Part shown: piece after piece, positions 1 through 64,000 of the stretch
How the letters are laid out: each line of letters begins with the position of its first letter
How positions within the stretch are numbered: the first letter of the stretch is position 1
NCBI RefSeq assembly: GCF_017641085.1
Contig: NZ_JAEPPI010000003.1
Location: 310,001-374,000 of the forward strand
From: Gracilimonas sp.
GTDB lineage: Bacteria > Bacteroidota > Rhodothermia > Balneolales > Balneolaceae
Direction of reading: 5' to 3'
DNA length: 64,000 nucleotides
Notes under the pieces: generated by a model
The model's database searches: none
Seen by the model: only the letters and a program-made list of their open reading frames with translations
What the model was told of the DNA's origin: nothing
Made by a program: the position numbers and the translations under genes

Positions 1-705
1 TAAGTCAAAGTTAAATCGGTAGCCTGCTCCCCGTATGGTCTCTATAATCTGATCATTTTTTCCAAGCTTAAAGTCATCAAGATCCTCAAAAGTATCGCTC
101 AGTTTTTGGCGCAGGGTTGATATGGTAGCCTCTATTGTGTTATCGGATACATAGTAGGCCGATCCCCAGACCCTCTCTGCAATCTGGGTTTTTGAGAATA
201 CGGTACCCAAATGGGTCATTAACAACTCAAGCAAAACAAACTCTTTTTGTCTCAAAGTCAGAGACATTCCTCCGACCGTTACATTATGTTTTCGTGCGTC
301 AACTTCAATGGGCCCAATTTTAACTATTTCGGTATTTGAAATATCGGCAGACCGTCGGGATAATGCTCTAATTCGGGCCAGTAATTCATCAAAAGAAAAG
401 GGCTTGCCCATATAATCATCGGCTCCGGCATCCAAGCCAGATACTTTATGGTCAAGATCGCCCAGCGCTGTGAGCATTAACACCGGGAAGTTCCTGTTTT
501 CTTTGCGCCAGTGTTCCAAAATCTCTTTTCCGTCTCGATGAGGCAGTCTCCAGTCTAAAACCACCATATCGTAATCATTAACCAACCCTTGCAGTTCTGC
601 CTCCTCGCCGTCGTGCTGTACTTCTACTACGTATCCTTCTTCCTCCAAGCCTCTTTTTAGTGAGTTTGCAAGCTGCTTTTCGTCTTCTACCAATAGTATC
701 CACAT
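1..705 (-). CDS. OmpR-family response regulator (partial, C-terminal end off window)
   Basis: A two-component DNA-binding response regulator of the OmpR/PhoB/CusR type; 235 codons are visible and the frame is still open at base 1. The receiver domain (about residues 1-115) has the acidic pocket VEDE (6-9), phosphoacceptor D51 in VVLDWRLP, the LTA threonine near 79 and the conserved K101 before PF. The C-terminal half is a winged helix (about 135-235) ending in the typical RGAGYRF motif, so only a few residues can be missing. The start is an ATG at 703-705 followed by an unambiguous receiver start. It is divergent from the cytochrome/porin operon. Family members bind direct repeats with 10-11 bp period, which matches the TTTAAG repeats found before six units here. 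A copper/silver role (CusR/CopR) is inferred from context; its kinase would lie outside the window. Confidence 0.93.
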   Translation of the reverse strand, partial: MWILLVEDEKQLANSLKRGLEEEGYVVEVQHDGEEAELQGLVNDYDMVVLDWRLPHRDGKEILEHWRKENRNFPVLMLTALGDLDHKVSGLDAGADDYMGKPFSFDELLARIRALSRRSADISNTEIVKIGPIEVDARKHNVTVGGMSLTLRQKEFVLLELLMTHLGTVFSKTQIAERVWGSAYYVSDNTIEATISTLRQKLSDTFEDLDDFKLGKNDQIIETIRGAGYRFNFDL

Positions 706-805
706 AACTATAAATTACATTAATGCTTTTTCGAAAGATAGAAATAAAGATTGGAAAACCATTATATAGTGATTCTCACCCCAGGCTGACGAATTTAAAG
801 GCAGA

Positions 806-822
806 TTTAAGGTTAATTTAAG
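806..822 (+). promoter_or_regulatory. TTTAAG direct-repeat operator, site 1
   Basis: TTTAAG at 806-811 and again at 817-822, an 11-bp period. A degenerate third copy (TTAAAG) sits at 795-800 in the same phase. It lies in the divergent spacer between the response regulator and the cytochrome/porin operon that starts at 908. The same motif precedes five other units. Binding by the neighbouring OmpR-type regulator is inferred. Confidence 0.7.
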
Positions 823-907
823 GTTCGGAGGCTAAATTAATTTGATGTTGAACTTTACTTAAAATCTCATTCATTACTGTTTTAATGAATACTTAAAAAT
901 CCAAGCT

Positions 908-1342
908 ATGATAAAAAATACATATAACTTAAGAATAGTAACTTTCTCACTATTTCTTTTGGGCTTTAGTTTATTGGCAAGTCCACAAATTATTTTGGCT
1001 CAAGATAGTTCATGGGTAGCTCCGGAAGAAGCGCAAAAATTGGAAAATACACTGGAAAAATCCGAACGGGTGCTCAAAGCCGGTAAACAGATCTTTGCCC
1101 AGCTTTGCTCGGTTTGTCATGGCAAAGCCGGAGCAGGGGATGGTGTAACTGCTGCAGCACTAAACCCGAAACCGGCAGATTTGACTTCGGAAGCCATTCA
1201 AGAGCAAACCGATGGTGAAATTTATTGGAAAATGTGGGAAGGACGACCGCCTATGCCCGGCTTTAAAAAACAACTTTCGGAACAGCAGGCTTGGGCGGTA
1301 GTACACTACATCCGTTCTTTAAACACCGATACCGATAATTAA
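908..1342 (+). CDS. Periplasmic mono-heme cytochrome c
   Basis: A 144-residue secreted class I cytochrome c. A signal peptide occupies roughly residues 1-32 (hydrophobic core, AQ cleavage). One heme site is present, CSVCH at 67-71, followed by the GAGDG turn typical of short cytochrome c domains, and M116 in PPMPGF is the probable sixth heme ligand. It should carry electrons in the periplasm. It is the first gene of a probable operon with the outer-membrane barrel protein 33 bases downstream and a second heme protein beyond it, all behind operator site 1. The redox partner is not evident; link to the downstream multicopper oxidase or to metal stress is inferred from context only. Confidence 0.88.
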   Translation: MIKNTYNLRIVTFSLFLLGFSLLASPQIILAQDSSWVAPEEAQKLENTLEKSERVLKAGKQIFAQLCSVCHGKAGAGDGVTAAALNPKPADLTSEAIQEQTDGEIYWKMWEGRPPMPGFKKQLSEQQAWAVVHYIRSLNTDTDN

Positions 1343-1375
1343 TTCAATCCAAAATTTAAACAAAGAAGTTTGACG

Positions 1376-2650
1376 ATGGAAAAAAAACTACTACTGCTAG
1401 TATTTACTCTAGTGCTTTTCGCGGGTCCCGCATTAGCCCAATCCTACAACGACGAGGCAAAGGAAGACCTGGAATCCCTTAAGCCCGGCACTACCAATTT
1501 TTTATTGCGGGGATATTCACATGCCGGATTTCAATCTATTGATGGCAACAGCTCTTTTGTAAGCGGGCAATACGCCCCCATTTTAATGTGGAAACAAGGC
1601 GATAAAATTCTTTTCGAGAGTGAACTCGAAATTGAATTTGAGGGCGATGGTGTTCAGTTTGCCCTGGAGTATGCTAATATATCATACATCTTAAATGATT
1701 ATGCCATACTTAGGGTCGGTAATTTTCTGACCCCCTTCGGTACCTTTAACGACAGGATTCACCCGGCGTGGATAAACAAATTATCAACGGCACCCTTGGG
1801 AATGGGACACGACCCTGTTGGGCCAACCAGCGAATTTGGCGCTGAATTAAGAGGCGCGGCTGATCTTGGAAGTTCTAAGTTTAATTACTCACTGTATTTG
1901 TCGAATGGTTCCATACTTTCAGTACACGATGAAGATTCAACAACAGCCCCGGAAGTCAGCCTGAGTGGGTTGAACTTTGAGGATAATAATAATGAAAAGG
2001 CTGTTGGAGGAAGATTTGGCTTTTTACCTTTTAATAATTCTGCCCTGGAATTAGGGGTATCTGCGCAATACACCTCAAATATTGCAAATAAAGACTTTGA
2101 ATATGGCTCGGTAGGCATGTTAAATTACGCGTTTGACCTGTCTTTCGTAAAAAACAGCATTCAACCCATTAAAGGTAATATTGATGTTAAGGCTCAATGG
2201 AACCAATCCAACATTGATGAATTTGAATTGGTTTTACCCGATGGCGACGAGCTTATTTTCGATCAAAAAAGAAGTGCCTATTACGCTCAGATAGCTTACC
2301 GCCCCTCACTTTCAAGCAGCCCTTTTTTGAGCAAGCTTGAATTTGTGGGCCGATACTCAGGTATCGACTTACCAGAGGGCCCTGATGAACATGGGGATGA
2401 GCCCGCCACGCCCAAAATATCAGACAATGGTGCCGGTAACAGCTTGCGTTCAAAATCTTTATTTACCCCGGAAGTTGTTGGGGGCGGTGAAGAAGAGGAA
2501 GTTCACAATGAAGGTGACCGCACCCAGATAGCATTCGGTGTTAATTACTGGATAACATGGCGTTCGGTCATAAAATTCAGTTATCAGATAACCGACAACA
2601 ATGAAGAGGCCTTTTCGGGCATCTACCTCCATTACGCTTTAGGATTTTAA
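1376..2650 (+). CDS. Outer-membrane beta-barrel (porin-like) protein
   Basis: About 424 residues with an N-terminal signal peptide ending ALAQ. The body has alternating aromatic and polar strands, many short Gly/Asn/Asp turns and a C-terminal aromatic residue (LGF), as in outer-membrane barrels. I chose ATG 1376 over the in-frame TTG at 1370 because the signal peptide begins there. An acidic/His-rich loop near residues 335-385, with several Glu and His residues, could contact cations. It resembles hypothetical porins found beside cytochromes and metal-resistance genes, but I cannot place it in a named substrate family. It sits between two small cytochrome genes, with 20 bases to the next one. 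Confidence 0.75.
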   Translation: MEKKLLLLVFTLVLFAGPALAQSYNDEAKEDLESLKPGTTNFLLRGYSHAGFQSIDGNSSFVSGQYAPILMWKQGDKILFESELEIEFEGDGVQFALEYANISYILNDYAILRVGNFLTPFGTFNDRIHPAWINKLSTAPLGMGHDPVGPTSEFGAELRGAADLGSSKFNYSLYLSNGSILSVHDEDSTTAPEVSLSGLNFEDNNNEKAVGGRFGFLPFNNSALELGVSAQYTSNIANKDFEYGSVGMLNYAFDLSFVKNSIQPIKGNIDVKAQWNQSNIDEFELVLPDGDELIFDQKRSAYYAQIAYRPSLSSSPFLSKLEFVGRYSGIDLPEGPDEHGDEPATPKISDNGAGNSLRSKSLFTPEVVGGGEEEEVHNEGDRTQIAFGVNYWITWRSVIKFSYQITDNNEEAFSGIYLHYALGF

Positions 2651-2669
2651 CACTTAAATAATTACCACT

Positions 2670-2987
2670 ATGAAATTTTCAGGCATTTCAAAATTATTAA
2701 CCATAGTAATTTTAACAACCTTAGCTTTTACAACGTACAGTTGCAGCACAAGCAAAGAAGCCACCGGGACTGCCTCAAATGACGGCTTGGATGATTTGTC
2801 GTTTACTGTAGAAAAATCAGGGGCTGTTTTGTGGGGCGAAACTTGCGGGAATTGCCATAACGCACCAGACCCGACGGCTTTCAGCGACCGGGAATGGGAT
2901 GCTATCGGCTCTCATATGCGAATCCGCGCCGGCCTGACGGCTGATGAGACGAAGAAAATCGTCACATTTCTGCAGCAAAGTAATTAA
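2670..2987 (+). CDS. Small cytochrome c-like lipoprotein
   Basis: A 105-residue lipoprotein: hydrophobic leader, lipobox ending at C25 (TTYSC). A single heme motif, CGNCH, is at residues 59-63, and M83 in SHMRIRAGL is a candidate distal ligand. The fold seems minimal: only one helix (DETKKIVTFL) follows. Members of this kind dock on membranes and pass electrons to partners. It lies in the same operon as the larger cytochrome and the barrel protein, with 19 bases to the next gene start. Confidence 0.8.
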   Translation: MKFSGISKLLTIVILTTLAFTTYSCSTSKEATGTASNDGLDDLSFTVEKSGAVLWGETCGNCHNAPDPTAFSDREWDAIGSHMRIRAGLTADETKKIVTFLQQSN

Positions 2988-3006
2988 GTCAGAACCCAAT
3001 ATAATT

Positions 3007-3630
3007 ATGGCAAAGGTAAAATTAATATCATTAATTTTAATGACTTTATTTCTGTATCAGGGGTGTATTACAACTGCAGAATCTGGAGAAGAGTCTGAAA
3101 TTATATATCCAATGTTCGTAGACAACAACTCGAATAATATCAATGATTATGTAGAGCAGACAACGCACGAACCGGGTCCGGGCACGGTATCATCAAAAAG
3201 CTCCACAGATAATGGTAACTCTCATGGTGAACCCGGGCATTCCTTTACCGATGACAATGAAGATGGTATCTGCGACTATGCTCAAGATGGAAGTCCAACT
3301 TGGCATGGACCTGGTTTCATTGATGATAATGAAAACGGTATCTGCGATTACTGGGATGAATCCCATTCCATGCACAGCCGGCACGAGGGAATGCGCTTTC
3401 ACGATGAGAATGAAAACCATATCAATGATTACTTCGAGGAGGAAATGCATTGGGGAGCAGGCCATAAATTTATTGATGCGGATGGAGACGGAATTTGTGA
3501 CCTTGCCCAAGACGGCAGTCCCACTTGGCATGGCCCTGGGTTTGTGGATATGAACGGCAATGGCATGAGCGACCACTGGGAAAACGGTGGACGCGGACAC
3601 GGCGGCATGATGGGTGGAGGACACAATTAA
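3007..3630 (+). CDS. Lipoprotein with EF-hand-like acidic repeats
   Basis: A 207-residue predicted lipoprotein. I chose ATG 3007, because it opens a leader with a lipobox (YQGC); an upstream in-frame ATG at 2944 lies inside the previous gene. The mature part is built of about seven repeats of the kind DxNxDGICDY, i.e. calcium-loop-like D-x-[DN]-x-[DN]-G motifs, separated by Trp/His/Gly segments; the segment AQDGSPTWHGPGF occurs twice almost unchanged. It ends in a Gly/Met/His tail (GGRGHGGMMGGGHN). Divalent cation binding is likely, but whether calcium or a transition metal is unknown. I know no named family with this architecture. Confidence 0.72.
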   Translation: MAKVKLISLILMTLFLYQGCITTAESGEESEIIYPMFVDNNSNNINDYVEQTTHEPGPGTVSSKSSTDNGNSHGEPGHSFTDDNEDGICDYAQDGSPTWHGPGFIDDNENGICDYWDESHSMHSRHEGMRFHDENENHINDYFEEEMHWGAGHKFIDADGDGICDLAQDGSPTWHGPGFVDMNGNGMSDHWENGGRGHGGMMGGGHN

Positions 3631-3677
3631 ATTAAAGAAAGATAACATAACGTGACAATTTATAACGGCCGACTATA

Positions 3678-4241
3678 ATGAAAATTCGAACTCCTCATTT
3701 ACTTTCTCTAATCATATTACCTCTGTTTCTTAACGGATGTATGACTATGGGCTGGGGCGGCCATTACAATAATGGCAGCAGTCAGCCGGCGGATCAACAG
3801 GCAAATCTGATCAAGGAGCAGCAAGTAGCAAATCAGACGGTTCGGGCAACATTCCCTTCTACTGAAGCAGGTCAACAAGTTCATTTTGAACTGGAAACAA
3901 TCTCTCAGGATACTACCAATACACCTATTGAATCAGTAGTCCTGGAAATACAAAATCCAGGAAACTCCGGCTTGCCTCTCGCCACCACCACGGTTAAACC
4001 CGATCCTACCTTAAGCCGTCAAGGATACTGGATCATTCCTTATAGATTTGCAGAATCGGGAACTTATCAAATAACTTTTATAGTAAATTTGAACACAAAA
4101 AAATCTTCGTCACCTCATTCTATTTCTTCACACTTGATGGATTCAGAATCAGTTGCCAAATATAATAGGTATAACCCCTTCCCATGGGTCGCTAGTAGTG
4201 CAATAATGGTTGGCTTTATGGTGTGGATGATGGCCAATTAA
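3678..4241 (+). CDS. Lipoprotein of unknown function with C-terminal membrane segment
   Basis: A 187-residue protein with lipobox LNGC (C21), a Met/Gly/His-containing N-terminus, a central beta-rich region (about 55-140) that looks like an immunoglobulin-like or FixH/YtkA-like sandwich, and a hydrophobic C-terminal stretch (about 168-187). The last gene of the cytochrome/porin operon, 47 bases after the EF-hand-like lipoprotein. I do not recognise the family. Its position directly before the copper oxidase suggests a periplasmic metal-stress role. Confidence 0.62.
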   Translation: MKIRTPHLLSLIILPLFLNGCMTMGWGGHYNNGSSQPADQQANLIKEQQVANQTVRATFPSTEAGQQVHFELETISQDTTNTPIESVVLEIQNPGNSGLPLATTTVKPDPTLSRQGYWIIPYRFAESGTYQITFIVNLNTKKSSSPHSISSHLMDSESVAKYNRYNPFPWVASSAIMVGFMVWMMAN

Positions 4242-4278
4242 TCCTTCTCCCTACGCCACCAATCAAACGCATTTCGTC

Positions 4279-4295
4279 TTTAAGCTTAATTTAAG
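4279..4295 (+). promoter_or_regulatory. TTTAAG direct-repeat operator, site 2
   Basis: TTTAAG at 4279-4284 and 4290-4295, 11-bp period, about 150 bases before the copper oxidase gene at 4449. The sequence TTAGCTT follows about 20 bases downstream; TTAGCTT also follows sites 3 and 4. Marks an independent promoter for the copAB pair. Confidence 0.7.
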
Positions 4296-4448
4296 GTTCA
4301 CCATTTATATTACAAATTAGCTTAAAAGCCTATGAGTTAACTGTCAACTTCCTACATGTTAAAGCACAGAATCGAAGAGTATATTTAAAAAACTTATTAT
4401 AAGTTCAACTTATGCGTTTGTTCTTCTTAACAAAAAAGTTTCAATTTA

Positions 4449-6254
4449 ATGAGTAAAGATTCGAAAACTATATCCCGCCGAAAATTCCTTCGCTATACTG
4501 CTTCTTTGGGGGCAGTAGCAGGTATTAGTTCTATTCTTCCTGCATATGCCTTCAAGAATTTTAATATTGAAAAAGAAGTACTGACTCCTTCAGGCCCTAA
4601 AAATACACTTGATTTAACTATTGAATCTATCCCTATTGAAATAGAAGGTAAAAAATCAAAAGCAATAGGGATTAATGGTAAAGTTCCAGGCCCGCTAATC
4701 CGCTTAAAAGAAGGAGAAGATGTTCTCTTGCGTGTTACAAATAATTTGGATGAAGACACTTCCATTCACTGGCATGGCATTATTTTACCGTTTCAGATGG
4801 ATGGCGTTCCCGGAGTAAGTTTTGATGGAATTAAACCCGGGGAGACTTTTGAATACAAATATCCTGTTAAACAGAATGGAACGTATTGGTATCACAGCCA
4901 TTCAAAATTACAGGAACAACTGGGGCATTATGGACCCATGATTATTGACCCGGCTAATGAAGACCCGGTTGAATTTGACCGTGAATACCCCGTTATACTT
5001 TCTGACTGGACGTTTGAAAGTCCTTATAAAGTGCTAAGTAAGCTTAAAAAAGCTGAGGGTTACTATAACTACCAACAACGGGATTTAGGCGAATTCTTCC
5101 AAGATGTGAAAAAAGATGGTTTTGGCGATGCAATGAGGAATTACCTTTCATTCGCTAAAATGAGAATGAGTGCTACCGACCTCGCTGATATTACCGGGGC
5201 TACCTATACTTACCTAATGAACGGGATGGGGCCGGATTCAAATTGGAATGCCTTGTTCAACAAAAATGAAAAAGTTCGATTACGTTTTATAAATGCTTCA
5301 GCCGGCTCCATGTTTGATGTACGCATTCCCGGACTTAAGATGACTGTTGTGCAAGCTGATGGCCAAAATGTTGAGCCCACCCCCGTGGATGAATTCCGTA
5401 TCGGCATCGCTGAAACTTATGATGTGATCGTCGAACCCAATGAAGAAAAACCATTTACTATCTTTGCTGAATCGTTGGATCGAAGTGGCTATGCACGTGG
5501 TACTCTGGCGCCCCGCGAAGGGATGGAAGCCCCTGTGCCCGAGCTACGGCCACGTCCTGAACGCAGCATGAAAGACATGGGAATGAAAATGGATATGGCC
5601 GGCATGGATATGGATGGTAGCATGAACATGGAAGGCATGGGCCATGATGGACACGGGGATATGAAGATGGATCACAGTGGCATGTCGATGACCAACAAAG
5701 CAGCTGAACCTGTTAAACACGGCCCGAACCACCATGGTATTGGTGCCGCGGCTATCGCCAACTACCAGTTTGACCGACTGGATGAACCTGGCATCGGGCT
5801 TGGTAAGGATGGGCGAAAAGTGCTGGTATATAGGGATCTTAAAAGTCTTGAACCAAATATAGATAAGCGTCAGCCTGAACGGGAAGTAGAATTGCATCTG
5901 ACCGGAAACATGGAGCGTTATATGTGGTCGTTTGATGGAAAAGAATTCCATGAAGTTAATGGGCCTATTGAATTTCAACACAATGAACGCCTGCGTTTAA
6001 CATTGGTCAACGATACTATGATGGAACATCCAATTCACTTACATGGAATGTGGATGGAACTGGAAAATGGGAATGGCAACTATAATCCCAGAAAACACAC
6101 ACTATTAGTACAACCCGCTCAAAGGATTTCAGCTCTGGTAACTCCACGCGATAAAGGGCGTTGGGCCTTCCACTGCCACATTCTGTATCACATGGAAATG
6201 GGAATGTTTAGAGTGGTTCAGGTAAGTGATGAAGATGGAGGTATCTACGGATGA
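4449..6254 (+). CDS. copA: Copper resistance multicopper oxidase CopA/PcoA type
   Basis: A 601-residue periplasmic multicopper oxidase that in this family oxidises Cu(I) and sequesters copper. A Tat signal is present (SRRKFL, residues 9-14). Copper ligands: HWHG 107-110, WYHSH 147-151, HPIHLHG near 530, and HCH 575-577 with H581 and axial M586 in the final HCHxxxHxxxM motif. Between cupredoxin domains 2 and 3 is a Met/His-rich insert (about residues 375-415, many MDM and GMGH units), diagnostic of the PcoA/CopA branch as opposed to laccases. It overlaps copB by 4 bases (ATGA) and lies under operator site 2. Distinct from the shorter oxidase at 49288. Confidence 0.95.
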   Translation: MSKDSKTISRRKFLRYTASLGAVAGISSILPAYAFKNFNIEKEVLTPSGPKNTLDLTIESIPIEIEGKKSKAIGINGKVPGPLIRLKEGEDVLLRVTNNLDEDTSIHWHGIILPFQMDGVPGVSFDGIKPGETFEYKYPVKQNGTYWYHSHSKLQEQLGHYGPMIIDPANEDPVEFDREYPVILSDWTFESPYKVLSKLKKAEGYYNYQQRDLGEFFQDVKKDGFGDAMRNYLSFAKMRMSATDLADITGATYTYLMNGMGPDSNWNALFNKNEKVRLRFINASAGSMFDVRIPGLKMTVVQADGQNVEPTPVDEFRIGIAETYDVIVEPNEEKPFTIFAESLDRSGYARGTLAPREGMEAPVPELRPRPERSMKDMGMKMDMAGMDMDGSMNMEGMGHDGHGDMKMDHSGMSMTNKAAEPVKHGPNHHGIGAAAIANYQFDRLDEPGIGLGKDGRKVLVYRDLKSLEPNIDKRQPEREVELHLTGNMERYMWSFDGKEFHEVNGPIEFQHNERLRLTLVNDTMMEHPIHLHGMWMELENGNGNYNPRKHTLLVQPAQRISALVTPRDKGRWAFHCHILYHMEMGMFRVVQVSDEDGGIYG

Positions 6255-7075
6255 AATCAATAACAAGAATAAAAATAAAAGTTGAATTACTATTAACTCT
6301 GATGAATTTAACTATTAAAAAAATTCGACCAAAAATAGCATTAGCTCTTTTTATGTTTTCATTATTATTGGGGACAAATTCGGTAATTGCCCAAAAAGCC
6401 CCTCCATTTAGTAATGATATCATGCCGGATAATAAAACCTATTATTTTTTCCAGGCTGACCGCTTTGAGTTTTACTCAATTGGGGATCCAGGTCCGATTG
6501 TGTGGGATGCCCAGGGTTATATTGGCAAAGACATCAATAAATTTTGGTTTAAGGCAGAAGGGGAAGCCCTTACTACTGAGCGTGAAGGCGAAATGGAATT
6601 TCAAGGGTTATATAGCCGTGCTATAACTTCCTATTTTGACATTCAGGCCGGTTTAAGATATGATTTAGCTTATAACGATACAGAAGATAATTCCAGAGGC
6701 TTTGCTGTCATTGGAATTCAAGGGCTTGCGCCTTACTTATTCGAAGTGGACGGAAGTTTTCAGCTTAGTGAAGATGGAGATATTTCTGCTTCTTTTGAAG
6801 GGGAAATTGATTTATTAGTAACACAAAGGTTGATTGCACAACCACGTTTTGCAACTAATTTGGCCTTACAGGAAGTTGAAGAATGGGGGGTCGGTTCTGG
6901 TATTAATAATGTTCAGCTTGGTTTTAGACTCAGGTATGAGATCCGACGTGAGTTTGCTCCTTATGTGGGTATATCGTGGAACCAAAAACTTGGTAGCACC
7001 GCTGACTTTGCCCGTCTAGAAGATGGAGATGTAAGTGCCTTTGGCCTTGTTGGCGGCGTTCGCATGTGGTTTTAA
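6251..7075 (+). CDS. copB: Copper resistance protein B (outer membrane)
   Basis: A 274-residue CopB/PcoB family outer-membrane barrel, the usual partner of CopA. It keeps the family hallmarks: the DRFEFY segment near the start, beta-rich repeats with ERE/EGE acidic turns, an AYVGISW-type strand (here APYVGISWNQKLG) and the final aromatic GGVRMWF. ATG 6251 overlaps the copA stop and is preceded by GGAGG at good distance; ATG 6302 gives a tidier signal peptide but has no visible ribosome-binding site. Unlike many proteobacterial CopB proteins it lacks a Met/His-rich N-terminal extension. Transcription likely ends at the terminator at 7180. Confidence 0.92.
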   Translation: MKSITRIKIKVELLLTLMNLTIKKIRPKIALALFMFSLLLGTNSVIAQKAPPFSNDIMPDNKTYYFFQADRFEFYSIGDPGPIVWDAQGYIGKDINKFWFKAEGEALTTEREGEMEFQGLYSRAITSYFDIQAGLRYDLAYNDTEDNSRGFAVIGIQGLAPYLFEVDGSFQLSEDGDISASFEGEIDLLVTQRLIAQPRFATNLALQEVEEWGVGSGINNVQLGFRLRYEIRREFAPYVGISWNQKLGSTADFARLEDGDVSAFGLVGGVRMWF

Positions 7076-7179
7076 TTCCCGGAAAATTTTTCAGCGGTTA
7101 AGCAAACACCGGTTAGATCAATAATGAAAGAAACACCAATAGCACAATTTCCCTGACATTTATTTGTACCCCAAAAATG

Positions 7180-7216
7180 TGCGCCCGGTTCTGATACGGC
7201 CGGGCGCATTTTTTTT
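7180..7216 (+). terminator. Rho-independent terminator after copAB
   Basis: A perfect 9-bp GC-rich stem (TGCGCCCGG at 7180-7188 with CCGGGCGCA at 7200-7208), an 11-base loop and a run of eight T. It separates copAB from the convergent dehydrogenase gene. Confidence 0.93.
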
Positions 7217-7269
7217 GCGTGCCCATTAAATGGTTATCGTTCAAATTCAAGTAAAATGGGGTATTCTGA

Positions 7270-8037
7270 TTAGGAAGTCATGCCACCGTCAACGGGATTA
7301 ATAGTACCTGTGACGTAACTACTTTCATCGCTCGCTAGGAACAGCATCATATTTGCAACGTCTTGATTATCCGCATACCTCTTCAGTGGAATCATGGATT
7401 CAAACTGTTCTTTAGCCTGATCTGCATTATCAGGCGAAAATCCGCTTTCCAAAGATCGCATCATTCGATTATCTACTGGAGCAGGATTTACCGTATTCAC
7501 TCTAATGTTTTTTGGAGCTCCTTCTTTAGCGGCTTCACGCATTAGCCCAATTACTGCATGTTTGCTTGTCGTATATGCTGACATATTTCCCGTTCCCATG
7601 AGCCCCGCTACAGAAGATGTAATTATGATACTCCCTCCATTTCGTTTCTCAATTTCTGGAAACGCACTTTTGATGGCATAAAACGGCCCCTTTACATTGA
7701 TGTCAATGACCTTATCAAAAGTATCAGCTGGGTAATCTACAATGGACTTCACCTCTCCTTCGATACCCGCATTAGCCAGTAGTATGTCTAATCCTCCAAA
7801 TGCTTCAACAGTTTTCTGAACGGCTTTTCTATTGTCTTCCAAAGAAGAAACATCGCATGTTATATAATTAACGCGATCAGGCTCCCCAATTTTTTCACTG
7901 ATTTCTTTCAATGCTTCTTCGTCTACATCAGCTAACATCACTGAGGCACCTTCTTTAACGAATAATTCTGCTGTGGTTGAACCAATGCCTCCAGCTCCTC
8001 CAGTTACAAGTGCCACTTTATTATCTAAGCGTCCCAT
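7270..8037 (-). CDS. Short-chain dehydrogenase/reductase (FabG-like)
   Basis: A 255-residue classical SDR. The Rossmann cofactor motif TGGAGGIG is at about residues 12-19, the NAG motif in LLANAGIEG near 90, and the catalytic S...YxxxK near 142-159 (SSVAG, YTTSK). An Asp after the second strand (ADVDEE) suggests NAD rather than NADP preference. The end (SYVTGTINPVDGGMTS) is typical. Substrate cannot be told from sequence. It stands alone, convergent to copAB, and has no obvious link with metal resistance. Confidence 0.93.
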   Translation of the reverse strand: MGRLDNKVALVTGGAGGIGSTTAELFVKEGASVMLADVDEEALKEISEKIGEPDRVNYITCDVSSLEDNRKAVQKTVEAFGGLDILLANAGIEGEVKSIVDYPADTFDKVIDINVKGPFYAIKSAFPEIEKRNGGSIIITSSVAGLMGTGNMSAYTTSKHAVIGLMREAAKEGAPKNIRVNTVNPAPVDNRMMRSLESGFSPDNADQAKEQFESMIPLKRYADNQDVANMMLFLASDESSYVTGTINPVDGGMTS

Positions 8038-8439
8038 TTGTTCTCTTTTTTTAATTGAAATTGCAATTATTAAACATCTTTTAACTTCAAAAAATTCAAA
8101 TAAAGTTAACGGTAACTGTAGCGTTGCATTTGATAAGCGAAGTCTCTGAAAAATCTCAAGATTACGTTATTCTAGGCCCGGCAGTGGTCGAAACAAGCTC
8201 TATCCGTATGCTGATAGTTTTTGAGAACTGGCAGGTTTGTCACTCTCAAGGAATCATAAGAACGGAAACTTCAAATTGTGTTTAGATTCAAATCATATGG
8301 CCGCCCACTGTTTTGAAAGACTTCTAAGCATGAAATTAAAAGACCCTCGATTATAAACTAAGACATTTTCAACTGACTCCAAGCTCCCTGTTAACTAAGG
8401 CAGTACCATAATCAGGCCATCACTGCTTCAGCTTCAATT
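8038..8439. other. Intergenic region, no gene seen
   Basis: About 400 bases between the divergent dehydrogenase and the small Cys/His protein. It must hold promoters for both sides. I see no TTTAAG repeat, no RNA gene and no convincing short coding frame. Confidence 0.5.
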
Positions 8440-8835
8440 TTGGGGTATTACAAATTAGTGATATTTTACTCCCATTCACTTCAGCATTTTTACATCCCAA
8501 AAATAGATATCTGGTTGACAAATATACTATTCACATATCTTAACTTATTGTTGATTCTGATTACCACTGTCAGCCTCACTGTTTCCACATTCCATTCCCA
8601 TCATGATATTCAATGGAACCGTTCGATAAAGCATGCTGATACCGGACATACATTAACAGTCGATTCTTCGCAATGTCCTGTTTGCGGCTATCTGTTTAAA
8701 GCCGGTTCGGTTCCGGCTGTATCTTCCACACAGGTTCTGGCCAAATCAACCTTTATCCAGGGCTCAGCTTCATTAGCTTTTCTGTCATACTTCCAAAACC
8801 CGGTTTCAGGCCGGTCTCCTCCCGCTTCGAGCTAA
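8440..8835 (+). CDS. Small secreted Cys/His protein upstream of a TonB receptor
   Basis: Up to 131 residues; the reading frame has no ATG, so the start is uncertain: TTG 8440, GTG 8458 or TTG 8515 are possible. A hydrophobic segment (about 26-50) acts as leader or anchor, followed by HSHHD, a CPVC pair near 84 and a short C-terminal motif RSPPAS. Small proteins with a CPxC pair and RAPP-like end often precede TonB receptor genes in Bacteroidota-like genomes. The gene lies about 115 bases before the receptor start. A role in metal binding or delivery is inferred from the Cys/His content and the neighbour. Confidence 0.6.
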   Translation: MGYYKLVIFYSHSLQHFYIPKIDIWLTNILFTYLNLLLILITTVSLTVSTFHSHHDIQWNRSIKHADTGHTLTVDSSQCPVCGYLFKAGSVPAVSSTQVLAKSTFIQGSASLAFLSYFQNPVSGRSPPASS

Positions 8836-8952
8836 CTTCTTTCTTTTCAATCTTATTTATATAAACACATGATGGATGATATTTCTTCAATCATGTGGCT
8901 TAATTTTATAAATAGGCTAACCTGTTCATTTTTTTACATTCAGCTTAAAGCC

Positions 8953-11172
8953 ATGAAATTATTTAATACTGGAGTTTTATTTTTTCTTTTTCTTTCATTT
9001 CTGAGCGGTACCCTCCATGCTCAATCGTTGTCTGGAATTGTTTATGACGAAACAAATATTCCCATGCCGGGCGTACAGGTTCATATACCGGCTATTCATA
9101 AAGGAGCCATAACCGATATAAACGGGGCCTTCAGGTTAACGAACCTTCAACAGTCCGTTTTTACGGTTCAATTTTCATTTTTAGGATACAAAACCGAAAT
9201 CAGAAAAATTAACCTTTCTACAGTTGAACAGCCCATCCGTATTGTAATGGAGCAAACATCACTCAATCTGCCCGGTATAACTGTTACTTCAAATCCGCAG
9301 CCCACCGATGTATTGAGTACGTCCCAATCCGTAGCTTCACTGGATGAAGAACAGCTGTTCAGAAACCGGGGCGATGCCATCATGGAATCCCTGGAAGATA
9401 TTCCGGGTGTCAACACGTACACAACCGGCAACGGTATTGTTAAACCGGTCATCAGGGGATTAAGTTCTCAACGCGTTCTCGTTCTTGTGAATGGAGTACG
9501 GCAGGAGGGGCAGCAGTGGGGAGATGAACATTCTCCTGAAATAGACCCTTACAGTGCCCAACGTATTGAAGTGGTAAAAGGCCCCAGCAGTGTCTTATAT
9601 GGTTCGGACGCTCTGGGAGGTGTCGTAAACGTCATCAAACCCGATTTACCCACAACGGAAAACGATCCTTTGCTGGACGGCAAGATCAATCTGAGCGGGT
9701 ATTCCAATAACAACTTGCTGGGTGGTTCTTTGGCTCTGTCGGGTGCACAGGGCGTTATTGGGTACCGGGGCACTTTCACCAAGCGGAATTCGGGCAATAT
9801 TGAAACAGCCCGGGGAACACTGAAGAATACAGGTGTAGAAGAAACAAACGGTAGTTTTGCGTTGGGCACGAAACAGCAATGGGGCGAACTTTCGCTCGAT
9901 TACTCCCGGGTAGGCCAGCGGATTGAAATTTTTGAAAATCCGGCGGAAGAACCGGATGCAACCCCTTACCAAAGTGTAATACACGACCGGGTTCAGTCGG
10001 GCCTTGATCTGCATTTTCCGGGTTTCAGGCTGGAAGCTCAGGCGGCCTATCAAAATAATAACCGTAAAGAATTTGTAGAATCTGGTGCAGCCGACCCGGA
10101 GTTAAACCTGCTGCTTAGAACCGGTACAACCGATATAAAATTGCACCACAAGCCCGTGGGTAATTTGATCGGAACCGTTGGTATCTCCGGTATGGCTCAG
10201 CGCAATCAGACGCTTGCCGAAGAAAAACTGATACCGGAATACGTGCTCTATAATATTGCCGGGTTCATCTATGAAGAGTTGAAAATGGATCCCTTAATCA
10301 TTTCAGCCGGGTTTAGGTTTGACAATCGAAGCCTGAATACCGGAGCTACACCGGAGCTTAATGTGGAAAGGCAAGAAAAAAATTATAATGCACTCAGTGG
10401 TAACCTGGGTGTAGTATGGCGGATTACCGATCCTTTTGCCTTATCCGTAAATTTAGGAAGAGCGTGGAGGGCGCCTACGGCGTTTGAGCTATATGTAGAT
10501 GGGGTACACGAAGGCACAGCCCGGTACGAAATCGGCGACGATGACCTGGTTCCGGAGTCATCGCTAAATATTGATGCTTCTTTACGATACATTTCCGGAA
10601 TTTTTCAGAGTGAGTTTTCGGTTTATAACAACCGGATCAATGACTACATATTTCCAAATCCGACCAACGAATTTGATCCCGGGTCAGGGTTCAGAGAATA
10701 CCAATACTCGCAGGCCAACGCCCGCATTTACGGATTGGAGTATTCTCTTCAGGCTCAGACGTTCCCGTGGTTAATTCTGTCAGGCGGATACAGTATTGTA
10801 AGGGGTGCCAATCAGCGTATTGACGACCCCTTACCGCTGATGCCCACAGACCAGTTGAAGCTGGGTGCCAGGTTTACACAGCCTAAATTTGGTTTTTTAT
10901 ACGAACCGTACCTTAGCGTAGATACCCAGATCTTTGCCAGACAAGATCGTATAGCCGGATTTGAGACCCCAACCGCCGGCTACACCCTTTTAAACCTGGG
11001 CATAGGGGGTAAGCTGCAGATGGGCTCTAAAAAACTAAACATTATTTTACAGGCTGAAAACCTGCTTAACGAGGCCTACCGTTCGCACCTGAGCCGGTAT
11101 AAGGAATATGCTCTTAACCCCGGCCGCAACATTAAGCTGAAAATCAATATCCCCTTTACTCTGGCTGAATAA
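8953..11172 (+). CDS. TonB-dependent receptor with carboxypeptidase-like N-terminal domain
   Basis: About 739 residues from ATG 8953, chosen because a clean signal peptide (ending LHAQS) begins there; the open frame extends upstream to 8869 but without a leader. After the signal comes a carboxypeptidase-D-like regulatory domain (GIVYDETNIPMPG to about residue 90), then the plug (ESLEDIPGV, IRGLSSQRVLVLVNG, VEVVKGPSSVLYGSDA-type box) and a 22-strand barrel. Receptors of this size that are not SusC-type usually import siderophores, vitamin B12, heme or metal ions. With the Cys/His protein upstream, a metal-linked substrate is plausible but not shown. No SusD partner is adjacent. Confidence 0.92.
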   Translation: MKLFNTGVLFFLFLSFLSGTLHAQSLSGIVYDETNIPMPGVQVHIPAIHKGAITDINGAFRLTNLQQSVFTVQFSFLGYKTEIRKINLSTVEQPIRIVMEQTSLNLPGITVTSNPQPTDVLSTSQSVASLDEEQLFRNRGDAIMESLEDIPGVNTYTTGNGIVKPVIRGLSSQRVLVLVNGVRQEGQQWGDEHSPEIDPYSAQRIEVVKGPSSVLYGSDALGGVVNVIKPDLPTTENDPLLDGKINLSGYSNNNLLGGSLALSGAQGVIGYRGTFTKRNSGNIETARGTLKNTGVEETNGSFALGTKQQWGELSLDYSRVGQRIEIFENPAEEPDATPYQSVIHDRVQSGLDLHFPGFRLEAQAAYQNNNRKEFVESGAADPELNLLLRTGTTDIKLHHKPVGNLIGTVGISGMAQRNQTLAEEKLIPEYVLYNIAGFIYEELKMDPLIISAGFRFDNRSLNTGATPELNVERQEKNYNALSGNLGVVWRITDPFALSVNLGRAWRAPTAFELYVDGVHEGTARYEIGDDDLVPESSLNIDASLRYISGIFQSEFSVYNNRINDYIFPNPTNEFDPGSGFREYQYSQANARIYGLEYSLQAQTFPWLILSGGYSIVRGANQRIDDPLPLMPTDQLKLGARFTQPKFGFLYEPYLSVDTQIFARQDRIAGFETPTAGYTLLNLGIGGKLQMGSKKLNIILQAENLLNEAYRSHLSRYKEYALNPGRNIKLKINIPFTLAE

Positions 11173-11183
11173 AGCACCATTAA

Positions 11184-11217
11184 AATGGGAATAATCGGGC
11201 AACAGGTTATTCCCATT
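11184..11217 (+). terminator. Hairpin after TonB receptor, possible terminator
   Basis: An 11-bp perfect stem (AATGGGAATAA at 11184-11194, complement at 11207-11217) with a 12-base loop, 11 bases after the receptor stop. There is no T-run, so termination is uncertain. Confidence 0.5.
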
Positions 11218-11254
11218 ATAAATCTGGTGAGCCTTACAACCCATTCTTTCCTAA

Positions 11255-11482
11255 CCCGCATTTCTCACAGAAATAATTATGAAAAAATCTAACTATTTGA
11301 TTGTGAATGTTTTTAATCTGGATTTTCAGTGACAGCCCCCAAAACACTCTGTCAGACGCTGCGAAATTTGTCCGTGGGCTGCGTTGTCCCGAAAATCGTT
11401 TGCTCAACGTACTCAGGTACGTTTCAGCCACCATTTCCTGGACGCCTTGCCCTCAACTAAATTTCTTGGTGAGAAATGCGGG
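11255..11482. repeat. Large imperfect palindromic intergenic element
   Basis: Bounded by a 14-bp perfect inverted repeat (CCCGCATTTCTCAC at 11255-11268, complement at 11469-11482). Inside, the stretch from about 11350 to 11470 is itself an imperfect palindrome centred on AACGTAC-TCAG-GTACGTT (11406-11423): the left arm's GAAATTT, GGGC, GCG and TCC blocks pair with the right arm. No coding frame of interest. The layout is that of a non-autonomous palindromic repeat rather than a terminator. I see no second copy in this window. Confidence 0.6.
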
Positions 11483-11530
11483 CTAAAACTTTCCGTTAGA
11501 AACACCCTCTCTCTGAATTCTAACAAGGAA

Positions 11531-11547
11531 TTTAAGCTTAATTTAAG
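11531..11547 (+). promoter_or_regulatory. TTTAAG direct-repeat operator, site 3
   Basis: TTTAAG at 11531-11536 and 11542-11547, 11-bp period, 68 bases before the ECF sigma gene. A TTAGCTT sequence follows 10 bases downstream, as at sites 2 and 4. It ties the sigma/FecR/SusCD locus to the copper-type regulon. Confidence 0.7.
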
Positions 11548-11615
11548 ATTTCTCTGTTAGCTTAAGCCTGTTTAACAAATTTGCTGGCTAAGTCTTAAAT
11601 AGAAGTTTAAGTACA

Positions 11616-12164
11616 ATGCGGTTGTCTGATCAATCATTAATCAAAAAAATACAACGGGGAGATAAGCGTGCGTTCGAAAGTTTGTTCAGAAGTTATTATG
11701 CTTTGTTGTGTGATTATGCACAAAAGTATGTGAAAAATCACCAGGCCGCCGAAGATCAGGTACAGGAAGTTTTTGTAAAGATATGGGAGATAAGAAAAGA
11801 TTGGAATCCGCAGGGAACCATTCAGGCTTATCTATATACGGCGGTCCGCAATCAATCATTGAACTACCTTAAACACAAAAAGATAGTGGACGATTGGAAA
11901 CAAGAAGAGGCCTTAAGTGACACACCAAGTCCTTTTTCTCCGACAGAGAAAAGAGCTAACTTCGAAGAAATGAATAAATGGTTACAGGAAGCCATTCAAA
12001 AACTTCCCGAAAAAAGACGCGAAATTTTTCAGCTTAGCCGTGATCATGGGCTTACCTACGTGGAAATTTCTAAAACTCTGGGCATTTCTGTTAAAACCGT
12101 TGAAACCCAAATGGGAAGATCCTTACGACACCTTAGAAGCAGGCTGGAACAGAGATTGAGATAA
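11616..12164 (+). CDS. ECF sigma factor of the Bacteroidota FecI/RpoE-like type
   Basis: 182 residues. Region 2 (about 10-80) has the FRSYYALLCDYAQKYV and AEDQVQEVFVKIW segments for core and -10 recognition; region 4 (about 125-175) has LPEKRREIFQLSR and the helix-turn-helix TYVEISKTLGISVKTVETQ. It is followed by a FecR-like anti-sigma, SusC and SusD, the standard arrangement for substrate-induced ECF control across the envelope. The 221-base gap to the anti-sigma gene could hold a further promoter. Its own transcription appears to be set by site 3. Confidence 0.95.
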   Translation: MRLSDQSLIKKIQRGDKRAFESLFRSYYALLCDYAQKYVKNHQAAEDQVQEVFVKIWEIRKDWNPQGTIQAYLYTAVRNQSLNYLKHKKIVDDWKQEEALSDTPSPFSPTEKRANFEEMNKWLQEAIQKLPEKRREIFQLSRDHGLTYVEISKTLGISVKTVETQMGRSLRHLRSRLEQRLR

Positions 12165-12385
12165 ACTAAACCCATTTTAAAGCCTCGTTCTTCTTTTATC
12201 TTTTTACCCTGTATCAGAGATAACGCCATTGTAAGACAAAAGAAAAAGGGTTAGACCGTCTAAATTCTCCCAACAATTTAACAGTACACCTGCTGACCAC
12301 AAAAATTTCTTTTTTTTGTAGGGGTATTGGTATATACAGTTGTATTAATAATAGAGACAGCAATTTAAAAACATGGAATTTTTAC

Positions 12386-13423
12386 ATGCATAAAAACATA
12401 GAGTGGGCTGAGATAGCCAGATATGTTTCCGGAAACAGCAGTATCGAGGAAAGCAAGCGATTAAAAAATAAAATGGAGTCTGACGAAACCTATAAAAAAT
12501 TAGTGGAGGAAGCCCGTATGGCATGGAACATATCGGGCAAAAAGGCGGGAGCCTGGAATATGGATAAAGCATGGGATGATGTTCGCCAGAGGCTGGAAGA
12601 CATGGATGAGATGGAGGCAACCGGGAAAAGCCGCACGGTAAATAAAATGAAAAGCCGGCCCAATAAACGTTCTTTAAATTACATGATTCGTGTGGCCGCC
12701 GTTGTTGTAATTAGTGCAGCCACGGGTATTCTGCTTTACCGGCCTGATGTAACTACCAGCAGCAAACCACAACAAGAGCAGGTGCAAAAAGAACTGGTTG
12801 CCAAAAAGGGAGAACAAAAGAGATTCCAGCTTAGCGACGGAACTTTAATTACCCTGGCAGCAGATAGTAAAATTCGCCTTTCTCCTCAATATCAAGCCGG
12901 TTCACGAGAAGTTTATCTGGAAGGGGAAGCTTTTTTTGATGTGGCTTCTAACCCTGACCGGCCCTTTAAAGTTCATGTTGGGGAAACAACAACCGAAGTT
13001 GTAGGTACACAATTCAACATTATTTTCTATCCCGGAGATGAAGACGTACGCGTAGTTGTAGTTGAAGGAAGTGTTGGTTTACAGGCACATGAGTCTGACA
13101 AACAGGTGTTAATAAAACCCGGAGAGCTTGGAAAATACTCAGCAGACCACCTTTTGACGGTTCAAAAAGTAAACTTAAATAATTACATGGGCTGGATGGA
13201 TGGAAAATTGGTTTTTGACAATCAACCCTTAAGTAAAGTAGTAATCAGGCTCGAACGGTGGTATGGCCTGTCTTTTAATATTGAAGATACTGCAATTAAA
13301 GAGCGTAAACTTACGGCTGCGTTTAACCTTCGACAGCCACTGGAAGAGGTCCTTGACGCTATAGCAATATCCCTGGACCTGACATATGTGAAAAATGACA
13401 GATCTTTTACTTTTCAACAATAA
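12386..13423 (+). CDS. FecR-family anti-sigma factor
   Basis: 345 residues. A cytoplasmic N-terminal part (1-98) with a short sigma-binding region containing MAWNIS, one membrane helix (about 100-118), then the periplasmic FecR domain (about 140-235: GEQKRFQLSDGTLITL, GEAFFDV, VGTQFNI, VVEGSVGL) and a C-terminal DUF4974-like domain (LVFDNQPLSKVVIRLERWYG). It should hold the sigma factor inactive until the SusC-type receptor with its STN domain signals. Directly followed by that receptor (24 bases). Confidence 0.95.
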   Translation: MHKNIEWAEIARYVSGNSSIEESKRLKNKMESDETYKKLVEEARMAWNISGKKAGAWNMDKAWDDVRQRLEDMDEMEATGKSRTVNKMKSRPNKRSLNYMIRVAAVVVISAATGILLYRPDVTTSSKPQQEQVQKELVAKKGEQKRFQLSDGTLITLAADSKIRLSPQYQAGSREVYLEGEAFFDVASNPDRPFKVHVGETTTEVVGTQFNIIFYPGDEDVRVVVVEGSVGLQAHESDKQVLIKPGELGKYSADHLLTVQKVNLNNYMGWMDGKLVFDNQPLSKVVIRLERWYGLSFNIEDTAIKERKLTAAFNLRQPLEEVLDAIAISLDLTYVKNDRSFTFQQ

Positions 13424-13447
13424 CAGTAACCTATCAACAATATACCT

Positions 13448-16400
13448 ATGAAAAAACTAAAGCTACTTATTCTATTGTTGCCGGCATGGTTGGTACTCTC
13501 GCTGGTGTCAGATATTTATGCACAAGATCAAAGCAGACAGTTTGTTTCCCTGTCGCGGTACGATCAAAACTATCAATATAATTCACCTTATGAGCAAAAA
13601 ATTTCGCTTGATTTAAAAGAAGTGTCTGTTGAAAACGCGCTTCAAATGATAGCTAAAGAAGGAAACATAAGGCTGGCTTATAACAAACTAATCATACCCA
13701 TTCAAAAAATAACTGTAGTTGAGGAGGGTATTACGGTTAAAAAAGCTCTTGAACAAGTATTGGAAAATACGGGGCTGGACATGGTTGCATCCCCCAACGG
13801 ACAAATTGTGATTAAGAAGAAGCCTGTTCCCGTCATTTTTCAAGGTAGTATTACCGGTACGGTGACGGATGCTAAAAATGGCGAATCGCTGGCGGGTGTA
13901 AATATTGTTGTAGAGGATACAGATCCCCTTCTTGGTACCTCTACCGATTTAGATGGTAACTATACTATCAATAATGTACCGGATGGATCATACACTATTA
14001 CCGCAAGATTCCTGGGTTTTAGAGCGATGAGTAAATCCGTAAATGTATCCGGGGGAGAAACAACTGTTGATTTTCAACTGGAATCTTCCGTTTTAAATTT
14101 AGATGAACTCGTAGTTACCGCAACCGGTGTACGCAGAAAGGTTGAAATTGGAAACGCCATTTCCCGTATTGATGCTGCTGAGGATGTTCAAACACGCCCC
14201 ATTAGTGATGTTTCAAGTTTACTTCAGGGGCAGGCCGCCGGAGTAGAAATCCTGGGAAGCGGCGGCTCAACCGGAATGGGCTCCCGCATACGAGTTCGCG
14301 GGTCTAACAGTGCCTCTCTTTCTAATGAACCTGTTATTTACGTTGATGGAGTCAGAATTAACAACGATCCAAATTCTATCTCCTTTGAAACCGGTGGACA
14401 GTCCCCTTCCCGGTTAAGCGATATTAACCCGGAAAACATTGAATCGATTGAAATTATTAAAGGCCCCTCTGCAGCTACCTTATATGGTTCGGTTGCTGCC
14501 AACGGGGTAATCCGGATAACAACAAAGAGGGGACGAACAGGAAAACCTCAATGGTCGGCATTTACGGAAACCGGAATAGTCAATGATGTAACAACCTATC
14601 CAAAAAACTATCAGGCTTTGGATGCCTCCGGTAATCCTTGTTTTACTTTTGAAGCTGCTGAAGGGCTTTGTACGCAGAGTACTCTTGATTCCTTTCAGCC
14701 ACTTAACGACGACCGTATATCCCCATTCCGAACAGGGCAGAACTATGGGCTTGGCCTGAGTGTTGCTGGCGGTACGGAAGCATTAACCTATTTCCTTTCC
14801 GGTAATTTTTCTGATAATGAAGGTGTTCTTCCGGTTAATAACCTCAGAAGAGCGAACTTCCGTGGAAATTTTGGCACCCGGATTTCTGAAAGTTTAAAGA
14901 CAAACCTTTCCGTTGGCTATACTAATAGTGAATTGGAATTACCTTTAAACGATAATTTTGCCTTAGCATTGATCAATCAGGGACTTAACGGCCGGGCAAC
15001 TCCCGATGTAAACGATGGGTGGGGAGAGTTTACCCCTGCAGAATTATTCACTATTGATACCAGGCAGAATATCAACCGCTTTACTACCGGCCTGGAAACG
15101 GAGTGGACGCCTATGGACAATTTGAATGTTCGTGCCAACGGAGGGTTGGATTTTACTTCCCGATGGGACAATCAGTTTTTCCCTACCGGTAAAGCCCCTG
15201 ATTTCCTTGATTATAATCAAGGAGCCCGCTTCTCCAATCGTTTCGAGACCTTTGATTATACCCTCGATTTAGTAGGTACCTATACCCTGGCGATTTCTGA
15301 AGATTTCTCTTCACGTACTTCTGCAGGCTTTCAGTATCTGCAAACCCTTACGCGCGGCACCTTTGCCGAAGGCCGGCAATTGGTTGCGGGAAGCAATTCC
15401 ATTGCAGGAGCTGCCGTAACGGTTAGTTCGGAACAAACCACAGAGCAACGCACGGTTGGTACTTTTATGGAAGAACAGGTTGGTTTTCGCGATAAGTTGT
15501 TCGTTACCGGGGCTGTTCGGATTGACCGGGGAAGCGCCTTTGGAGCTGATTTCAATGCAGCGGTATATCCCAAAATAAGCACCTCCTGGTTGGTTTCGGA
15601 AGAATCTTTTCTTAATAATACCGGGAATTGGCTGTCTTCATTACGCCTAAGAGCCGCCTGGGGAGCTTCCGGAGTACAACCGGGAACCAATGATGCCCTG
15701 AGGTATTTCAACCCGATTGCCGCAACCGTTGGAGGGCAAAACGTAACCGGTGTTACCTTTGGAAGCGTGGGGAATCCTGACCTTAAACCGGAACGATCAA
15801 CTGAGGTAGAAGTCGGGGCAGATGCCACCCTGTTTACCGATCGTGTAAATCTGGAGATAACCTACTTTAATAAGCAAACTAAAGATGCGTTAATTTTCAG
15901 GGAATTACCGAGATCGCTCGGAGTTGGAGATGGACGTTTCGAAAACCTGGGTTCTGTCCAAAATACCGGTTTAGAACTCGCATTATACACAAGAGTATTC
16001 CAAACGCGTTCTACCAGCTTTGATCTTGATTTCGTTGGGTCATTTATTGACAATAAACTGAAAGAGCTTGGTGAAGGCATCGAGCCTATACTGTTTAATA
16101 GCGGGTATCAGCGTCATGTAGAAGGATATAGCCTTGGCGGCTACTGGGATGAATCATATACCTTCAATGATGCCAACGGCGATGGTCTAATCGGCCGGGA
16201 TGAAGTAGAAGTTGGCAGTGAGGCCGTTTATCAAGGTTCTCCATTTGCCGATACCGATCTTTCTTTTACAGGTACACTTGGCGTGTTCAACAATAGAATT
16301 GTAGTACGGGCACTTATGAACTATCGCGGAGGCAAAACCCTGTTAAATAATACAGAAGCGTGGCGGCAAGGCAACAGTAATACTGAAGCCTTAAATGATC

Positions 16401-16720
16401 CTGATGCCTCTTTGGAAGATCAGGCCCGTGCAATTGCTGCTAAATTTAACGGCACCTACGCCGGCTATATGGAAGATGCCTCTTTCTGGAGGTTACGTGA
16501 AGTATCGTTAACTTTTAACGCACCGCAACGATGGTTGAACTCTCTTGGGGTTTCCCGTGCAAGCCTGACCTTATCAGGCAATAATTTAGGCTTGTGGACA
16601 GACTACACCGGCCTTGATCCTGAAATCAGTTCAACCGGACAGACCAATTTCACTACCGAAGAATTTATGAGCCAGCCCCCCGTCCGAACCTGGAAGGCAC
16701 GCCTAAATCTTACATTTTAG
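13448..16720 (+). CDS. SusC/RagA-type TonB-dependent transporter with STN signalling domain
   Basis: 1090 residues. Signal peptide to about residue 25; STN (secretin/TonB short N-terminal) domain about 47-125 that contacts FecR; carboxypeptidase-like domain about 133-210 (GSITGTVTDAKNGESLAGVN); plug with the SusC marker GVRRKVEIGNA and the box IKGPSAATLYGSVAANGVI; then the barrel with the family-typical YFNKQTKDALI, DANGDGLI and a C-terminal LNLTF. Imports a bulky ligand through the outer membrane together with the SusD lipoprotein that follows. No glycan-degrading enzymes are nearby, so the ligand is not a clear polysaccharide; a peptide or metal complex is possible. Confidence 0.96.
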   Translation: MKKLKLLILLLPAWLVLSLVSDIYAQDQSRQFVSLSRYDQNYQYNSPYEQKISLDLKEVSVENALQMIAKEGNIRLAYNKLIIPIQKITVVEEGITVKKALEQVLENTGLDMVASPNGQIVIKKKPVPVIFQGSITGTVTDAKNGESLAGVNIVVEDTDPLLGTSTDLDGNYTINNVPDGSYTITARFLGFRAMSKSVNVSGGETTVDFQLESSVLNLDELVVTATGVRRKVEIGNAISRIDAAEDVQTRPISDVSSLLQGQAAGVEILGSGGSTGMGSRIRVRGSNSASLSNEPVIYVDGVRINNDPNSISFETGGQSPSRLSDINPENIESIEIIKGPSAATLYGSVAANGVIRITTKRGRTGKPQWSAFTETGIVNDVTTYPKNYQALDASGNPCFTFEAAEGLCTQSTLDSFQPLNDDRISPFRTGQNYGLGLSVAGGTEALTYFLSGNFSDNEGVLPVNNLRRANFRGNFGTRISESLKTNLSVGYTNSELELPLNDNFALALINQGLNGRATPDVNDGWGEFTPAELFTIDTRQNINRFTTGLETEWTPMDNLNVRANGGLDFTSRWDNQFFPTGKAPDFLDYNQGARFSNRFETFDYTLDLVGTYTLAISEDFSSRTSAGFQYLQTLTRGTFAEGRQLVAGSNSIAGAAVTVSSEQTTEQRTVGTFMEEQVGFRDKLFVTGAVRIDRGSAFGADFNAAVYPKISTSWLVSEESFLNNTGNWLSSLRLRAAWGASGVQPGTNDALRYFNPIAATVGGQNVTGVTFGSVGNPDLKPERSTEVEVGADATLFTDRVNLEITYFNKQTKDALIFRELPRSLGVGDGRFENLGSVQNTGLELALYTRVFQTRSTSFDLDFVGSFIDNKLKELGEGIEPILFNSGYQRHVEGYSLGGYWDESYTFNDANGDGLIGRDEVEVGSEAVYQGSPFADTDLSFTGTLGVFNNRIVVRALMNYRGGKTLLNNTEAWRQGNSNTEALNDPDASLEDQARAIAAKFNGTYAGYMEDASFWRLREVSLTFNAPQRWLNSLGVSRASLTLSGNNLGLWTDYTGLDPEISSTGQTNFTTEEFMSQPPVRTWKARLNLTF

Positions 16721-16751
16721 TAATACAAAAATTTAATTTGGAGAACATATT

Positions 16752-18095
16752 ATGAATACATTAGTCAAAAACAGAGACCAAATTTGGAGGTATATTATTT
16801 TTGCCGGTGCGGCAATTATAATAGCTCTAAGTACCTATGCATGTGATTCTATGGTGGATGTAACAGACCCTGATATTGTTACCCCCGAATCATTGAACAG
16901 CGAGGCCGGCATACAAACGCTCAGAGCCGGCTCACTTGGTGATTTAGCAGTAGCTATGAGCGGTTCAGGAGCAGGGCATGGTGCCACTCCGGGTTTAATA
17001 ACTATGAGCGTCCTTATGACGGACGAATATGATTATTCCGGAACCTTCCCCACCCGGCGTGAAGCAGACACCCGAAATCTCCAGAATTCAAACGGTGAAA
17101 TGGATATGATTTACGGAAACCTGCACAGATCCCGGGCGTCCGCTGCAACAACCTTAGATGCGGTAACCGAATTTGGGAACCTGCCTTCCGTAGAGAGTGA
17201 AATGCACAGCGTTATAGGCTATATATACCTCATGTTTGCAGAAACTTTTTGCTCCGGCGTTCCTTTTAGTAAGGTATCCCCTGATGGAGGATTTGAATTC
17301 GGGGAACCGCTGACGACCGAGCAAATGTTTAATACGGCAATAACCCATTTTGATGGTGCCTCAGCCAGTGCGGGTGCCGGTTCCGACTTTGCCAATCTTG
17401 CCCTTTTAGGCAAAGCCCGCGCCCAACTCGGGCTGGGCCTAATTAGTGATGCAGCCAATACGGTTAGTTCTGTGCCTACCGATTTCGTTTATAACATTGA
17501 GCATTCCGATAACAGCCGACGGCAGGAGAACGGAATATATGTCTTAAGCACAGTCCGCCGTCAATTATCTATCGCTGACGGCAAGGGCGGGAACGGATTG
17601 AATTTTCGTTCTGCTAATGATCCCCGTATTCCCTGGGAAGATAATGGCGTAGATGGGCAGGATGATATAACACCGTACTTCAATCAACTCAAATTCAGCA
17701 CTCCAAGCGACCCGGTTACTTTGGCTTCAGGGATAGAGGCTCGTTTGATTGAAGCCGAAGCAGCCATGCAGGCCGGTAATAATCAGGAAGTGGAAGATAT
17801 CCACAATGCTCTGCGAGCTACCGTAGGCCTCCCGGAAGATGATTTATCGGCTATGGATGCAGACGAACTTCGGTCTTATCATTTCAGTGAACGTGCTTTC
17901 TGGCTTTTCAGCACAGGTCATCGTCAGGGTGATCTTCGAAGGATGGTGCGCGTGTATGGAGAGCAGGTTTCCGATGTGTTTCCGTGGGGAGATTATATCA
18001 AAGGCGGTGTATATGAAGATAACGTCAACTTTCCGGTTCCTCAATCAGAAGAAAACAATCCCAACTTTCAAGGTTGCCTGGATCGAAATCCATAA
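16752..18095 (+). CDS. SusD/RagB-type substrate-binding lipoprotein
   Basis: 447 residues, lipobox at C31 (STYAC). Helical TPR-like core with the SusD features LHRSRASAATTLDAV and FAETFCSGVPFS, and the C-terminal motif SERAFWLFSTGHRQGDLRRM. It caps the SusC barrel on the cell surface and binds its ligand. It is shorter than polysaccharide SusD proteins (usually 500 or more residues), closer to the variants paired with small receptors. Ends at the terminator at 18122. Confidence 0.93.
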   Translation: MNTLVKNRDQIWRYIIFAGAAIIIALSTYACDSMVDVTDPDIVTPESLNSEAGIQTLRAGSLGDLAVAMSGSGAGHGATPGLITMSVLMTDEYDYSGTFPTRREADTRNLQNSNGEMDMIYGNLHRSRASAATTLDAVTEFGNLPSVESEMHSVIGYIYLMFAETFCSGVPFSKVSPDGGFEFGEPLTTEQMFNTAITHFDGASASAGAGSDFANLALLGKARAQLGLGLISDAANTVSSVPTDFVYNIEHSDNSRRQENGIYVLSTVRRQLSIADGKGGNGLNFRSANDPRIPWEDNGVDGQDDITPYFNQLKFSTPSDPVTLASGIEARLIEAEAAMQAGNNQEVEDIHNALRATVGLPEDDLSAMDADELRSYHFSERAFWLFSTGHRQGDLRRMVRVYGEQVSDVFPWGDYIKGGVYEDNVNFPVPQSEENNPNFQGCLDRNP

Positions 18096-18121
18096 CTATT
18101 ATACACTCAATTCAATGAAGC

Positions 18122-18148
18122 AAAGGGGGCTGGAATTGCCCCCTTTTT
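18122..18148 (+). terminator. Rho-independent terminator after SusCD
   Basis: A 9-bp perfect stem (AAAGGGGGC at 18122-18130, complement at 18138-18146), a 7-base loop and a short T-run. It isolates the SusCD locus from the following gene. Confidence 0.9.
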
Positions 18149-18196
18149 ATTTCTAAGCTATCCTTTAGCAAATCTTAACCAGCGGATCGGACGATA

Positions 18197-20764
18197 GTGT
18201 CAAGTCAAACTAATCAACTTCCTATTTCTAAATCTCTCGTTTCCAATTATTTCTCTGTCGTAACCGGCTTATTCTTTCTTTCAGGGGCAGCGGGTTTAAT
18301 TTTGCAAGTAGTTTGGATGTACCGCCTGGGATTGGTATTTGGCAATGCGGCCTACGCAACGGCTGCCACACTTGCTGCATTTTTTCTTGGCTTAGCTATT
18401 GGCGGATGGGTTTGGGGCAATGCCTCGGCAAAACTGAAACGGCCGTTGAGGTTATATGGCCTCATGGAGATTGGTATTGCCATAACCGCCTTGCTGTTTA
18501 TACCGGGCCTTGATTTCTATGAAAATTATTATGCCACACTGGTTTCTTTTCTTGACGGGCAGAGCGGAATGCTCACCTTTTTAAAATTCATGTTTAGTAT
18601 TACCCTCCTGTTATTTCCTACCATACTTATGGGCGGTACATTTCCGGTACTGGCACAATATGTTGGTAAAAAGCGGCGGCAGCTCGAAATACGAGGTACA
18701 TTGCTATATGCTTTAAATACCATCGGTGCCTCTTTAGGAGCTTTTTTAGCCGGTTTTATTCTTCTCTCACGGTATGGAGTAAATACCACCTATGCCTTAG
18801 CGGTTGCCCTGGCAGCAGCGGTCGGTCTCGCCGCAATTATTCTGGATATCCTAACTGCTATGAATTCAGAATTCAAGCAGGCCGATAAAACGCGCAGTAC
18901 CGCCACTAAAAAGGGCAATTCAGGGGCATCAAAAAATTCTGCACTAAGGCTGAACTACTCCTTGATGATTACTTTAGCATTTACATCGGGCCTGCTGGCT
19001 CTATCCGCAGAAACCGCATGGATTAAGATGTTCGCCCAGGTATTACAAAATTCGGTCTATTCTTTCTCGGCTATATTGGTTGTATTTCTCATAGCCCTGG
19101 GATGCGGGGGGTTTTTATCGCATCTGCTTGTTCGTTTTAACTTCCGGCCTCTTCCCACTTTACTGGTGTTGCTTTCTGCCGGGGCAATTTTGGTTGCACT
19201 ATCCCCTGTCGTTTTCAACAAGCTGACTGATGGACTTGGTTATGTGGCCGGCGATGCTTCCTGGACTGGATATCTGGGAGCTGTTTTTAAAATGGGCTTT
19301 CTGGTGGTTTTTCCTCCAACGCTGATTCTTGGCACCGTTTTCCCGTACCTGCTTAAAGCTTCACCCAAAACAAGCAAAGAATCCGGACAATTTGTGGGAC
19401 TGCTTGTGTTATGTAATTCAATAGGCAGCACTATTGGCCCTATTCTTACAGGCTTTTTTATACTCGATGCCATCGGCCTGTGGGGAAGCATCAAAATTGT
19501 GGCCGTCATATACGGTGCCCTGGGACTATTAATTGCTTTTTCTATCCCAGCACCCAAAAGCCTGCGATGGATGGCTCTGCCTGTCGCCGGAATCATAGTT
19601 GCAACGGTGATGACAAACCCGCCGCTCGTACATCTGGAAAAGGGCGAACGCTTGTTGAATACCTGGCAGTCAACCGATGGTGTTGTTTCTGTTGTGCAAT
19701 CAAATGAGAATATTCAAATGCGGCTCGACAATTTTTATGTACTCGGAGATACCCGCTCAACACTGGTTGAGCAGATGCAGGGCCACATTCCGCTTTTACT
19801 TCACCCCGACCCGGAGCAAGTTTTATTTTTGGGGATGGGCACGGGTATTACCGCCGGGGCTGCTCTCAATCATAGCGTTGATCGGGTTGTAGCAGTAGAA
19901 CTGGTATCTAACGTTATAACAGCGGCTGAAAGTTATTTTACCCCCTGGCTAAATGGATTATTCAGCGATTCCCGGGTTGAAATTGTAGCTGACGACGCAC
20001 GCAACTATCTGCTGGGCACCAAAGAAAAATTTGATGTTATTGTGGGCGACCTGTTTACACCCTGGCATGCCGGTACAGGCAGTTTATATAGCCTGGAACA
20101 TTTTCAAATGGCAAAAGAACAACTGAAACCAGGCGGCATTTTTGCACAATGGCTGCCTCTTTACCAGTTAACCCCGGAAGGTTTTGAAACAATAGCCGCA
20201 ACCTTTAATACGGTATTCCCGGAGGTAACCTTGTGGCGGGCAGATTTTTCGGGGTCGAGGGCCAGCATTGCACTTATTGGCCAGCAAAAAGGATCACAAC
20301 TTGACCAGGAAGTTCTCGAACGAAATATTGCCCGTGTGGTTGGCAGCAAAGACAGTTCACCAGCCGAGCACATGACAGGCCTGTTTTATCTGGGAAATCT
20401 GGATGCTATTGAACAGCAGCTTTCAGAAACAGAGCTGAATACCGATGACCAGCGCACCATCGAATTTAAGGCCCCCATTTTGTCACAGCGGGCCAATGCC
20501 GGAGACGGAACCTATATGGTTGGAATGGAATTGGAAAAATTATTAACGTCATTATCCAAAAATCTTCCACCGGAAGAAGATCCATACTTATCTAATCTTC
20601 CTCAAAACGAAATGCGTTATGTAACGGTTGGCCTGCTGTATTATCGTTATTTGAATTATAAAGCGGCCGGGCAAACAAATAAGGCAGACATCCTGAAGAC
20701 AAAAATTAACCAATTGGCACCCGGCTTTTTAAATGATTCTACCCAAACTCCAACCGGTTCGTAA
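18197..20764 (+). CDS. Membrane-anchored spermidine synthase-like protein
   Basis: 855 residues from a GTG start. The N-terminal about 490 residues form a polytopic membrane domain of ten or more helices, with the GILLQVVWMY-like opening (here LILQVVWMYRLGLVFGN) common to spermidine-synthase-related membrane proteins. The C-terminal cytosolic domain (about 500-760) has the methyltransferase-like SAM-binding loop FLGMGTGITAGAAL, the acidic AVELVSNVI strand and DDARNYLLG with DVIVGDLFTPW, which match aminopropyltransferases. Whether it makes polyamines or has another aminopropyl or methyl transfer role is unknown; these fused proteins are poorly characterised. Separate unit after the SusCD terminator, facing a secreted NTF2-like gene. 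Confidence 0.85.
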   Translation: MSSQTNQLPISKSLVSNYFSVVTGLFFLSGAAGLILQVVWMYRLGLVFGNAAYATAATLAAFFLGLAIGGWVWGNASAKLKRPLRLYGLMEIGIAITALLFIPGLDFYENYYATLVSFLDGQSGMLTFLKFMFSITLLLFPTILMGGTFPVLAQYVGKKRRQLEIRGTLLYALNTIGASLGAFLAGFILLSRYGVNTTYALAVALAAAVGLAAIILDILTAMNSEFKQADKTRSTATKKGNSGASKNSALRLNYSLMITLAFTSGLLALSAETAWIKMFAQVLQNSVYSFSAILVVFLIALGCGGFLSHLLVRFNFRPLPTLLVLLSAGAILVALSPVVFNKLTDGLGYVAGDASWTGYLGAVFKMGFLVVFPPTLILGTVFPYLLKASPKTSKESGQFVGLLVLCNSIGSTIGPILTGFFILDAIGLWGSIKIVAVIYGALGLLIAFSIPAPKSLRWMALPVAGIIVATVMTNPPLVHLEKGERLLNTWQSTDGVVSVVQSNENIQMRLDNFYVLGDTRSTLVEQMQGHIPLLLHPDPEQVLFLGMGTGITAGAALNHSVDRVVAVELVSNVITAAESYFTPWLNGLFSDSRVEIVADDARNYLLGTKEKFDVIVGDLFTPWHAGTGSLYSLEHFQMAKEQLKPGGIFAQWLPLYQLTPEGFETIAATFNTVFPEVTLWRADFSGSRASIALIGQQKGSQLDQEVLERNIARVVGSKDSSPAEHMTGLFYLGNLDAIEQQLSETELNTDDQRTIEFKAPILSQRANAGDGTYMVGMELEKLLTSLSKNLPPEEDPYLSNLPQNEMRYVTVGLLYYRYLNYKAAGQTNKADILKTKINQLAPGFLNDSTQTPTGS

Positions 20765-20847
20765 TAACAAAACTTTTTTTTAAAATTGTACTTACATGTA
20801 CTTTAAACTACACAACTCATAAATCAACTAACCAAATCCAATATATT

Positions 20848-21351
20848 ATGAAAAAACTTACCCTAACCTTATGCCTGATTTTGACAGCCAGCCTGCTTTA
20901 TGCCCAGGATGAAGATCACGGAAATCATAGTCATGATAAGATAGAAATGACAAATTCCCCGGATGTGGAAGCCGTAAAGGAAGTATTAAAAAGCTATAAG
21001 AATGCCCTCCAAAACCTGGATGTTAGCGACACCCAAAAACTGTTTGGGGAAAAGGCCCATATTTTCGAAAATGGAAGCTTCGAAGGAACGTATCAGGAAT
21101 ATCTTGACCATCATATCGGGCCGGAACTGGATCATTTCGAGGAATTTACCTTCAGCGATTACATGGTTAATGTACGGATGGAGGGTGACGTAGCCGTAGC
21201 CTACGAAACCTACAACTATAAAATTGTTACCGGCGGAGAGAACAGCCGCACCATCGAGCGGCAGGGCGTGGCTACCTCCGTGCTTAAAAAAATGGATGGC
21301 AGCTGGAAGATTATTCAGAACCACGGCTCATCACGGGCATTAAGAAATTAA
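20848..21351 (+). CDS. Secreted NTF2-like (SnoaL/DUF4440) protein
   Basis: 167 residues with a signal peptide (ending LYAQ), a short His-rich mature N-terminus (DHGNHSHDK) and an NTF2-like cone fold: VKEVLKSYKNALQNLDV, LFGEKAHIFENGSFEG, YLDHHIGPEL and a final WKIIQNHGSSR. It is a distant paralogue of the proteins at 26390 and 51898, sharing the YLxHH and WKII.xHxS segments. Such proteins bind small molecules, with no proven function here. Ends at a strong hairpin. Confidence 0.82.
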   Translation: MKKLTLTLCLILTASLLYAQDEDHGNHSHDKIEMTNSPDVEAVKEVLKSYKNALQNLDVSDTQKLFGEKAHIFENGSFEGTYQEYLDHHIGPELDHFEEFTFSDYMVNVRMEGDVAVAYETYNYKIVTGGENSRTIERQGVATSVLKKMDGSWKIIQNHGSSRALRN

Positions 21352-21361
21352 TGGCCATTCA

Positions 21362-21405
21362 ATAAGTTATGGCATATTTAGTTATGCCATAACTTATCAG
21401 TTTTT
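21362..21405 (+). terminator. Rho-independent terminator
   Basis: A perfect 15-bp stem (ATAAGTTATGGCATA at 21362-21376, complement at 21383-21397), a 6-base loop, and five T at 21401-21405 soon after. Lies between the NTF2-like gene and the dipeptidase. Confidence 0.8.
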
Positions 21406-21429
21406 AAAAAACTACCTGATTTAAATCCC

Positions 21430-22143
21430 ATGGCTAAAAATAATTTCTCCTTTTTATTAACTCTCGGGATTTTCCTTTTAACGCTATACGCCTGTAACAA
21501 CAAAGGCTCTGAAACCCACTATGAGCTGGATGTTATTCAACAAATAGAACGTTACAAATCACTCGTTGATATAACCCCGGAAAAGGAACTTGTTGATCTC
21601 AAAACAGAAATTCCGGAGCTTGTATTTGACATTCGCTATGCTGCAACAAATAATTTTACAGGACAAAAGATATATGATTCACCCCGGGCTTTTGCCCGAA
21701 AGCCTGTGGCAGATGCTTTGAAGAACGTACAAACGCAACTGAAGGAAAAAGGGCTGGGTTTAAAAATTTTTGATGCCTACCGGCCTTACTCTGCAACCGT
21801 GATGTTATACGAAGCCTATCCCGACACCAATTACGTGGCCGCTCCCTGGAACGGCTCGCGGCATAACCGGGGCTGCGCTGTAGATGTCACCCTGGTTAAT
21901 TTGGCAAATGGAAAGCAGCTAACTATGCCCACATCGTATGATGACTTTACAGAAAAAGCAGCCCCCTCTTACATGCAGCTTCCCGACAGTGTTATTGCCA
22001 ACAGGCGAATATTGATGGATGTAATGACAGAAAACGGCTTCTCTACCTATCCTTATGAATGGTGGCATTTTGATTATGAAGGCTGGGAAAATTATGAACT
22101 GATGGATTTGTCGTTTGAGGAACTTGACCGGCATAAAAATTAG
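21430..22143 (+). CDS. D-alanyl-D-alanine dipeptidase (VanX/DdpX family), lipoprotein
   Basis: 237 residues; lipobox at C22 (LYAC) predicts lipidation. Peptidase family M15D: zinc ligands in SRHNRGCAVDVTL (His and Asp of the HxxGxxxD pattern) and the catalytic Glu and third His in EWWHFDY near the end, plus the substrate Arg in FDAYRPYS. These enzymes cleave D-Ala-D-Ala; in this setting peptidoglycan turnover is more likely than glycopeptide resistance, since no VanH or VanA gene is near. A separate small unit. Confidence 0.92.
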   Translation: MAKNNFSFLLTLGIFLLTLYACNNKGSETHYELDVIQQIERYKSLVDITPEKELVDLKTEIPELVFDIRYAATNNFTGQKIYDSPRAFARKPVADALKNVQTQLKEKGLGLKIFDAYRPYSATVMLYEAYPDTNYVAAPWNGSRHNRGCAVDVTLVNLANGKQLTMPTSYDDFTEKAAPSYMQLPDSVIANRRILMDVMTENGFSTYPYEWWHFDYEGWENYELMDLSFEELDRHKN

Positions 22144-22538
22144 ACCCTTTTATTAAGGTTCCGGAATTAATATAACGGCAGTGTTTACACCAACCTCATT
22201 TTGAAGGAGTTTATATGGCATCTGCTTCCCTGTTTCTCTATAGCCGACGAATACCCCGGTAATTGTTACTAACCTGAGTTTGATTAATTTTGGAAGCCTG
22301 ACGTTGCCTGAATAACCGAATAACCCTTCCAGGATTATGGAGTATAAAAGCTTTTGAGTGTTAAGGAAATTTAGCGAGAGTAATGTAAAAAAAGATTAGC
22401 TGGACGAAAAATGAATGTTCGTTTGGCCGGATATAGGTAGCAGCGAAAAATCCATTGGTCAAACAGGTGGTGTTTTCTATCAACCGGGTATTCCAACATT
22501 CATACACCGCTGGTCGATATTAAAATTTAAGCCCGATG
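22144..22538. other. Intergenic region between convergent genes, nothing recognised
   Basis: About 395 bases between the dipeptidase and the convergent DUF4136 gene. No open frame with coding character, no RNA gene and no strong hairpin. It could be decayed coding sequence, but I cannot say of what. Confidence 0.4.
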
Positions 22539-23138
22539 TTACTTTGGCTCCATAGTTCTTTGATCATACCTTGAAAAGATATCCGCTATGGCCGCATTCA
22601 ATTCTTTTCTTTTATCCTCGGTGTCGGCGTGCAGGATGTCCGGGGCGTAGCCCTGCCAAACGAGCTGTTTCTTACTTCGGTCAATTAACTGAACCAGGAT
22701 GGCACCCGCCATATGGCTGGAGCTTCCCTGTGCCCCATAATAACCGTAAAAATGACCGAAAGAATGGCCAAAGCCGGGATGGAACGGGCTGTAAGGGTAA
22801 GCATACGGATAGCTATAGCTCCTGTTTGACTTATCTTCTTCCATCTCCACCGATGCATTGACCAGCAGGTCAGGTTCTTCTTCATTTAGCGTAAATCCCC
22901 TGGCTTTCATCTGTTGTTGTATGGCATTTTTAATACGGGCCTGTATCAGGCTATTATAAAACAACGGATCTTCCTCACCGGTTTGTTTCATTATTTTAAA
23001 CTCATCAGCCCAGTAATACGTCTTATAATCGTTGAACTGTACGTTCCTGTCATAATCCGTAATAATGGAGGATGTGGATGAGCAGCCCGCCAATACTATT
23101 CCAATGATGGTATATATTAAAAACTTGACGCTTTTCAT
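22539..23138 (-). CDS. DUF4136 lipoprotein
   Basis: 199 residues, lipobox LAGC at C19. The DUF4136 domain runs about 30-185: DYDRNVQFNDYKTYYW at the start, LINASVEM-like strand (here LLVNASVEMEED), a Tyr/Pro/Gly/His-rich loop (about 107-135), and AILVQLIDRSKKQLVWQGYA with the family end NAAIADIFSRY. Function unknown; members are common cell-envelope lipoproteins. First of three leftward genes read as separate units. Confidence 0.87.
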   Translation of the reverse strand: MKSVKFLIYTIIGIVLAGCSSTSSIITDYDRNVQFNDYKTYYWADEFKIMKQTGEEDPLFYNSLIQARIKNAIQQQMKARGFTLNEEEPDLLVNASVEMEEDKSNRSYSYPYAYPYSPFHPGFGHSFGHFYGYYGAQGSSSHMAGAILVQLIDRSKKQLVWQGYAPDILHADTEDKRKELNAAIADIFSRYDQRTMEPK

Positions 23139-23313
23139 ACTGACACCTCTATATTTATTTTATTACTGCTTAACAAAGATTGTTGCAGTTTAATTTCTAT
23201 TCTATCGTTCACGAGAATCACTGTCATTGTAGTGGGTTCCAAAATCGGTATCACCGTATTTCTAATCGGTGGATAATATTTTATTGTAGCAAGAGTTTCG
23301 TTCCATTTACCCG

Positions 23314-23874
23314 CTACCCGGGGTTAACAACCAAAACGCCCTTCATGCCAAACTGATAATGGGGCTTATCGGCAGTAGTTTCAAAGCAGCCAATTTTCCA
23401 CGTTCCGGTTTTGGATTCTGGCAGGGTAAAAGTCATCGTGCCCGATTGGCCGGGTTCGAGCTCCATCATGTTACCTTCGTGTTCTTCTTCCCCTTCTTCA
23501 TTGCTTTCTTCTCCGGATTCACTGCCCTCTGATGGCACCTTTTTTTCTATAGAAACACCGCTGAATAAGTCTTTTTTAAACTGATCCATATCGTCAGAAA
23601 CCATGTTCCCTGCCATAAATTCATGTTCAACAGTACCCTTATTTTTTAATTGCAGTACAACTTTTTGCCCTGCCGGAACCTGGATGGTATCCGGCTTGAA
23701 CCAGTAATCGCCAAGCGTCACCTCTATATTAATAGTCTGTTGGTTTTGATCGTACACTGACGCCTCGTCATGAGTTGAAGCCTTCTCTAAATGATTACCG
23801 GATATCAGCATGGGTAAAACAAGCAGTGCAGATAGTGTTAAGAATACTTTTCGAGAATCTACAAAAGATAACAT
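23314..23874 (-). CDS. Secreted cupredoxin-domain protein
   Basis: 186 residues with a signal-like hydrophobic leader and a single cupredoxin domain (about 48-186). Probable type 1 copper ligands: His in TVEHEFMAGN, then Cys, His and Met in GCFETTADKPHYQFGM. A long Glu/Ser-rich acidic insert (about 118-138) separates strands and is unusual. It should bind one copper in the periplasm and act in electron transfer or copper buffering. Neighbour to YceI, both leftward with an 85-base gap. Confidence 0.88.
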   Translation of the reverse strand: MLSFVDSRKVFLTLSALLVLPMLISGNHLEKASTHDEASVYDQNQQTINIEVTLGDYWFKPDTIQVPAGQKVVLQLKNKGTVEHEFMAGNMVSDDMDQFKKDLFSGVSIEKKVPSEGSESGEESNEEGEEEHEGNMMELEPGQSGTMTFTLPESKTGTWKIGCFETTADKPHYQFGMKGVLVVNPG

Positions 23875-23959
23875 GATATGGCCTCATTGATTTTAAATCA
23901 GGCTTATTGTTATGATTAACAACAAGTATAAGATTGTGCACATTCCCTGCCGGTACCCT

Positions 23960-24520
23960 CTATTTACCGGATAGCTCCAGCGCAGCCTTTACCCGGATAT
24001 CCAGCCGGTCTTTCATGCTGTAAAACAGAACACTGGGCGGATCAATATCATAAGCGGTCAATTTCTGTGACCATTCGGCGGTAATGTTCAAACCGTTATC
24101 TGTAAACTGCATAGTTCCGGGGATGGTCAGTTTCTGTGAGGTGCCATGAACTGTAAATGTCCCTTTTACCTCGACCTCCTGAACCCCGGAAGTATCACTT
24201 CTAAACGGAGTAATAATTTTTCCCTCAAATTTTGCATACGGATATGTTTCAGCTTTCAGTGTTTTTACCATATCCCGGTTGCGTTTATTATTCCCTGTGT
24301 CAATAGATTTTACAGGCAGTTGAAATGAAACGGCAGAATCGGACAGGATTACGCTTCCACTTAAGCTGTCTGATGAGCCTTCAAATGAAAACAGGGGGGT
24401 ATAACCCGTAAATTCGGCATGTCCGTTCCCGGTTTGATAGGTTTGTGCCTTGCCCTGGTGAGGAAACACAAATAAAAGCAAGGTAAAAAGGCTAAACCAA
24501 AATAGTGTTCTTCGTTTCAT
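23960..24520 (-). CDS. YceI-family periplasmic protein
   Basis: 186 residues, signal peptide ending GKAQ. The YceI lipocalin-like barrel shows VKSIDTGNNKRNRDMVKTL (the NxxRDxxM core), YPYAKFEGK, and VKGTFTVHGTSQKLTIPGT. Members bind polyisoprenoid or other lipids; physiological role usually unclear, and some respond to stress. Start region faces the DUF2231 operon, sharing the spacer that holds operator site 4. Confidence 0.92.
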   Translation of the reverse strand: MKRRTLFWFSLFTLLLFVFPHQGKAQTYQTGNGHAEFTGYTPLFSFEGSSDSLSGSVILSDSAVSFQLPVKSIDTGNNKRNRDMVKTLKAETYPYAKFEGKIITPFRSDTSGVQEVEVKGTFTVHGTSQKLTIPGTMQFTDNGLNITAEWSQKLTAYDIDPPSVLFYSMKDRLDIRVKAALELSGK

Positions 24521-24670
24521 ATGCTGACAAGATCCATATTAATATTAAATAAATAGGGGTTGTTACAACATCTGAAAGATGTGCATCATTTCATATAAAC
24601 ACAGCTAAGAAAATATAAATGTATCCAAGGGCTCAATTTTAGGGAAGTATTACATTGCGCCGTTACCTGA

Positions 24671-24687
24671 TTTAAGTTTAATTTAAG
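24671..24687 (+). promoter_or_regulatory. TTTAAG direct-repeat operator, site 4
   Basis: TTTAAG at 24671-24676 and 24682-24687, 11-bp period, 104 bases before the DUF2231 gene. The downstream TTAGCTT is again present (24702). It could also reach the divergent YceI gene. Confidence 0.7.
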
Positions 24688-24791
24688 GTTCTATCATTAG
24701 ATTAGCTTGATATTTGACTGCATAAAATGACCTTATCACAAAATTATATCATAAATTATATATCATAAATTAAAAAATTAAAGGATTGATT

Positions 24792-25868
24792 ATGGAACTA
24801 TTACCTGAGTGGGCACTCAATATCCACCCGTTGGTGGTGCATTTTCCCGTTGCTCTGCTTGTTGTGGCGGCAGGACTGAATTTGCTGACTTTCTTTATTC
24901 CGGAAAAATGGTGGGATGAATGGAAAAATACTATTCTATATGGATTGGGAGCGGTTGCGGCTATCGCTGCTTATTATACAGGCCAATCAGCCGCCGATAC
25001 CGTGTTTTTGCCCTCTCAAGCTCAATCGGTATTAAACAATCATGCTGACTGGGCATTTTGGACTGTCTGGTATTTTGGACTTTATGCAGCGGCACGCATC
25101 GCGCTTCACTGGTATAAAATGATGGACAAATTTAGTCTCAGAATCCTTGCATTTGTCATAGCTTTGCCCGGAGTGTTTCTTCTTTTTCAAACCGGAGATC
25201 ACGGTGCCAAGTTGGTATTTGGTTATGGAGCCGGTACAGGGCAGTTGTTAGAGCAACAAAGTTCTGCGAATGCTTCTGCGACAACTGACAGCTTGCTTCA
25301 GTCAAATTCAACCTTCAAAGTTAATGATAATGGGGATTGGTCATGGGAGATCGGCCCCAATGGTGTTAGTACGCTGCTATCAAAGTTCCAGTGGCTTGAA
25401 GGAGCTCCTCAGAATCTTCAGCCCTCAGTTGTTAAAAGTGGAGATAACTACTTAATACAATTGACCCCCGAATCATCTCCCAACTTTTTTACTGTACGAA
25501 ATGCTTTACTAAATGTGCAGGTCGATTATTACCTGGATCTGTCGAATTTTGATGGCGAGGTGGAGCTGGTCAACCATGTGCAAGATGCTCAAAATTACGA
25601 TTTCGTCACCCTTAGTTCCGAAGGAACCATCACACAGGGACGGGTAATCGGGGGAGAAACTAACATTTTTGGTGAGGAAAGCTATTCGGCTTCCGGCATA
25701 CTGTTTGTTCGTACAGTGGTTAACGGCACTCATTTCAGAGCGTATATTAACAGGGAGATGGCCGTTCACGGGCATGGAGATGCCCCGGAAACCGGGAAAG
25801 TTGGACTCCGGCTAAATGGAAGCGGTACTGTAATCATCGACAGCATTTCTTTAACACAACTCAATTAA
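24792..25868 (+). CDS. DUF2231 membrane protein with C-terminal jelly-roll-like domain
   Basis: 358 residues from ATG 24792, which has AAGGA 6 bases upstream; a TTG at 24786 is in frame but weaker. Residues 1-140 are the DUF2231 membrane domain with four helices and the hallmark HPLVVHFPVALLV; its His residues may bind heme or metal. Residues 190-358 form a periplasmic beta-rich domain resembling LamG/DUF1080 folds (VDYYLDLSNFDGEVELV, FRAYINREMAVHGHGDAP). A close paralogue lies at 50815. Likely co-transcribed with the cytochrome and NTF2-like genes that follow. Confidence 0.83.
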   Translation: MELLPEWALNIHPLVVHFPVALLVVAAGLNLLTFFIPEKWWDEWKNTILYGLGAVAAIAAYYTGQSAADTVFLPSQAQSVLNNHADWAFWTVWYFGLYAAARIALHWYKMMDKFSLRILAFVIALPGVFLLFQTGDHGAKLVFGYGAGTGQLLEQQSSANASATTDSLLQSNSTFKVNDNGDWSWEIGPNGVSTLLSKFQWLEGAPQNLQPSVVKSGDNYLIQLTPESSPNFFTVRNALLNVQVDYYLDLSNFDGEVELVNHVQDAQNYDFVTLSSEGTITQGRVIGGETNIFGEESYSASGILFVRTVVNGTHFRAYINREMAVHGHGDAPETGKVGLRLNGSGTVIIDSISLTQLN

Positions 25869-25897
25869 ATGACTATGTCTCGTAAATTATTTATGAA

Positions 25898-26362
25898 ATG
25901 TTAAGGATTGATTTCCTACTGCTTTTGATGCCTTTATTTATTCTTATCGGGTGTGGAAACTCTGAGAATGAAAGATCCAAACCCGAAATAGTGGATGACT
26001 CCTTTAAGAATAACAGGTGGTACACAGAGTCACAATATAAAATGGGTAGGGTCGTATTTTCAGAAAACTGTGCCCGTTGTCACGGGACAAAAGGCCAGGG
26101 ATTGGTAGAGAATTGGAAGAAGCCAAACCCTGATGGATCCTTCCCGCCACCTCCTTTAAATGGTACGGCACATACCTGGCATCATCCGATGGAAATATTA
26201 GTACAAACTATTAATAATGGCGGAGCACCATATGGTGGCAATATGCCAGCTTTCAGGGAAGTACTTTCTGAAGAGGAAAAAATAGCTGTTATTGCCTATA
26301 TACAAAATTTATGGGACCAGAAAACCTACGATCGGTGGACTAATATGAACGCAAAATTTTGA
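25898..26362 (+). CDS. Mono-heme cytochrome c lipoprotein
   Basis: 154 residues, lipobox GC at C22. One heme site, CARCH near residues 58-62, followed by GTKGQG; the distal Met is probably in GGNMPAFREVL. An insert of Pro/His/Trp residues (PPPPLNGTAHTWHHP) is typical of cytochromes paired with quinol or copper oxidases. Lies between a DUF2231 protein and an NTF2-like protein. This cytochrome is missing from the second copy of the cassette at 50815-52335. Confidence 0.9.
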   Translation: MLRIDFLLLLMPLFILIGCGNSENERSKPEIVDDSFKNNRWYTESQYKMGRVVFSENCARCHGTKGQGLVENWKKPNPDGSFPPPPLNGTAHTWHHPMEILVQTINNGGAPYGGNMPAFREVLSEEEKIAVIAYIQNLWDQKTYDRWTNMNAKF

Positions 26363-26389
26363 TCTTAAATTTTACAATTAAAACCAAAT

Positions 26390-26830
26390 ATGGTAAACCT
26401 TATGAATAAAATATTTACTCTTACATTAGTGCTAATTAGCATTTCCATGACAGCCCTGGCTCAACAGTCAGAAGAACAATCTGTTAGTAAAATACTGGGC
26501 GACTTCGAAAACGCCATTGTTGAAAATAACTCGGAAGTTGCTTCCAAATTACTTCATGATGATGTAGTCATTCTGGAAGGAAACAACAGTGAAACAAAAG
26601 AACAGTACCTTTCTCACCACTTTCATTCAGATGGCAGGTTTCTAAGTGCGATAAATCGTGAATTAATTTCTGAACAAATAACCATCGAAGGTAATGTAGC
26701 CTGGGTATCGTCCCAAACAAAAATGATCGGGACCTATAATGAACGAGAAATTGACCGAACCAGTCTCGAGTTAGCAGTTCTGAAGAAAGAAAAGGGTGAA
26801 TGGAAAATTATTGCTTTGCATTGGTCCTGA
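26390..26830 (+). CDS. Secreted NTF2-like (DUF4440) protein
   Basis: 146 residues; signal peptide ending ALAQ (ATG 26402 is an equally good start). NTF2-like fold with VSKILGDFENAIVENNSEVA, a YLSHHFHSDG strand rich in His, and terminal WKIIALHWS. Near-twin of 51898, and each stands downstream of a DUF2231 protein, so the pair probably works together. Ligand unknown; the HHFH motif could bind metal. Confidence 0.85.
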   Translation: MVNLMNKIFTLTLVLISISMTALAQQSEEQSVSKILGDFENAIVENNSEVASKLLHDDVVILEGNNSETKEQYLSHHFHSDGRFLSAINRELISEQITIEGNVAWVSSQTKMIGTYNEREIDRTSLELAVLKKEKGEWKIIALHWS

Positions 26831-27017
26831 TTTAGGAGCAATTTTTATTCAATTCATTTGAACTGGAGGGCATAGAATTTAAAACTCTGAATAGTAATAG
26901 CAATAATCGCATTATAAATTTCCGATTTGCAACTTTTGTAATCCAAAGATAATTACCATTTTATTCTTCCGTTTAAAAGTATCTATATTATAAATATTTT
27001 GTGTCAAAGGCATACTT

Positions 27018-28655
27018 CTACACAGCACAACAGCTTAGTTTTTTCACGTCTTTATCAAAAGTGAGTGCCGCAAGCTTAATTCCTTCAGAAAGGGTCAGGT
27101 AAGGATGAAATTCCGACTTTAGTGACTGAATGGAAACCCCGTGTCGAATAGCCAGAGCCAGTTCCATCAATAGTTCCGAACCTTCCGGTGCCAAAATACG
27201 GGCTCCAATCAAGCGGTCATTATCTTTGTTTCTGATCAACTTAATATAACCGCGGGTGTCCCGAGCGGCGATGGATCGAGGCACATTGTCCAGCGTAAGT
27301 TTAATTGCTTGATAGTTGACTCCAGCTTCTTCGGCTTGTTGTTCATCCATGCCCACACCGGCCACCTGTGGATCAGTGAAAATAACCCACGGTAAGACTG
27401 AAAAATCGGCTTTTCCATGACTATCTCTCATTGCATTTTCAGCAGCAACTTTTCCTTCATAGGCCGCAGTATATACAAACTGCCGTTCGCCCACTACATC
27501 GCCGGCGGCAAAGATGTTGGGTGTATTGGTTCGCATGGTTTCATCCACGGGAATGTAATTGCGTCCTTTGGTCTCAATTCCTGCGGATTTAAGATTCAGG
27601 TTCCCTGTATTTCCCTGCCTGCCGGTAGCAACTAATATCTGATCAGCTTCAAGTTCTTTTTCTTCTCCGTTTACCGTAAATCGAATACTTCTTTTTTTAT
27701 CTGTTTTCGTTATTTCCAGAATGTCTGTATTCGTCAAAATGGTTAATCCTTCCTCTTCCAAATATCCCGTTAAGGCTGTTGCAAGCTCTTCGGGTTGATC
27801 ACTTAACACATGTTCTGATCGCTGTAGTACCGTCACTTTGCTTCCCAGTCGACTAAAGAGTTGTGCATTTTCAAGAGCAATATATCCGCCACCCAAAATG
27901 ATGAGATCTTCCGGGAGCTGCTCAAGTTCATAGGCCGATTCATTGGTCAGATATCCCGCTTCTTTGAGTCCGGGTATTTCAGGAATAAACGGGGAAGCTC
28001 CTGTGGCAATTAAAATGTTCTCGGCGGTGTAGGTTGAATTATTTACCTGAACCTGATTTGTTTGAATTAACTTTCCGTACCCTTCAATAAGGGTGATGCT
28101 TGGATCATCCTTTATCACATTCACATACTTCTCCTGCCGCAGGTCCAGAACCATCTCCCGTTTTTGCTCGATCACTTTTTTAAAATCACTGATAGTTGCA
28201 GTGGTTTCAATCCCTTCAAATCTTGGACGAGATGCGTTATGGAAGGCTTCTGCGGTTCGGATCAGCGTTTTGGATGGCACGCACCCCACATTTACGCACG
28301 TTCCACCTGTTGGCAGACCTTTATTAATAATAAGCGCAGTTCCCCCCAATTCACTGGCTCGGATAGCGGCAGCAAAAGCAGCCGAACCGCCCCCGATAAT
28401 AATCAAAGAGTAAAGGTTTTCACCAGTTTGCTCTTTTCCTGATTCGCCCACTACCTGATACTTTCCCGTCTGATTTACGGCTTCAATCACTGAAGCTTTA
28501 TCAAGGGTGGATTCATCAAATGATACCGTAGCCGTTCCGTTGGGGTAGCTTACATCCGCCTTCTGTATTCCGTTTAGTTTGGATAGATTATTTTCAATAG
28601 ACACGGCGCAATGATCGCATGTCATGCCCGCTATGTCCAGTTCCAGTTCTTTCAT
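27018..28655 (-). CDS. merA: Mercuric reductase MerA
   Basis: 545 residues from ATG at 28653-28655; the longer frame start at 28718 overlaps the preceding gene and lacks homology. Reduces Hg(II) to Hg(0) with NADPH and FAD in the cytosol. N-terminal HMA domain with GMTCDHC (residues 10-16); FAD-binding GGGSAAFAAA near 90; the redox disulfide CVNVGCVPSK; NAD(P)-binding ILGGGYIALE; and the family-specific C-terminal Cys pair (SCCAV), which accepts the metal. Third gene of the mer operon, 4 bases after merTP. Confidence 0.97.
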   Translation of the reverse strand: MKELELDIAGMTCDHCAVSIENNLSKLNGIQKADVSYPNGTATVSFDESTLDKASVIEAVNQTGKYQVVGESGKEQTGENLYSLIIIGGGSAAFAAAIRASELGGTALIINKGLPTGGTCVNVGCVPSKTLIRTAEAFHNASRPRFEGIETTATISDFKKVIEQKREMVLDLRQEKYVNVIKDDPSITLIEGYGKLIQTNQVQVNNSTYTAENILIATGASPFIPEIPGLKEAGYLTNESAYELEQLPEDLIILGGGYIALENAQLFSRLGSKVTVLQRSEHVLSDQPEELATALTGYLEEEGLTILTNTDILEITKTDKKRSIRFTVNGEEKELEADQILVATGRQGNTGNLNLKSAGIETKGRNYIPVDETMRTNTPNIFAAGDVVGERQFVYTAAYEGKVAAENAMRDSHGKADFSVLPWVIFTDPQVAGVGMDEQQAEEAGVNYQAIKLTLDNVPRSIAARDTRGYIKLIRNKDNDRLIGARILAPEGSELLMELALAIRHGVSIQSLKSEFHPYLTLSEGIKLAALTFDKDVKKLSCCAV

Positions 28656-28659
28656 CCTA

Positions 28660-29286
28660 TTATTCGTTTTCTTGCTCTTGTTGAAGGTTGGCTGTAAATC
28701 CGGTCTTATTGATAGCATCCTGGAGGTCTTTTTCCGTGAGTTTCTTTTTTAAATACGAAATAGTAGCCGTTCCGCTGTCGTAGGATACCTCAGATTCAAT
28801 AATTCCATCGAGTTTACCCAACTCATTTTTCACACTGGCTTCACACCCAGCGCAGGTCATGCCTTTTACAGTGAAGGTGACCCGTTCTACATTTGCCTCG
28901 GAAACATATTGTATTTGTGTGGGTTGAGCGTCAGAGAAAAACCAATGGGAGTAGTTTGGAAAAGCCAGCAACAGCGCCGCCACAACGGTTACGGTGCCAA
29001 GAAATGATTTAGACTGGGTGAAACGGGCTTCTTCAGGATCACATTCACAGTCGATCTCTTTTGAGGGCTTCAGTTTTTGGTACCATGCAAACCCAAGTAA
29101 AAGAACAGTCAGCCCGATTAAATAAGGCCGGAATGGGTCCATGAATGAAAATGTAGAAGCGATTCCACTTGTACCTGCCAGAATAGCCAGCACCGGTGTG
29201 ATGCAGCAAAGGGAGGCGATAAATGCAACTCCGAGTCCAGCGCCCAGCCATTTGGTATCAGAATTATTTTCCGGTTGCTTGTTCAT
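28660..29286 (-). CDS. merT: MerTP mercury transporter fusion
   Basis: 208 residues. The membrane part is MerT: helix 1 carries the Cys pair of SLCCITPVLAIL, helices 2 and 3 follow, with a cytosolic DCECDPEE loop between them that supplies another Cys pair. The C-terminal domain (about 132-205) is a MerP-like HMA with GMTCAGCEASV. The fused form is usual in Bacteroidota-type mer operons. It takes Hg(II) into the cell and hands it to MerA. ATG overlaps the end of the arsR-type gene. Confidence 0.95.
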   Translation of the reverse strand: MNKQPENNSDTKWLGAGLGVAFIASLCCITPVLAILAGTSGIASTFSFMDPFRPYLIGLTVLLLGFAWYQKLKPSKEIDCECDPEEARFTQSKSFLGTVTVVAALLLAFPNYSHWFFSDAQPTQIQYVSEANVERVTFTVKGMTCAGCEASVKNELGKLDGIIESEVSYDSGTATISYLKKKLTEKDLQDAINKTGFTANLQQEQENE

Positions 29287-29663
29287 GCGGCTAATACCTC
29301 CATAATGGTATTGTTTTCAATTTGGTTGAAAAGTGGTTTCAAAAGATCGTCATAAGGTTCTTGCAGGGAATAGAAAATGAGTTTTCCCTCTCTTCTTGAA
29401 TCTAAAAGTCCGGCGTCTTTCAATTTTCGTAGGTGTTGCGATATCGCCGGTACGGTCATATCCAAAATATCGCTCAAATCACATGGACATAAATCTTCTT
29501 CGGTGCTCAGTAAAAACAGAATTTTCAGGCGCACATCATTTCCGGCCAGTTTCAGTATGTCCGAGAGTTTTAAGATGGATGATTCTACCGCATGGATAGA
29601 ATCAATGCAGCGGTTGATCTGGTTCAGATCGGCTACATCACGAATACAGGATTGTTTACTCAT
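29283..29663 (-). CDS. ArsR-family metal-sensing repressor of the mer operon
   Basis: 126 residues from ATG at 29661-29663; upstream codons in frame show no family similarity. A winged helix (about 35-110): LKILFLLSTEEDLCPCDLSDIL, then recognition helix in VPAISQHLRKLKDAGLL and the wing REGKLIFYSL. The CPC pair in the alpha-3 helix region is the classic metal site of ArsR/CadC-type sensors; C6 (KQSC) may add a ligand. Represses and, on metal binding, releases the operon. It sits 8 bases from a perfect palindromic operator. It appears to have taken over from the decayed MerR next to it. Confidence 0.93.
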   Translation of the reverse strand: MSKQSCIRDVADLNQINRCIDSIHAVESSILKLSDILKLAGNDVRLKILFLLSTEEDLCPCDLSDILDMTVPAISQHLRKLKDAGLLDSRREGKLIFYSLQEPYDDLLKPLFNQIENNTIMEVLAA

Positions 29664-29670
29664 AGGAATT

Positions 29671-29694
29671 ATATTTAAGTGATTTCTTAAATAT
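29671..29694. promoter_or_regulatory. Palindromic operator of the ArsR-type repressor
   Basis: A perfect 9-bp inverted repeat, ATATTTAAG (29671-29679) and CTTAAATAT (29686-29694), with a 6-base spacer, 8 bases before the repressor start. Size and AT content fit ArsR/SmtB operators. Confidence 0.82.
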
Positions 29695-29705
29695 AGAATC
29701 AGTGT

Positions 29706-29731
29706 ATCATTTAAGCAAGTGATTAAATGAT
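29706..29731. promoter_or_regulatory. Second inverted repeat upstream of the mer operon
   Basis: A perfect 9-bp repeat, ATCATTTAA (29706-29714) and TTAAATGAT (29723-29731), 8-base spacer, overlapping the last codons of the dead MerR gene. A second repressor site or part of the promoter region. Confidence 0.6.
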
Positions 29732-29952
29732 GAATCATCTTGGTTTTTCCGAGTTACGCTTTTGCCTTCCAGGGCCTCAAGGATAGGGCACTCATCTTCG
29801 TGCACATCGCCAGTGCAGGAGTCAATGAGATTAAGCATCGTCCCTTTTATCCGCTGCAAGTCTTCAATTTTGTGAATCACATCCCGGTACTTCTTTTCGG
29901 CCTCCACTTAGTTCGTATTTTCAACCATCCTGAGCTCCAAAAATCGAATTAA
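29707..29952 (-). pseudogene. Remnant of a MerR-family metal regulator
   Basis: Leftward translation gives the hinge and dimer helix of a MerR protein: LIRFLELRMVENTN, an in-frame TAA at 29908-29910, then AEKKYRDVIHKIEDLQRIKG and the metal-site region SCTGDVHEDECPILEALEG. This matches MerR/CadR/ZntR effector-domain patterns. The N-terminal DNA-binding half is absent and the frame is closed upstream, so the product cannot bind DNA. A 66-residue frame from GTG 29907 is open, and could in principle be expressed, but I judge it dead. Confidence 0.78.
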
Positions 29953-30034
29953 TTAGCCTTAATATTCTTCTCTTTTTTCTGTTTCACCATCTTGGTATAG
30001 CCACCTAACCTATAGAAATAAAAACTTCTTATGA

Positions 30035-30051
30035 TTTAAGCTTCATTTAAG
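30035..30051 (+). promoter_or_regulatory. TTTAAG direct-repeat operator, site 5
   Basis: TTTAAG at 30035-30040 and 30046-30051, 11-bp period, 76 bases before the first gene of the Cus cluster at 30128. Confidence 0.72.
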
Positions 30052-30127
30052 CATTCCCCTCGTAGTTTGGGTTAAATACAACATATCAAACTACGGGCTT
30101 TGTGCCTTTTAAACCAAGGATTTAGGA

Positions 30128-31408
30128 ATGAAAAAAATAATGATAAAGGGATTTTTCTTCGGAATATCACTGTTCCTTGTTTCATCTAATTTAAGTTTTT
30201 CTCAAACACCAGACTCCACATTATTACTGGATGAGCTTATACAAAAAGTATTAGAACAAAATCCAGAATTAATGGCTTCAAATAAAGACTGGGATGCCAG
30301 CAAAACTAAGATATCACAGGTAAAAGCATTACCCGATCCTACGTTAGGTTTAAATATCATGAACCTGCCGGTCAACAGCTTTGCTCTTGATCAGGAGCCT
30401 ATGACAGGCAAGCAGGTATCCCTGATGCAACCGTTCCCTTTCCCCGGTAAACTTAGTCTGAAGGGCGATATTGCAAAAAGTGAGTCGGAGATAGCTTTAC
30501 ATCGGTATAGAGAACTTAAGAATCAGCTTATAAAAAACACCTCTCAGGCTTATTTCGACCTCTATTACATAGATCAGGCTCTTGCAACAGTTGCAAATAA
30601 CCAGGAGTTGCTCAAGGAATTCGTTGAAATAGCTGAGACAAGGTATGGCGTGGGTAAAGGTACGCAACCGGATGTATTACGGGCACAAGTAGCTCTTTCA
30701 AAAATGATTGATCAGGAACTCAAGCTTCTCCAACAGCGTGAAGCTGTGCAGGCCCGCATTAATACCCTATTAAACGACCCCGCTGATTCGCCGCTTGGCA
30801 AGGCTGTTGTTATGGAACCGGAACCCTGGACGGGCAAACTACAAACGCTCATTCAGCGAGCCGACAGTAGCAGCCCGGTACTTGCAGCATGGAAAACGGC
30901 CGTTAAGCAAAGCGGGCAAAAGGTAGATTTAGCACTGAAAGACCGATATCCTGATTTTTCAGTTGGTGTTGCTTATACCCAACGGAATGAACTGCAAAAC
31001 GGGATGCAGGGCTATGATTTTGTCTCGGCTATGTTCAATGTTAAAATTCCTCTCTTTTTAAATAAAAAGCAGAATAAAAAGGTACAAGAGACCCAAATTC
31101 GACAGTCGTCTATAGAGTATCGCTATCAAAATGTAGCAAATTCCATTGAACAAAAACTTCAACAATCACTTACTGACCTTGAAAAAAACCAGAGACTCTT
31201 GGAACTGTACAGAACAGGGATTATTCCTCAGGCCGAAGAATCCCTGGAGTCATCAATAGCCGGGTATCAGAATGACAAGGTGGACTTCTTGTCTCTACTT
31301 GATAGTGAATTAACGCTTTTTCAGTTTCGCCTGGATTACCATCGCTTTTTAGCCGACTACCATAAAGCTATAGCAGATATAGAAGCACTAACCGGCACAG
31401 AGTTTTAA
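30128..31408 (+). CDS. cusC: TolC-family outer-membrane efflux protein (CusC-like)
   Basis: 426 residues, signal peptide ending FSQ. The outer-membrane efflux repeats cover about 40-220 and 240-425: ASNKDWDASKTKISQVKALPDPTLG, AETRYGVGKGTQPDVLRAQVALS, and SLLDSELTLFQFRLDYHRF near the end. Forms the channel for the RND pump encoded two genes on. AGGA lies 4 bases before the ATG. The first gene of a cluster CBA-PII-DUF411-AraC under site 5. Symbol by position in a copper-type set. Confidence 0.93.
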   Translation: MKKIMIKGFFFGISLFLVSSNLSFSQTPDSTLLLDELIQKVLEQNPELMASNKDWDASKTKISQVKALPDPTLGLNIMNLPVNSFALDQEPMTGKQVSLMQPFPFPGKLSLKGDIAKSESEIALHRYRELKNQLIKNTSQAYFDLYYIDQALATVANNQELLKEFVEIAETRYGVGKGTQPDVLRAQVALSKMIDQELKLLQQREAVQARINTLLNDPADSPLGKAVVMEPEPWTGKLQTLIQRADSSSPVLAAWKTAVKQSGQKVDLALKDRYPDFSVGVAYTQRNELQNGMQGYDFVSAMFNVKIPLFLNKKQNKKVQETQIRQSSIEYRYQNVANSIEQKLQQSLTDLEKNQRLLELYRTGIIPQAEESLESSIAGYQNDKVDFLSLLDSELTLFQFRLDYHRFLADYHKAIADIEALTGTEF

Positions 31409-31429
31409 ACCTTTTTCAAAATTTAAACA

Positions 31430-32923
31430 ATGAGTACAACCATTATGAATACCAAATCAATATTACTATCCCTCGGAGCAGTTGTCGCCTTTTCACTAGG
31501 TGGTTACTGGCTGGGAACACAACAAACTACTGACAGTTCAGCATCTTCTACAGAAACCGCGGAAGAGATGCAGAATATGCCGAAGGCTGAATCAGATACC
31601 AGGCAAAAGGAAGATCGCGAAGTACTGTACTGGCAAGCTCCGATGAATCCAAGTGAAATTTATGATGAACCCGGTAAATCTAGTATGGGTATGGACCTGG
31701 TTCCGGTATATGCCGATGGAGCAAGCAGCTCGGAAGGGATGATATCAATAAATCCCGTGGTGGTACAAAATATGAATGTTCGAACGGCCAAAGTTCAGCA
31801 AAAAGATTTATCAACAGTCGTCCGTGCCGTTGGGAAAGTCGATTACGATGAACAAAAACTTTTTACTGTAAGTCCAAAAATTTCAGGTTGGGTTGAGCAG
31901 CTTTACGTGGATTATACAGGTAAAATGGTGCAACGGGGGCAACCGCTATTCAGTATCTACTCTCCTGAGTTGGTGACCACTCAGAGAGAATACCTGTTGG
32001 CTCTAAAAACCCAGAAAAAGGTAGCCTCCAGCAGTTTTGAAACCATCCGTTCTGGAGGAAGTAGCCTACTTGATGCTACACGCCAACGGCTAGAATATTG
32101 GGACATTCCTGATTCAGAAATAAAACAACTGGAACAAAGTGGGGAAGTCAAGAAAGCTATTACGCTAAAATCGCCTGCCTCTGGAATAGTGCTTCATAAA
32201 AATGCCATAGAAGGCGAGTATATAAAAGCGAGTACACCTGCGTATAAAATAGCAGATCTTTCAACCATTTGGGTGCAAACAAGCGTGTACGACTACGAGG
32301 TACCCTGGATTGAAGAGGGACAACCTGCACAAATGGAACTTTCCTATCAACCGGGTAAAACCTATGAAGGAATCGTTGCCTATGTATACCCCACCCTGGA
32401 CCAGAAAACCCGAACCGTTCAGGTGCGGCTGGAATTTTCCAACCCTAATCTTGAACTAAAGCCAGGGATGTTTGCCAATGTAAGCATCCAAACGCGACCC
32501 AAAAATAATGTCACCGTCATTCCAAATGAGGCTATCATCAGAACCGGGGAACGTAACATCGTTTTTGTGGCAAAGGGCGAAGGCTCGTTTGAACCCCGCG
32601 AAGTAACCTTAGGTATGGAAGGTGGCGAGCGAAACAATGAAATTGAAATATTGGAAGGCGTAAAACCGGGTGAAGAGATTGTTACTTCTGCTCAGTTCCT
32701 TTTCGATAGTGAAAGCCGGCTGCAAGAAGCGATTCAAAAAATGCTTCAGCAAAAGCAAGATACCTCTGATATGGAGAACATGGACATGTCCGGTGGTGAA
32801 ATGAACCACGATGAGACGCCAGTCGACACTACCGATCATTCAAACATGGATATGACCGGCGGGGAAATGAATCATGATGAAATGCCGGCCGACACTACCG
32901 ACCATTCAAATATGAATATGTGA
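31430..32923 (+). CDS. cusB: RND periplasmic adaptor (CusB-like) with heavy-metal-binding domain
   Basis: 497 residues; membrane anchor about 8-28 (ATG 31445 is an alternative start). A heavy-metal-binding domain follows (YWQAPMNPSEIYDEPGKSS, then MGMDLVPVY, about 68-95), Met-rich as in CusB-type adaptors. The hairpin, lipoyl (ISGWVEQLYVDYTGKMVQRG) and beta-barrel domains run to about 445. The tail is a tandem Met/His repeat. In the family this protein receives Cu(I)/Ag(I) and opens the CusA pump. Confidence 0.94.
   Translation: MSTTIMNTKSILLSLGAVVAFSLGGYWLGTQQTTDSSASSTETAEEMQNMPKAESDTRQKEDREVLYWQAPMNPSEIYDEPGKSSMGMDLVPVYADGASSSEGMISINPVVVQNMNVRTAKVQQKDLSTVVRAVGKVDYDEQKLFTVSPKISGWVEQLYVDYTGKMVQRGQPLFSIYSPELVTTQREYLLALKTQKKVASSSFETIRSGGSSLLDATRQRLEYWDIPDSEIKQLEQSGEVKKAITLKSPASGIVLHKNAIEGEYIKASTPAYKIADLSTIWVQTSVYDYEVPWIEEGQPAQMELSYQPGKTYEGIVAYVYPTLDQKTRTVQVRLEFSNPNLELKPGMFANVSIQTRPKNNVTVIPNEAIIRTGERNIVFVAKGEGSFEPREVTLGMEGGERNNEIEILEGVKPGEEIVTSAQFLFDSESRLQEAIQKMLQQKQDTSDMENMDMSGGEMNHDETPVDTTDHSNMDMTGGEMNHDEMPADTTDHSNMNM
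32777..32920 (+). repeat. Tandem 66-base repeat encoding the Met/His tail of CusB
   Basis: Two nearly identical 66-base units (32777-32842 and 32843-32908) plus a 12-base partial third. Each encodes 22 residues built of NMDM, GGEMNHDE and DTTDHS. A simple way to vary the number of metal-binding sites by unequal recombination. Confidence 0.85.
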
Positions 32924-32978
32924 ATCAATGGGCAAAGTTAAAGTACAAACCCTTTTAAACATTTTGGAGAATTAAGAA

Positions 32979-35900
32979 ATGCTACAGAAAATAATTGAAC
33001 TATCTGTAAATAACCGCTTTATGGTGATTATTGCTAGTATTCTGATACTGGCAGGCGGTACATATGTAATGTATCAAACACCCGTAGATGCCATTCCCGA
33101 TCTAAGTGATGTACAGGTTATTGTCTTCACCAAATATCCGGGACAGGCCCCGCAGGTTGTTGAGGACCAGGTCACCTATCCGCTAACCACTACTATGATG
33201 TCGGTACCCAAATCTAAAGTTGTTCGAGGCTATTCCTTCTTCGGGCTCTCTTTCATATACATCATTTTTGAAGACGATACCGATATGTATTGGGCGCGAA
33301 GCCGGGTACTGGAATACCTTAATACTGCAGGCAGTAATTTGCCTGAAGGGGTAACGCCCACGCTTGGACCGGATGCAACCGGGGTTGGTTGGGTTTACGA
33401 GTACGTGCTGGATGGTGGAGACCAGTACGACCTCCAACAGTTGCGCTCAATTCAAGACTGGTTCCTTAAATACGAACTACTCAGTGTGGACGGGGTAGCC
33501 GAAGTTGCCAGTGTGGGAGGTCATGTCAAACAATACCAGGTAGAAGTGGATCCGGATAAACTGCTGGCTTATGATATCCCGTTGTCGAAAGTAAAAATGG
33601 CTATCAAACGCAGTAATAATGACGTGGGTGGCCGCTTGGTGGAAATGAGCGAAACCGAGTTTATGGTCCGTGGCAAAGGATATATTCAAACAGTTGAAGA
33701 TGTTGAAAATGTGCCCATCGGTACCGATGGTAACGGCACGCCCGTGACCATTCGTAATGTAGCTAATGTTCAAATAGGCCCGGACCTCCGTCGCGGTGTA
33801 GTTGACTGGAATGGCGAAGGAGAAGCAGTAGGGGGCGTGGTCATCATGCGGTTTGGAGAAAATGCGCTGCAAACCATCGACAACGTAAAGGCAAAGTTGA
33901 AAGAACTTGAAAGCGGGCTTCCAGAGGGAATCACCATTAAAACGGCTTATGACCGCTCCAGCCTGATTAAGCGTGCTATTGAATTTTTGGAACATAAACT
34001 TCTGGAGGAAAGCATCGTCGTTGCTATCATTGTGTTGATATTCCTATTACACTTTAGGAGTTCATTAGTGGCTATTATCAGTTTGCCCATCGGTATTTTG
34101 GCCGCCTTCATAGTGATGTATTTTCAGGGTATCAACGCCAATATTATGTCATTAAGTGGGATAGCCATTGCTATTGGAGCAATGGTGGATGCGGCAATCG
34201 TGATGGTGGAGAATGCGCATAAACATCTGGAAAGAGATCGGGGCAAAAAGGAACATTGGCGGATTATTATAGATGCTTCCAAAGAGGTAGGGCCGGCCTT
34301 GTTCTTCTCCCTTCTGATTATCACGGTTTCGTTTCTGCCAATCTTTGCATTACAGGGACAAGAAGGACGTCTTTTTAAACCACTGGCTTTTACCAAAACG
34401 TACGCCATGGCAGCAGCAGCACTGCTCTCGGTGACGCTGGTACCTGTATTAATGGGATACCTTATACGCGGAAAAATTCAACCCGAACATAAAAACCCCG
34501 TTAACCGTTTTTTAATATGGATTTACAGACCGGTAATAAATTTGGCATTGCGCTTTAAGTGGACCACCATCATAGCCTCTATTGCAATACTTGCCATATC
34601 TATAGTGCCATTGCAACGACTCGGTTCGGAATTTATGCCTCCTATCGAAGAGGGTGACCTGCTTTATATGCCGACCACCGATCCTGGTATCAGTATAACC
34701 AAGGCGAAGGAACTCCTGCAACAAACTGATAAAGTTATCGCCAGTTTCCCTGAAGTGAAATCGGTATTTGGCAAAGCAGGACGAGCACAAACTTCCACGG
34801 ATCCGGCACCACTATCGATGTTCGAAACCATTATCCAGTTAAAACCTGAAGATGAGTGGCGTGAGGGTATGACGATGGATAAACTGAAGCAAGAGATGGA
34901 TGCGGCCATCAAAATTCCGGGGCTTACTAACGCCTGGACGATGCCGATTAAGACACGAATAGATATGCTGTCTACTGGTATAAAAACTCCGATTGGTATT
35001 AAAGTAACCGGACCAGATCTTCAGACACTTTCCGATCTCAGTTCGGACATAGCCTCCGTGGTGCGAGATGTACCTGGAACTTTGAGTGTCTTCGCTGACA
35101 AGACAACTGGAGGAAATTACCTGGACTTCAATATCGACCGTAAAGAAGCTGCCCGTTATGGACTAACGACCGGTGACGTGCAGGATGTAATCCAATCTGC
35201 CATCGGTGGAATGAACGTAACTGAGACCGTGGAAGGGCTGGAACGCTATCCGGTCAACGTACGGTATGCCCGAGAGACCCGTGAAAACCTTACGGATCTC
35301 GGGCGGGTATTGATTTCAACTCCTTCTGGGGCTCAAATACCCATTGAATACGTTGCCGATTTGCAGATCCGCAAAGACGCGCCTGTGATTAAAACCGAGA
35401 ATGCCCGCTATTCCAGCTGGATCTATGTGGACTTAACTACTTCTGATCTTGGAACCTATGTTAACCAGGCCCGGCAAACCGTTGATGAACGGTTGGACCT
35501 GCCTTCCGGATACAGTCTAAGCTGGAGTGGGCAATATGAATACATGGAGCGGGCTAAAAAGCGTCTGCAAGTGGTAGTTCCGATCACCTTGCTCATTATC
35601 TTCCTGCTGCTGTACTTTAACTTTAAAAATCTACAGGAGAGTATGATCGTTCTTTTGACACTGCCCTTCTCATTGGTTGGTTCATTCTGGCTATTGTATA
35701 TCCTGGATTATAATCTGAGTGTGGCTGTTGGGGTTGGTGCCATAGCTCTTGCAGGTGTGGCCGCAGAAATCGGGGTTATAATGCTCACATATCTGGATAA
35801 TGCCTACAACGACCGGAAATATAATGACAAGATGAAGAACCTAGACGATCTGAAACAGGCTATCTTTGAAGGATCTGCCCAGCGAATTCGCCCAATATTT

Positions 35901-36113
35901 ATGACAGTTTGTGCCATCACCGGCGGGCTGCTGCCAATAATGTGGGGTGCGGGAACAGGGGCTACCGTCATGAAGCGGATTGCCGCCCCAATGGTTGGGG
36001 GGATGGTATCAGCAACGATACTTAGCCTTGTTGTTATACCTGTAATCTACTACCTCTGGAAAAGCCGAGAAGTAAAACGTCTGGCTAAAACAACCACTAA
36101 GATCAACAGTTAA
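32979..36113 (+). CDS. cusA: HME-RND copper/silver efflux pump (CusA)
   Basis: 1044 residues with 12 predicted helices and two large periplasmic loops. The helix 4 motif AIAIGAMVDAAIVMVEN has the proton-relay Asp and Glu in the arrangement of monovalent-metal (Cu/Ag) pumps. RIDMLSTGIKTPIGIKV matches the CusA periplasmic segment holding one of the Met ligands. Exports Cu(I)/Ag(I) from periplasm or cytosol with proton import, with CusB and CusC upstream. Followed by a hairpin and a PII-like gene. Confidence 0.96.
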   Translation: MLQKIIELSVNNRFMVIIASILILAGGTYVMYQTPVDAIPDLSDVQVIVFTKYPGQAPQVVEDQVTYPLTTTMMSVPKSKVVRGYSFFGLSFIYIIFEDDTDMYWARSRVLEYLNTAGSNLPEGVTPTLGPDATGVGWVYEYVLDGGDQYDLQQLRSIQDWFLKYELLSVDGVAEVASVGGHVKQYQVEVDPDKLLAYDIPLSKVKMAIKRSNNDVGGRLVEMSETEFMVRGKGYIQTVEDVENVPIGTDGNGTPVTIRNVANVQIGPDLRRGVVDWNGEGEAVGGVVIMRFGENALQTIDNVKAKLKELESGLPEGITIKTAYDRSSLIKRAIEFLEHKLLEESIVVAIIVLIFLLHFRSSLVAIISLPIGILAAFIVMYFQGINANIMSLSGIAIAIGAMVDAAIVMVENAHKHLERDRGKKEHWRIIIDASKEVGPALFFSLLIITVSFLPIFALQGQEGRLFKPLAFTKTYAMAAAALLSVTLVPVLMGYLIRGKIQPEHKNPVNRFLIWIYRPVINLALRFKWTTIIASIAILAISIVPLQRLGSEFMPPIEEGDLLYMPTTDPGISITKAKELLQQTDKVIASFPEVKSVFGKAGRAQTSTDPAPLSMFETIIQLKPEDEWREGMTMDKLKQEMDAAIKIPGLTNAWTMPIKTRIDMLSTGIKTPIGIKVTGPDLQTLSDLSSDIASVVRDVPGTLSVFADKTTGGNYLDFNIDRKEAARYGLTTGDVQDVIQSAIGGMNVTETVEGLERYPVNVRYARETRENLTDLGRVLISTPSGAQIPIEYVADLQIRKDAPVIKTENARYSSWIYVDLTTSDLGTYVNQARQTVDERLDLPSGYSLSWSGQYEYMERAKKRLQVVVPITLLIIFLLLYFNFKNLQESMIVLLTLPFSLVGSFWLLYILDYNLSVAVGVGAIALAGVAAEIGVIMLTYLDNAYNDRKYNDKMKNLDDLKQAIFEGSAQRIRPIFMTVCAITGGLLPIMWGAGTGATVMKRIAAPMVGGMVSATILSLVVIPVIYYLWKSREVKRLAKTTTKINS

Positions 36114-36137
36114 CTAATTGACAAACAGAAATAAGAT

Positions 36138-36162
36138 CTGGCAGGTTTTTCAAACTTGCCAG
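36138..36162 (+). other. Hairpin between cusA and the PII-like gene
   Basis: An 11-bp stem (CTGGCAGGTTT at 36138-36148 with AAACTTGCCAG at 36152-36162; one G-T wobble) and a 3-base loop. No T-run, so it may stabilise the upstream mRNA end or attenuate rather than terminate. A similar hairpin is at the same place in the third cluster. Confidence 0.6.
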
Positions 36163-36185
36163 GCCTAACAAAAAAGGTAATAAGT

Positions 36186-36551
36186 ATGAATGAAGTCAAA
36201 GCATTTATTCGCAAACGAAAAGCAGAACAAGTCATTGACGGGCTGGAAGCGCAAGGTTTCTGCTGCATGACACTAATCGATGTAATGGGACTGGGTCGAA
36301 TGTCGGACCCGGAAAAAGCCCAGCTTTCAGTCAGTATTGCTGAACGATTTACTAACATAGTTAAACTCGTGGTGGTGTGTAGTGAAAAAGATACCGAGCG
36401 GGTAGTCGAAATCATTCGAAATAAGGGTCGCAGTGGACAGCCCGGGGATGGAATTATATATGTGACTCCGGTTAGTAAATCTGTTCATATTAGATCAGGA
36501 GACTCGGGTAGTGACTTCTTACAACATGAACGACGTAACCCTACCTCTTAA
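36186..36551 (+). CDS. PII-like protein (PII-NG type) of the Cus cluster
   Basis: 121 residues from ATG 36186. Starts with the GlnB strand NEVKAFIRKRKAEQVIDGL and has the second PII signature, GRSGQPGDGIIYVTPV, followed by HIRSGD. The T-loop is short and lacks the uridylylated Tyr of GlnB; CCM at 28-30 may bind metal. The PII superfamily has a described group (PII-NG) encoded beside CzcA/CusA pumps, of unknown mechanism; this fits it. Probably trimeric and cytosolic, sensing a nucleotide or a metal. Compare 48046 and 61886. Confidence 0.88.
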   Translation: MNEVKAFIRKRKAEQVIDGLEAQGFCCMTLIDVMGLGRMSDPEKAQLSVSIAERFTNIVKLVVVCSEKDTERVVEIIRNKGRSGQPGDGIIYVTPVSKSVHIRSGDSGSDFLQHERRNPTS

Positions 36552-36568
36552 CAAAGATTTAAAGACTC

Positions 36569-37051
36569 ATGAAGAAGTATAAAAAACCAATTCTTTATCT
36601 AAGTATTATCATCATTTCAGGTATTACAATATGGGCTTTCGCTAAAAAGTATAATCGGATTTCTGAGTCTATTAATTCGGATCTACCTGAAGTAGTCATG
36701 TACAAGAACCCACAATGTACTTGTTGTGATAGATGGGCCAGTTATCTTAGAAAACAGGGCTATCCTGTATCAGTGAACATTTCAAGCGAAATGATATCGA
36801 TTAAAGAAACTAATAATATGCCTTTAAATCTGGCATCCTGCCATACTGCTTTTGTCGATGACTATATTGTGGAAGGTCATGTTCCTGTGGAGGACATCAA
36901 TAGAATGCTTGAAGAACGACCTGACGCTGTAGGTATCGCTGCACCTGGTATGCCTGCTGCCTCTCCCGGGATGGATATAGATACAGATGATTCATACGAG
37001 GTCAGGCTTTTTGATCAAGAAGGCAACTCAATTTTATATGCAACTCATTAA
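36569..37051 (+). CDS. DUF411 metal-binding protein
   Basis: 160 residues. N-terminal membrane anchor or signal (about 6-25), then the DUF411 domain: VVMYKNPQCTCCDRWASYL with its Cys-x-Cys-Cys cluster, MPLNLASCHTAFVDDYIVEG, VPVEDINRMLEERP and GIAAPGMPAASPGM. These thioredoxin-like proteins occur widely in copper resistance loci and probably bind Cu(I) in the periplasm. Lies 17 bases after the PII-like gene and before operator site 6. Confidence 0.93.
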   Translation: MKKYKKPILYLSIIIISGITIWAFAKKYNRISESINSDLPEVVMYKNPQCTCCDRWASYLRKQGYPVSVNISSEMISIKETNNMPLNLASCHTAFVDDYIVEGHVPVEDINRMLEERPDAVGIAAPGMPAASPGMDIDTDDSYEVRLFDQEGNSILYATH

Positions 37052-37164
37052 TTAATTATAAACGTATTTACCGGTTATAAATAAGGAGACTATCAGTGCA
37101 GCCTTCTTGACCGGTAAATACTTAATGATGTGAGTTTTAGATAGACAAACTGTCTCTTTGATAA

Positions 37165-37181
37165 TTTAAGTTTGATTTAAG
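37165..37181 (+). promoter_or_regulatory. TTTAAG direct-repeat operator, site 6
   Basis: TTTAAG at 37165-37170 and 37176-37181, 11-bp period, 46 bases before the HMA-AraC gene. The spacing to the start is the shortest of the six. Confidence 0.7.
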
Positions 37182-37226
37182 CTCCTGGTATTATATTCAT
37201 TTAAGCGATGAAACAATGGTTAAATC

Positions 37227-37808
37227 ATGGATAAAACGGACACAATTATTTATATAAAAAACATGGTTTGCCCGAATTGCTTATTAATAATTAGAAATAT
37301 TTTTAAGCAGGAAGATATATCAATAGAAAGTATTGACTGGGATAAAGCTGCGATCAAGGTTGATAAATTACCCCAGCCATACCCTGAGAAAGTAGAAAAA
37401 GCTATTGAACCTTACGGATTCAAAATTATCTCTTCATACAACGAAAAGGTGTCAGAGCAAATAAAAATCACTCTAATCAAATGGATTTATTTTAGTGAAG
37501 AAATCGTGGACAATGCACGTCTCAAAGAACTATTGGAGTCAAAATTCCAAACTAAATATTTAGTTTTAGACCCGCTCTTTAAAAAAATAAATGGGTATAA
37601 CATACAAGATTATTTCGATCTATTAAGACTAGAGCGTTTTAAAGAATTACTTAGCTATAATGAAAATTCATTTACAGAGATATCTTTGAGCTTGGGTTTC
37701 AACGACTTTGAAGAAATTCAGCATTTAGTCAGGACTAATTTAAATTGTTCAATTAGTAAATTTAAAAAGACTAGCTTCTATCACCGAAAACCAATTGATC
37801 ACCTCTAA
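37227..37808 (+). CDS. HMA-domain/AraC-type regulator fusion
   Basis: 193 residues. The N-terminal about 70 residues are a heavy-metal-associated-like domain with IKNMVCPNC (Cys pair near 14-17); the C-terminal about 100 residues look like an AraC/XylS helix-turn-helix pair (IQDYFDLLRLERFKELL, then FTEISLSLGFNDFEEIQ and a degenerate second recognition region). Homologous to 62354, with the same order after a PII-like gene. A cytosolic metal-sensing transcription activator is the simplest reading. The second HTH lacks the usual GxxPxxFR ending, so DNA binding might differ. Under site 6. Confidence 0.78.
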   Translation: MDKTDTIIYIKNMVCPNCLLIIRNIFKQEDISIESIDWDKAAIKVDKLPQPYPEKVEKAIEPYGFKIISSYNEKVSEQIKITLIKWIYFSEEIVDNARLKELLESKFQTKYLVLDPLFKKINGYNIQDYFDLLRLERFKELLSYNENSFTEISLSLGFNDFEEIQHLVRTNLNCSISKFKKTSFYHRKPIDHL

Positions 37809-37852
37809 ATAATTCATTACCTAATATCTGAACAAATAGAATCTACTTTGGG

Positions 37853-39028
37853 TCAAATTGAGTCCATTTTGTCTTTTAAAAGCTTTACCGTTAAATGAGT
37901 GTACTTTTCAGTCACCTTTTGACTCGAGTGACCTGCCATATAGCTTGCCTCAGCCGTATGAAAACCTTTTTCAATCCAGGTAGTTACGGCTTGGTGTCGC
38001 ATACCGTGTAAAGTACGAGAGGTTGGAATTCCAGCTTCCTTACAATAGCGCTTAAATTCCCGATACACTCTCATCCCACGAACCGGTTGGCCTTTTGTAT
38101 TTCCACCCGTGTAAATAAACACATAGTCACTGGGGCTTATCTTACCACGAATCTTTAAATACGCATCCAGTTCCTTTTTTAATTCATTGATGATTGGAAT
38201 CAGCCGTTCTTTTCGGCCTTTGGTGGGTGGTAGTGATATGTAGCTTAGCTCTCCATTTTCATAGATCAGATTTTCACCCTTCAATCCGGAGTAGGATAAT
38301 TCTGGATCATAAGCCGCTTCATGTTTTCGGAGTCCACCATAGAAGTACAAAGACACAATAGGCTTGAACCAATGTTGAACCAAATTAGGGTCAAATTCGG
38401 GCAAGTCTTTCTTTCTGGATAACTCTTCATCGAATTTCTTATAAAGAATTCCAAGTTCTTCCTCAGAAATCATTTTAGGCCGGGTATTTTCTCTAATTCG
38501 GGGCAGATCTTCTTTTAGCATAGTGAAATAATCTTTCTCCACAATGTTCTTTTTCAGCAGAAACTTCCACCAAGATCGAAAATGTCGGAAGTAGTAGTGC
38601 CTTGTTGCTGAAGTAATGCCCTTCTTGAAGATTACATTTTCAAAATGGTAGCTCAGTACATTTGTTGGATGCACATCCGATAACTCATTTAATTCCACAA
38701 AATGATCTAAAGCTCGCTGGTAGGCTCCAATGGTTGCCGGGGAAAGATGGTTTTTTGATTTGTAGAATAATTCAATGGATTCACCCACTGTATTGCAAAG
38801 AACAGTTTCTTTCTGCGTATTTCTTTGCAATTCTTTTTTGGGATCGAAACCATTTGCGAAGGGATTGATCCTGCCCAATGATTCCAGCTTTTCCAGTTCT
38901 TTAAGCATTTTCTCGGCCACGTCTTTATGTCGGGTGCCCAATGCTTTTCGAGTAGATTTCACTTTTCCGTCAACAGAAGTTCTCCAGTTGATCGAATAAT
39001 ATTTGCCGCGTTTTGTTAGAAATGCCAT
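37853..39028 (-). CDS. Tyrosine recombinase/phage-type integrase
   Basis: 391 residues. N-terminal Arm-like domain (GKYYSINWRTSVDGKVKS), SAM-like core-binding domain about 90-190, and catalytic domain with Arg in YGGLRKHEA, Lys in PPTKGRKERLI, HGMRHQ (HxxR), and HSSQKVTEKYTHL (His and the nucleophile Tyr). It sits 225 bases from a tRNA gene, on the same strand, as in integrative elements that use a tRNA end. It reads away from the tRNA toward the metal clusters. A decayed relative with the opposite orientation lies at 40153. Confidence 0.93.
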   Translation of the reverse strand: MAFLTKRGKYYSINWRTSVDGKVKSTRKALGTRHKDVAEKMLKELEKLESLGRINPFANGFDPKKELQRNTQKETVLCNTVGESIELFYKSKNHLSPATIGAYQRALDHFVELNELSDVHPTNVLSYHFENVIFKKGITSATRHYYFRHFRSWWKFLLKKNIVEKDYFTMLKEDLPRIRENTRPKMISEEELGILYKKFDEELSRKKDLPEFDPNLVQHWFKPIVSLYFYGGLRKHEAAYDPELSYSGLKGENLIYENGELSYISLPPTKGRKERLIPIINELKKELDAYLKIRGKISPSDYVFIYTGGNTKGQPVRGMRVYREFKRYCKEAGIPTSRTLHGMRHQAVTTWIEKGFHTAEASYMAGHSSQKVTEKYTHLTVKLLKDKMDSI

Positions 39029-39253
39029 AGTAGTTTCCTTTTTAGTTGAGAGTTAGAAGCGACTCTCAAAAACCTGAACTACTTACTTTTTTCATGTACA
39101 CCAAGATGTACACCAAGAATGGGAAAATTAGGGAATGAATTGTACACTTTTGTTCCCTTCCATTCGATTACAAAAGTAAGTAAATGAGCTTTTTTTTAAA
39201 GGAGGAGGGCAAATAAGGGGGTATTTAAACCCTGAGATCGTTAATTAAAAAAG

Positions 39254-39327
39254 TGGGCCTGGCAAGACTTGAACTTGCGACCTCTCGATTATGAGTCGAC
39301 TGCTCTAACCAACTGAGCTACGGGCCC
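39254..39327 (-). tRNA. tRNA with CAT anticodon (Met or Ile2)
   Basis: A 74-base cloverleaf: acceptor GGGCCCG with CAGGCCC, D-arm GCTCAGTTGGTTAGAGC, anticodon arm with CAT in ACTCATAAT, variable GGTCG, T-arm GCAAGTTCAAGTCTTGC. Position 6:67 is a C-A mismatch in the acceptor stem. No CCA is encoded. CAT may be elongator Met or lysidine-type Ile; I cannot decide. Likely attachment site for the adjacent integrase. Confidence 0.9.
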
Positions 39328-39796
39328 TTGTATGTTTAAAGCCAATGTCATTTTACTGATGACGCCAATTTTAGCTTTTTGTACCCAAGGTTGTACCCCA
39401 GATAACTTGCCAAAAACGATTGTACCTCTTGTTAAAAAAGGTTATCGGTTTATGTGTTCTTGTTAAAGACACCGGCTTTCCTTTTCAGGTCGCTTACAAA
39501 CTGTAAGCGCGCCAAAGATAAATATCTTAAAACTCAGAGTCGAATGTTTATGAACCAAATTTTCAAATAAACCAGATCTTTTGTTCTAAGAAAAGGCTTC
39601 CAAATTTAGCTTTTAAGGCTCTTGATTAAATCTGCTGGAATAAATGTATCCTAAAATCTAAAGTGCAACTAAATGAACGCAGATGAATCGTCCTAATTAT
39701 TTCAATGAAACAGCAACTATATACCTCCTAATCGAGGGCGACTATTGATTAAAAGTAACCTCATATAGTAAAAGCCGGAAAAAGTATCTTTTTTTA

Positions 39797-40081
39797 TGTT
39801 TCAATGTTTCAAATACATAAAAAGTAACTCTACGTATACATATTCCCTGTTTTTCTTGAAACATTTTATGAAACATTCATGAAACAGGATGAAACATTGA
39901 TACTTTTTGGTGAAACAGAAATGTTTCATTCTTGTTTCAAGGATAATGATCTATAAGTAATTGTTATTTAATGGCTAATCATTTTTAAAGAATCTACTAT
40001 GAAACATGCATGTTTCAGGAAATGTTTCATAAAAATCGAGCTTTAAATATGAATAAAGATCGATTTTAGACTTTTGAAACA
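39797..40081. repeat. Iteron-like array of TGAAACA/TGTTTCA
   Basis: Thirteen exact copies of TGAAACA or its complement, starting at 39797, 39805, 39857, 39869, 39880, 39890, 39911, 39922, 39933, 40000, 40011, 40023 and 40075. Within clusters they are 10-12 bases apart, one helical turn, and occur in both directions. The region is very AT-rich and without genes (the space 39328-40152 holds nothing else I can see). Looks like an array for a binding protein: excisionase/integrase arm sites, or an origin-type iteron set. Confidence 0.72.
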
Positions 40082-40152
40082 TTTTTAAAGAAAAAGTTAA
40101 AGAAATCTGATTTTTTAAAAACTCTCAAAAACATTATCAACTTTATCACAAA

Positions 40153-40372
40153 TTCAAAAAAGAACTGGAGGTGTATTTAAAAGTTCGTGGAATGAGATAC
40201 CAAGCTGTAACTAATTTGGATTGAGAAAGGGTTTCATACGGCTGAAGCAAGCTATATGGCAGGACATTCAAGTCAGAAAGTGACTGAAAAATACAACCAT
40301 TTGACTGTGAATAGACTTAAGGATAAAATGAAAGCTCTCTACTGGTTTATAAATTTATATGAGATGAAGTAG
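40153..40372 (+). pseudogene. Internally deleted integrase remnant
   Basis: Translates as KKELEVYLKVRG joined directly to GMRYQAVT; in the intact recombinase at 37853 these two segments (KKELDAYLKIRG and HGMRHQAVT) are separated by about 35 residues, so there is an internal deletion. After a 1-base shift near 40218 it continues in register with GFHTAEASYMAGHSSQKV, keeping the catalytic Tyr region, to a stop at 40370. Opposite strand to the intact gene. Only the C-terminal part is left. Confidence 0.85.
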
Positions 40373-40420
40373 TCATGATGAAATCTGACAGTCTAGTTAG
40401 ATTTCATCATGACTACTTCA
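40365..40420. repeat. 22-bp perfect inverted repeat
   Basis: The arm 40365-40386 (begins TGAAGTAGTCATGATG) is the exact complement of 40399-40420, with a 12-base spacer. It starts in the last codons of the integrase remnant. No T-run on either side. Confidence 0.85.
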
Positions 40421-40514
40421 CATCAGAATATTCGAAATTTGTCTAATTATGGATTTTGTTTATCGAATTATGTTCCATCTTTCATGGATAGAATTAATTA
40501 CATATACTTGAAAC

Positions 40515-40967
40515 GTGAAAATTTCTTTAACATATCGCTTTATTGCATCGGTGCTCAGTCTGAGTATCCTGATTGGGGTTTCGGTTCCAACCGGACTTCA
40601 TGCTATGTCAAATGAACTATGTGAAGAGTTGCAGGAAATGGGAATCCATATGCAGGCTCAAAGTGAACATGCTGAAGATTGCCCAATGACTGTTGAGTTT
40701 GCCGAAGTACCGGAACACCAACATCATACTGAAACCAATGAAGATCAAGACCTTGGTATTGTTTGTGCCTGCTCTGTTGACGAATTATCAGTTAAGACCG
40801 AAGCTCCTTTATTTCAAAAAGTGAAAGTCAAGGTTCTGGCTGTTGTCCAGATAATTGCGGAAGTTCACACAAACCAAACTGAATCCGACTATCACCACGC
40901 TATTCAAACTTCGGATTCCTATTCACCACCCCCCATCTTTTTAGCCAACGAGTCCTTTCTGATTTAG
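40515..40967 (+). CDS. Small secreted Cys/His protein before the second RND cluster
   Basis: 150 residues from a GTG start; signal peptide to about residue 30 (GLHA). The mature part has C36, C56 (EDCPMTVEF), EHQHHTE and a VCACSVDEL pair (CAC near 84-86), then a hydrophobic stretch and a Pro-rich tail (SPPPIFLANE). It likely binds metal in the periplasm. Not homologous by eye to 55424 apart from the general plan; both precede a metal efflux cluster. Confidence 0.65.
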   Translation: MKISLTYRFIASVLSLSILIGVSVPTGLHAMSNELCEELQEMGIHMQAQSEHAEDCPMTVEFAEVPEHQHHTETNEDQDLGIVCACSVDELSVKTEAPLFQKVKVKVLAVVQIIAEVHTNQTESDYHHAIQTSDSYSPPPIFLANESFLI

Positions 40968-41126
40968 GGATCGGTATATCTTTTCTCCCCTAAAGTCATT
41001 CCTGTAACGCCAGGAACCTTGATTCTTGTACTATCTATCTATTGTAAAAAATAGGCTTCAAGGTCTCAGATATCTATCGAGAGATGATCACCTTTTTAAT
41101 TGTACCGATTCATCAATAATAAACTC

Positions 41127-44100
41127 ATGCTAAATAAAACCATCCGGTTTTTCCTGGAAAATAAACTTGTAGCTGTACTATTCTTGCTAGTCTTAGTAGG
41201 CTGGGGACTTGCAGTAGCTCCCTTTAATTGGAATCTTGACTTTCTTCCTCGGGATCGTGTTCCTGTGGATGCTATTCCAAACCTTGGGGAGAACCAACAG
41301 ATCGTGTATACCGATTGGGAAGGTCAATCTCCTCAGGATATAGAAGATCAGGTCACCTATCCTCTGACTACTCAATTACTGACTGTGCCTGGCATCAAAA
41401 CCGTTCGAAGTAATTCGATGACCGGTCTTTCCATCATTTACATCATTTTCGAAGAGGATGTGGATTATTATTGGAGTCGCTCCCGCATCCTTGAAAAACT
41501 AAACTCACTTCCGGCAGGCACTATTCCTCAAACTGCAAAGCCCGCCCTTGGTCCTGATGCTACCGGACTGGGGCAGATATTTTGGTACACGCTGGAAGGC
41601 AGGGATCAAAGTGGAGAGCCCGCAGGTGGCTGGGACCCTCAAGAGTTACGGTCCATACAAGACTTTTATGTGAAATACGGACTATCAGGAGCTCAAGGTG
41701 TGGCAGAAGTTGCTTCCATTGGAGGGTATGTAAAAGAGTACCAGATTGACATCGACCCAAACAAACTAAAAACGTATGGGGTTACTCTGCCTGAAGTGAT
41801 CGATGCAGTACGAAAAACCAATGCTGAGACCGGTGCCCGAACTATTGAGATGAATAACGTGGAATACCTGGTTCGGGGAATTGGGTACATAGAAAACCTG
41901 GAAGATTTGGAATCTGCTGTGGTTAAAGTAGTGGATAATACGCCCATTCGAATTCAGGATGTTGCCTTCGTTAGTATGGGGCCTGCTCCACGAAGAGGTG
42001 TGCTGGATAAGGCTGGAGCAGAAGCCGTTGGTGGAGTAGTCGTAGCCCGGCAAGGTGCCAATCCCCAGCAGGTAATTGATAATGTAAAAGCACAGATCAA
42101 AGAGATTTCTGCCGGCCTGCCTGTAAAAACCCTTGAAGACGGAACCGAATCTCAAGTCACCATTGTACCATTTTATGATCGCTCTACGCTGATCTCAGAA
42201 ACCTTGGGGACGCTCGAAGAAGCGCTCACACTTCAAATACTTATTACCATTATCGTGATCGTTATAATGGTATTGAATCTGCGAACTTCGGTGCTAATTT
42301 CTGCAATGCTCCCCATCGCTGTACTCATGACCTTCATTGCCATGAAGTATTTTGGGGTGGATGCTAACATTGTGGCCCTTTCCGGGATCGCTATTGCCAT
42401 TGGTACCATTGTGGATATGGGAGTCATCCTTTCTGAGAATATGCTCCGGCATTTGGAAGAAATGGAGGAAGATGAATCACTTTTGGAAGTTATATACAAT
42501 GCTACTGTTGAAGTAGCCGGGGCTGTATTGACGGCCATAACCACCACCATTGTGAGTTTTCTCCCTGTCTTTACGATGATCGCTGCCGAAGGGAAACTAT
42601 TCAAACCACTGGCTTACACTAAAACCTTCGCGCTGATTGCTTCCATTATCATTACAATCACACTGATCCCACCCTTTGCCCATTGGTTCTTTGGGTTAAA
42701 GATCAACAATCGGAAATTGAAACTGAGCTGGAACGGTTTACTGGTGATCGGAGGATTCATTGCCATGTTGACTGTTTCAGGTTGGGGTGGTCTGTTGATC
42801 ATGGGCTTCGGACTCATCAATGGCGTGGGATTCTTTTTAGGCGAAGAATATCACAAACGAATTCCATTTCTCAATAATGCGCTTTCTGTAGTAGTAGTCA
42901 CCTGGCTACTGACAGAATACTGGCTTCCTTTTGGCCCATCGGTCTCTTTTGCAGGTAATTTGTTTTTTATCGTTTTAGTGATCGCCCTTATTCTTGCCAC
43001 CTTCTGGCTCATCATCAAATATTATCAACCCATTATTAGTTGGTGTCTGGATCATAAAAAGATTTTTCTAGCCCTTCCATCCTTTTTCGTGATTTTTGGG
43101 GTGGTAATTTGGCTGGGCTTTGCAACTACCTTTGGATTTGTAGCCAAAAGCTTTAATACGGTCGGGGTTGATATAAGCGAAACATCCGTTTGGACTTCAG
43201 CGTCCGAAGCTTTTCCAGGACTGGGTGAAGAATTTATGCCCGCCCTGGATGAAGGAGCTTTCCTTTTGATGCCTACTACGATGCCTCATGCCGGTATAGA
43301 AGAGGCAGAAGACGTGATGCGTAAACTGGACCTGTCTGTTAACTCCATACCGGAAGTTGAAATGGTTGTTGGAAAAATGGGCCGGGCTGAATCAGCCTTA
43401 GACCCTGCACCTATCTCCATGTTCGAAAATGTGATTCAATATAAATCGGAATACAAAACGGATGAAAATGGCCGACGGATGCGATTCGAGGTCAATGATT
43501 CAGGGGAGTTTGCCAGAGATGAAGATGGAGAACTGATCCCGGATGAAAACGGTAAGTATTATCGCCAGTGGCGCGATCATATTCACTCCCCGGATGATAT
43601 CTGGGATGAAATTGTAGCTGCCGCACGCATACCCGGAACTACCTCTGCCCCCAAACTTCAGCCTATTGAAACACGATTGATCATGTTGCAATCGGGAATG
43701 CGGGCTCCCATGGGTGTAAAAGTGAAAGGCAGTGATCTTCAAGAAATCGAAAATTTTGGTTTACAATTAGAAGATGTCCTGAAGAATGCTGAAGGCGTAA
43801 AAGCTTCATCGGTATTTGCGGAACGTATTGTTGGTAAACCCTATTTGGAAGTTCATTGGAACCGGGAACAGTTAGCCCGCTACGGGTTATCCGTTCAAGA
43901 CGTGCAGCAATTTATGTCGATGGGTGTGGGTGGGATGGCAGTCTCAACCTCCGTTGAAGGGCGCGAGCGATACCCTATTCGTGTTCGTTTTGCCCGCGAG
44001 TTAAGAGATAACCCTGAGGCTTTAAATGAACTTTTGGTTCCCACCAAGACGGGTGTTCAAGTACCTCTTTCACAACTGGCTGAGATCAAATACCGCCAAG

Positions 44101-44885
44101 GACCACAAGCTATCAAAAGCGAAGATACGTTCCTGGTGGGTTATGTAATCTTCGATAAGTTAGATGGCTTTGCTGAAATTGAAGTGGTAGAAAATGCCAG
44201 ACGTGCTATTGAAGAGAGTGTGAACTCCGGTAACATAGCGGTTCCCGCAGGTATCAATTTTGAATTCGCGGGCAACTATGAGAATCAGGTCCGAGCTGAG
44301 AAACGGCTAAGCGTTATTCTGCCTATTGCGCTGGTCATTATCTTCCTGATCATGTATTTCCAATTCCGGTCTGTGGCTACTACATCCATGATCTTCAGTA
44401 GCATTTTTGTGGCCTGGGCGGGTGGATTTCTACTTGTTTGGCTGTACGGTCAGGGATGGTTTCTGAATTTTGATCTGTTTGGTCAAAATCTTCGGGATCT
44501 GTTTCAAATGGGAACCGTGAACTTAAGTGTGGCTGTGTGGGTGGGTTTCATCGCCTTATTTGGAATAGCGGCTGATGGAGGTGTAGTGATGGCAACCTAT
44601 CTCGACCAATTGTTTGATCGCAAGAAACCGAAGACATCGGCTGAGTTACGAGAAGTGGTGATAGAGGCAAGTACACGAAGGATTCGTCCGACACTCATGA
44701 CGACAGCTACCACCATCCTTGCTTTGTTACCCGTCCTAACATCCACAGGCCGAGGCTCGGATATTATGGTGCCTATGGCAATCCCGAGTGTAGGTGGCAT
44801 GTTCCTGCAAATCATCACATTACTGGTTATACCGGTCCTTTATTACATGTGGAAAGAATTTAAAATGAAAAAAGAATTGTCATGA
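41127..44885 (+). CDS. Large HME-RND efflux permease (CusA-like)
   Basis: 1252 residues from ATG 41127 (TTG 41100 is possible). CusA-like but about 200 residues longer than usual: an insert of about 115 residues with three to four extra hydrophobic helices follows the TM6 region (about 525-690), and a periplasmic acidic insert (about 790-850, DENGRRMRFEVND) lies in the second half. Helix 4 reads AIAIGTIVDMGVILSEN. The segment PIETRLIMLQSGMRAPMGVKV keeps the Met of Cu/Ag pumps. Gene order is permease, TolC, adaptor, unlike the other two clusters. The start of the TolC gene overlaps the end. Confidence 0.93.
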   Translation: MLNKTIRFFLENKLVAVLFLLVLVGWGLAVAPFNWNLDFLPRDRVPVDAIPNLGENQQIVYTDWEGQSPQDIEDQVTYPLTTQLLTVPGIKTVRSNSMTGLSIIYIIFEEDVDYYWSRSRILEKLNSLPAGTIPQTAKPALGPDATGLGQIFWYTLEGRDQSGEPAGGWDPQELRSIQDFYVKYGLSGAQGVAEVASIGGYVKEYQIDIDPNKLKTYGVTLPEVIDAVRKTNAETGARTIEMNNVEYLVRGIGYIENLEDLESAVVKVVDNTPIRIQDVAFVSMGPAPRRGVLDKAGAEAVGGVVVARQGANPQQVIDNVKAQIKEISAGLPVKTLEDGTESQVTIVPFYDRSTLISETLGTLEEALTLQILITIIVIVIMVLNLRTSVLISAMLPIAVLMTFIAMKYFGVDANIVALSGIAIAIGTIVDMGVILSENMLRHLEEMEEDESLLEVIYNATVEVAGAVLTAITTTIVSFLPVFTMIAAEGKLFKPLAYTKTFALIASIIITITLIPPFAHWFFGLKINNRKLKLSWNGLLVIGGFIAMLTVSGWGGLLIMGFGLINGVGFFLGEEYHKRIPFLNNALSVVVVTWLLTEYWLPFGPSVSFAGNLFFIVLVIALILATFWLIIKYYQPIISWCLDHKKIFLALPSFFVIFGVVIWLGFATTFGFVAKSFNTVGVDISETSVWTSASEAFPGLGEEFMPALDEGAFLLMPTTMPHAGIEEAEDVMRKLDLSVNSIPEVEMVVGKMGRAESALDPAPISMFENVIQYKSEYKTDENGRRMRFEVNDSGEFARDEDGELIPDENGKYYRQWRDHIHSPDDIWDEIVAAARIPGTTSAPKLQPIETRLIMLQSGMRAPMGVKVKGSDLQEIENFGLQLEDVLKNAEGVKASSVFAERIVGKPYLEVHWNREQLARYGLSVQDVQQFMSMGVGGMAVSTSVEGRERYPIRVRFARELRDNPEALNELLVPTKTGVQVPLSQLAEIKYRQGPQAIKSEDTFLVGYVIFDKLDGFAEIEVVENARRAIEESVNSGNIAVPAGINFEFAGNYENQVRAEKRLSVILPIALVIIFLIMYFQFRSVATTSMIFSSIFVAWAGGFLLVWLYGQGWFLNFDLFGQNLRDLFQMGTVNLSVAVWVGFIALFGIAADGGVVMATYLDQLFDRKKPKTSAELREVVIEASTRRIRPTLMTTATTILALLPVLTSTGRGSDIMVPMAIPSVGGMFLQIITLLVIPVLYYMWKEFKMKKELS

Positions 44886-46231
44886 AAGAAGATCATCGAA
44901 TAAAGAATATTGAATATCCAACATTGAGCAGGATGGGAAGAAAGTCTTCAGCACTCTTTGCGAAACCTCTGCACGCTCTGCGATTAATTGCATTACTTGG
45001 TATAATTGCACTGCCTTTTACCGTGCAAGCTCAAACTATTGCCGAATACCAACAACAAGCAGCTAATAATAATCCCCAGTTGAAGGCTGAATATCAGCAC
45101 TATCTATCAGCTCTTGAAGAAAGTCCTATTGTTGGTGCTTTGCCCGATCCGGAAGTTGCTTTTGCCTATTTCATCAGTCCGATTGAAACCAGATTGGGAC
45201 CACAACAAGCAAGGATTTCACTAACCCAAATGTTTCCCTGGTTTGGGAGCCTCTCAGATAAACGATCAATATCGGAAGCGCAGGCTAAAGCACAATACGA
45301 AGTATTTCAGGAGACCCGAAATCGACTGTTTTATCAAACCGAGAAAGCACTTATTGAAGTTTATGAGTTGGACCAAAGCTTGGAGATTGCCAACGAAAAC
45401 CTCGACATCCTAAACTCCTTAGTGGAGATAAGTTTGAGCCGATATGAAACAGATCAGGCTTCGCAGGTGGATGTGTTACGGGCACAAATCGAACAGGAAG
45501 ACCTGAAGACGCAAATTGCTTTGCTTGAAGACAACCGGAACGTGTTAATTCAAAAAGTGAATGAGCTTTTGAATGCTGAGCAAGAACAGGTGATCACCTT
45601 GCCGGATACGTTAATTCCTGAAATGAGTATAGAAAGCGAGCCGGAACTACTGAATAAATTGGTTCAACAAAACCCGGCATTAAATCGCCTTAGATACCAG
45701 AAGGACTCCGCCCATGAAATGAAAACGCTGGCAGCAAAAGACGGGAAACCATCCTTTGGCGTAGGTCTGGATTATATCTTCACCGGAGAACGCTCGGATG
45801 TACCAACGCTAGCTGATAATGGTAAAGATGCCATCATGGCCAGAGCCAGTTTCAAAATTCCCCTGTTCCGAAATAAATACAATGCCAAGGTTCAACAAGC
45901 AGAGCTGAATATTCAATCAGTACAGTCGCAAATAACAGACAAAGAGAACAAACTGGAAACAGATTTATCCTCTTCGTTGAGGGACTATTATGATGCGCGG
46001 CGTCGGTTTGACTTGTATGACCAGAAGCAGATTCAACGAGTTAATCAGGCACTGAGCATTATGACACAGAACTATTCAACCGACAGCTCCAATTTTGAAG
46101 AAATTCTACGGATGCAGCGCAAGCTTTTGGGTTATCAACTTAGCCGCATTCAGGCTTTGGTAGATATGCAGGTTTCATCGGCTTTCATCGATTACCTGAC
46201 TGGCAAACACAACATTAATCTAAATAAATAG
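44882..46231 (+). CDS. TolC-family outer-membrane efflux protein (cluster 2)
   Basis: 449 residues; ATG overlaps the permease stop (ATGA). A long N-terminal stretch precedes a signal-like segment (LIALLGIIALPFTVQAQ, about 37-53), so a start at ATG 44933 may be real. Repeats with NNPQLKAEYQHYLSALEESPIVGALPDP and LSRYETDQASQVDVLRAQIEQED. Exports through the outer membrane for the permease upstream. Confidence 0.9.
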   Translation: MKEDHRIKNIEYPTLSRMGRKSSALFAKPLHALRLIALLGIIALPFTVQAQTIAEYQQQAANNNPQLKAEYQHYLSALEESPIVGALPDPEVAFAYFISPIETRLGPQQARISLTQMFPWFGSLSDKRSISEAQAKAQYEVFQETRNRLFYQTEKALIEVYELDQSLEIANENLDILNSLVEISLSRYETDQASQVDVLRAQIEQEDLKTQIALLEDNRNVLIQKVNELLNAEQEQVITLPDTLIPEMSIESEPELLNKLVQQNPALNRLRYQKDSAHEMKTLAAKDGKPSFGVGLDYIFTGERSDVPTLADNGKDAIMARASFKIPLFRNKYNAKVQQAELNIQSVQSQITDKENKLETDLSSSLRDYYDARRRFDLYDQKQIQRVNQALSIMTQNYSTDSSNFEEILRMQRKLLGYQLSRIQALVDMQVSSAFIDYLTGKHNINLNK

Positions 46232-46304
46232 ACCTGTGATTTCAGGAATGAGTAGTGAGAAAAACTACTCACTTCTCTAATCTCACAACTCAATACTTAC
46301 AACT

Positions 46305-48020
46305 ATGAAAACAAAAAACATACTTATTTACTCTGGACTTATACTGGGTGGACTCTTACTCGGCTACCTCTTTTTCGGAGGGACTTCGGAACCACAAACA
46401 CTTGAAGAGCATATATCAGAAACCCACACTGATGAGGAAGGCAATGTGGTTTATACGTGCAGTATGCACCCTCAGATAAGAGAAAGCGAGCCAGGAAATT
46501 GTCCAATTTGTGGCATGGAGTTAATTCCGGCTAATGATCTTGATGACAGTGACTCAGAATCGCTCAACCCGAACGCTGTTACATTCTCGAAAGCCGCACT
46601 TGCGCTTGCTGAGGTTGAAACCACTCCGGTTAAAAAAGGAGTCCCAGTGGTTGAAACCCGGTTGCCGGGCAAAGTGGTTGTAAATCAGAACTTGGTATCG
46701 AATGTGACGGCTCACTTCCCCGGTCGTATTCGGGAGTTATATGTAGATTATACCGGTGATTACGTCCGTAAAGGGCAAAAACTGGTTTCTATTTATTCTT
46801 CGGAGTTAATTACGGCACAAAGTGAACTTTTGGAAACAGCCCGATTCAAAGAACAAAACCCTCGATTATATGAGTCTGCCCGGCGCAAGCTATTGCTTTG
46901 GGAATTTCCGGAAGAGACCATTAACCAAATCGAACAATCAGGAGAAGTGATGGAAGAGTTAGACTTTTTCTCACCGGTATCTGGCTATGTATCACAGATC
47001 AATATCTCTCGGGAAGACCATATTCAGGAAGGTTCAATGCTATACCGGATCGCGAAGCTTTCTGAGGTATGGATTGAATTTGAGGCGTATGAATCGTCAG
47101 TCAATAATTTAAAAATCGGAGATAAAATTGATTTTACGGTGAGCTCCATTCCTGGGCATACTTATACCGGCGAAGTCAGCTTTATCCAGCCTTTTTTAAA
47201 TGATAAATCCCGAACAGTAGAAATACGTATTACTGTGGATAATCCGAGAAACGAGATGAAACCCGGCATGTTTGCTGAAGGAGTTATTTCTTCTCAATCA
47301 GGCCAAAAACAGCAACTTCTTGTCCCCCGAAGTGCCGTGCTATGGACCGGAGAAAGGTCCATTGTGTTTATGGATGTTTCCACAGCTGAAACTCCTGCTT
47401 TTGAAGCAAGGGAAGTTGTATTAGGCAAAAGGGCTGGTAACGAATATGTAATCGAATCTGGACTGGAAGTTGGTGAGCGTGTGGTATCAAACGGCACATT
47501 TAAAGTGGACGCTGCCGCCCAGCTTAGCGATAAACTCAGTATGATGAATAGAGAACCGGGCTCAGGAGCAAATCGCGGGGCACATGATCACGGTGCTATG
47601 GACATGAATAACGGTGAAATGAATATGGACGACGGCGATATGAATGAATCCACTATGGATACAACTGAAGATCATTCAAATCATGAAATGGATAAAAGCC
47701 TTGAGGCATTAGTACCCCAGTACTTGAAACTTCGGGAAGCACTGTCCAAAGATGATTTTGAAACGGCTAAAGAACATGTCCGAGTGTTCTCAACGGATAC
47801 ATTCAGTGATATTGAAGAGCTCAGAGCCGAGTTCAAATCCATTTCAGAAATGCTTATTTCACGAATTGAAGAAGAAGGATATGAAGGAGCACTGTTCAAG
47901 CAATATTGCCCTATGTACGGTGGTGGAAGCACCTGGATAAGTGACAAAAAAGATATTGAAAACCCTTTTTATGGCACTCAAATGCACAACTGTGGAGAAA
48001 CCGTTGAGCAGATGAATTAA
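46305..48020 (+). CDS. RND periplasmic adaptor (CusB-like) with DUF3347 domain
   Basis: 571 residues. Membrane anchor about 6-25; heavy-metal-binding domain with YTCSMHPQIRESEPGNCPIC and GMELIPA (about 50-78); adaptor core about 120-405; a Met/His/Asp linker (MDMNNGEMNMDDGDMNE); and a C-terminal DUF3347 domain (about 455-571) with FKQYCPMYGGGSTW and MHNCGE. DUF3347 occurs beside copper systems and may pass metal to the pump. Followed by a PII-like gene 26 bases on. Confidence 0.94.
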   Translation: MKTKNILIYSGLILGGLLLGYLFFGGTSEPQTLEEHISETHTDEEGNVVYTCSMHPQIRESEPGNCPICGMELIPANDLDDSDSESLNPNAVTFSKAALALAEVETTPVKKGVPVVETRLPGKVVVNQNLVSNVTAHFPGRIRELYVDYTGDYVRKGQKLVSIYSSELITAQSELLETARFKEQNPRLYESARRKLLLWEFPEETINQIEQSGEVMEELDFFSPVSGYVSQINISREDHIQEGSMLYRIAKLSEVWIEFEAYESSVNNLKIGDKIDFTVSSIPGHTYTGEVSFIQPFLNDKSRTVEIRITVDNPRNEMKPGMFAEGVISSQSGQKQQLLVPRSAVLWTGERSIVFMDVSTAETPAFEAREVVLGKRAGNEYVIESGLEVGERVVSNGTFKVDAAAQLSDKLSMMNREPGSGANRGAHDHGAMDMNNGEMNMDDGDMNESTMDTTEDHSNHEMDKSLEALVPQYLKLREALSKDDFETAKEHVRVFSTDTFSDIEELRAEFKSISEMLISRIEEEGYEGALFKQYCPMYGGGSTWISDKKDIENPFYGTQMHNCGETVEQMN

Positions 48021-48045
48021 TGTATAAATCAAAAACGGAGGTATT

Positions 48046-48387
48046 ATGAAATTAGTAAAAGCATACATACGCCCCATGCTGCTTGAAGAAGTGTATAAAG
48101 CGCTACGTTCTGAAGGCCATTGTTGCATAACGGTTTTCAGAGGAGAAGGAGCAGGTCAATATACCGATCCTGACCATGCCCATGGCTCTTTGCAATTCCC
48201 GGCGATGCACTCCAAAGTTGTGAAAATAGAAATAGCAGCGGTAGACGAAGATGTCAATTCTATTATTGAAATCATTCAACAAACTGCTTCAACAGGTTCG
48301 CGCGGAGATGGAATTATATTTGTCATGCCTATTGAGAATATGATTAGAATCAGGGATGGTGAGGAAGGACCTAAAGTAATAGAATAA
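48046..48387 (+). CDS. PII-like protein (PII-NG type) of cluster 2
   Basis: 113 residues: KLVKAYIRPMLLEEVYKAL at the start, the second signature STGSRGDGIIFVMPI and MIRIRDGEEG. The short T-loop contains YTDPDHAHGSLQFPAMHS, with three His, and CC at 27-28; both are candidate metal ligands. AGGTATT ribosome-binding region follows the adaptor stop. Confidence 0.88.
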   Translation: MKLVKAYIRPMLLEEVYKALRSEGHCCITVFRGEGAGQYTDPDHAHGSLQFPAMHSKVVKIEIAAVDEDVNSIIEIIQQTASTGSRGDGIIFVMPIENMIRIRDGEEGPKVIE

Positions 48388-48493
48388 TAGGCTTACACTA
48401 AATAAACGGTAAGTATTAATCATCATTGTATAAGCTAACCCCTTAGATAAATGATATTTTAAGTAAAGCAAACATTAACAAAACCATAAGATT

Positions 48494-48970
48494 ATGAGAA
48501 AGATAAAATCAATCGCTCTGTTACTGGCAATAAGTTTAGGTCTAACCGTAACCGCTGTGGCCCAGCAACAAAATATGGAGCAGAAAAAGCAGCAAATGAT
48601 GACCATGATGCAGGACTCATCTATGCAATCCGTGATGATGGATCACATGATGAATAATCCTGAAATGCGAGCCAAGATGATGCAGAGAATGATGAAATCA
48701 CAAAAGATGGATCATTCCAAAATGATGGAAAACATGAACTCCATGATGAACAATCCTGAAATGAAAGAACGCATGGAAAAGCATATGGAAATGATGCAAT
48801 CTATGATGGATGGAGATATGGATCAAGCTAGAATGATGAATATGATGGATAACTCATCCATGATGAATATGCATATGATGTGTATGCAAATGATGCAGGG
48901 AGGCATGATGGATTCGGGAATGAAAATGAAATCAGATTCTACCGATAATAAAGATATGAACCATCATTAG
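48494..48970 (+). CDS. Extreme Met-rich periplasmic protein
   Basis: 158 residues with a signal peptide (ending AVAQQ). About 47 Met, 30% of the protein, in MM pairs and HMM or NMM units, with His and one Cys (MMCMQMM). Repeat-like copies of MMNNPEM occur three times. Probably a soluble Cu(I)/Ag(I) sponge in the periplasm. Not a recognised domain family; low-complexity helix expected. Confidence 0.72.
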   Translation: MRKIKSIALLLAISLGLTVTAVAQQQNMEQKKQQMMTMMQDSSMQSVMMDHMMNNPEMRAKMMQRMMKSQKMDHSKMMENMNSMMNNPEMKERMEKHMEMMQSMMDGDMDQARMMNMMDNSSMMNMHMMCMQMMQGGMMDSGMKMKSDSTDNKDMNHH

Positions 48971-48982
48971 TAAAAATTAAAT

Positions 48983-49007
48983 GGGGATGTGGTTCAAAGT
49001 CATCCCC
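48983..49007 (+). other. Hairpin after the Met-rich gene
   Basis: 7-bp perfect stem, GGGGATG (48983-48989) with CATCCCC (49001-49007), 11-base loop, no T-run. May be a weak terminator or an mRNA end stabiliser. Confidence 0.45.
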
Positions 49008-49035
49008 GAATTCTAAAACTTTAAATGATAGCACT

Positions 49036-49248
49036 ATGCATGATTTTCAATTTTTTGGAGGTGGCTGGATGATGTTCTTCTGGTGGTTCTTACTAATTGC
49101 TTTGGTCATTGTCTTGGCAAGGCCGTTATTCAAGACAAATCAACAAGAATCTGAAAGCGAAACGCCCCTTGAGATCCTTAAGCGAAGATATGCAAATGGG
49201 GAAATTGATCAAGAAGAATTCGAGAAGAGGAAAAAGGATCTGATGTGA
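49036..49248 (+). CDS. SHOCT-domain small membrane protein
   Basis: 70 residues: one membrane helix (about 11-33) after a Phe/Gly/Met start, then a SHOCT domain (about 42-70, PLEILKRRYANGEIDQEEF). Such proteins frequently sit in copper and silver resistance loci, and their role is not known. Between the Met-rich protein and a multicopper oxidase. Confidence 0.85.
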   Translation: MHDFQFFGGGWMMFFWWFLLIALVIVLARPLFKTNQQESESETPLEILKRRYANGEIDQEEFEKRKKDLM

Positions 49249-49287
49249 TCAAGTATTCAATAATACAATCATTATAGTTTCAAATTT

Positions 49288-50754
49288 ATGAAAAGAAAAC
49301 AATTTTTACGCAGAGTAGGTCTTGGAACGGGTGCATTAGCCCTATCACCTTGGTTAACATCCTGCCTAACTTTTTCTGACGATGAGTTGCAGGGTTCTTT
49401 TAGAAACAGATTGCCTTTTCCGGGTCAAATAACCGATCCTTCGTTTAATTTATCTGCCTCTTCTGCAGAAATAGAGCTACCAGAATCGTTAAGTCTGGCT
49501 GCTTTTCAATTTAATAATTCAGTTCCCGGTCCAACAATTCGCCATGTAAAGGGGCAGGAACTTAACATCCAGTTTACTAATAATATAGGTCAGGAAAGCA
49601 TTATTCACTGGCATGGACTCATTGTTCCCCCCGAAATGGATGGACATCCCAAAGATGCAATATCAGGAGGAGCCTATGATTATGAATTCAGCCTGAATCA
49701 AAGAGCCGGCACCTATTGGTATCACCCTCATCCTCACAGAATAACTGGAGAACAGGTTTATCGCGGGTTAGCAGGTTTTTTTATTATTGAAGATGACGAA
49801 GAAAAAGCACTCAACTTACCGAGTGGTAACTACGAGATACCGCTCGTTATTCAGGATCGGAGAGTAAGTGACTCTGGGCAGATTATTTATAACCCGTCTA
49901 TGCCCGAACGGATGATGACTGGGTTTTTGGGAGATACAATCTTAGTTAACGGAGCGCCATCTCCTTACCATGAAGTTGAGCCTGGTGTGTATCGCTTGAG
50001 AGTATTAAATGGCTCAAATGCCCGGATTTATAATGTAGCGTTTCAAGATGATCTTTCCTTTATGGTCATTGGCACCGATGGAGGCCTTCTACCGGAAGCT
50101 ATTGAGACCAATGAATTATTAATGGCCCCAGGGGAAAGAGCAGACATACTGGTAGACTTCTCTGGATTGAAGAAAAAAAGTATTCACCTTATCAGTAAAC
50201 CATTTGATGTGCCTTCCGGCGGCGGTATGATGGGAATGCAAAACATGATGGGTAGCTCCGGTCCCGAACAAGGCACCGGTTTTGATCTTATGGAATTCAG
50301 GATTGATGGAGAATCTAAGCAAGAATCGATGGGCCTTCCCAGTCAGCTGTCTGAATCGACCTTTCCTGAAGCTTCATCTGCTGATCGCACCCGCTCCATT
50401 CGGTTGGATATGCAAATGATGAACGGCCATACCATTAATGGGCGTCAGTTTGAGATGGAGCGAGTCGATGAACGTGTAGAGCAAGGAAGTACTGAAATTT
50501 GGGAGTTTATCAATAACTCAAACGTACCTCACCCCATGCACGTGCATGCCGTTCAGTTTAAAGTTCTTGATAGAAGTGGAAACAGAGGATTAATGCCTAC
50601 CGAAACAGGCTGGAAGGACACTGTACTTGTCATGCCCGGCGAGACTGTTAGGGTTATCATGAGTTTCAATGCGCCAAAAGGCCTGTACGTTTTTCACTGC
50701 CATAACCTGGAGCACGAAGACAACGGCATGATGGCTAACATGGAGATTATATAA
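49288..50754 (+). CDS. Multicopper oxidase (CueO/SufI-like)
   Basis: 488 residues. N-terminal KRKQFLRRVGLG is a Tat-like signal and LTSC at 24-27 a lipobox. Copper ligands: HWHG, WYHPHPH, HPMHVH, and the C-terminal HCH 470-472 with H476 and M481. A small Met-rich loop GGGMMGMQNMMG (about 310) replaces the long insert of PcoA-type CopA. Likely cuprous oxidase activity in the periplasm. Second oxidase in this window, and different in subtype from 4449. Confidence 0.93.
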   Translation: MKRKQFLRRVGLGTGALALSPWLTSCLTFSDDELQGSFRNRLPFPGQITDPSFNLSASSAEIELPESLSLAAFQFNNSVPGPTIRHVKGQELNIQFTNNIGQESIIHWHGLIVPPEMDGHPKDAISGGAYDYEFSLNQRAGTYWYHPHPHRITGEQVYRGLAGFFIIEDDEEKALNLPSGNYEIPLVIQDRRVSDSGQIIYNPSMPERMMTGFLGDTILVNGAPSPYHEVEPGVYRLRVLNGSNARIYNVAFQDDLSFMVIGTDGGLLPEAIETNELLMAPGERADILVDFSGLKKKSIHLISKPFDVPSGGGMMGMQNMMGSSGPEQGTGFDLMEFRIDGESKQESMGLPSQLSESTFPEASSADRTRSIRLDMQMMNGHTINGRQFEMERVDERVEQGSTEIWEFINNSNVPHPMHVHAVQFKVLDRSGNRGLMPTETGWKDTVLVMPGETVRVIMSFNAPKGLYVFHCHNLEHEDNGMMANMEII

Positions 50755-50814
50755 CCTTTTGGAAACAACAATTAATTTCTGAACTCAATTATTTAAAACT
50801 TTGGATAACTAATT

Positions 50815-51885
50815 ATGGAATCTTTACTAACTCCTGAATGGGCTCCCAACATTCACCCACTGATCGTTCATTTTCCTATTGCGCTATTAGTGACGGCTGC
50901 ATTGGCTAATTTTGTATCTCTTTTTATTCAAGAAAAATGGTGGGATGAAACAAAGAATACCATCCTTTATGTAGCAGGAGCACTTTTCGCCGGTTTCACC
51001 TACTATAGTGGTACATTAGCTGCAGATAGTGTCTTTTTACCTACAGAAGCTCAATCTGTTTTAAGTGAACACGCCGACTGGGCGGAGTATCTTCTATGGT
51101 TCTTTGTAATATATGCTCTATTGAGAATCGCCTTTCATTGGTTTGATCTTTTTGAAAAGAATGCCTTTAAGATCATTGCATTCATTACAGTGCTACCGGG
51201 ATTATTTATGGTATATGAAACGGCTGAGTATGGCGGTAAAATGGTATATGGATATGGAGCGGGAACCGGTCAATTATTACAACAAGAAGAACTAGCCCCA
51301 TCTGAAGTCACCGAAAGTATTACTGTTCCATCCTCTTTTATTACTAAAGATAATGGAGACTGGACCTGGGAGATCAACTCAAATTCAGTAAGTGACCTAA
51401 TCACTAATTTTCACTGGGTGAACGGTTCTTTACAGGCATTAAAGCCAACTATAAATTCGAGTGGCAATCCGCTACTACAGCTTCAAGCTTCCGGGCAAGC
51501 GAATCTATTTGTTACCCATCAATCATATCAAAACATACAAGTTGATTACTTCCTCAACCTGGATGACTTGGATGGAGAAATAGAACTCATTCATCACCTG
51601 CAGGATGCAAATAACTATGATTTTGTTTCACTGAATTCGGATGGGATTATTCGTCAAGGCAGAATCCAAAACGGAGAAACAACCATTTTCGAAGAGGGCA
51701 CCTATGAAACCGAGGGCCTGTTATTTCTACGTGTAGTGGCAGATGAGACTCACTTTCGTGGATATATTAACAGAGAGATGAAGGTTCACGGCCACGGAGA
51801 TGCTCCGAAAAGAGGAAGCGTGGGGCTAAAATTACAAGGCCAAGGATCAGTGCTCATATCTAAAATTGAAATGACCCAACTCTAA
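50815..51885 (+). CDS. DUF2231 membrane protein, second copy
   Basis: 356 residues. Same architecture as 24792: four-helix DUF2231 (HPLIVHFPIALLV, KWWDETKNTILY) and the C-terminal beta domain (VDYFLNLDDLDGEIEL, INREMKVHGHGDAP). By eye the two proteins are strongly alike throughout, so this is a duplicated module. Confidence 0.85.
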   Translation: MESLLTPEWAPNIHPLIVHFPIALLVTAALANFVSLFIQEKWWDETKNTILYVAGALFAGFTYYSGTLAADSVFLPTEAQSVLSEHADWAEYLLWFFVIYALLRIAFHWFDLFEKNAFKIIAFITVLPGLFMVYETAEYGGKMVYGYGAGTGQLLQQEELAPSEVTESITVPSSFITKDNGDWTWEINSNSVSDLITNFHWVNGSLQALKPTINSSGNPLLQLQASGQANLFVTHQSYQNIQVDYFLNLDDLDGEIELIHHLQDANNYDFVSLNSDGIIRQGRIQNGETTIFEEGTYETEGLLFLRVVADETHFRGYINREMKVHGHGDAPKRGSVGLKLQGQGSVLISKIEMTQL

Positions 51886-51897
51886 AAAACTATACCT

Positions 51898-52335
51898 ATG
51901 GAATCACTTATAAAAATAGTTACTGTTCTTGTTTTCTTATCAGGAACTGCGATTGCCCAGACAAATCAAAAAGAAACAAACGTTTTAAAAGCACTTGAAA
52001 ACTTTAAAACCGCCATTGTTGAAAATGATTCTGAGGCTGCATCTAATGTTATGGCTGATGATGTCTTGATACTGGAAGGCAGCGGAATGGAAACGAAGGA
52101 AGAATATCTTTCCCATCACTTTCACTCCGATGGTAAATTTCTTAAGGCCATGGATCGTGAGATACTAACTCAAAAAATCAGCATTGAAGGGAATACAGCA
52201 TGGGTAAGCACGGTTAGCTCCATGAAAGGAACATATTCCGAAAGAGAAATAGACCTGACCTCTCTCGAACTGGCTGTATTAAAAAAGGCAGGTTCGGATT
52301 GGAAAATTACTGCTATTCACTGGTCATCCCGATAA
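51898..52335 (+). CDS. Secreted NTF2-like (DUF4440) protein, second copy
   Basis: 145 residues, signal peptide ending AIAQ. It matches 26390 closely (NDSEAASNVMADDV, YLSHHFHSDGKFL, ISIEGNTAWVST, KITAIHWSS). Starts 13 bases after the DUF2231 gene, so translation is probably coupled. Confidence 0.87.
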   Translation: MESLIKIVTVLVFLSGTAIAQTNQKETNVLKALENFKTAIVENDSEAASNVMADDVLILEGSGMETKEEYLSHHFHSDGKFLKAMDREILTQKISIEGNTAWVSTVSSMKGTYSEREIDLTSLELAVLKKAGSDWKITAIHWSSR

Positions 52336-52367
52336 GTAACAAACGATTTAACTAAACAGAGCAGAAT

Positions 52368-54431
52368 ATGAACCACGAACATCACAATCACGAAGACCAT
52401 AACCACAATGGTCACCAAAATAAAGAGCATAACCAAGATCAGGAACACAATCAGGATCACGGTGGGCATGAAGGGCACTCCCATCATGAGCATCACAAAA
52501 TGATGGTTCAGGACTTCAAATTTCGATTTTGGTGGGTGCTTGCACTCACGATTCCGATCATGGCCCTATCACCCATGATCCAGGATTTTCTGGGTGTGGA
52601 CTGGAGATTCACCGGTGACAGCTGGATTTTAGCTGCGTTATCAACCGTCGTTTACTTCTTTGGCGGATGGCCGTTTCTAACAGGACTGATAGATGAGCTG
52701 AAGAAAAAGCAACCGGGTATGATGACGCTTATCGGTCTTGCTATTTCTATCGCCTACCTCTATAGCACCGCTGTGGTCTTTGGCTTTGAAGGAGACCTGC
52801 TCTACTGGGAGCTTTCAACTTTGGTCGGGATTATGCTTTTGGGACACTGGATCGAAATGCGTTCTGTGATGAGCGCTTCGACAGCTTTGGAAGAGTTAGC
52901 TGCTTTGATACCGGGTGAAGCTCATCGTGTACATGAGGATGGATCAACGGAAGACGTCCCGGTAGAAGAATTAGAACAGGGCGACAAAGTCCTCATCAAG
53001 CCGGGTGAGAAAGTGCCAGCCGATGGGATTGTTGTTAAAGGGGAATCGAGCGTGAATGAAGCCATGCTCACCGGAGAATCCAAGCCGGTTAGTAAACAAA
53101 AAGATGATGAGGTAATTGGCGGTTCTGTAAATGAAAAAGGCTCTCTTACTATACAAATTTCTAAAACCGGGGACGATTCATTCTTATCTCAGGTTATTAA
53201 CCTGGTAAGAGAAGCTCAGGAAAGTAAGTCTCGTACACAGGATTTAGCCAATCGGGCTGCTTTTTGGTTGACCATCGTTGCTATTACAGCCGGCCTGATA
53301 ACCTTTGGAGCCTGGATCTTTTTTACGGGACAAAGCTTTGACTTTGCGATGAACCGAACCGTAGCGGTCATGGTGATTACCTGTCCACACGCGTTAGGTC
53401 TGGCCATTCCATTGGTGGTTTCCCGCTCAACCAGTATTGCTGCGACCAATGGATTTCTTATACGCAATCGGTCTGCTTTTGAGCAGGCAAGAAACTTGGA
53501 TTCCATTATCTTCGATAAAACCGGTACGCTAACCGAAGGAACCTTTACGGTAACCAATATTCTGAATTTTGGGGATGATCACTCCGATGAAGAGATACTT
53601 AAATATGCAGCTTCGCTGGAGAAAAACTCTGAACATCCACTTGCAAAAGGAATCCTCGAAAAAGCCGGCGAAACCTGGGAGCCGGATGAGTTTAATTCCA
53701 TTACCGGAAAGGGAATTGAAGGCAAGGTAAATGGAAAGTCGGTGAAAGTAGTAAGCCCCGGATATATTCGGGACCAGGAAATGGAATACCCAACAGCTGA
53801 AGTTGAAAAAGTATCATCCCAGGGAAAAACGGTGGTTTTTGTGATCATTGGAGATCAATTGACCGGAGCCATTGCTTTGGGAGATCAAATTCGAGAGTCG
53901 TCTAAGAATGCGATTGATGCATTACACAAGATGGGGATTGAGTGCATTATGCTGACGGGCGATAATCAACAAACGGCCGATTATGTAGCTGGAGAACTAG
54001 GCATTGATCAGGTGTTTGCTGAAGTACTTCCGGATGAAAAAGCCGATAAGGTGAAGGAGGTTCAGGGGCAAGGAAAACTTGTGGCCATGACCGGAGACGG
54101 CGTCAACGATGCCCCCGCTTTAGCTCAGGCTGATGTTGGAATTGCTATCGGAGCCGGGTCAGATGTGGCTGTTGAGACCGGCGATATCGTACTGGTAAAA
54201 GATAACCCTGAAGATGTGACGGCACTTATTAAGCTCTCAAAATCTACCTACACAAAAATGGTCCAAAATCTGTGGTGGGCTTCTGGATATAATATCGGTG
54301 CCATTCCTCTTGCTGCCGGCGTCCTGTTTGCTTGGGGCATTATATTAAGTCCTGCAGTGGGAGCCATTCTGATGTCGCTAAGTACCGTCATTGTAGCTAT
54401 CAATGCACGGTTATTGAAGCTCGAAAATTGA
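52368..54431 (+). CDS. CPH-type copper P-type ATPase (CopB-like, P1B)
   Basis: 687 residues. The N-terminal about 45 residues are His-rich, in place of HMA domains; eight helices. Motifs: TGES in MLTGESKPV, TCPHALGLAIPL (the CPH metal motif in helix 6), DKTGTLTEG (phosphorylation Asp), HPLA in EHPLAKGI, GDGVNDAPALAQAD. CPH with a His-rich N-terminus marks the CopB subgroup, thought to export Cu(II)/Cu(I)/Ag. Name conflicts with the outer-membrane CopB at 6251, so no symbol is given. It works with the oxidase upstream to clear the cytosol of copper. Confidence 0.95.
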   Translation: MNHEHHNHEDHNHNGHQNKEHNQDQEHNQDHGGHEGHSHHEHHKMMVQDFKFRFWWVLALTIPIMALSPMIQDFLGVDWRFTGDSWILAALSTVVYFFGGWPFLTGLIDELKKKQPGMMTLIGLAISIAYLYSTAVVFGFEGDLLYWELSTLVGIMLLGHWIEMRSVMSASTALEELAALIPGEAHRVHEDGSTEDVPVEELEQGDKVLIKPGEKVPADGIVVKGESSVNEAMLTGESKPVSKQKDDEVIGGSVNEKGSLTIQISKTGDDSFLSQVINLVREAQESKSRTQDLANRAAFWLTIVAITAGLITFGAWIFFTGQSFDFAMNRTVAVMVITCPHALGLAIPLVVSRSTSIAATNGFLIRNRSAFEQARNLDSIIFDKTGTLTEGTFTVTNILNFGDDHSDEEILKYAASLEKNSEHPLAKGILEKAGETWEPDEFNSITGKGIEGKVNGKSVKVVSPGYIRDQEMEYPTAEVEKVSSQGKTVVFVIIGDQLTGAIALGDQIRESSKNAIDALHKMGIECIMLTGDNQQTADYVAGELGIDQVFAEVLPDEKADKVKEVQGQGKLVAMTGDGVNDAPALAQADVGIAIGAGSDVAVETGDIVLVKDNPEDVTALIKLSKSTYTKMVQNLWWASGYNIGAIPLAAGVLFAWGIILSPAVGAILMSLSTVIVAINARLLKLEN

Positions 54432-54546
54432 AGGATATAAAATGGAAACTAAGTTTTTCAAAAGATGGGTTCAAAACTGCGAATCTAACTTTAATATTTT
54501 CAGATCACTGAATAGTACATAAAACCAATAGAATAGAGGAGATACT

Positions 54547-54828
54547 ATGGGAAAACTAAACATCAAGAAATTAGGAATAGCGGTTGGCGCAACAGGCGTG
54601 ATTCTTTATCTGGGCTGTGCCTTGTTGATGATCGTGCTTGGCCAGCAAGGAACTATTTCCTTTTTTAACGCCCTCTTACACGGTTTTGATACGTCATCAA
54701 TCATTCGAATGGATATTCCTTTGTGGGAATCACTTCTTGGAATTATTCTGACCTTCATTATAGGCTGGATATCTGGGGCAATAATCGCTGCCATATATAA
54801 TGTTAGTCTAAACGATTCTGAGAATTGA
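54547..54828 (+). CDS. DUF5676-like small membrane protein
   Basis: 93 residues with two hydrophobic helices (about 10-33 and 60-88). The opening LNIKKLGIAVGAT and the end GWISGAIIAAIYN fit the DUF5676 pattern of small membrane proteins next to copper ATPases. Function unknown. Overlaps or abuts the next gene. Confidence 0.72.
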   Translation: MGKLNIKKLGIAVGATGVILYLGCALLMIVLGQQGTISFFNALLHGFDTSSIIRMDIPLWESLLGIILTFIIGWISGAIIAAIYNVSLNDSEN

Positions 54829-55274
54829 ACGTGATTAGTGAACCTACCAAAAAAGTTATTTTTTGGGCTTTTATCCTTAATACTATTTGGGAATTTGTTC
54901 AATGTGGCTTTCTATATGGCATGTGGGACTGGCCTTTTCTCAAGGCTACAGTTTGGATGTGGGGAGCTGTTTTAGGGGATATCATCATTGTATTAGGGCT
55001 ATGGAGAGCCACCTCAATGCTGACTTCGTCCGTGCATCTGGAACCTCGTCTTGGTCGCAAAGGATATATTGTGCTTTTCGGCTTAAGCTTTGCAGCAAGT
55101 ATTTTTCTTGAATGGGTTGCTATTTTTCTTAGCCTTTGGGAATATACATCTGCGATGCCAGAGCTAACTATTTTTTCTTATGAGGTTGGCTTATCGCCGA
55201 TTGTTCAAATTACTGTTCTTCCCGCTCTGAGCATTTACCTTGCTTCAAAGCGAACTAAAATTTCACGTGTATAA
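54825..55274 (+). CDS. Polytopic membrane protein, unknown
   Basis: About 149 residues with four predicted helices. Start is TTG 54825 (overlapping the previous stop as TTGA) or GTG 54831; no ATG is near. Segments NTIWEFVQCGFLYGMW and LGDIIIVLGLW carry conserved-looking charged and aromatic residues inside helices. I do not recognise the family. The close spacing puts it in the copper cluster. Confidence 0.6.
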   Translation: MNVISEPTKKVIFWAFILNTIWEFVQCGFLYGMWDWPFLKATVWMWGAVLGDIIIVLGLWRATSMLTSSVHLEPRLGRKGYIVLFGLSFAASIFLEWVAIFLSLWEYTSAMPELTIFSYEVGLSPIVQITVLPALSIYLASKRTKISRV

Positions 55275-55423
55275 AACATAAACAAGCTTCTAAAACTTAT
55301 GGGCAATAACTACCTAAGGTTCAGTTTTTAAGTTTAACTGCAAAATTTGATATCTTTAAAACATAATTATGTAAGATGTTTTGTAGCTGATAGTCTATTA
55401 TTAGTATTCACAAAATTTTAGCT

Positions 55424-55888
55424 TTGCTTAAAAAAATCCACAAAACAAAGATTTATAAAATCTCAGCACGACTTCTGCTGATCATATTTGCTATGCACGT
55501 GTTAAGTGTGCACAGTCTGGCAGAGTCATTGGTGTATTGTTTTGAAGATAATGGCGATGTAAATGTTGAATCAAAGGCAGAGCTTGGAATTTTCTTTAAT
55601 AGTGAAGCCGAAGTCCACGAAAATGATGGTCATAATCACGAACAGGAAACGGTTTTTCACCAAGATAATGACCACCATCGGGATGTTCCTATTTCTTTAC
55701 TCTGTGCCAAGGAAGACAAGCTAAATCGCTTTGACCAGCAAAAAACAGTCGCTGATCTTAAACGAGCTGTTTTGCAAAAAAGCGAAATCACTCCTGTCTC
55801 CCGTTCGGTTCAACAAACCATTTTCTTACCGCCGGTTATAGAAAATTCTATCACCACCAATCTACAGACCGTAGTACTTCTGAATTAG
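55424..55888 (+). CDS. Small secreted His-rich protein before the third RND cluster
   Basis: 154 residues from a TTG start (an internal ATG at residue 24 would remove most of the leader). A leader of about 34 residues, then an acidic/His segment VHENDGHNHEQETVFHQD with NDHHRD, C39 and C94 (SLLCAKED), and a hydrophobic, Pro-containing end. Probably binds divalent metal in the periplasm. Precedes the TolC gene by about 117 bases. Confidence 0.62.
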   Translation: MLKKIHKTKIYKISARLLLIIFAMHVLSVHSLAESLVYCFEDNGDVNVESKAELGIFFNSEAEVHENDGHNHEQETVFHQDNDHHRDVPISLLCAKEDKLNRFDQQKTVADLKRAVLQKSEITPVSRSVQQTIFLPPVIENSITTNLQTVVLLN

Positions 55889-56005
55889 GCCATACAGCCC
55901 CTCCTATACCTAATTCACATTGAAAATGCCCTTCATATTCACAGGATCATAGTATCCAGTGCGCATTTCTCATAAATCTACAACAGCTAAAAAGCTGAAT
56001 ACTAC

Positions 56006-57376
56006 ATGTCAAAATATATCAAAACGATGCTGCTCATCGGCACGCTCGTGCTTGCTGCCGGTTGCGCCAGCGAACGAACGGTACTTCAAGCACCATCTGA
56101 AAGCACGCTTATAGAACATGAATCCGAGGACTATTCTTCTCAGATTCTAAACAGAAATTTAAACTCTTCGGCCAATTCGATTGCCATTGGCGACACGCTG
56201 AGCTATCGAACGGCACTGGCTAAAACGCTCCTCGAAAACCCCGGTCTGCAAAGTTATGCCTGGCAAGTTCGGGTTAAGGAAGCCGAGCGCATTCAAGCTG
56301 CTTTGTTGCCCAATCCGGAATTGGAAGCCGAAATGGAAAACTTTGGAGGAACCGGCCCTTTTGAAGGCTATGATTCCAGGGAAACCACGATAAGGCTCAG
56401 CCAAAAAGTTCTCTTAGGGGCTGATCGGATGAAACGGAAACGACTGGCCGGTTTAACTACTGAGCTCGCCGAGTGGGATTACGAAACCCAGCGTTTAAAT
56501 ACGCTCACCGGACTCACACAAGCTTATACGTCCGCTTTGGAAGCCCAACTGCAATGGGAGCAACAAAAAGAGTTATTAGATGTTGCCCGACAATTTTATG
56601 AAAGCGTGTCGGCACAAGTCGAAGCCGGGAAAGTTTCAAAACTGGAGCAGACCAAAGCCCAGGTTGAACTCTCTCGTGCACGCATAGATCTGGAAAACAG
56701 GCGCAATGCGATGCAATCCGCTTTTACCACACTGGCCTCATTTTGGGGAAGTGATCAGGTTTCGTTTATGGCACTGTCAGGCGAATTAGAGATGCCGGAT
56801 TCTATTCCAGACTACCAATACGTGGCCGAATTTATAGAGCGAAACCCAGATGTTGCTCGCTGGACTACCGAGATTCAGCAACGGGAAGCTTCCCTTTCGT
56901 ATGAGCGATCCAAAGCCATTCCTGATATAAAAATCAGCGGCGGGTATCGCTGGATGGAAGATCTTGGAGCCGAAGCTGCTTTAGTAGGTGTCTCCATACC
57001 TCTTCCATTTTTTGACCGCAACCAAGGGAATGTAAAGGCGGCTCGTTATGAGCTCAACCGTGCGGAAACGGTGCGGGAGTCTGCCAGAATTGAGGTGCAA
57101 AAAGCCCTTCAAAATAGCTATAACAAGTTACAGGCTGCTTTATATGAGGCCGAGCAACTTCAAGCTGAAGTCTTACCCGGAGCCCAAACAGCCTATGAAG
57201 CTGCCCAAATCGGCTACCGGCAGGGAAAGTTTGATTTCCTGGAAGTTCTGGATGCCCAGCGAACTTTATTTACCAGCCGGACCCGCTACGTACAAGCGCT
57301 GGCTGAACTGAACCGTGCCATTGCACATGTAGAGCGACTGATAGGCACGCCCTTGAATGAAATTTCTACCAACTAA
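56006..57376 (+). CDS. TolC-family lipoprotein channel (CzcC-like)
   Basis: 456 residues, lipobox AAGC at C20. Outer-membrane efflux protein: QAALLPNPELEAEMENFGGTG, SAQVEAGKVSKLEQTKAQVELS, and RQGKFDFLEVLDAQRTLF near the C-terminus are typical of CzcC. Exit duct of the third cluster, whose order is C, B, A, PII, AraC. Confidence 0.93.
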   Translation: MSKYIKTMLLIGTLVLAAGCASERTVLQAPSESTLIEHESEDYSSQILNRNLNSSANSIAIGDTLSYRTALAKTLLENPGLQSYAWQVRVKEAERIQAALLPNPELEAEMENFGGTGPFEGYDSRETTIRLSQKVLLGADRMKRKRLAGLTTELAEWDYETQRLNTLTGLTQAYTSALEAQLQWEQQKELLDVARQFYESVSAQVEAGKVSKLEQTKAQVELSRARIDLENRRNAMQSAFTTLASFWGSDQVSFMALSGELEMPDSIPDYQYVAEFIERNPDVARWTTEIQQREASLSYERSKAIPDIKISGGYRWMEDLGAEAALVGVSIPLPFFDRNQGNVKAARYELNRAETVRESARIEVQKALQNSYNKLQAALYEAEQLQAEVLPGAQTAYEAAQIGYRQGKFDFLEVLDAQRTLFTSRTRYVQALAELNRAIAHVERLIGTPLNEISTN

Positions 57377-57389
57377 TTATTTGAACCCC

Positions 57390-58670
57390 ATGAAACAGAG
57401 ATTAAAAACAATGAAGATCATTAACGTATTACTCCCGGTGTGGATGTTGCTTTTGAGTGGAGTCGTCATAAGCGGCTGTAGTTCTCAAAATGAATCCACT
57501 CCACAAACCGAAAACCATGCTACCGCTTCTGAACACGGCTCAGACGAAGCCCAACATACGGAGGCAGAAGGCGAGCGATCGGCAGAAGAAGGTGAACATT
57601 CAGGTGAAGTCCATTTATCACAGGAGCAATTAGCTTCTCTAAACATCAACGTAGATACCCTGAAAGCCGGAAGTGCAAGCTCCGTAATTCAACGGCCTGC
57701 CAGTGTGATGTACGATATGGATCGCATTGCAAAAGTGGGTCCGCGTATTGAGGCCAAAGTGGTTAAAGTGCTTAAAGATTTGGGGGATTACGTGGAAGAA
57801 GGCGAGCCCATTGCACAAATGAGCAGCGTTGGACTTGGCAAGATCAAAGCCGATTACATTCGTCTCAGAGCGGCCATGAAGAAGGAGGAAGCCCACTTTA
57901 AGCGTGAGCAAAATTTGTATGAACAGGATATCTCCAGTCAGGCTGAGCTGTTGCAGGCCGAATTGGAATATGAACAAGCGAAAGCAGAGCTTGATGCCGC
58001 CTCTGAAGCGTTGCGTTTATACGGATTATCCCATAATGATATCCAAAATATTAAGGCCGGAAGTGAGATTCCGCTTTCTTATTTCTACCTGAGCAGTCCC
58101 TTGAGTGGTACCATTCAGGAGCGAGACCTTTCTCCCGGACAGACTATAAGCCCCAGTGAAACGCCGGTTCATGTAGCCGACTTGTCTAAGGTTTGGGTGA
58201 TGATAGACGGATATGAGCAAGATATTCGCTATCTGGAAACCGGACAGGGTGTTGAGCTTTCCATACGAAGCACTCCTGGAACCACCTTTGAGGGAACGAC
58301 CGACTGGATCTCGTACGAGCTCGAAAAAGAAACTCGAACCATGCCCGTACGTGCGCTTTTTGATAATCCTGAAGGCCAGCTCCGTGCCGGTATGTTTGGC
58401 ACCGCTCGCATTTACACCAATTCAAAGGAAACCGCTGCCCTCATTCCTGTGGACGCCGTTCAGCAAATCGAAGGCACTGACCGTGTATTTGTGCCTGGTG
58501 AAGAGCCCGGAAGTTTCCGTCCGGTTGTCGTTACACTTGGAAATGAACGAGACGGTTTTGTTGAGGTGATCTCTGGCTTAGATCCGGGACAAACAGCTGT
58601 TGTTTCCGGGGCTTTTGACCTGAAATCAGCTCTTACCGCCGCAACCCGGAGTGCAGATCATGGCCACTAA
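57390..58670 (+). CDS. RND periplasmic adaptor (CzcB-like)
   Basis: About 426 residues from ATG 57390, the first ATG after the TolC stop; 57411 is an alternative. Lipobox SGC. A Glu/His-rich segment (EHGSDEAQHTEAEGERSAE) precedes the adaptor core, with no Cys/Met-rich heavy-metal-binding domain. The lipoyl half and hairpin include VVKVLKDLGDYVEEGEP and the barrel RAGMFGTARIYT. The Glu/His content in place of Met fits divalent ions (Zn, Co, Ni, Cd). Confidence 0.92.
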   Translation: MKQRLKTMKIINVLLPVWMLLLSGVVISGCSSQNESTPQTENHATASEHGSDEAQHTEAEGERSAEEGEHSGEVHLSQEQLASLNINVDTLKAGSASSVIQRPASVMYDMDRIAKVGPRIEAKVVKVLKDLGDYVEEGEPIAQMSSVGLGKIKADYIRLRAAMKKEEAHFKREQNLYEQDISSQAELLQAELEYEQAKAELDAASEALRLYGLSHNDIQNIKAGSEIPLSYFYLSSPLSGTIQERDLSPGQTISPSETPVHVADLSKVWVMIDGYEQDIRYLETGQGVELSIRSTPGTTFEGTTDWISYELEKETRTMPVRALFDNPEGQLRAGMFGTARIYTNSKETAALIPVDAVQQIEGTDRVFVPGEEPGSFRPVVVTLGNERDGFVEVISGLDPGQTAVVSGAFDLKSALTAATRSADHGH

Positions 58671-58713
58671 TGCAGATCGGCTCAACAAAATTATCACCCT
58701 GAATATTTGACCT

Positions 58714-61700
58714 ATGCTTGAACAAATAATTGATAAAGTATTAAAGAACCGGCTAACCATCTTTATTTTGGTAGCCGCGGTAGCGCTCTATGGCTACTTT
58801 TCATTTCGGGATGTACCCATAGATTCCTTTCCCGACGTATCACCCACACTCGTGCAGGTGTTTACTTCCAGTCCGGGTCTTTCTCCGGTAGATGTGGAAA
58901 CTCAAATAAGTTATCCCATTGAGATCTCCATGTATGGTTTGCCGAAACTGGACCGGGTGCAAAGCACCTCCATTTTCGGGCTTTCCAGAGTGAATATTTA
59001 CTTTGAGGAAGGAACTGATATTTACTTTGCCCGGCGACTGGTCAACGAACGACTGTCGCAGGCCAAAAACGAGATACCGGACGGACTTGGTGAACCCCAA
59101 CTTGGCCCTATCACCACCGGCCTTGGAACGGTGTTGATGTATGAGGTCAAGAATAAAGAAGGCTACGATCACTCCCTGATGGATATCCGTACCGCTCAGG
59201 ACTGGATCGTAAAACCGCAACTGCGAACAGTGCCCGGCGTAACCGGCGTGCTGTCGATTGGCGGGGATGTTCGTCAATTCCAGGTCAAAACCGATATGAA
59301 TGCCCTGGTTTCCCGAGGACTTACCCTTGAAGATCTCGAAGGTGCCCTCAATAAAAACAACCGCACGGTAGGCGCTTCTTTTCTGGAACGCGGAGGAGAA
59401 GAATATCTGGTGCGCGGTTATGGCTGGATTCAACCCGACGAAGAAGGTCTCAATGACCTTGAGAATATAATCGTATCCAATGAAAACGGCACTCCGGTGT
59501 ATGTGAAAGATGTAGCTGAAGTGGCATTTGGCTCGGAAATCAAGCGGGGAACACTGGTTGCTAACGGGGAAGAATCGGTGGGCGGTTTTGTGTTGAAACT
59601 CATCGGAACCAACACGCAGGACTTGCTGGCCGAAATGGATAACAAAGTGGATGCCATTAATAGCGCCCTCCCCGAAGGGATGGTCATGGAAACCTTTTAT
59701 TCTCAAGGTGAACTCGTAGAAAAAGCCGTGGGTACAGTTACCAATGCCCTCTACATCGGGGCCATTCTGGTGCTCATCGTGCTGTACTTTTTTATGGGTG
59801 ATATCCGATCCACACTGATTATTATTTCCACAGTCCCCATTGCTTTTCTGATTGCATTCATTGGCATGAAATGGCTGGGAATATCGGCTAACCTGATGAG
59901 TCTCGGTGGGCTGGCGATCAGCATCGGGATGATCGGTGATAGTGCCACGGTAATTGTGGAAAACACGTACAGGCTGCTTGAGGAGCGAAAAGAAGGAAAT
60001 GTGTCCCTAACACGGATTGTGAGTGAAGCCGCGCGTGAAGTCATTCGACCGGTCTTTTTCGCTACCAGCATTATCATCATTGTATTTCTGCCACTCTTCT
60101 CGCTTGAAGGTGTGGAAGGAAAGATGTTCAAACCGCTGGCTTATACCATTACCTTTGCGCTGTTCGGAGCCATCTTTTTAGCGCTGACGTACATTCCTAT
60201 TATCTCCAGCTTCATCCTTCCCGAAAAAGGCATGGACAAGGAACCCTGGTTGGTACGTACGCTCAAAAAATGGAGTGAACCGTTGATCGAGAAGACCTCC
60301 AAATATCCTAAAATGGTATTTGGTGCCGCTCTTGTTCTCTTTGCCGGAAGCATGGCCATCTTTCCGTTTTTAGGAACCGAGTTTCAGCCCACTTTACGAG
60401 AAGGTACCTACGCCGTTCGTTCGGTATTACCACCGGGGGCCAATCTTCCAACCACTACCGAATACTCCAAGCGGCTTCAGGAATCGATGCTAACCTTTCC
60501 TGAAGTAGAAAGCGTCTATTCGCGTGTTGGTCGTGCTGAAGTTGGTGGAGATCCTGAGCCGGTGAACGTGGTCTTCAACGTGGTGAATTTGAAACCGTTG
60601 GACGCATGGGAATGGGGACGTGATTACGAAGAACTTCAGACCGCGATGGCAGAAAAACTATCCGAGGATCTACCCGGCGTTTCTTCCAATTTCTCCCAAC
60701 CTATTCAGCTTCGTACTGATGAGCTGCTAAGCGGCGTTCGGGCCCAAGTGGTTGTGAGTTTATATGGCGATGACCTGGATGTGCTGGCTGAAAAAGCAGG
60801 TGAAATCCAGGCCATTGCTGAAGGTGTGGAAGGAGCCGTTGATGTCCGCGCCCAGCAACAAGGCGGCAAACCGCAAATCCTGGTTCGTCCGGATCGTGAG
60901 CAGTTGGCCCGGCTGGGAATTAGCATGGATGACTTCCTTAACACCGTAGAAACCGGGATCGGTGGATCGGTATCCGGGCAAGTCTTCGAAGGCATCCGAC
61001 GCTTCGATATCTTTGTTCGCCTACAGGAATCTCAGCGAACCCACATTGACCAGGTTCGCGATCTACCCATCCGTACGGCTAAAGGAGCATTGGTTCCGCT
61101 GTCACAAATAGCCGATGTGGAAGTCTTTACCGGACCAAAGCAGATCTCCCGAAATAAAGCCAGTCGCCGAACCTATGTACAGCTTAACGTGAGAGGACGA
61201 GACATGGGAAGCGTAGTCAGTGAAATTCAGCAAAAGGTGGCTGAGCAGGTCGAACTACCGGCAGGATATTTCACCGAATACGGCGGACAGTTTGAAAATC
61301 AACAGCGGGCGATGGCGCGGTTGTATGTAGTGGTTCCCATTACGCTGGGACTCATTTTTTTCATGCTGTTTTCCACCTTCAGTAGCTGGAAATACGCTGT
61401 GCTCATCTTCCTGAATATACCCTTTGCCACTATCGGTGGTATTGTAGCGCTTTGGGTGTCCGGTCTCTACTTGTCCGTGCCGGCAGCCGTGGGTTTTATC
61501 GCCATCTTTGGTATCGCGGTACTCAATGGCGTGGTGCTGGTTTCCTACATCAACCAACTTCGGGAGGAAGGACTTGAAACCCACAAGGCAGTTGTTAAAG
61601 CCGCCTTGTTACGGCTACGCCCTGTACTCATGACGGCCTTAACCACCGGTCTCGGACTGATTCCGTTGCTACTGGCAAACGATATCGGCTCGAATGTGCA

Positions 61701-61818
61701 ACGTCCTCTGGCAGCCGTGGTAGTTGGTGGTCTGGTAACATCGACTCTGCTTACACTGGTGGTATTACCCACTATCTACAAGTGGTTTGCTGAACCGGTA
61801 GAACACGTTGAACTGTAA
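58714..61818 (+). CDS. czcA: HME-RND divalent-metal efflux pump (CzcA-like)
   Basis: 1034 residues, 12 helices. Helix 4 reads AISIGMIGDSATVIVEN, different from the Cu/Ag pumps at 32979 and 41127. The periplasmic segment FSQPIQLRTDELLSGVRAQ replaces the Met-bearing RIDMLSTG, as in pumps for Zn/Co/Cd/Ni. The exact ion is not decidable from sequence. Followed by a strong hairpin and a PII-like gene. Symbol by subfamily only. Confidence 0.93.
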   Translation: MLEQIIDKVLKNRLTIFILVAAVALYGYFSFRDVPIDSFPDVSPTLVQVFTSSPGLSPVDVETQISYPIEISMYGLPKLDRVQSTSIFGLSRVNIYFEEGTDIYFARRLVNERLSQAKNEIPDGLGEPQLGPITTGLGTVLMYEVKNKEGYDHSLMDIRTAQDWIVKPQLRTVPGVTGVLSIGGDVRQFQVKTDMNALVSRGLTLEDLEGALNKNNRTVGASFLERGGEEYLVRGYGWIQPDEEGLNDLENIIVSNENGTPVYVKDVAEVAFGSEIKRGTLVANGEESVGGFVLKLIGTNTQDLLAEMDNKVDAINSALPEGMVMETFYSQGELVEKAVGTVTNALYIGAILVLIVLYFFMGDIRSTLIIISTVPIAFLIAFIGMKWLGISANLMSLGGLAISIGMIGDSATVIVENTYRLLEERKEGNVSLTRIVSEAAREVIRPVFFATSIIIIVFLPLFSLEGVEGKMFKPLAYTITFALFGAIFLALTYIPIISSFILPEKGMDKEPWLVRTLKKWSEPLIEKTSKYPKMVFGAALVLFAGSMAIFPFLGTEFQPTLREGTYAVRSVLPPGANLPTTTEYSKRLQESMLTFPEVESVYSRVGRAEVGGDPEPVNVVFNVVNLKPLDAWEWGRDYEELQTAMAEKLSEDLPGVSSNFSQPIQLRTDELLSGVRAQVVVSLYGDDLDVLAEKAGEIQAIAEGVEGAVDVRAQQQGGKPQILVRPDREQLARLGISMDDFLNTVETGIGGSVSGQVFEGIRRFDIFVRLQESQRTHIDQVRDLPIRTAKGALVPLSQIADVEVFTGPKQISRNKASRRTYVQLNVRGRDMGSVVSEIQQKVAEQVELPAGYFTEYGGQFENQQRAMARLYVVVPITLGLIFFMLFSTFSSWKYAVLIFLNIPFATIGGIVALWVSGLYLSVPAAVGFIAIFGIAVLNGVVLVSYINQLREEGLETHKAVVKAALLRLRPVLMTALTTGLGLIPLLLANDIGSNVQRPLAAVVVGGLVTSTLLTLVVLPTIYKWFAEPVEHVEL

Positions 61819-61832
61819 TTTTAAACCAACTT

Positions 61833-61865
61833 AAACCTCCAGGGTTTTTAAAACCCTGGAGGTTT
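61833..61865 (+). other. Strong hairpin between czcA and the PII-like gene
   Basis: 16-bp perfect inverted repeat, arms 61833-61848 (AAACCTCCAGGGTTTT) and 61850-61865, one central base. No T-run beyond the stem. Same place as the hairpin after cusA. Confidence 0.75.
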
Positions 61866-61885
61866 CATACAAAAAGAAAAATATT

Positions 61886-62206
61886 ATGAAAGAGATAAAA
61901 GCATTTATTCGAACCAACATGATTGATTACGTTATTGATGGACTTGAAGCCTTATCCGAACCACCCGGTATAACCTTATCGGATGTCAGGGGTTGGGGGC
62001 ACGTTAAAGCCGAAGATGAAGCACGGCTCACCAACCGTATAAAACTGGAAACCGTTGTTCCCGATGAACGGGTTGCTGAAATTATTGATACGATCATCCA
62101 AAAAGGAAAAACAGGTAATTCGGGTGATGGTAAAATCTTTATATCCGAAGTAGATAAAGCGGTCAGAATACGCACCGGGGAAATCGACGAAGAAGTGATT
62201 AGATAG
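61886..62206 (+). CDS. PII-like protein (PII-NG type) of cluster 3
   Basis: 106 residues: EIKAFIRTNMIDYVIDGLEAL, then LSDVRGWGHVK, and GKTGNSGDGKIFISEVDKA with RIRTGE. Lacks the CC pair and the His-bearing T-loop of its two relatives, which fits a different metal. It is the shortest of the three. Confidence 0.88.
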   Translation: MKEIKAFIRTNMIDYVIDGLEALSEPPGITLSDVRGWGHVKAEDEARLTNRIKLETVVPDERVAEIIDTIIQKGKTGNSGDGKIFISEVDKAVRIRTGEIDEEVIR

Positions 62207-62353
62207 GCTAAGAGTACATCACTTTATACCCCGGGATTGCTGTCATTTGACCGTGGCAGTAGTCATCTGAAATTATATTCGTGATAACAATGAATTGCGA
62301 TTTGAAATACACCGCTTAATTGTTGTTACAACAGCAACTTTTTAAACATAACT

Positions 62354-62926
62354 ATGACCATGGAAGAACAAATTTTTCGTATAAAAAATATGGTGTGTGA
62401 ACATTGCGGAGAAGTACTGGAGAGTAAATTAAATGAAGCTGGTTTTGTAGTAGAATCAATGAGGTTGGGTGCTATAAAGCTCCAAGAACCGGTGAACCGG
62501 CAACAGTTTATCAAACTAACAAATATTGTTCATCAAAATGGATTTGAAATCATAAGTGATAAAAGCAGTCAGTTGGTGGAACAAATCAAACATCTGATTA
62601 TAGATGTTATTCATGGCCGGAATAAACTGGAGGGTAATCTGTCGGAGTATATAGTGGAGAACATTCACAAAGACTATCAACATCTTAGCAGACTGTTTTC
62701 CAGTGTAGAGGGAAAATCTATAGAACGATACTTTATTTTACAGAAGATTGAGCGATCTAAAGAATTGATTGTTTATGGAGAGCAAAATTTAAGTGAGATT
62801 GCTTTCGAGCTTGGTTATAGCAGCCAACAGCACTTTTCGCGACAGTTTAAAAAAGAGACGGGACTAGCGCCATCGCACTTCAAAGAAATTAAAGAACAAA
62901 AAAGAACTTCCATTGATCGCTTGTAA
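62354..62926 (+). CDS. HMA-domain/AraC-type regulator fusion, second copy
   Basis: 190 residues (ATG 62360 also possible). N-terminal HMA-like region with IKNMVCEHC; a linker; a C-terminal AraC/XylS domain with IERYFILQKIERSKELIVY, LSEIAFELGYSSQQHFSRQFK and TGLAPSHFKEIK, complete and canonical, in contrast to the degenerate second HTH of 37227. It stands behind a PII-like gene, as the first does. A metal-responsive activator of the third cluster is likely; its operator is not known. Confidence 0.86.
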   Translation: MTMEEQIFRIKNMVCEHCGEVLESKLNEAGFVVESMRLGAIKLQEPVNRQQFIKLTNIVHQNGFEIISDKSSQLVEQIKHLIIDVIHGRNKLEGNLSEYIVENIHKDYQHLSRLFSSVEGKSIERYFILQKIERSKELIVYGEQNLSEIAFELGYSSQQHFSRQFKKETGLAPSHFKEIKEQKRTSIDRL

Positions 62927-63046
62927 CATAAAATTGCATATAGATATCATACATCTGCAAGATTTCTTTGGCGGAAATAGATAGTATGGGTCAAATATTG
63001 GTATAAGAAAATATCATTACTGATTAAAAAGGGAGCAATAAATTCT

Positions 63047-63484
63047 ATGGAAATAATTAAAATCGAACTTGGAAAATTATTGAAAAGTGTTTCTGACTCA
63101 AGAGATTTTTGCATTGACCGGCTGTTAGGCAGCCTAAAAAAACGGGAAGGAATTTTAAACATAAAAAAAAGTGAATCAGTTACAGATAAGCCTCAACTCA
63201 CCATTTCTTTTGATCCAGAAATTATTAGTGAACATCAGGTAAAAAGGATGGCCCGGGAAACTGCCAATTCGCTCGATCAAACCTTTGGCCACTTTCAAAT
63301 TAGATTAAAAGAATTCACAGATTCCGAAAAACTTAAGGCTGCTACTTCTGTTCTGAAAAATATGAAAGGAGTTATGAATGTTTTGATCGTACCAACCGGC
63401 AGCCTGATTGTTGAATTCAATAAATATATTACCCAAGAGTCTATTCTAAATGAGATAATTAAGAACTTAAATGTACTAAGCTAA
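63047..63484 (+). CDS. Protein with two degenerate HMA-like domains
   Basis: 145 residues, no signal peptide. Two halves each look like a ferredoxin-like HMA fold: CIDRLLGSLKKREGILNIK with LTISFDPEIIS, then LKAATSVLKNMKGVMNVLI with SLIVEFNKYIT. The CxxC is missing in both (a lone Cys at about 22). It resembles N-terminal domains of metal P-type ATPases and may be a relic of one or a stand-alone metal-site-less partner. Not clearly assigned. Confidence 0.6.
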   Translation: MEIIKIELGKLLKSVSDSRDFCIDRLLGSLKKREGILNIKKSESVTDKPQLTISFDPEIISEHQVKRMARETANSLDQTFGHFQIRLKEFTDSEKLKAATSVLKNMKGVMNVLIVPTGSLIVEFNKYITQESILNEIIKNLNVLS

Positions 63485-63527
63485 ATTTAATGAGTGGGTA
63501 CTTTTGTGAACAAAAGGCACAATTATC

Positions 63528-64000
63528 ATGGACTATGAAATACTTTCAAAAAAACAAATAAAAGAAATCTACAGTGATTGGGCGGACCGATACGATCTTT
63601 CACTTTGGTTGTTCAACCTGATTGGTTTTCAGTATCAGTTTTACAGAAGAGAAGCTATTAAAGGATTATCGCTAAAACTGGGAGATACTGTTATTGACTT
63701 GGGATGTGGTACAGGACTAAATTTTTCCATACTCCAGCGAATGGTTGGATACAAAGGCACGATCATTGGAGTTGACTTATCGGAATCGATGTTAGATAAA
63801 GCACAGAAACGGGTAAGACGACACAGTTGGAAAAATGTGCAACTGGTCGAGTCAGATATGGCTGATTTTGCTATTCCAGAACATACGGATGCTGTGCTTT
63901 CTACTGCTGCATTGACTATGTCGCCAAAATATGATCAAATCATACAGTACGTTGCTGATGAATTAAAACCGGGCAAACGGATGTCTATTTTTGAATTCAA
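63528..64000 (+). CDS. Class I SAM-dependent methyltransferase (partial, C-terminal end off window)
   Basis: About 157 residues visible. UbiE/COQ5-like: YSDWADRYDLSLWLFN, motif I VIDLGCGTGLNFS, acidic GVDLSESMLDKA, motif II AVLSTAALTMS. Substrate unknown; could be a quinone, lipid or metalloid methyltransferase. It follows the HMA-like gene by 43 bases and may share its transcript. Confidence 0.88.
   Translation, partial: MDYEILSKKQIKEIYSDWADRYDLSLWLFNLIGFQYQFYRREAIKGLSLKLGDTVIDLGCGTGLNFSILQRMVGYKGTIIGVDLSESMLDKAQKRVRRHSWKNVQLVESDMADFAIPEHTDAVLSTAALTMSPKYDQIIQYVADELKPGKRMSIFEF

Follow-up and report, generated by a model that had tools for sequence, protein, structure and literature searches.

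The locus examined here raises the question of what function is served by a dense array of the 7-bp word TGAAACA, present in both directions (TGAAACA/TGTTTCA) at positions 39797-40081 of the window, i.e. the whole stretch of 64,000 nucleotides that was analysed (G000:C3:310001-374000). The initial annotation, made from the sequence alone, had counted 13 exact copies in these 285 bp, and all of them were recovered at the same positions; no copy with one mismatch was found within 39797-40081, and a single extra exact copy lies outside the array at 39706. The density had been judged far beyond chance and this judgement is borne out, as a mean of only 0.1 sites per 285 bp is expected at the local composition and the maximum reached in 5000 simulations was 3. 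The steps of 10-12 bp that had been described are also present, inside the sub-clusters of the array. In the rest of the window, no 7-mer occurs more than five times in any 285-bp stretch, and a second TGAAACA/TGTTTCA cluster of this kind was not found in the rest of the genome. The features of the locus are as follows.

37853-39028, minus strand: tyrosine integrase at the end of the left-hand neighbour element, 88% identical to the right-end integrase of the G083 element
39095-39145, no strand: direct repeats (TGTAC/TTGTAC) between the tRNA and the integrase gene, candidate arm sites of an integrase
39253-39327, minus strand: tRNA-Met (CAT), left attachment end of the array-bearing island; the same tRNA bounds the related proviruses
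39253-64000, no strand: part within the window of an island of ~58.8 kb that extends from the tRNA-Met to a 39-bp copy of the 5' half of the tRNA at C3:~408021
39379-39425, no strand: TTGTAC repeats on the opposite side of the tRNA, candidate second arm
39797-40081, no strand: array of 13 exact TGAAACA/TGTTTCA sites, putative replication origin (iterons)
39797-39811, no strand: outlying pair of sites, both TGTTTCA, with an 8-bp step, then 45 bp of 73% AT
39857-39939, no strand: first iteron set, five direct sites (steps of 12, 11, 10 and 21) and two inverted sites (steps of 11 and 11)
39940-39999, no strand: AT-rich spacer between the two iteron sets (78% AT versus 57% for the window), candidate melting region
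40000-40081, no strand: second iteron set, + - - (steps of 11 and 12), with a last + site 52 bp further
40211-40336, plus strand: C-terminal fragment of an integrase of this family, preceded by a broken frame

The array had been described as lying beside an integrase. There is indeed an integrase nearby (37853-39028), but the tRNA-Met separates it from the array and it belongs to the element located across this tRNA; a copy of the tRNA-Met bounding this left-hand element was searched for over 80 kb and was not found. Within its own island, the array is separated by 470 bp from the attachment end at the tRNA-Met, and the far end of the island carries a second integrase (C3:406665-407831) adjoining the 39-bp tRNA copy. 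In a circular form of the island, integrase, attachment site and array would fall within ~2 kb. Just past the integrase fragment, positions 40368-40421 hold a near-perfect long inverted repeat (GAAGTAGTCATGATGAAATCT ... AGATTTCATCATGACTACTTC).

The cargo of the island includes copper/heavy-metal efflux genes, multicopper oxidases and a type ISP restriction enzyme. A 9.2 kb stretch of metal-efflux genes (C3 ~393000-402500, +43449 to +52625 relative to the array) shares 98.9% identity with provirus cargo in G083, a genome of another genus; such DNA therefore moves, and this transfer was recent and horizontal. Virus-body proteins of the related proviruses, used as queries, matched no gene of the island part in the window, of the island or of the genome. 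The capsid-type proteins, the ATPase and the large methylase-helicase, all present in the related proviruses, were not found in the island. Helicases of clades A, B and C (see below) were found neither in the island nor in the genome, an absence that is not absolute since the assemblies are drafts.

The same array was found in related elements by a three-site pattern search, each match then being read individually. In eight places, it lies within a conserved body of ~25 kb that starts at a tRNA-Met (CAT). The order of genes in these elements, whose ends were deduced from repeated tRNA sequence, is tRNA-Met, CI-like repressor, CHC2 primase, a helicase of 771 aa, the array (4.6 kb from attL), a HTH-like protein of ~75 aa, genes of transglutaminase-like, membrane and ATPase type, a methylase-helicase of 2409 aa, proteins of capsid type and a lytic transglycosylase. 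The integrase gene occupies the extreme right of the element (+35770 to +37206 in G083) and is closely followed by the next tRNA-Met. Several of the proteins match those of Salisaeta icosahedral phage 1 (SSIP-1) in the same order, namely the transglutaminase-like gp34 (39%), the ATPase gp40 (37%), gp54 (36%), gp45 (24%, E 8e-16) and gp47 (22%, E 3e-10), and the elements are therefore SSIP-1-like proviruses. The 2409-aa protein (L049, 6558-13787) combines a RelA/SpoT-like domain, an Eco57I-like methylase and a SNF2-type helicase and is the counterpart of SSIP-1 gp43.

The arrays of these proviruses keep the order, direction and spacing of the sites of the window: an inverted pair, ~50-64 bp, three or four direct sites 10-12 bp apart and 14 bp, followed by one direct and two inverted sites, ~58 bp, + - -, ~45 bp and +. 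Between the window and G001, 90 of the 91 site bases are identical versus 103 of 194 spacer bases (53%; Fisher 5e-18). The word is thus kept while the surrounding sequence is not. The site at 39857 is intact in the window, whereas the G001 group has the degenerate form TGAAACT at this place. The initial reading was to be refuted if homologous elements lacked the array or if it were unconserved simple AT-rich sequence; neither is the case, and chance or simple AT-rich sequence is ruled out as its source by the simulations together with the conservation of sites versus spacers.

The helicase encoded immediately upstream of the array was searched for in 128 genomes of the order, which gave 24 matches in 18 genomes. 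At all 24 loci, the array is the strongest 7-mer cluster and directly follows the primase-helicase gene, 38-63 bp past its stop (51 bp in the main group), and the same position was found for the four clade B helicases. The word differs between loci while the site positions remain nearly constant. Clade A helicases (771-808 aa) are followed by TGAAACA, TTGAAAC, ATGAAAC or AGTAACA, clade C helicases (704-712 aa) by CTAAGAA/TCTAAGA or GGTTAGA, and the fused helicases of clade B (915-927 aa) by GGTTAGA and ACGTTAG.

A comparison of near-identical proviruses locates the change. The helicase of L197 (CTAAGAA) is 96-98% identical to those of L205 and L200 (GGTTAGA) over columns 40-600 (550/560 and 538/560) versus only 64-65% over columns 600-681 (52/81 and 53/81), where it shares 70-75 of 81 residues (86-93%) with other CTAAGA-type helicases. 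At the DNA level, the region from about -400 to +330 of the helicase stop is only ~55% identical, against ~95% before it and 92-100% from about +370 onwards, which delimits a block of ~730 bp. The C-terminus and the array differ as one block and thus act as a single cassette. Between L197 and L205/L200, the small protein encoded downstream has an identical HTH part despite the different words, which rules out this protein as the word reader. Judging from these alignments, the helicase C-terminus is most likely the part that reads the array word. The joint change of C-terminus and array could also reflect their linkage in one recombination tract rather than recognition and, since linkage alone could move both, the co-variation is strong evidence but not proof. 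The swapped region is predicted to be a winged helix: in an AlphaFold model of moderate confidence (pTM 0.69), the C-terminal region of the G001 helicase has the order helix-strand-helix-helix-hairpin. A fold search with the G001 helicase, the homologue to which the finding of a SaPI Rep/Cch-like initiator fold applies, gave as best matches Cch of SCCmec (Z 20.4) and Rep of SaPIbov1 (Z 16.1), with the alignment reaching residue 751. Sequence comparison of the helicase with PDB entries or with phage records gave no match, so that its link to known proteins comes from the fold search only, and neither the helicase nor one capsid-type protein found relatives in viral_contigs.

These data suggest that the array is very probably the replication origin of a family of integrated, tailless, membrane-containing SSIP-1-like viruses of Balneolaceae and that it works like the pri-rep-ori module of phage-inducible chromosomal islands (PICIs). 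The conserved layout after the helicase gene, the co-variation of word and C-terminus, the likeness of the helicase to SaPIbov1 Rep and Cch and the position of PICI origins together argue for an origin of the PICI type and not for integrase arm sites. A set of replication iterons of an integrative element was one of the readings offered by the initial annotation, and it is the one upheld by the location of the array after the primase-helicase gene in 24 of 24 related loci and by the co-variation of the word with the C-terminal domain. Replication would proceed in the following way. Copies of the virus-encoded SF3/MCM-like helicase would bind the 7-bp words through their C-terminal winged-helix domain, the steps of 10-12 bp placing them on one face of the DNA helix. 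The AT-rich stretch between the two sets of sites would melt, and the helicase would load there and, with a separate or fused primase, start the replication of the excised circle.

The resemblance to PICIs is one of position, architecture and fold. In PICIs, the origin directly adjoins the 3' end of rep and invariably comprises two sets of iterons with an AT-rich region between them (PMC6092414). Likewise, the arrays lie immediately 3' of the initiator gene in all 24 relatives and in the four clade B loci, and in the window two iteron sets (39857-39939 and 40000-40081) flank 60 bp of 78% AT; together with the Rep/Cch-like fold, this is the organization of the pri-rep-ori modules of PICIs and SaPIs (SaPIbov1 Rep, EcCICFT073; PMC6092414). 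Unlike in PICIs and SaPIs, the module is found here in proviruses of tailless membrane viruses and not in satellites, its sites keep their arrangement whereas the word changes along with the C-terminus of the helicase, and only the origin is present in the window, without primase or helicase. No switch of GC skew was seen at the array, a result that is uninformative and that was also counted against the origin reading.

Other known systems share parts of this scheme. SCCmec Cch, also found on an integrating resistance island, is the best structural match of the helicase (467 residues) but has only 12% identity to it, the likeness being one of protein fold. The PLE satellites of V. cholerae are islands whose replication from an iteron origin is restricted to phage infection (PMC7145576), but they have their own initiator RepA whereas none was recognised in the island of the window. 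SSIP-1 itself has homologues in the same order as the proviruses, and the strongest 7-mer cluster of its genome (NC_017983) consists of eight copies of TGGAACA (L139, 16054-16218). This array of a similar word speaks against the model, as it lies inside a different gene, gp27, with all sites in one direction, and as a homologue of the helicase was not detected in SSIP-1, whose genes are rearranged. The TGGAACA sites of gp27 are a probable origin of SSIP-1, laid out like the lambda ori inside gene O. The alpha protein of phage P4 is a primase-helicase initiator that reads short repeated words in both orientations at two separate sites (ori and crr). It resembles the system described here in its type of initiator and in its short repeated words, but here all sites form one block that directly follows the gene.

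If the array is indeed such an origin, a conserved origin is identified in a group of viruses known from one isolate (SSIP-1), and it is assigned to the PICI/SaPI replication class. The loci also form a natural domain-swap series (one layout, six words, matched helicase C-termini) in which recognition between initiator and origin, and its switching, are directly testable.

In the window, only the origin part of the module is present: an initiator gene was found neither next to the array nor elsewhere in the genome, and since the genome has no helicase of either type, this copy is without its own initiator, which was weighed against the model. Like a satellite, the island has an integrase and specific attachment ends (the ends being deduced from repeated tRNA sequence); it is not classed as a PICI because pri and rep genes of its own were not found. 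Helicase-less arrays are also present in G004:C14, G063, G067 and G077. The array of G004:C14 lies near a tRNA-Leu and near a gene weakly similar to Phage_rep_O, a neighbourhood counted in favour of an origin, with BrxB/BrxC ~14 kb away (L064). BREX genes (BrxB, BrxC) were observed 8-14 kb from arrays without an adjacent helicase in both G004:C14 and G049:C72 (L064, L241), the latter array being ambiguous as a helicase-less one because a 777-aa SF3-like gene lies 4 kb away. G063 and G067 have kept a module of tRNA-Arg, integrase and array, with integrases that are 97% identical and different cargo. In three of the five carrier genomes (G004, G063 and G067), the same word is also found in a provirus that does have the helicase.

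The recurrence of helicase-less arrays suggests that islands gain from a virus origin, either by replication in trans or by titration of the helicase. There is a slightly better than even chance that these orphan origins still serve their islands in one of these two ways when a cognate virus is present. The same origin could instead survive in the window as the dead remnant of a decayed provirus without present function, a reading whose chances are a little short of even. The lack of matches to the helicase or other virus genes in the genome, the broken integrase fragment just right of the array and the size of the island, which at 58.8 kb exceeds the SSIP-1 genome (43.8 kb), all favour decay. 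Against it, all 13 sites are intact, including 39857, which has degenerated in the G001 group; arrays without a helicase are found again in other islands, with several words, the module being kept in G063/G067 while the cargo differs; and a helicase-bearing provirus with the same word is present in three of five carrier genomes. Going further, and only tentatively, orphan-origin islands may be minimal replication parasites that consist of a tyrosine integrase, an attachment site and a copy of the helper origin, lack their own initiator and carry metal-resistance or BREX cargo. Activity of a provirus or virus with a matching word would then lead them to amplify or to deprive the virus of helicase. 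If so, switching of the word through exchange of the C-terminal domain and of the array would be a means of virus escape. Islands carrying metal-resistance and BREX genes, with an origin as their only remaining virus part, would offer a possible new route by which resistance or defence genes exploit or block viruses.

Three readings other than an origin were weighed. It is improbable that the array is a set of operators, bound by a regulator of the early-to-late switch of the virus. Its position between the helicase and the structural genes, i.e. between early and late genes, would suit such a role, regulators often use several palindromic-like sites, and a gene for a small HTH protein comes after the array. 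However, the HTH part of this protein is identical where the word differs, two spaced iteron sets around an AT-rich stretch suit an origin better, and the array is kept in islands that have no genes to be regulated. It is very unlikely that the array is a packaging site (pac/cosB-like), read by the packaging machinery and kept by packaged islands. Its retention in islands without virus genes and the occurrence, in two unrelated groups of tailed-phage contigs, of TGAAACA arrays upstream of terminase genes would be consistent with packaging, but the word co-varies with the helicase and not with the packaging ATPase, which is encoded several kb away (>15 kb in clade C), and the island of the window exceeds the SSIP-1 genome in size. 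The arm-type sites for integrase and excisionase suggested initially were rejected as very unlikely: although the window array lies close to the tRNA attachment site and integrases are found near most helicase-less arrays, in intact proviruses such as G083 a distance of 4.6 kb separates the array from attL and one of ~37 kb separates it from the integrase end, TTGTAC repeats rather than the array flank the core on both sides, and the word follows the helicase type.

These TTGTAC repeats, paired about one helical turn apart, occur on both sides of the tRNA-Met in the window, G005, G004:C23 and G083 (all the related elements checked), and from their placement they are probably better candidates for integrase arm sites than the TGAAACA array.

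Similar words are found elsewhere. The TGAAACA triplets of other bacteria (52 genome matches) comprise mostly three or four sites near unrelated genes and were judged to be due to chance or to other regulators. Unrelated tailed-phage contigs carry TGAAACA/TGTTTCA arrays upstream of terminase genes, with seven sites beside a LexA-like gene in L080, L081 and L083 and with 11 sites in L084 and L086. One Paraprevotella MAG (L090, L098, L104, L108, L113, L115, L126 and L131) has many dispersed intergenic TGAAACA clusters with 10-bp steps on several contigs. Finally, a conserved + - - TGAAACA triplet lies beside homologous response-regulator genes of Poseidonibacter and of another Campylobacterales genome (L096, L107 and L136) and is likely the operator of a regulator.
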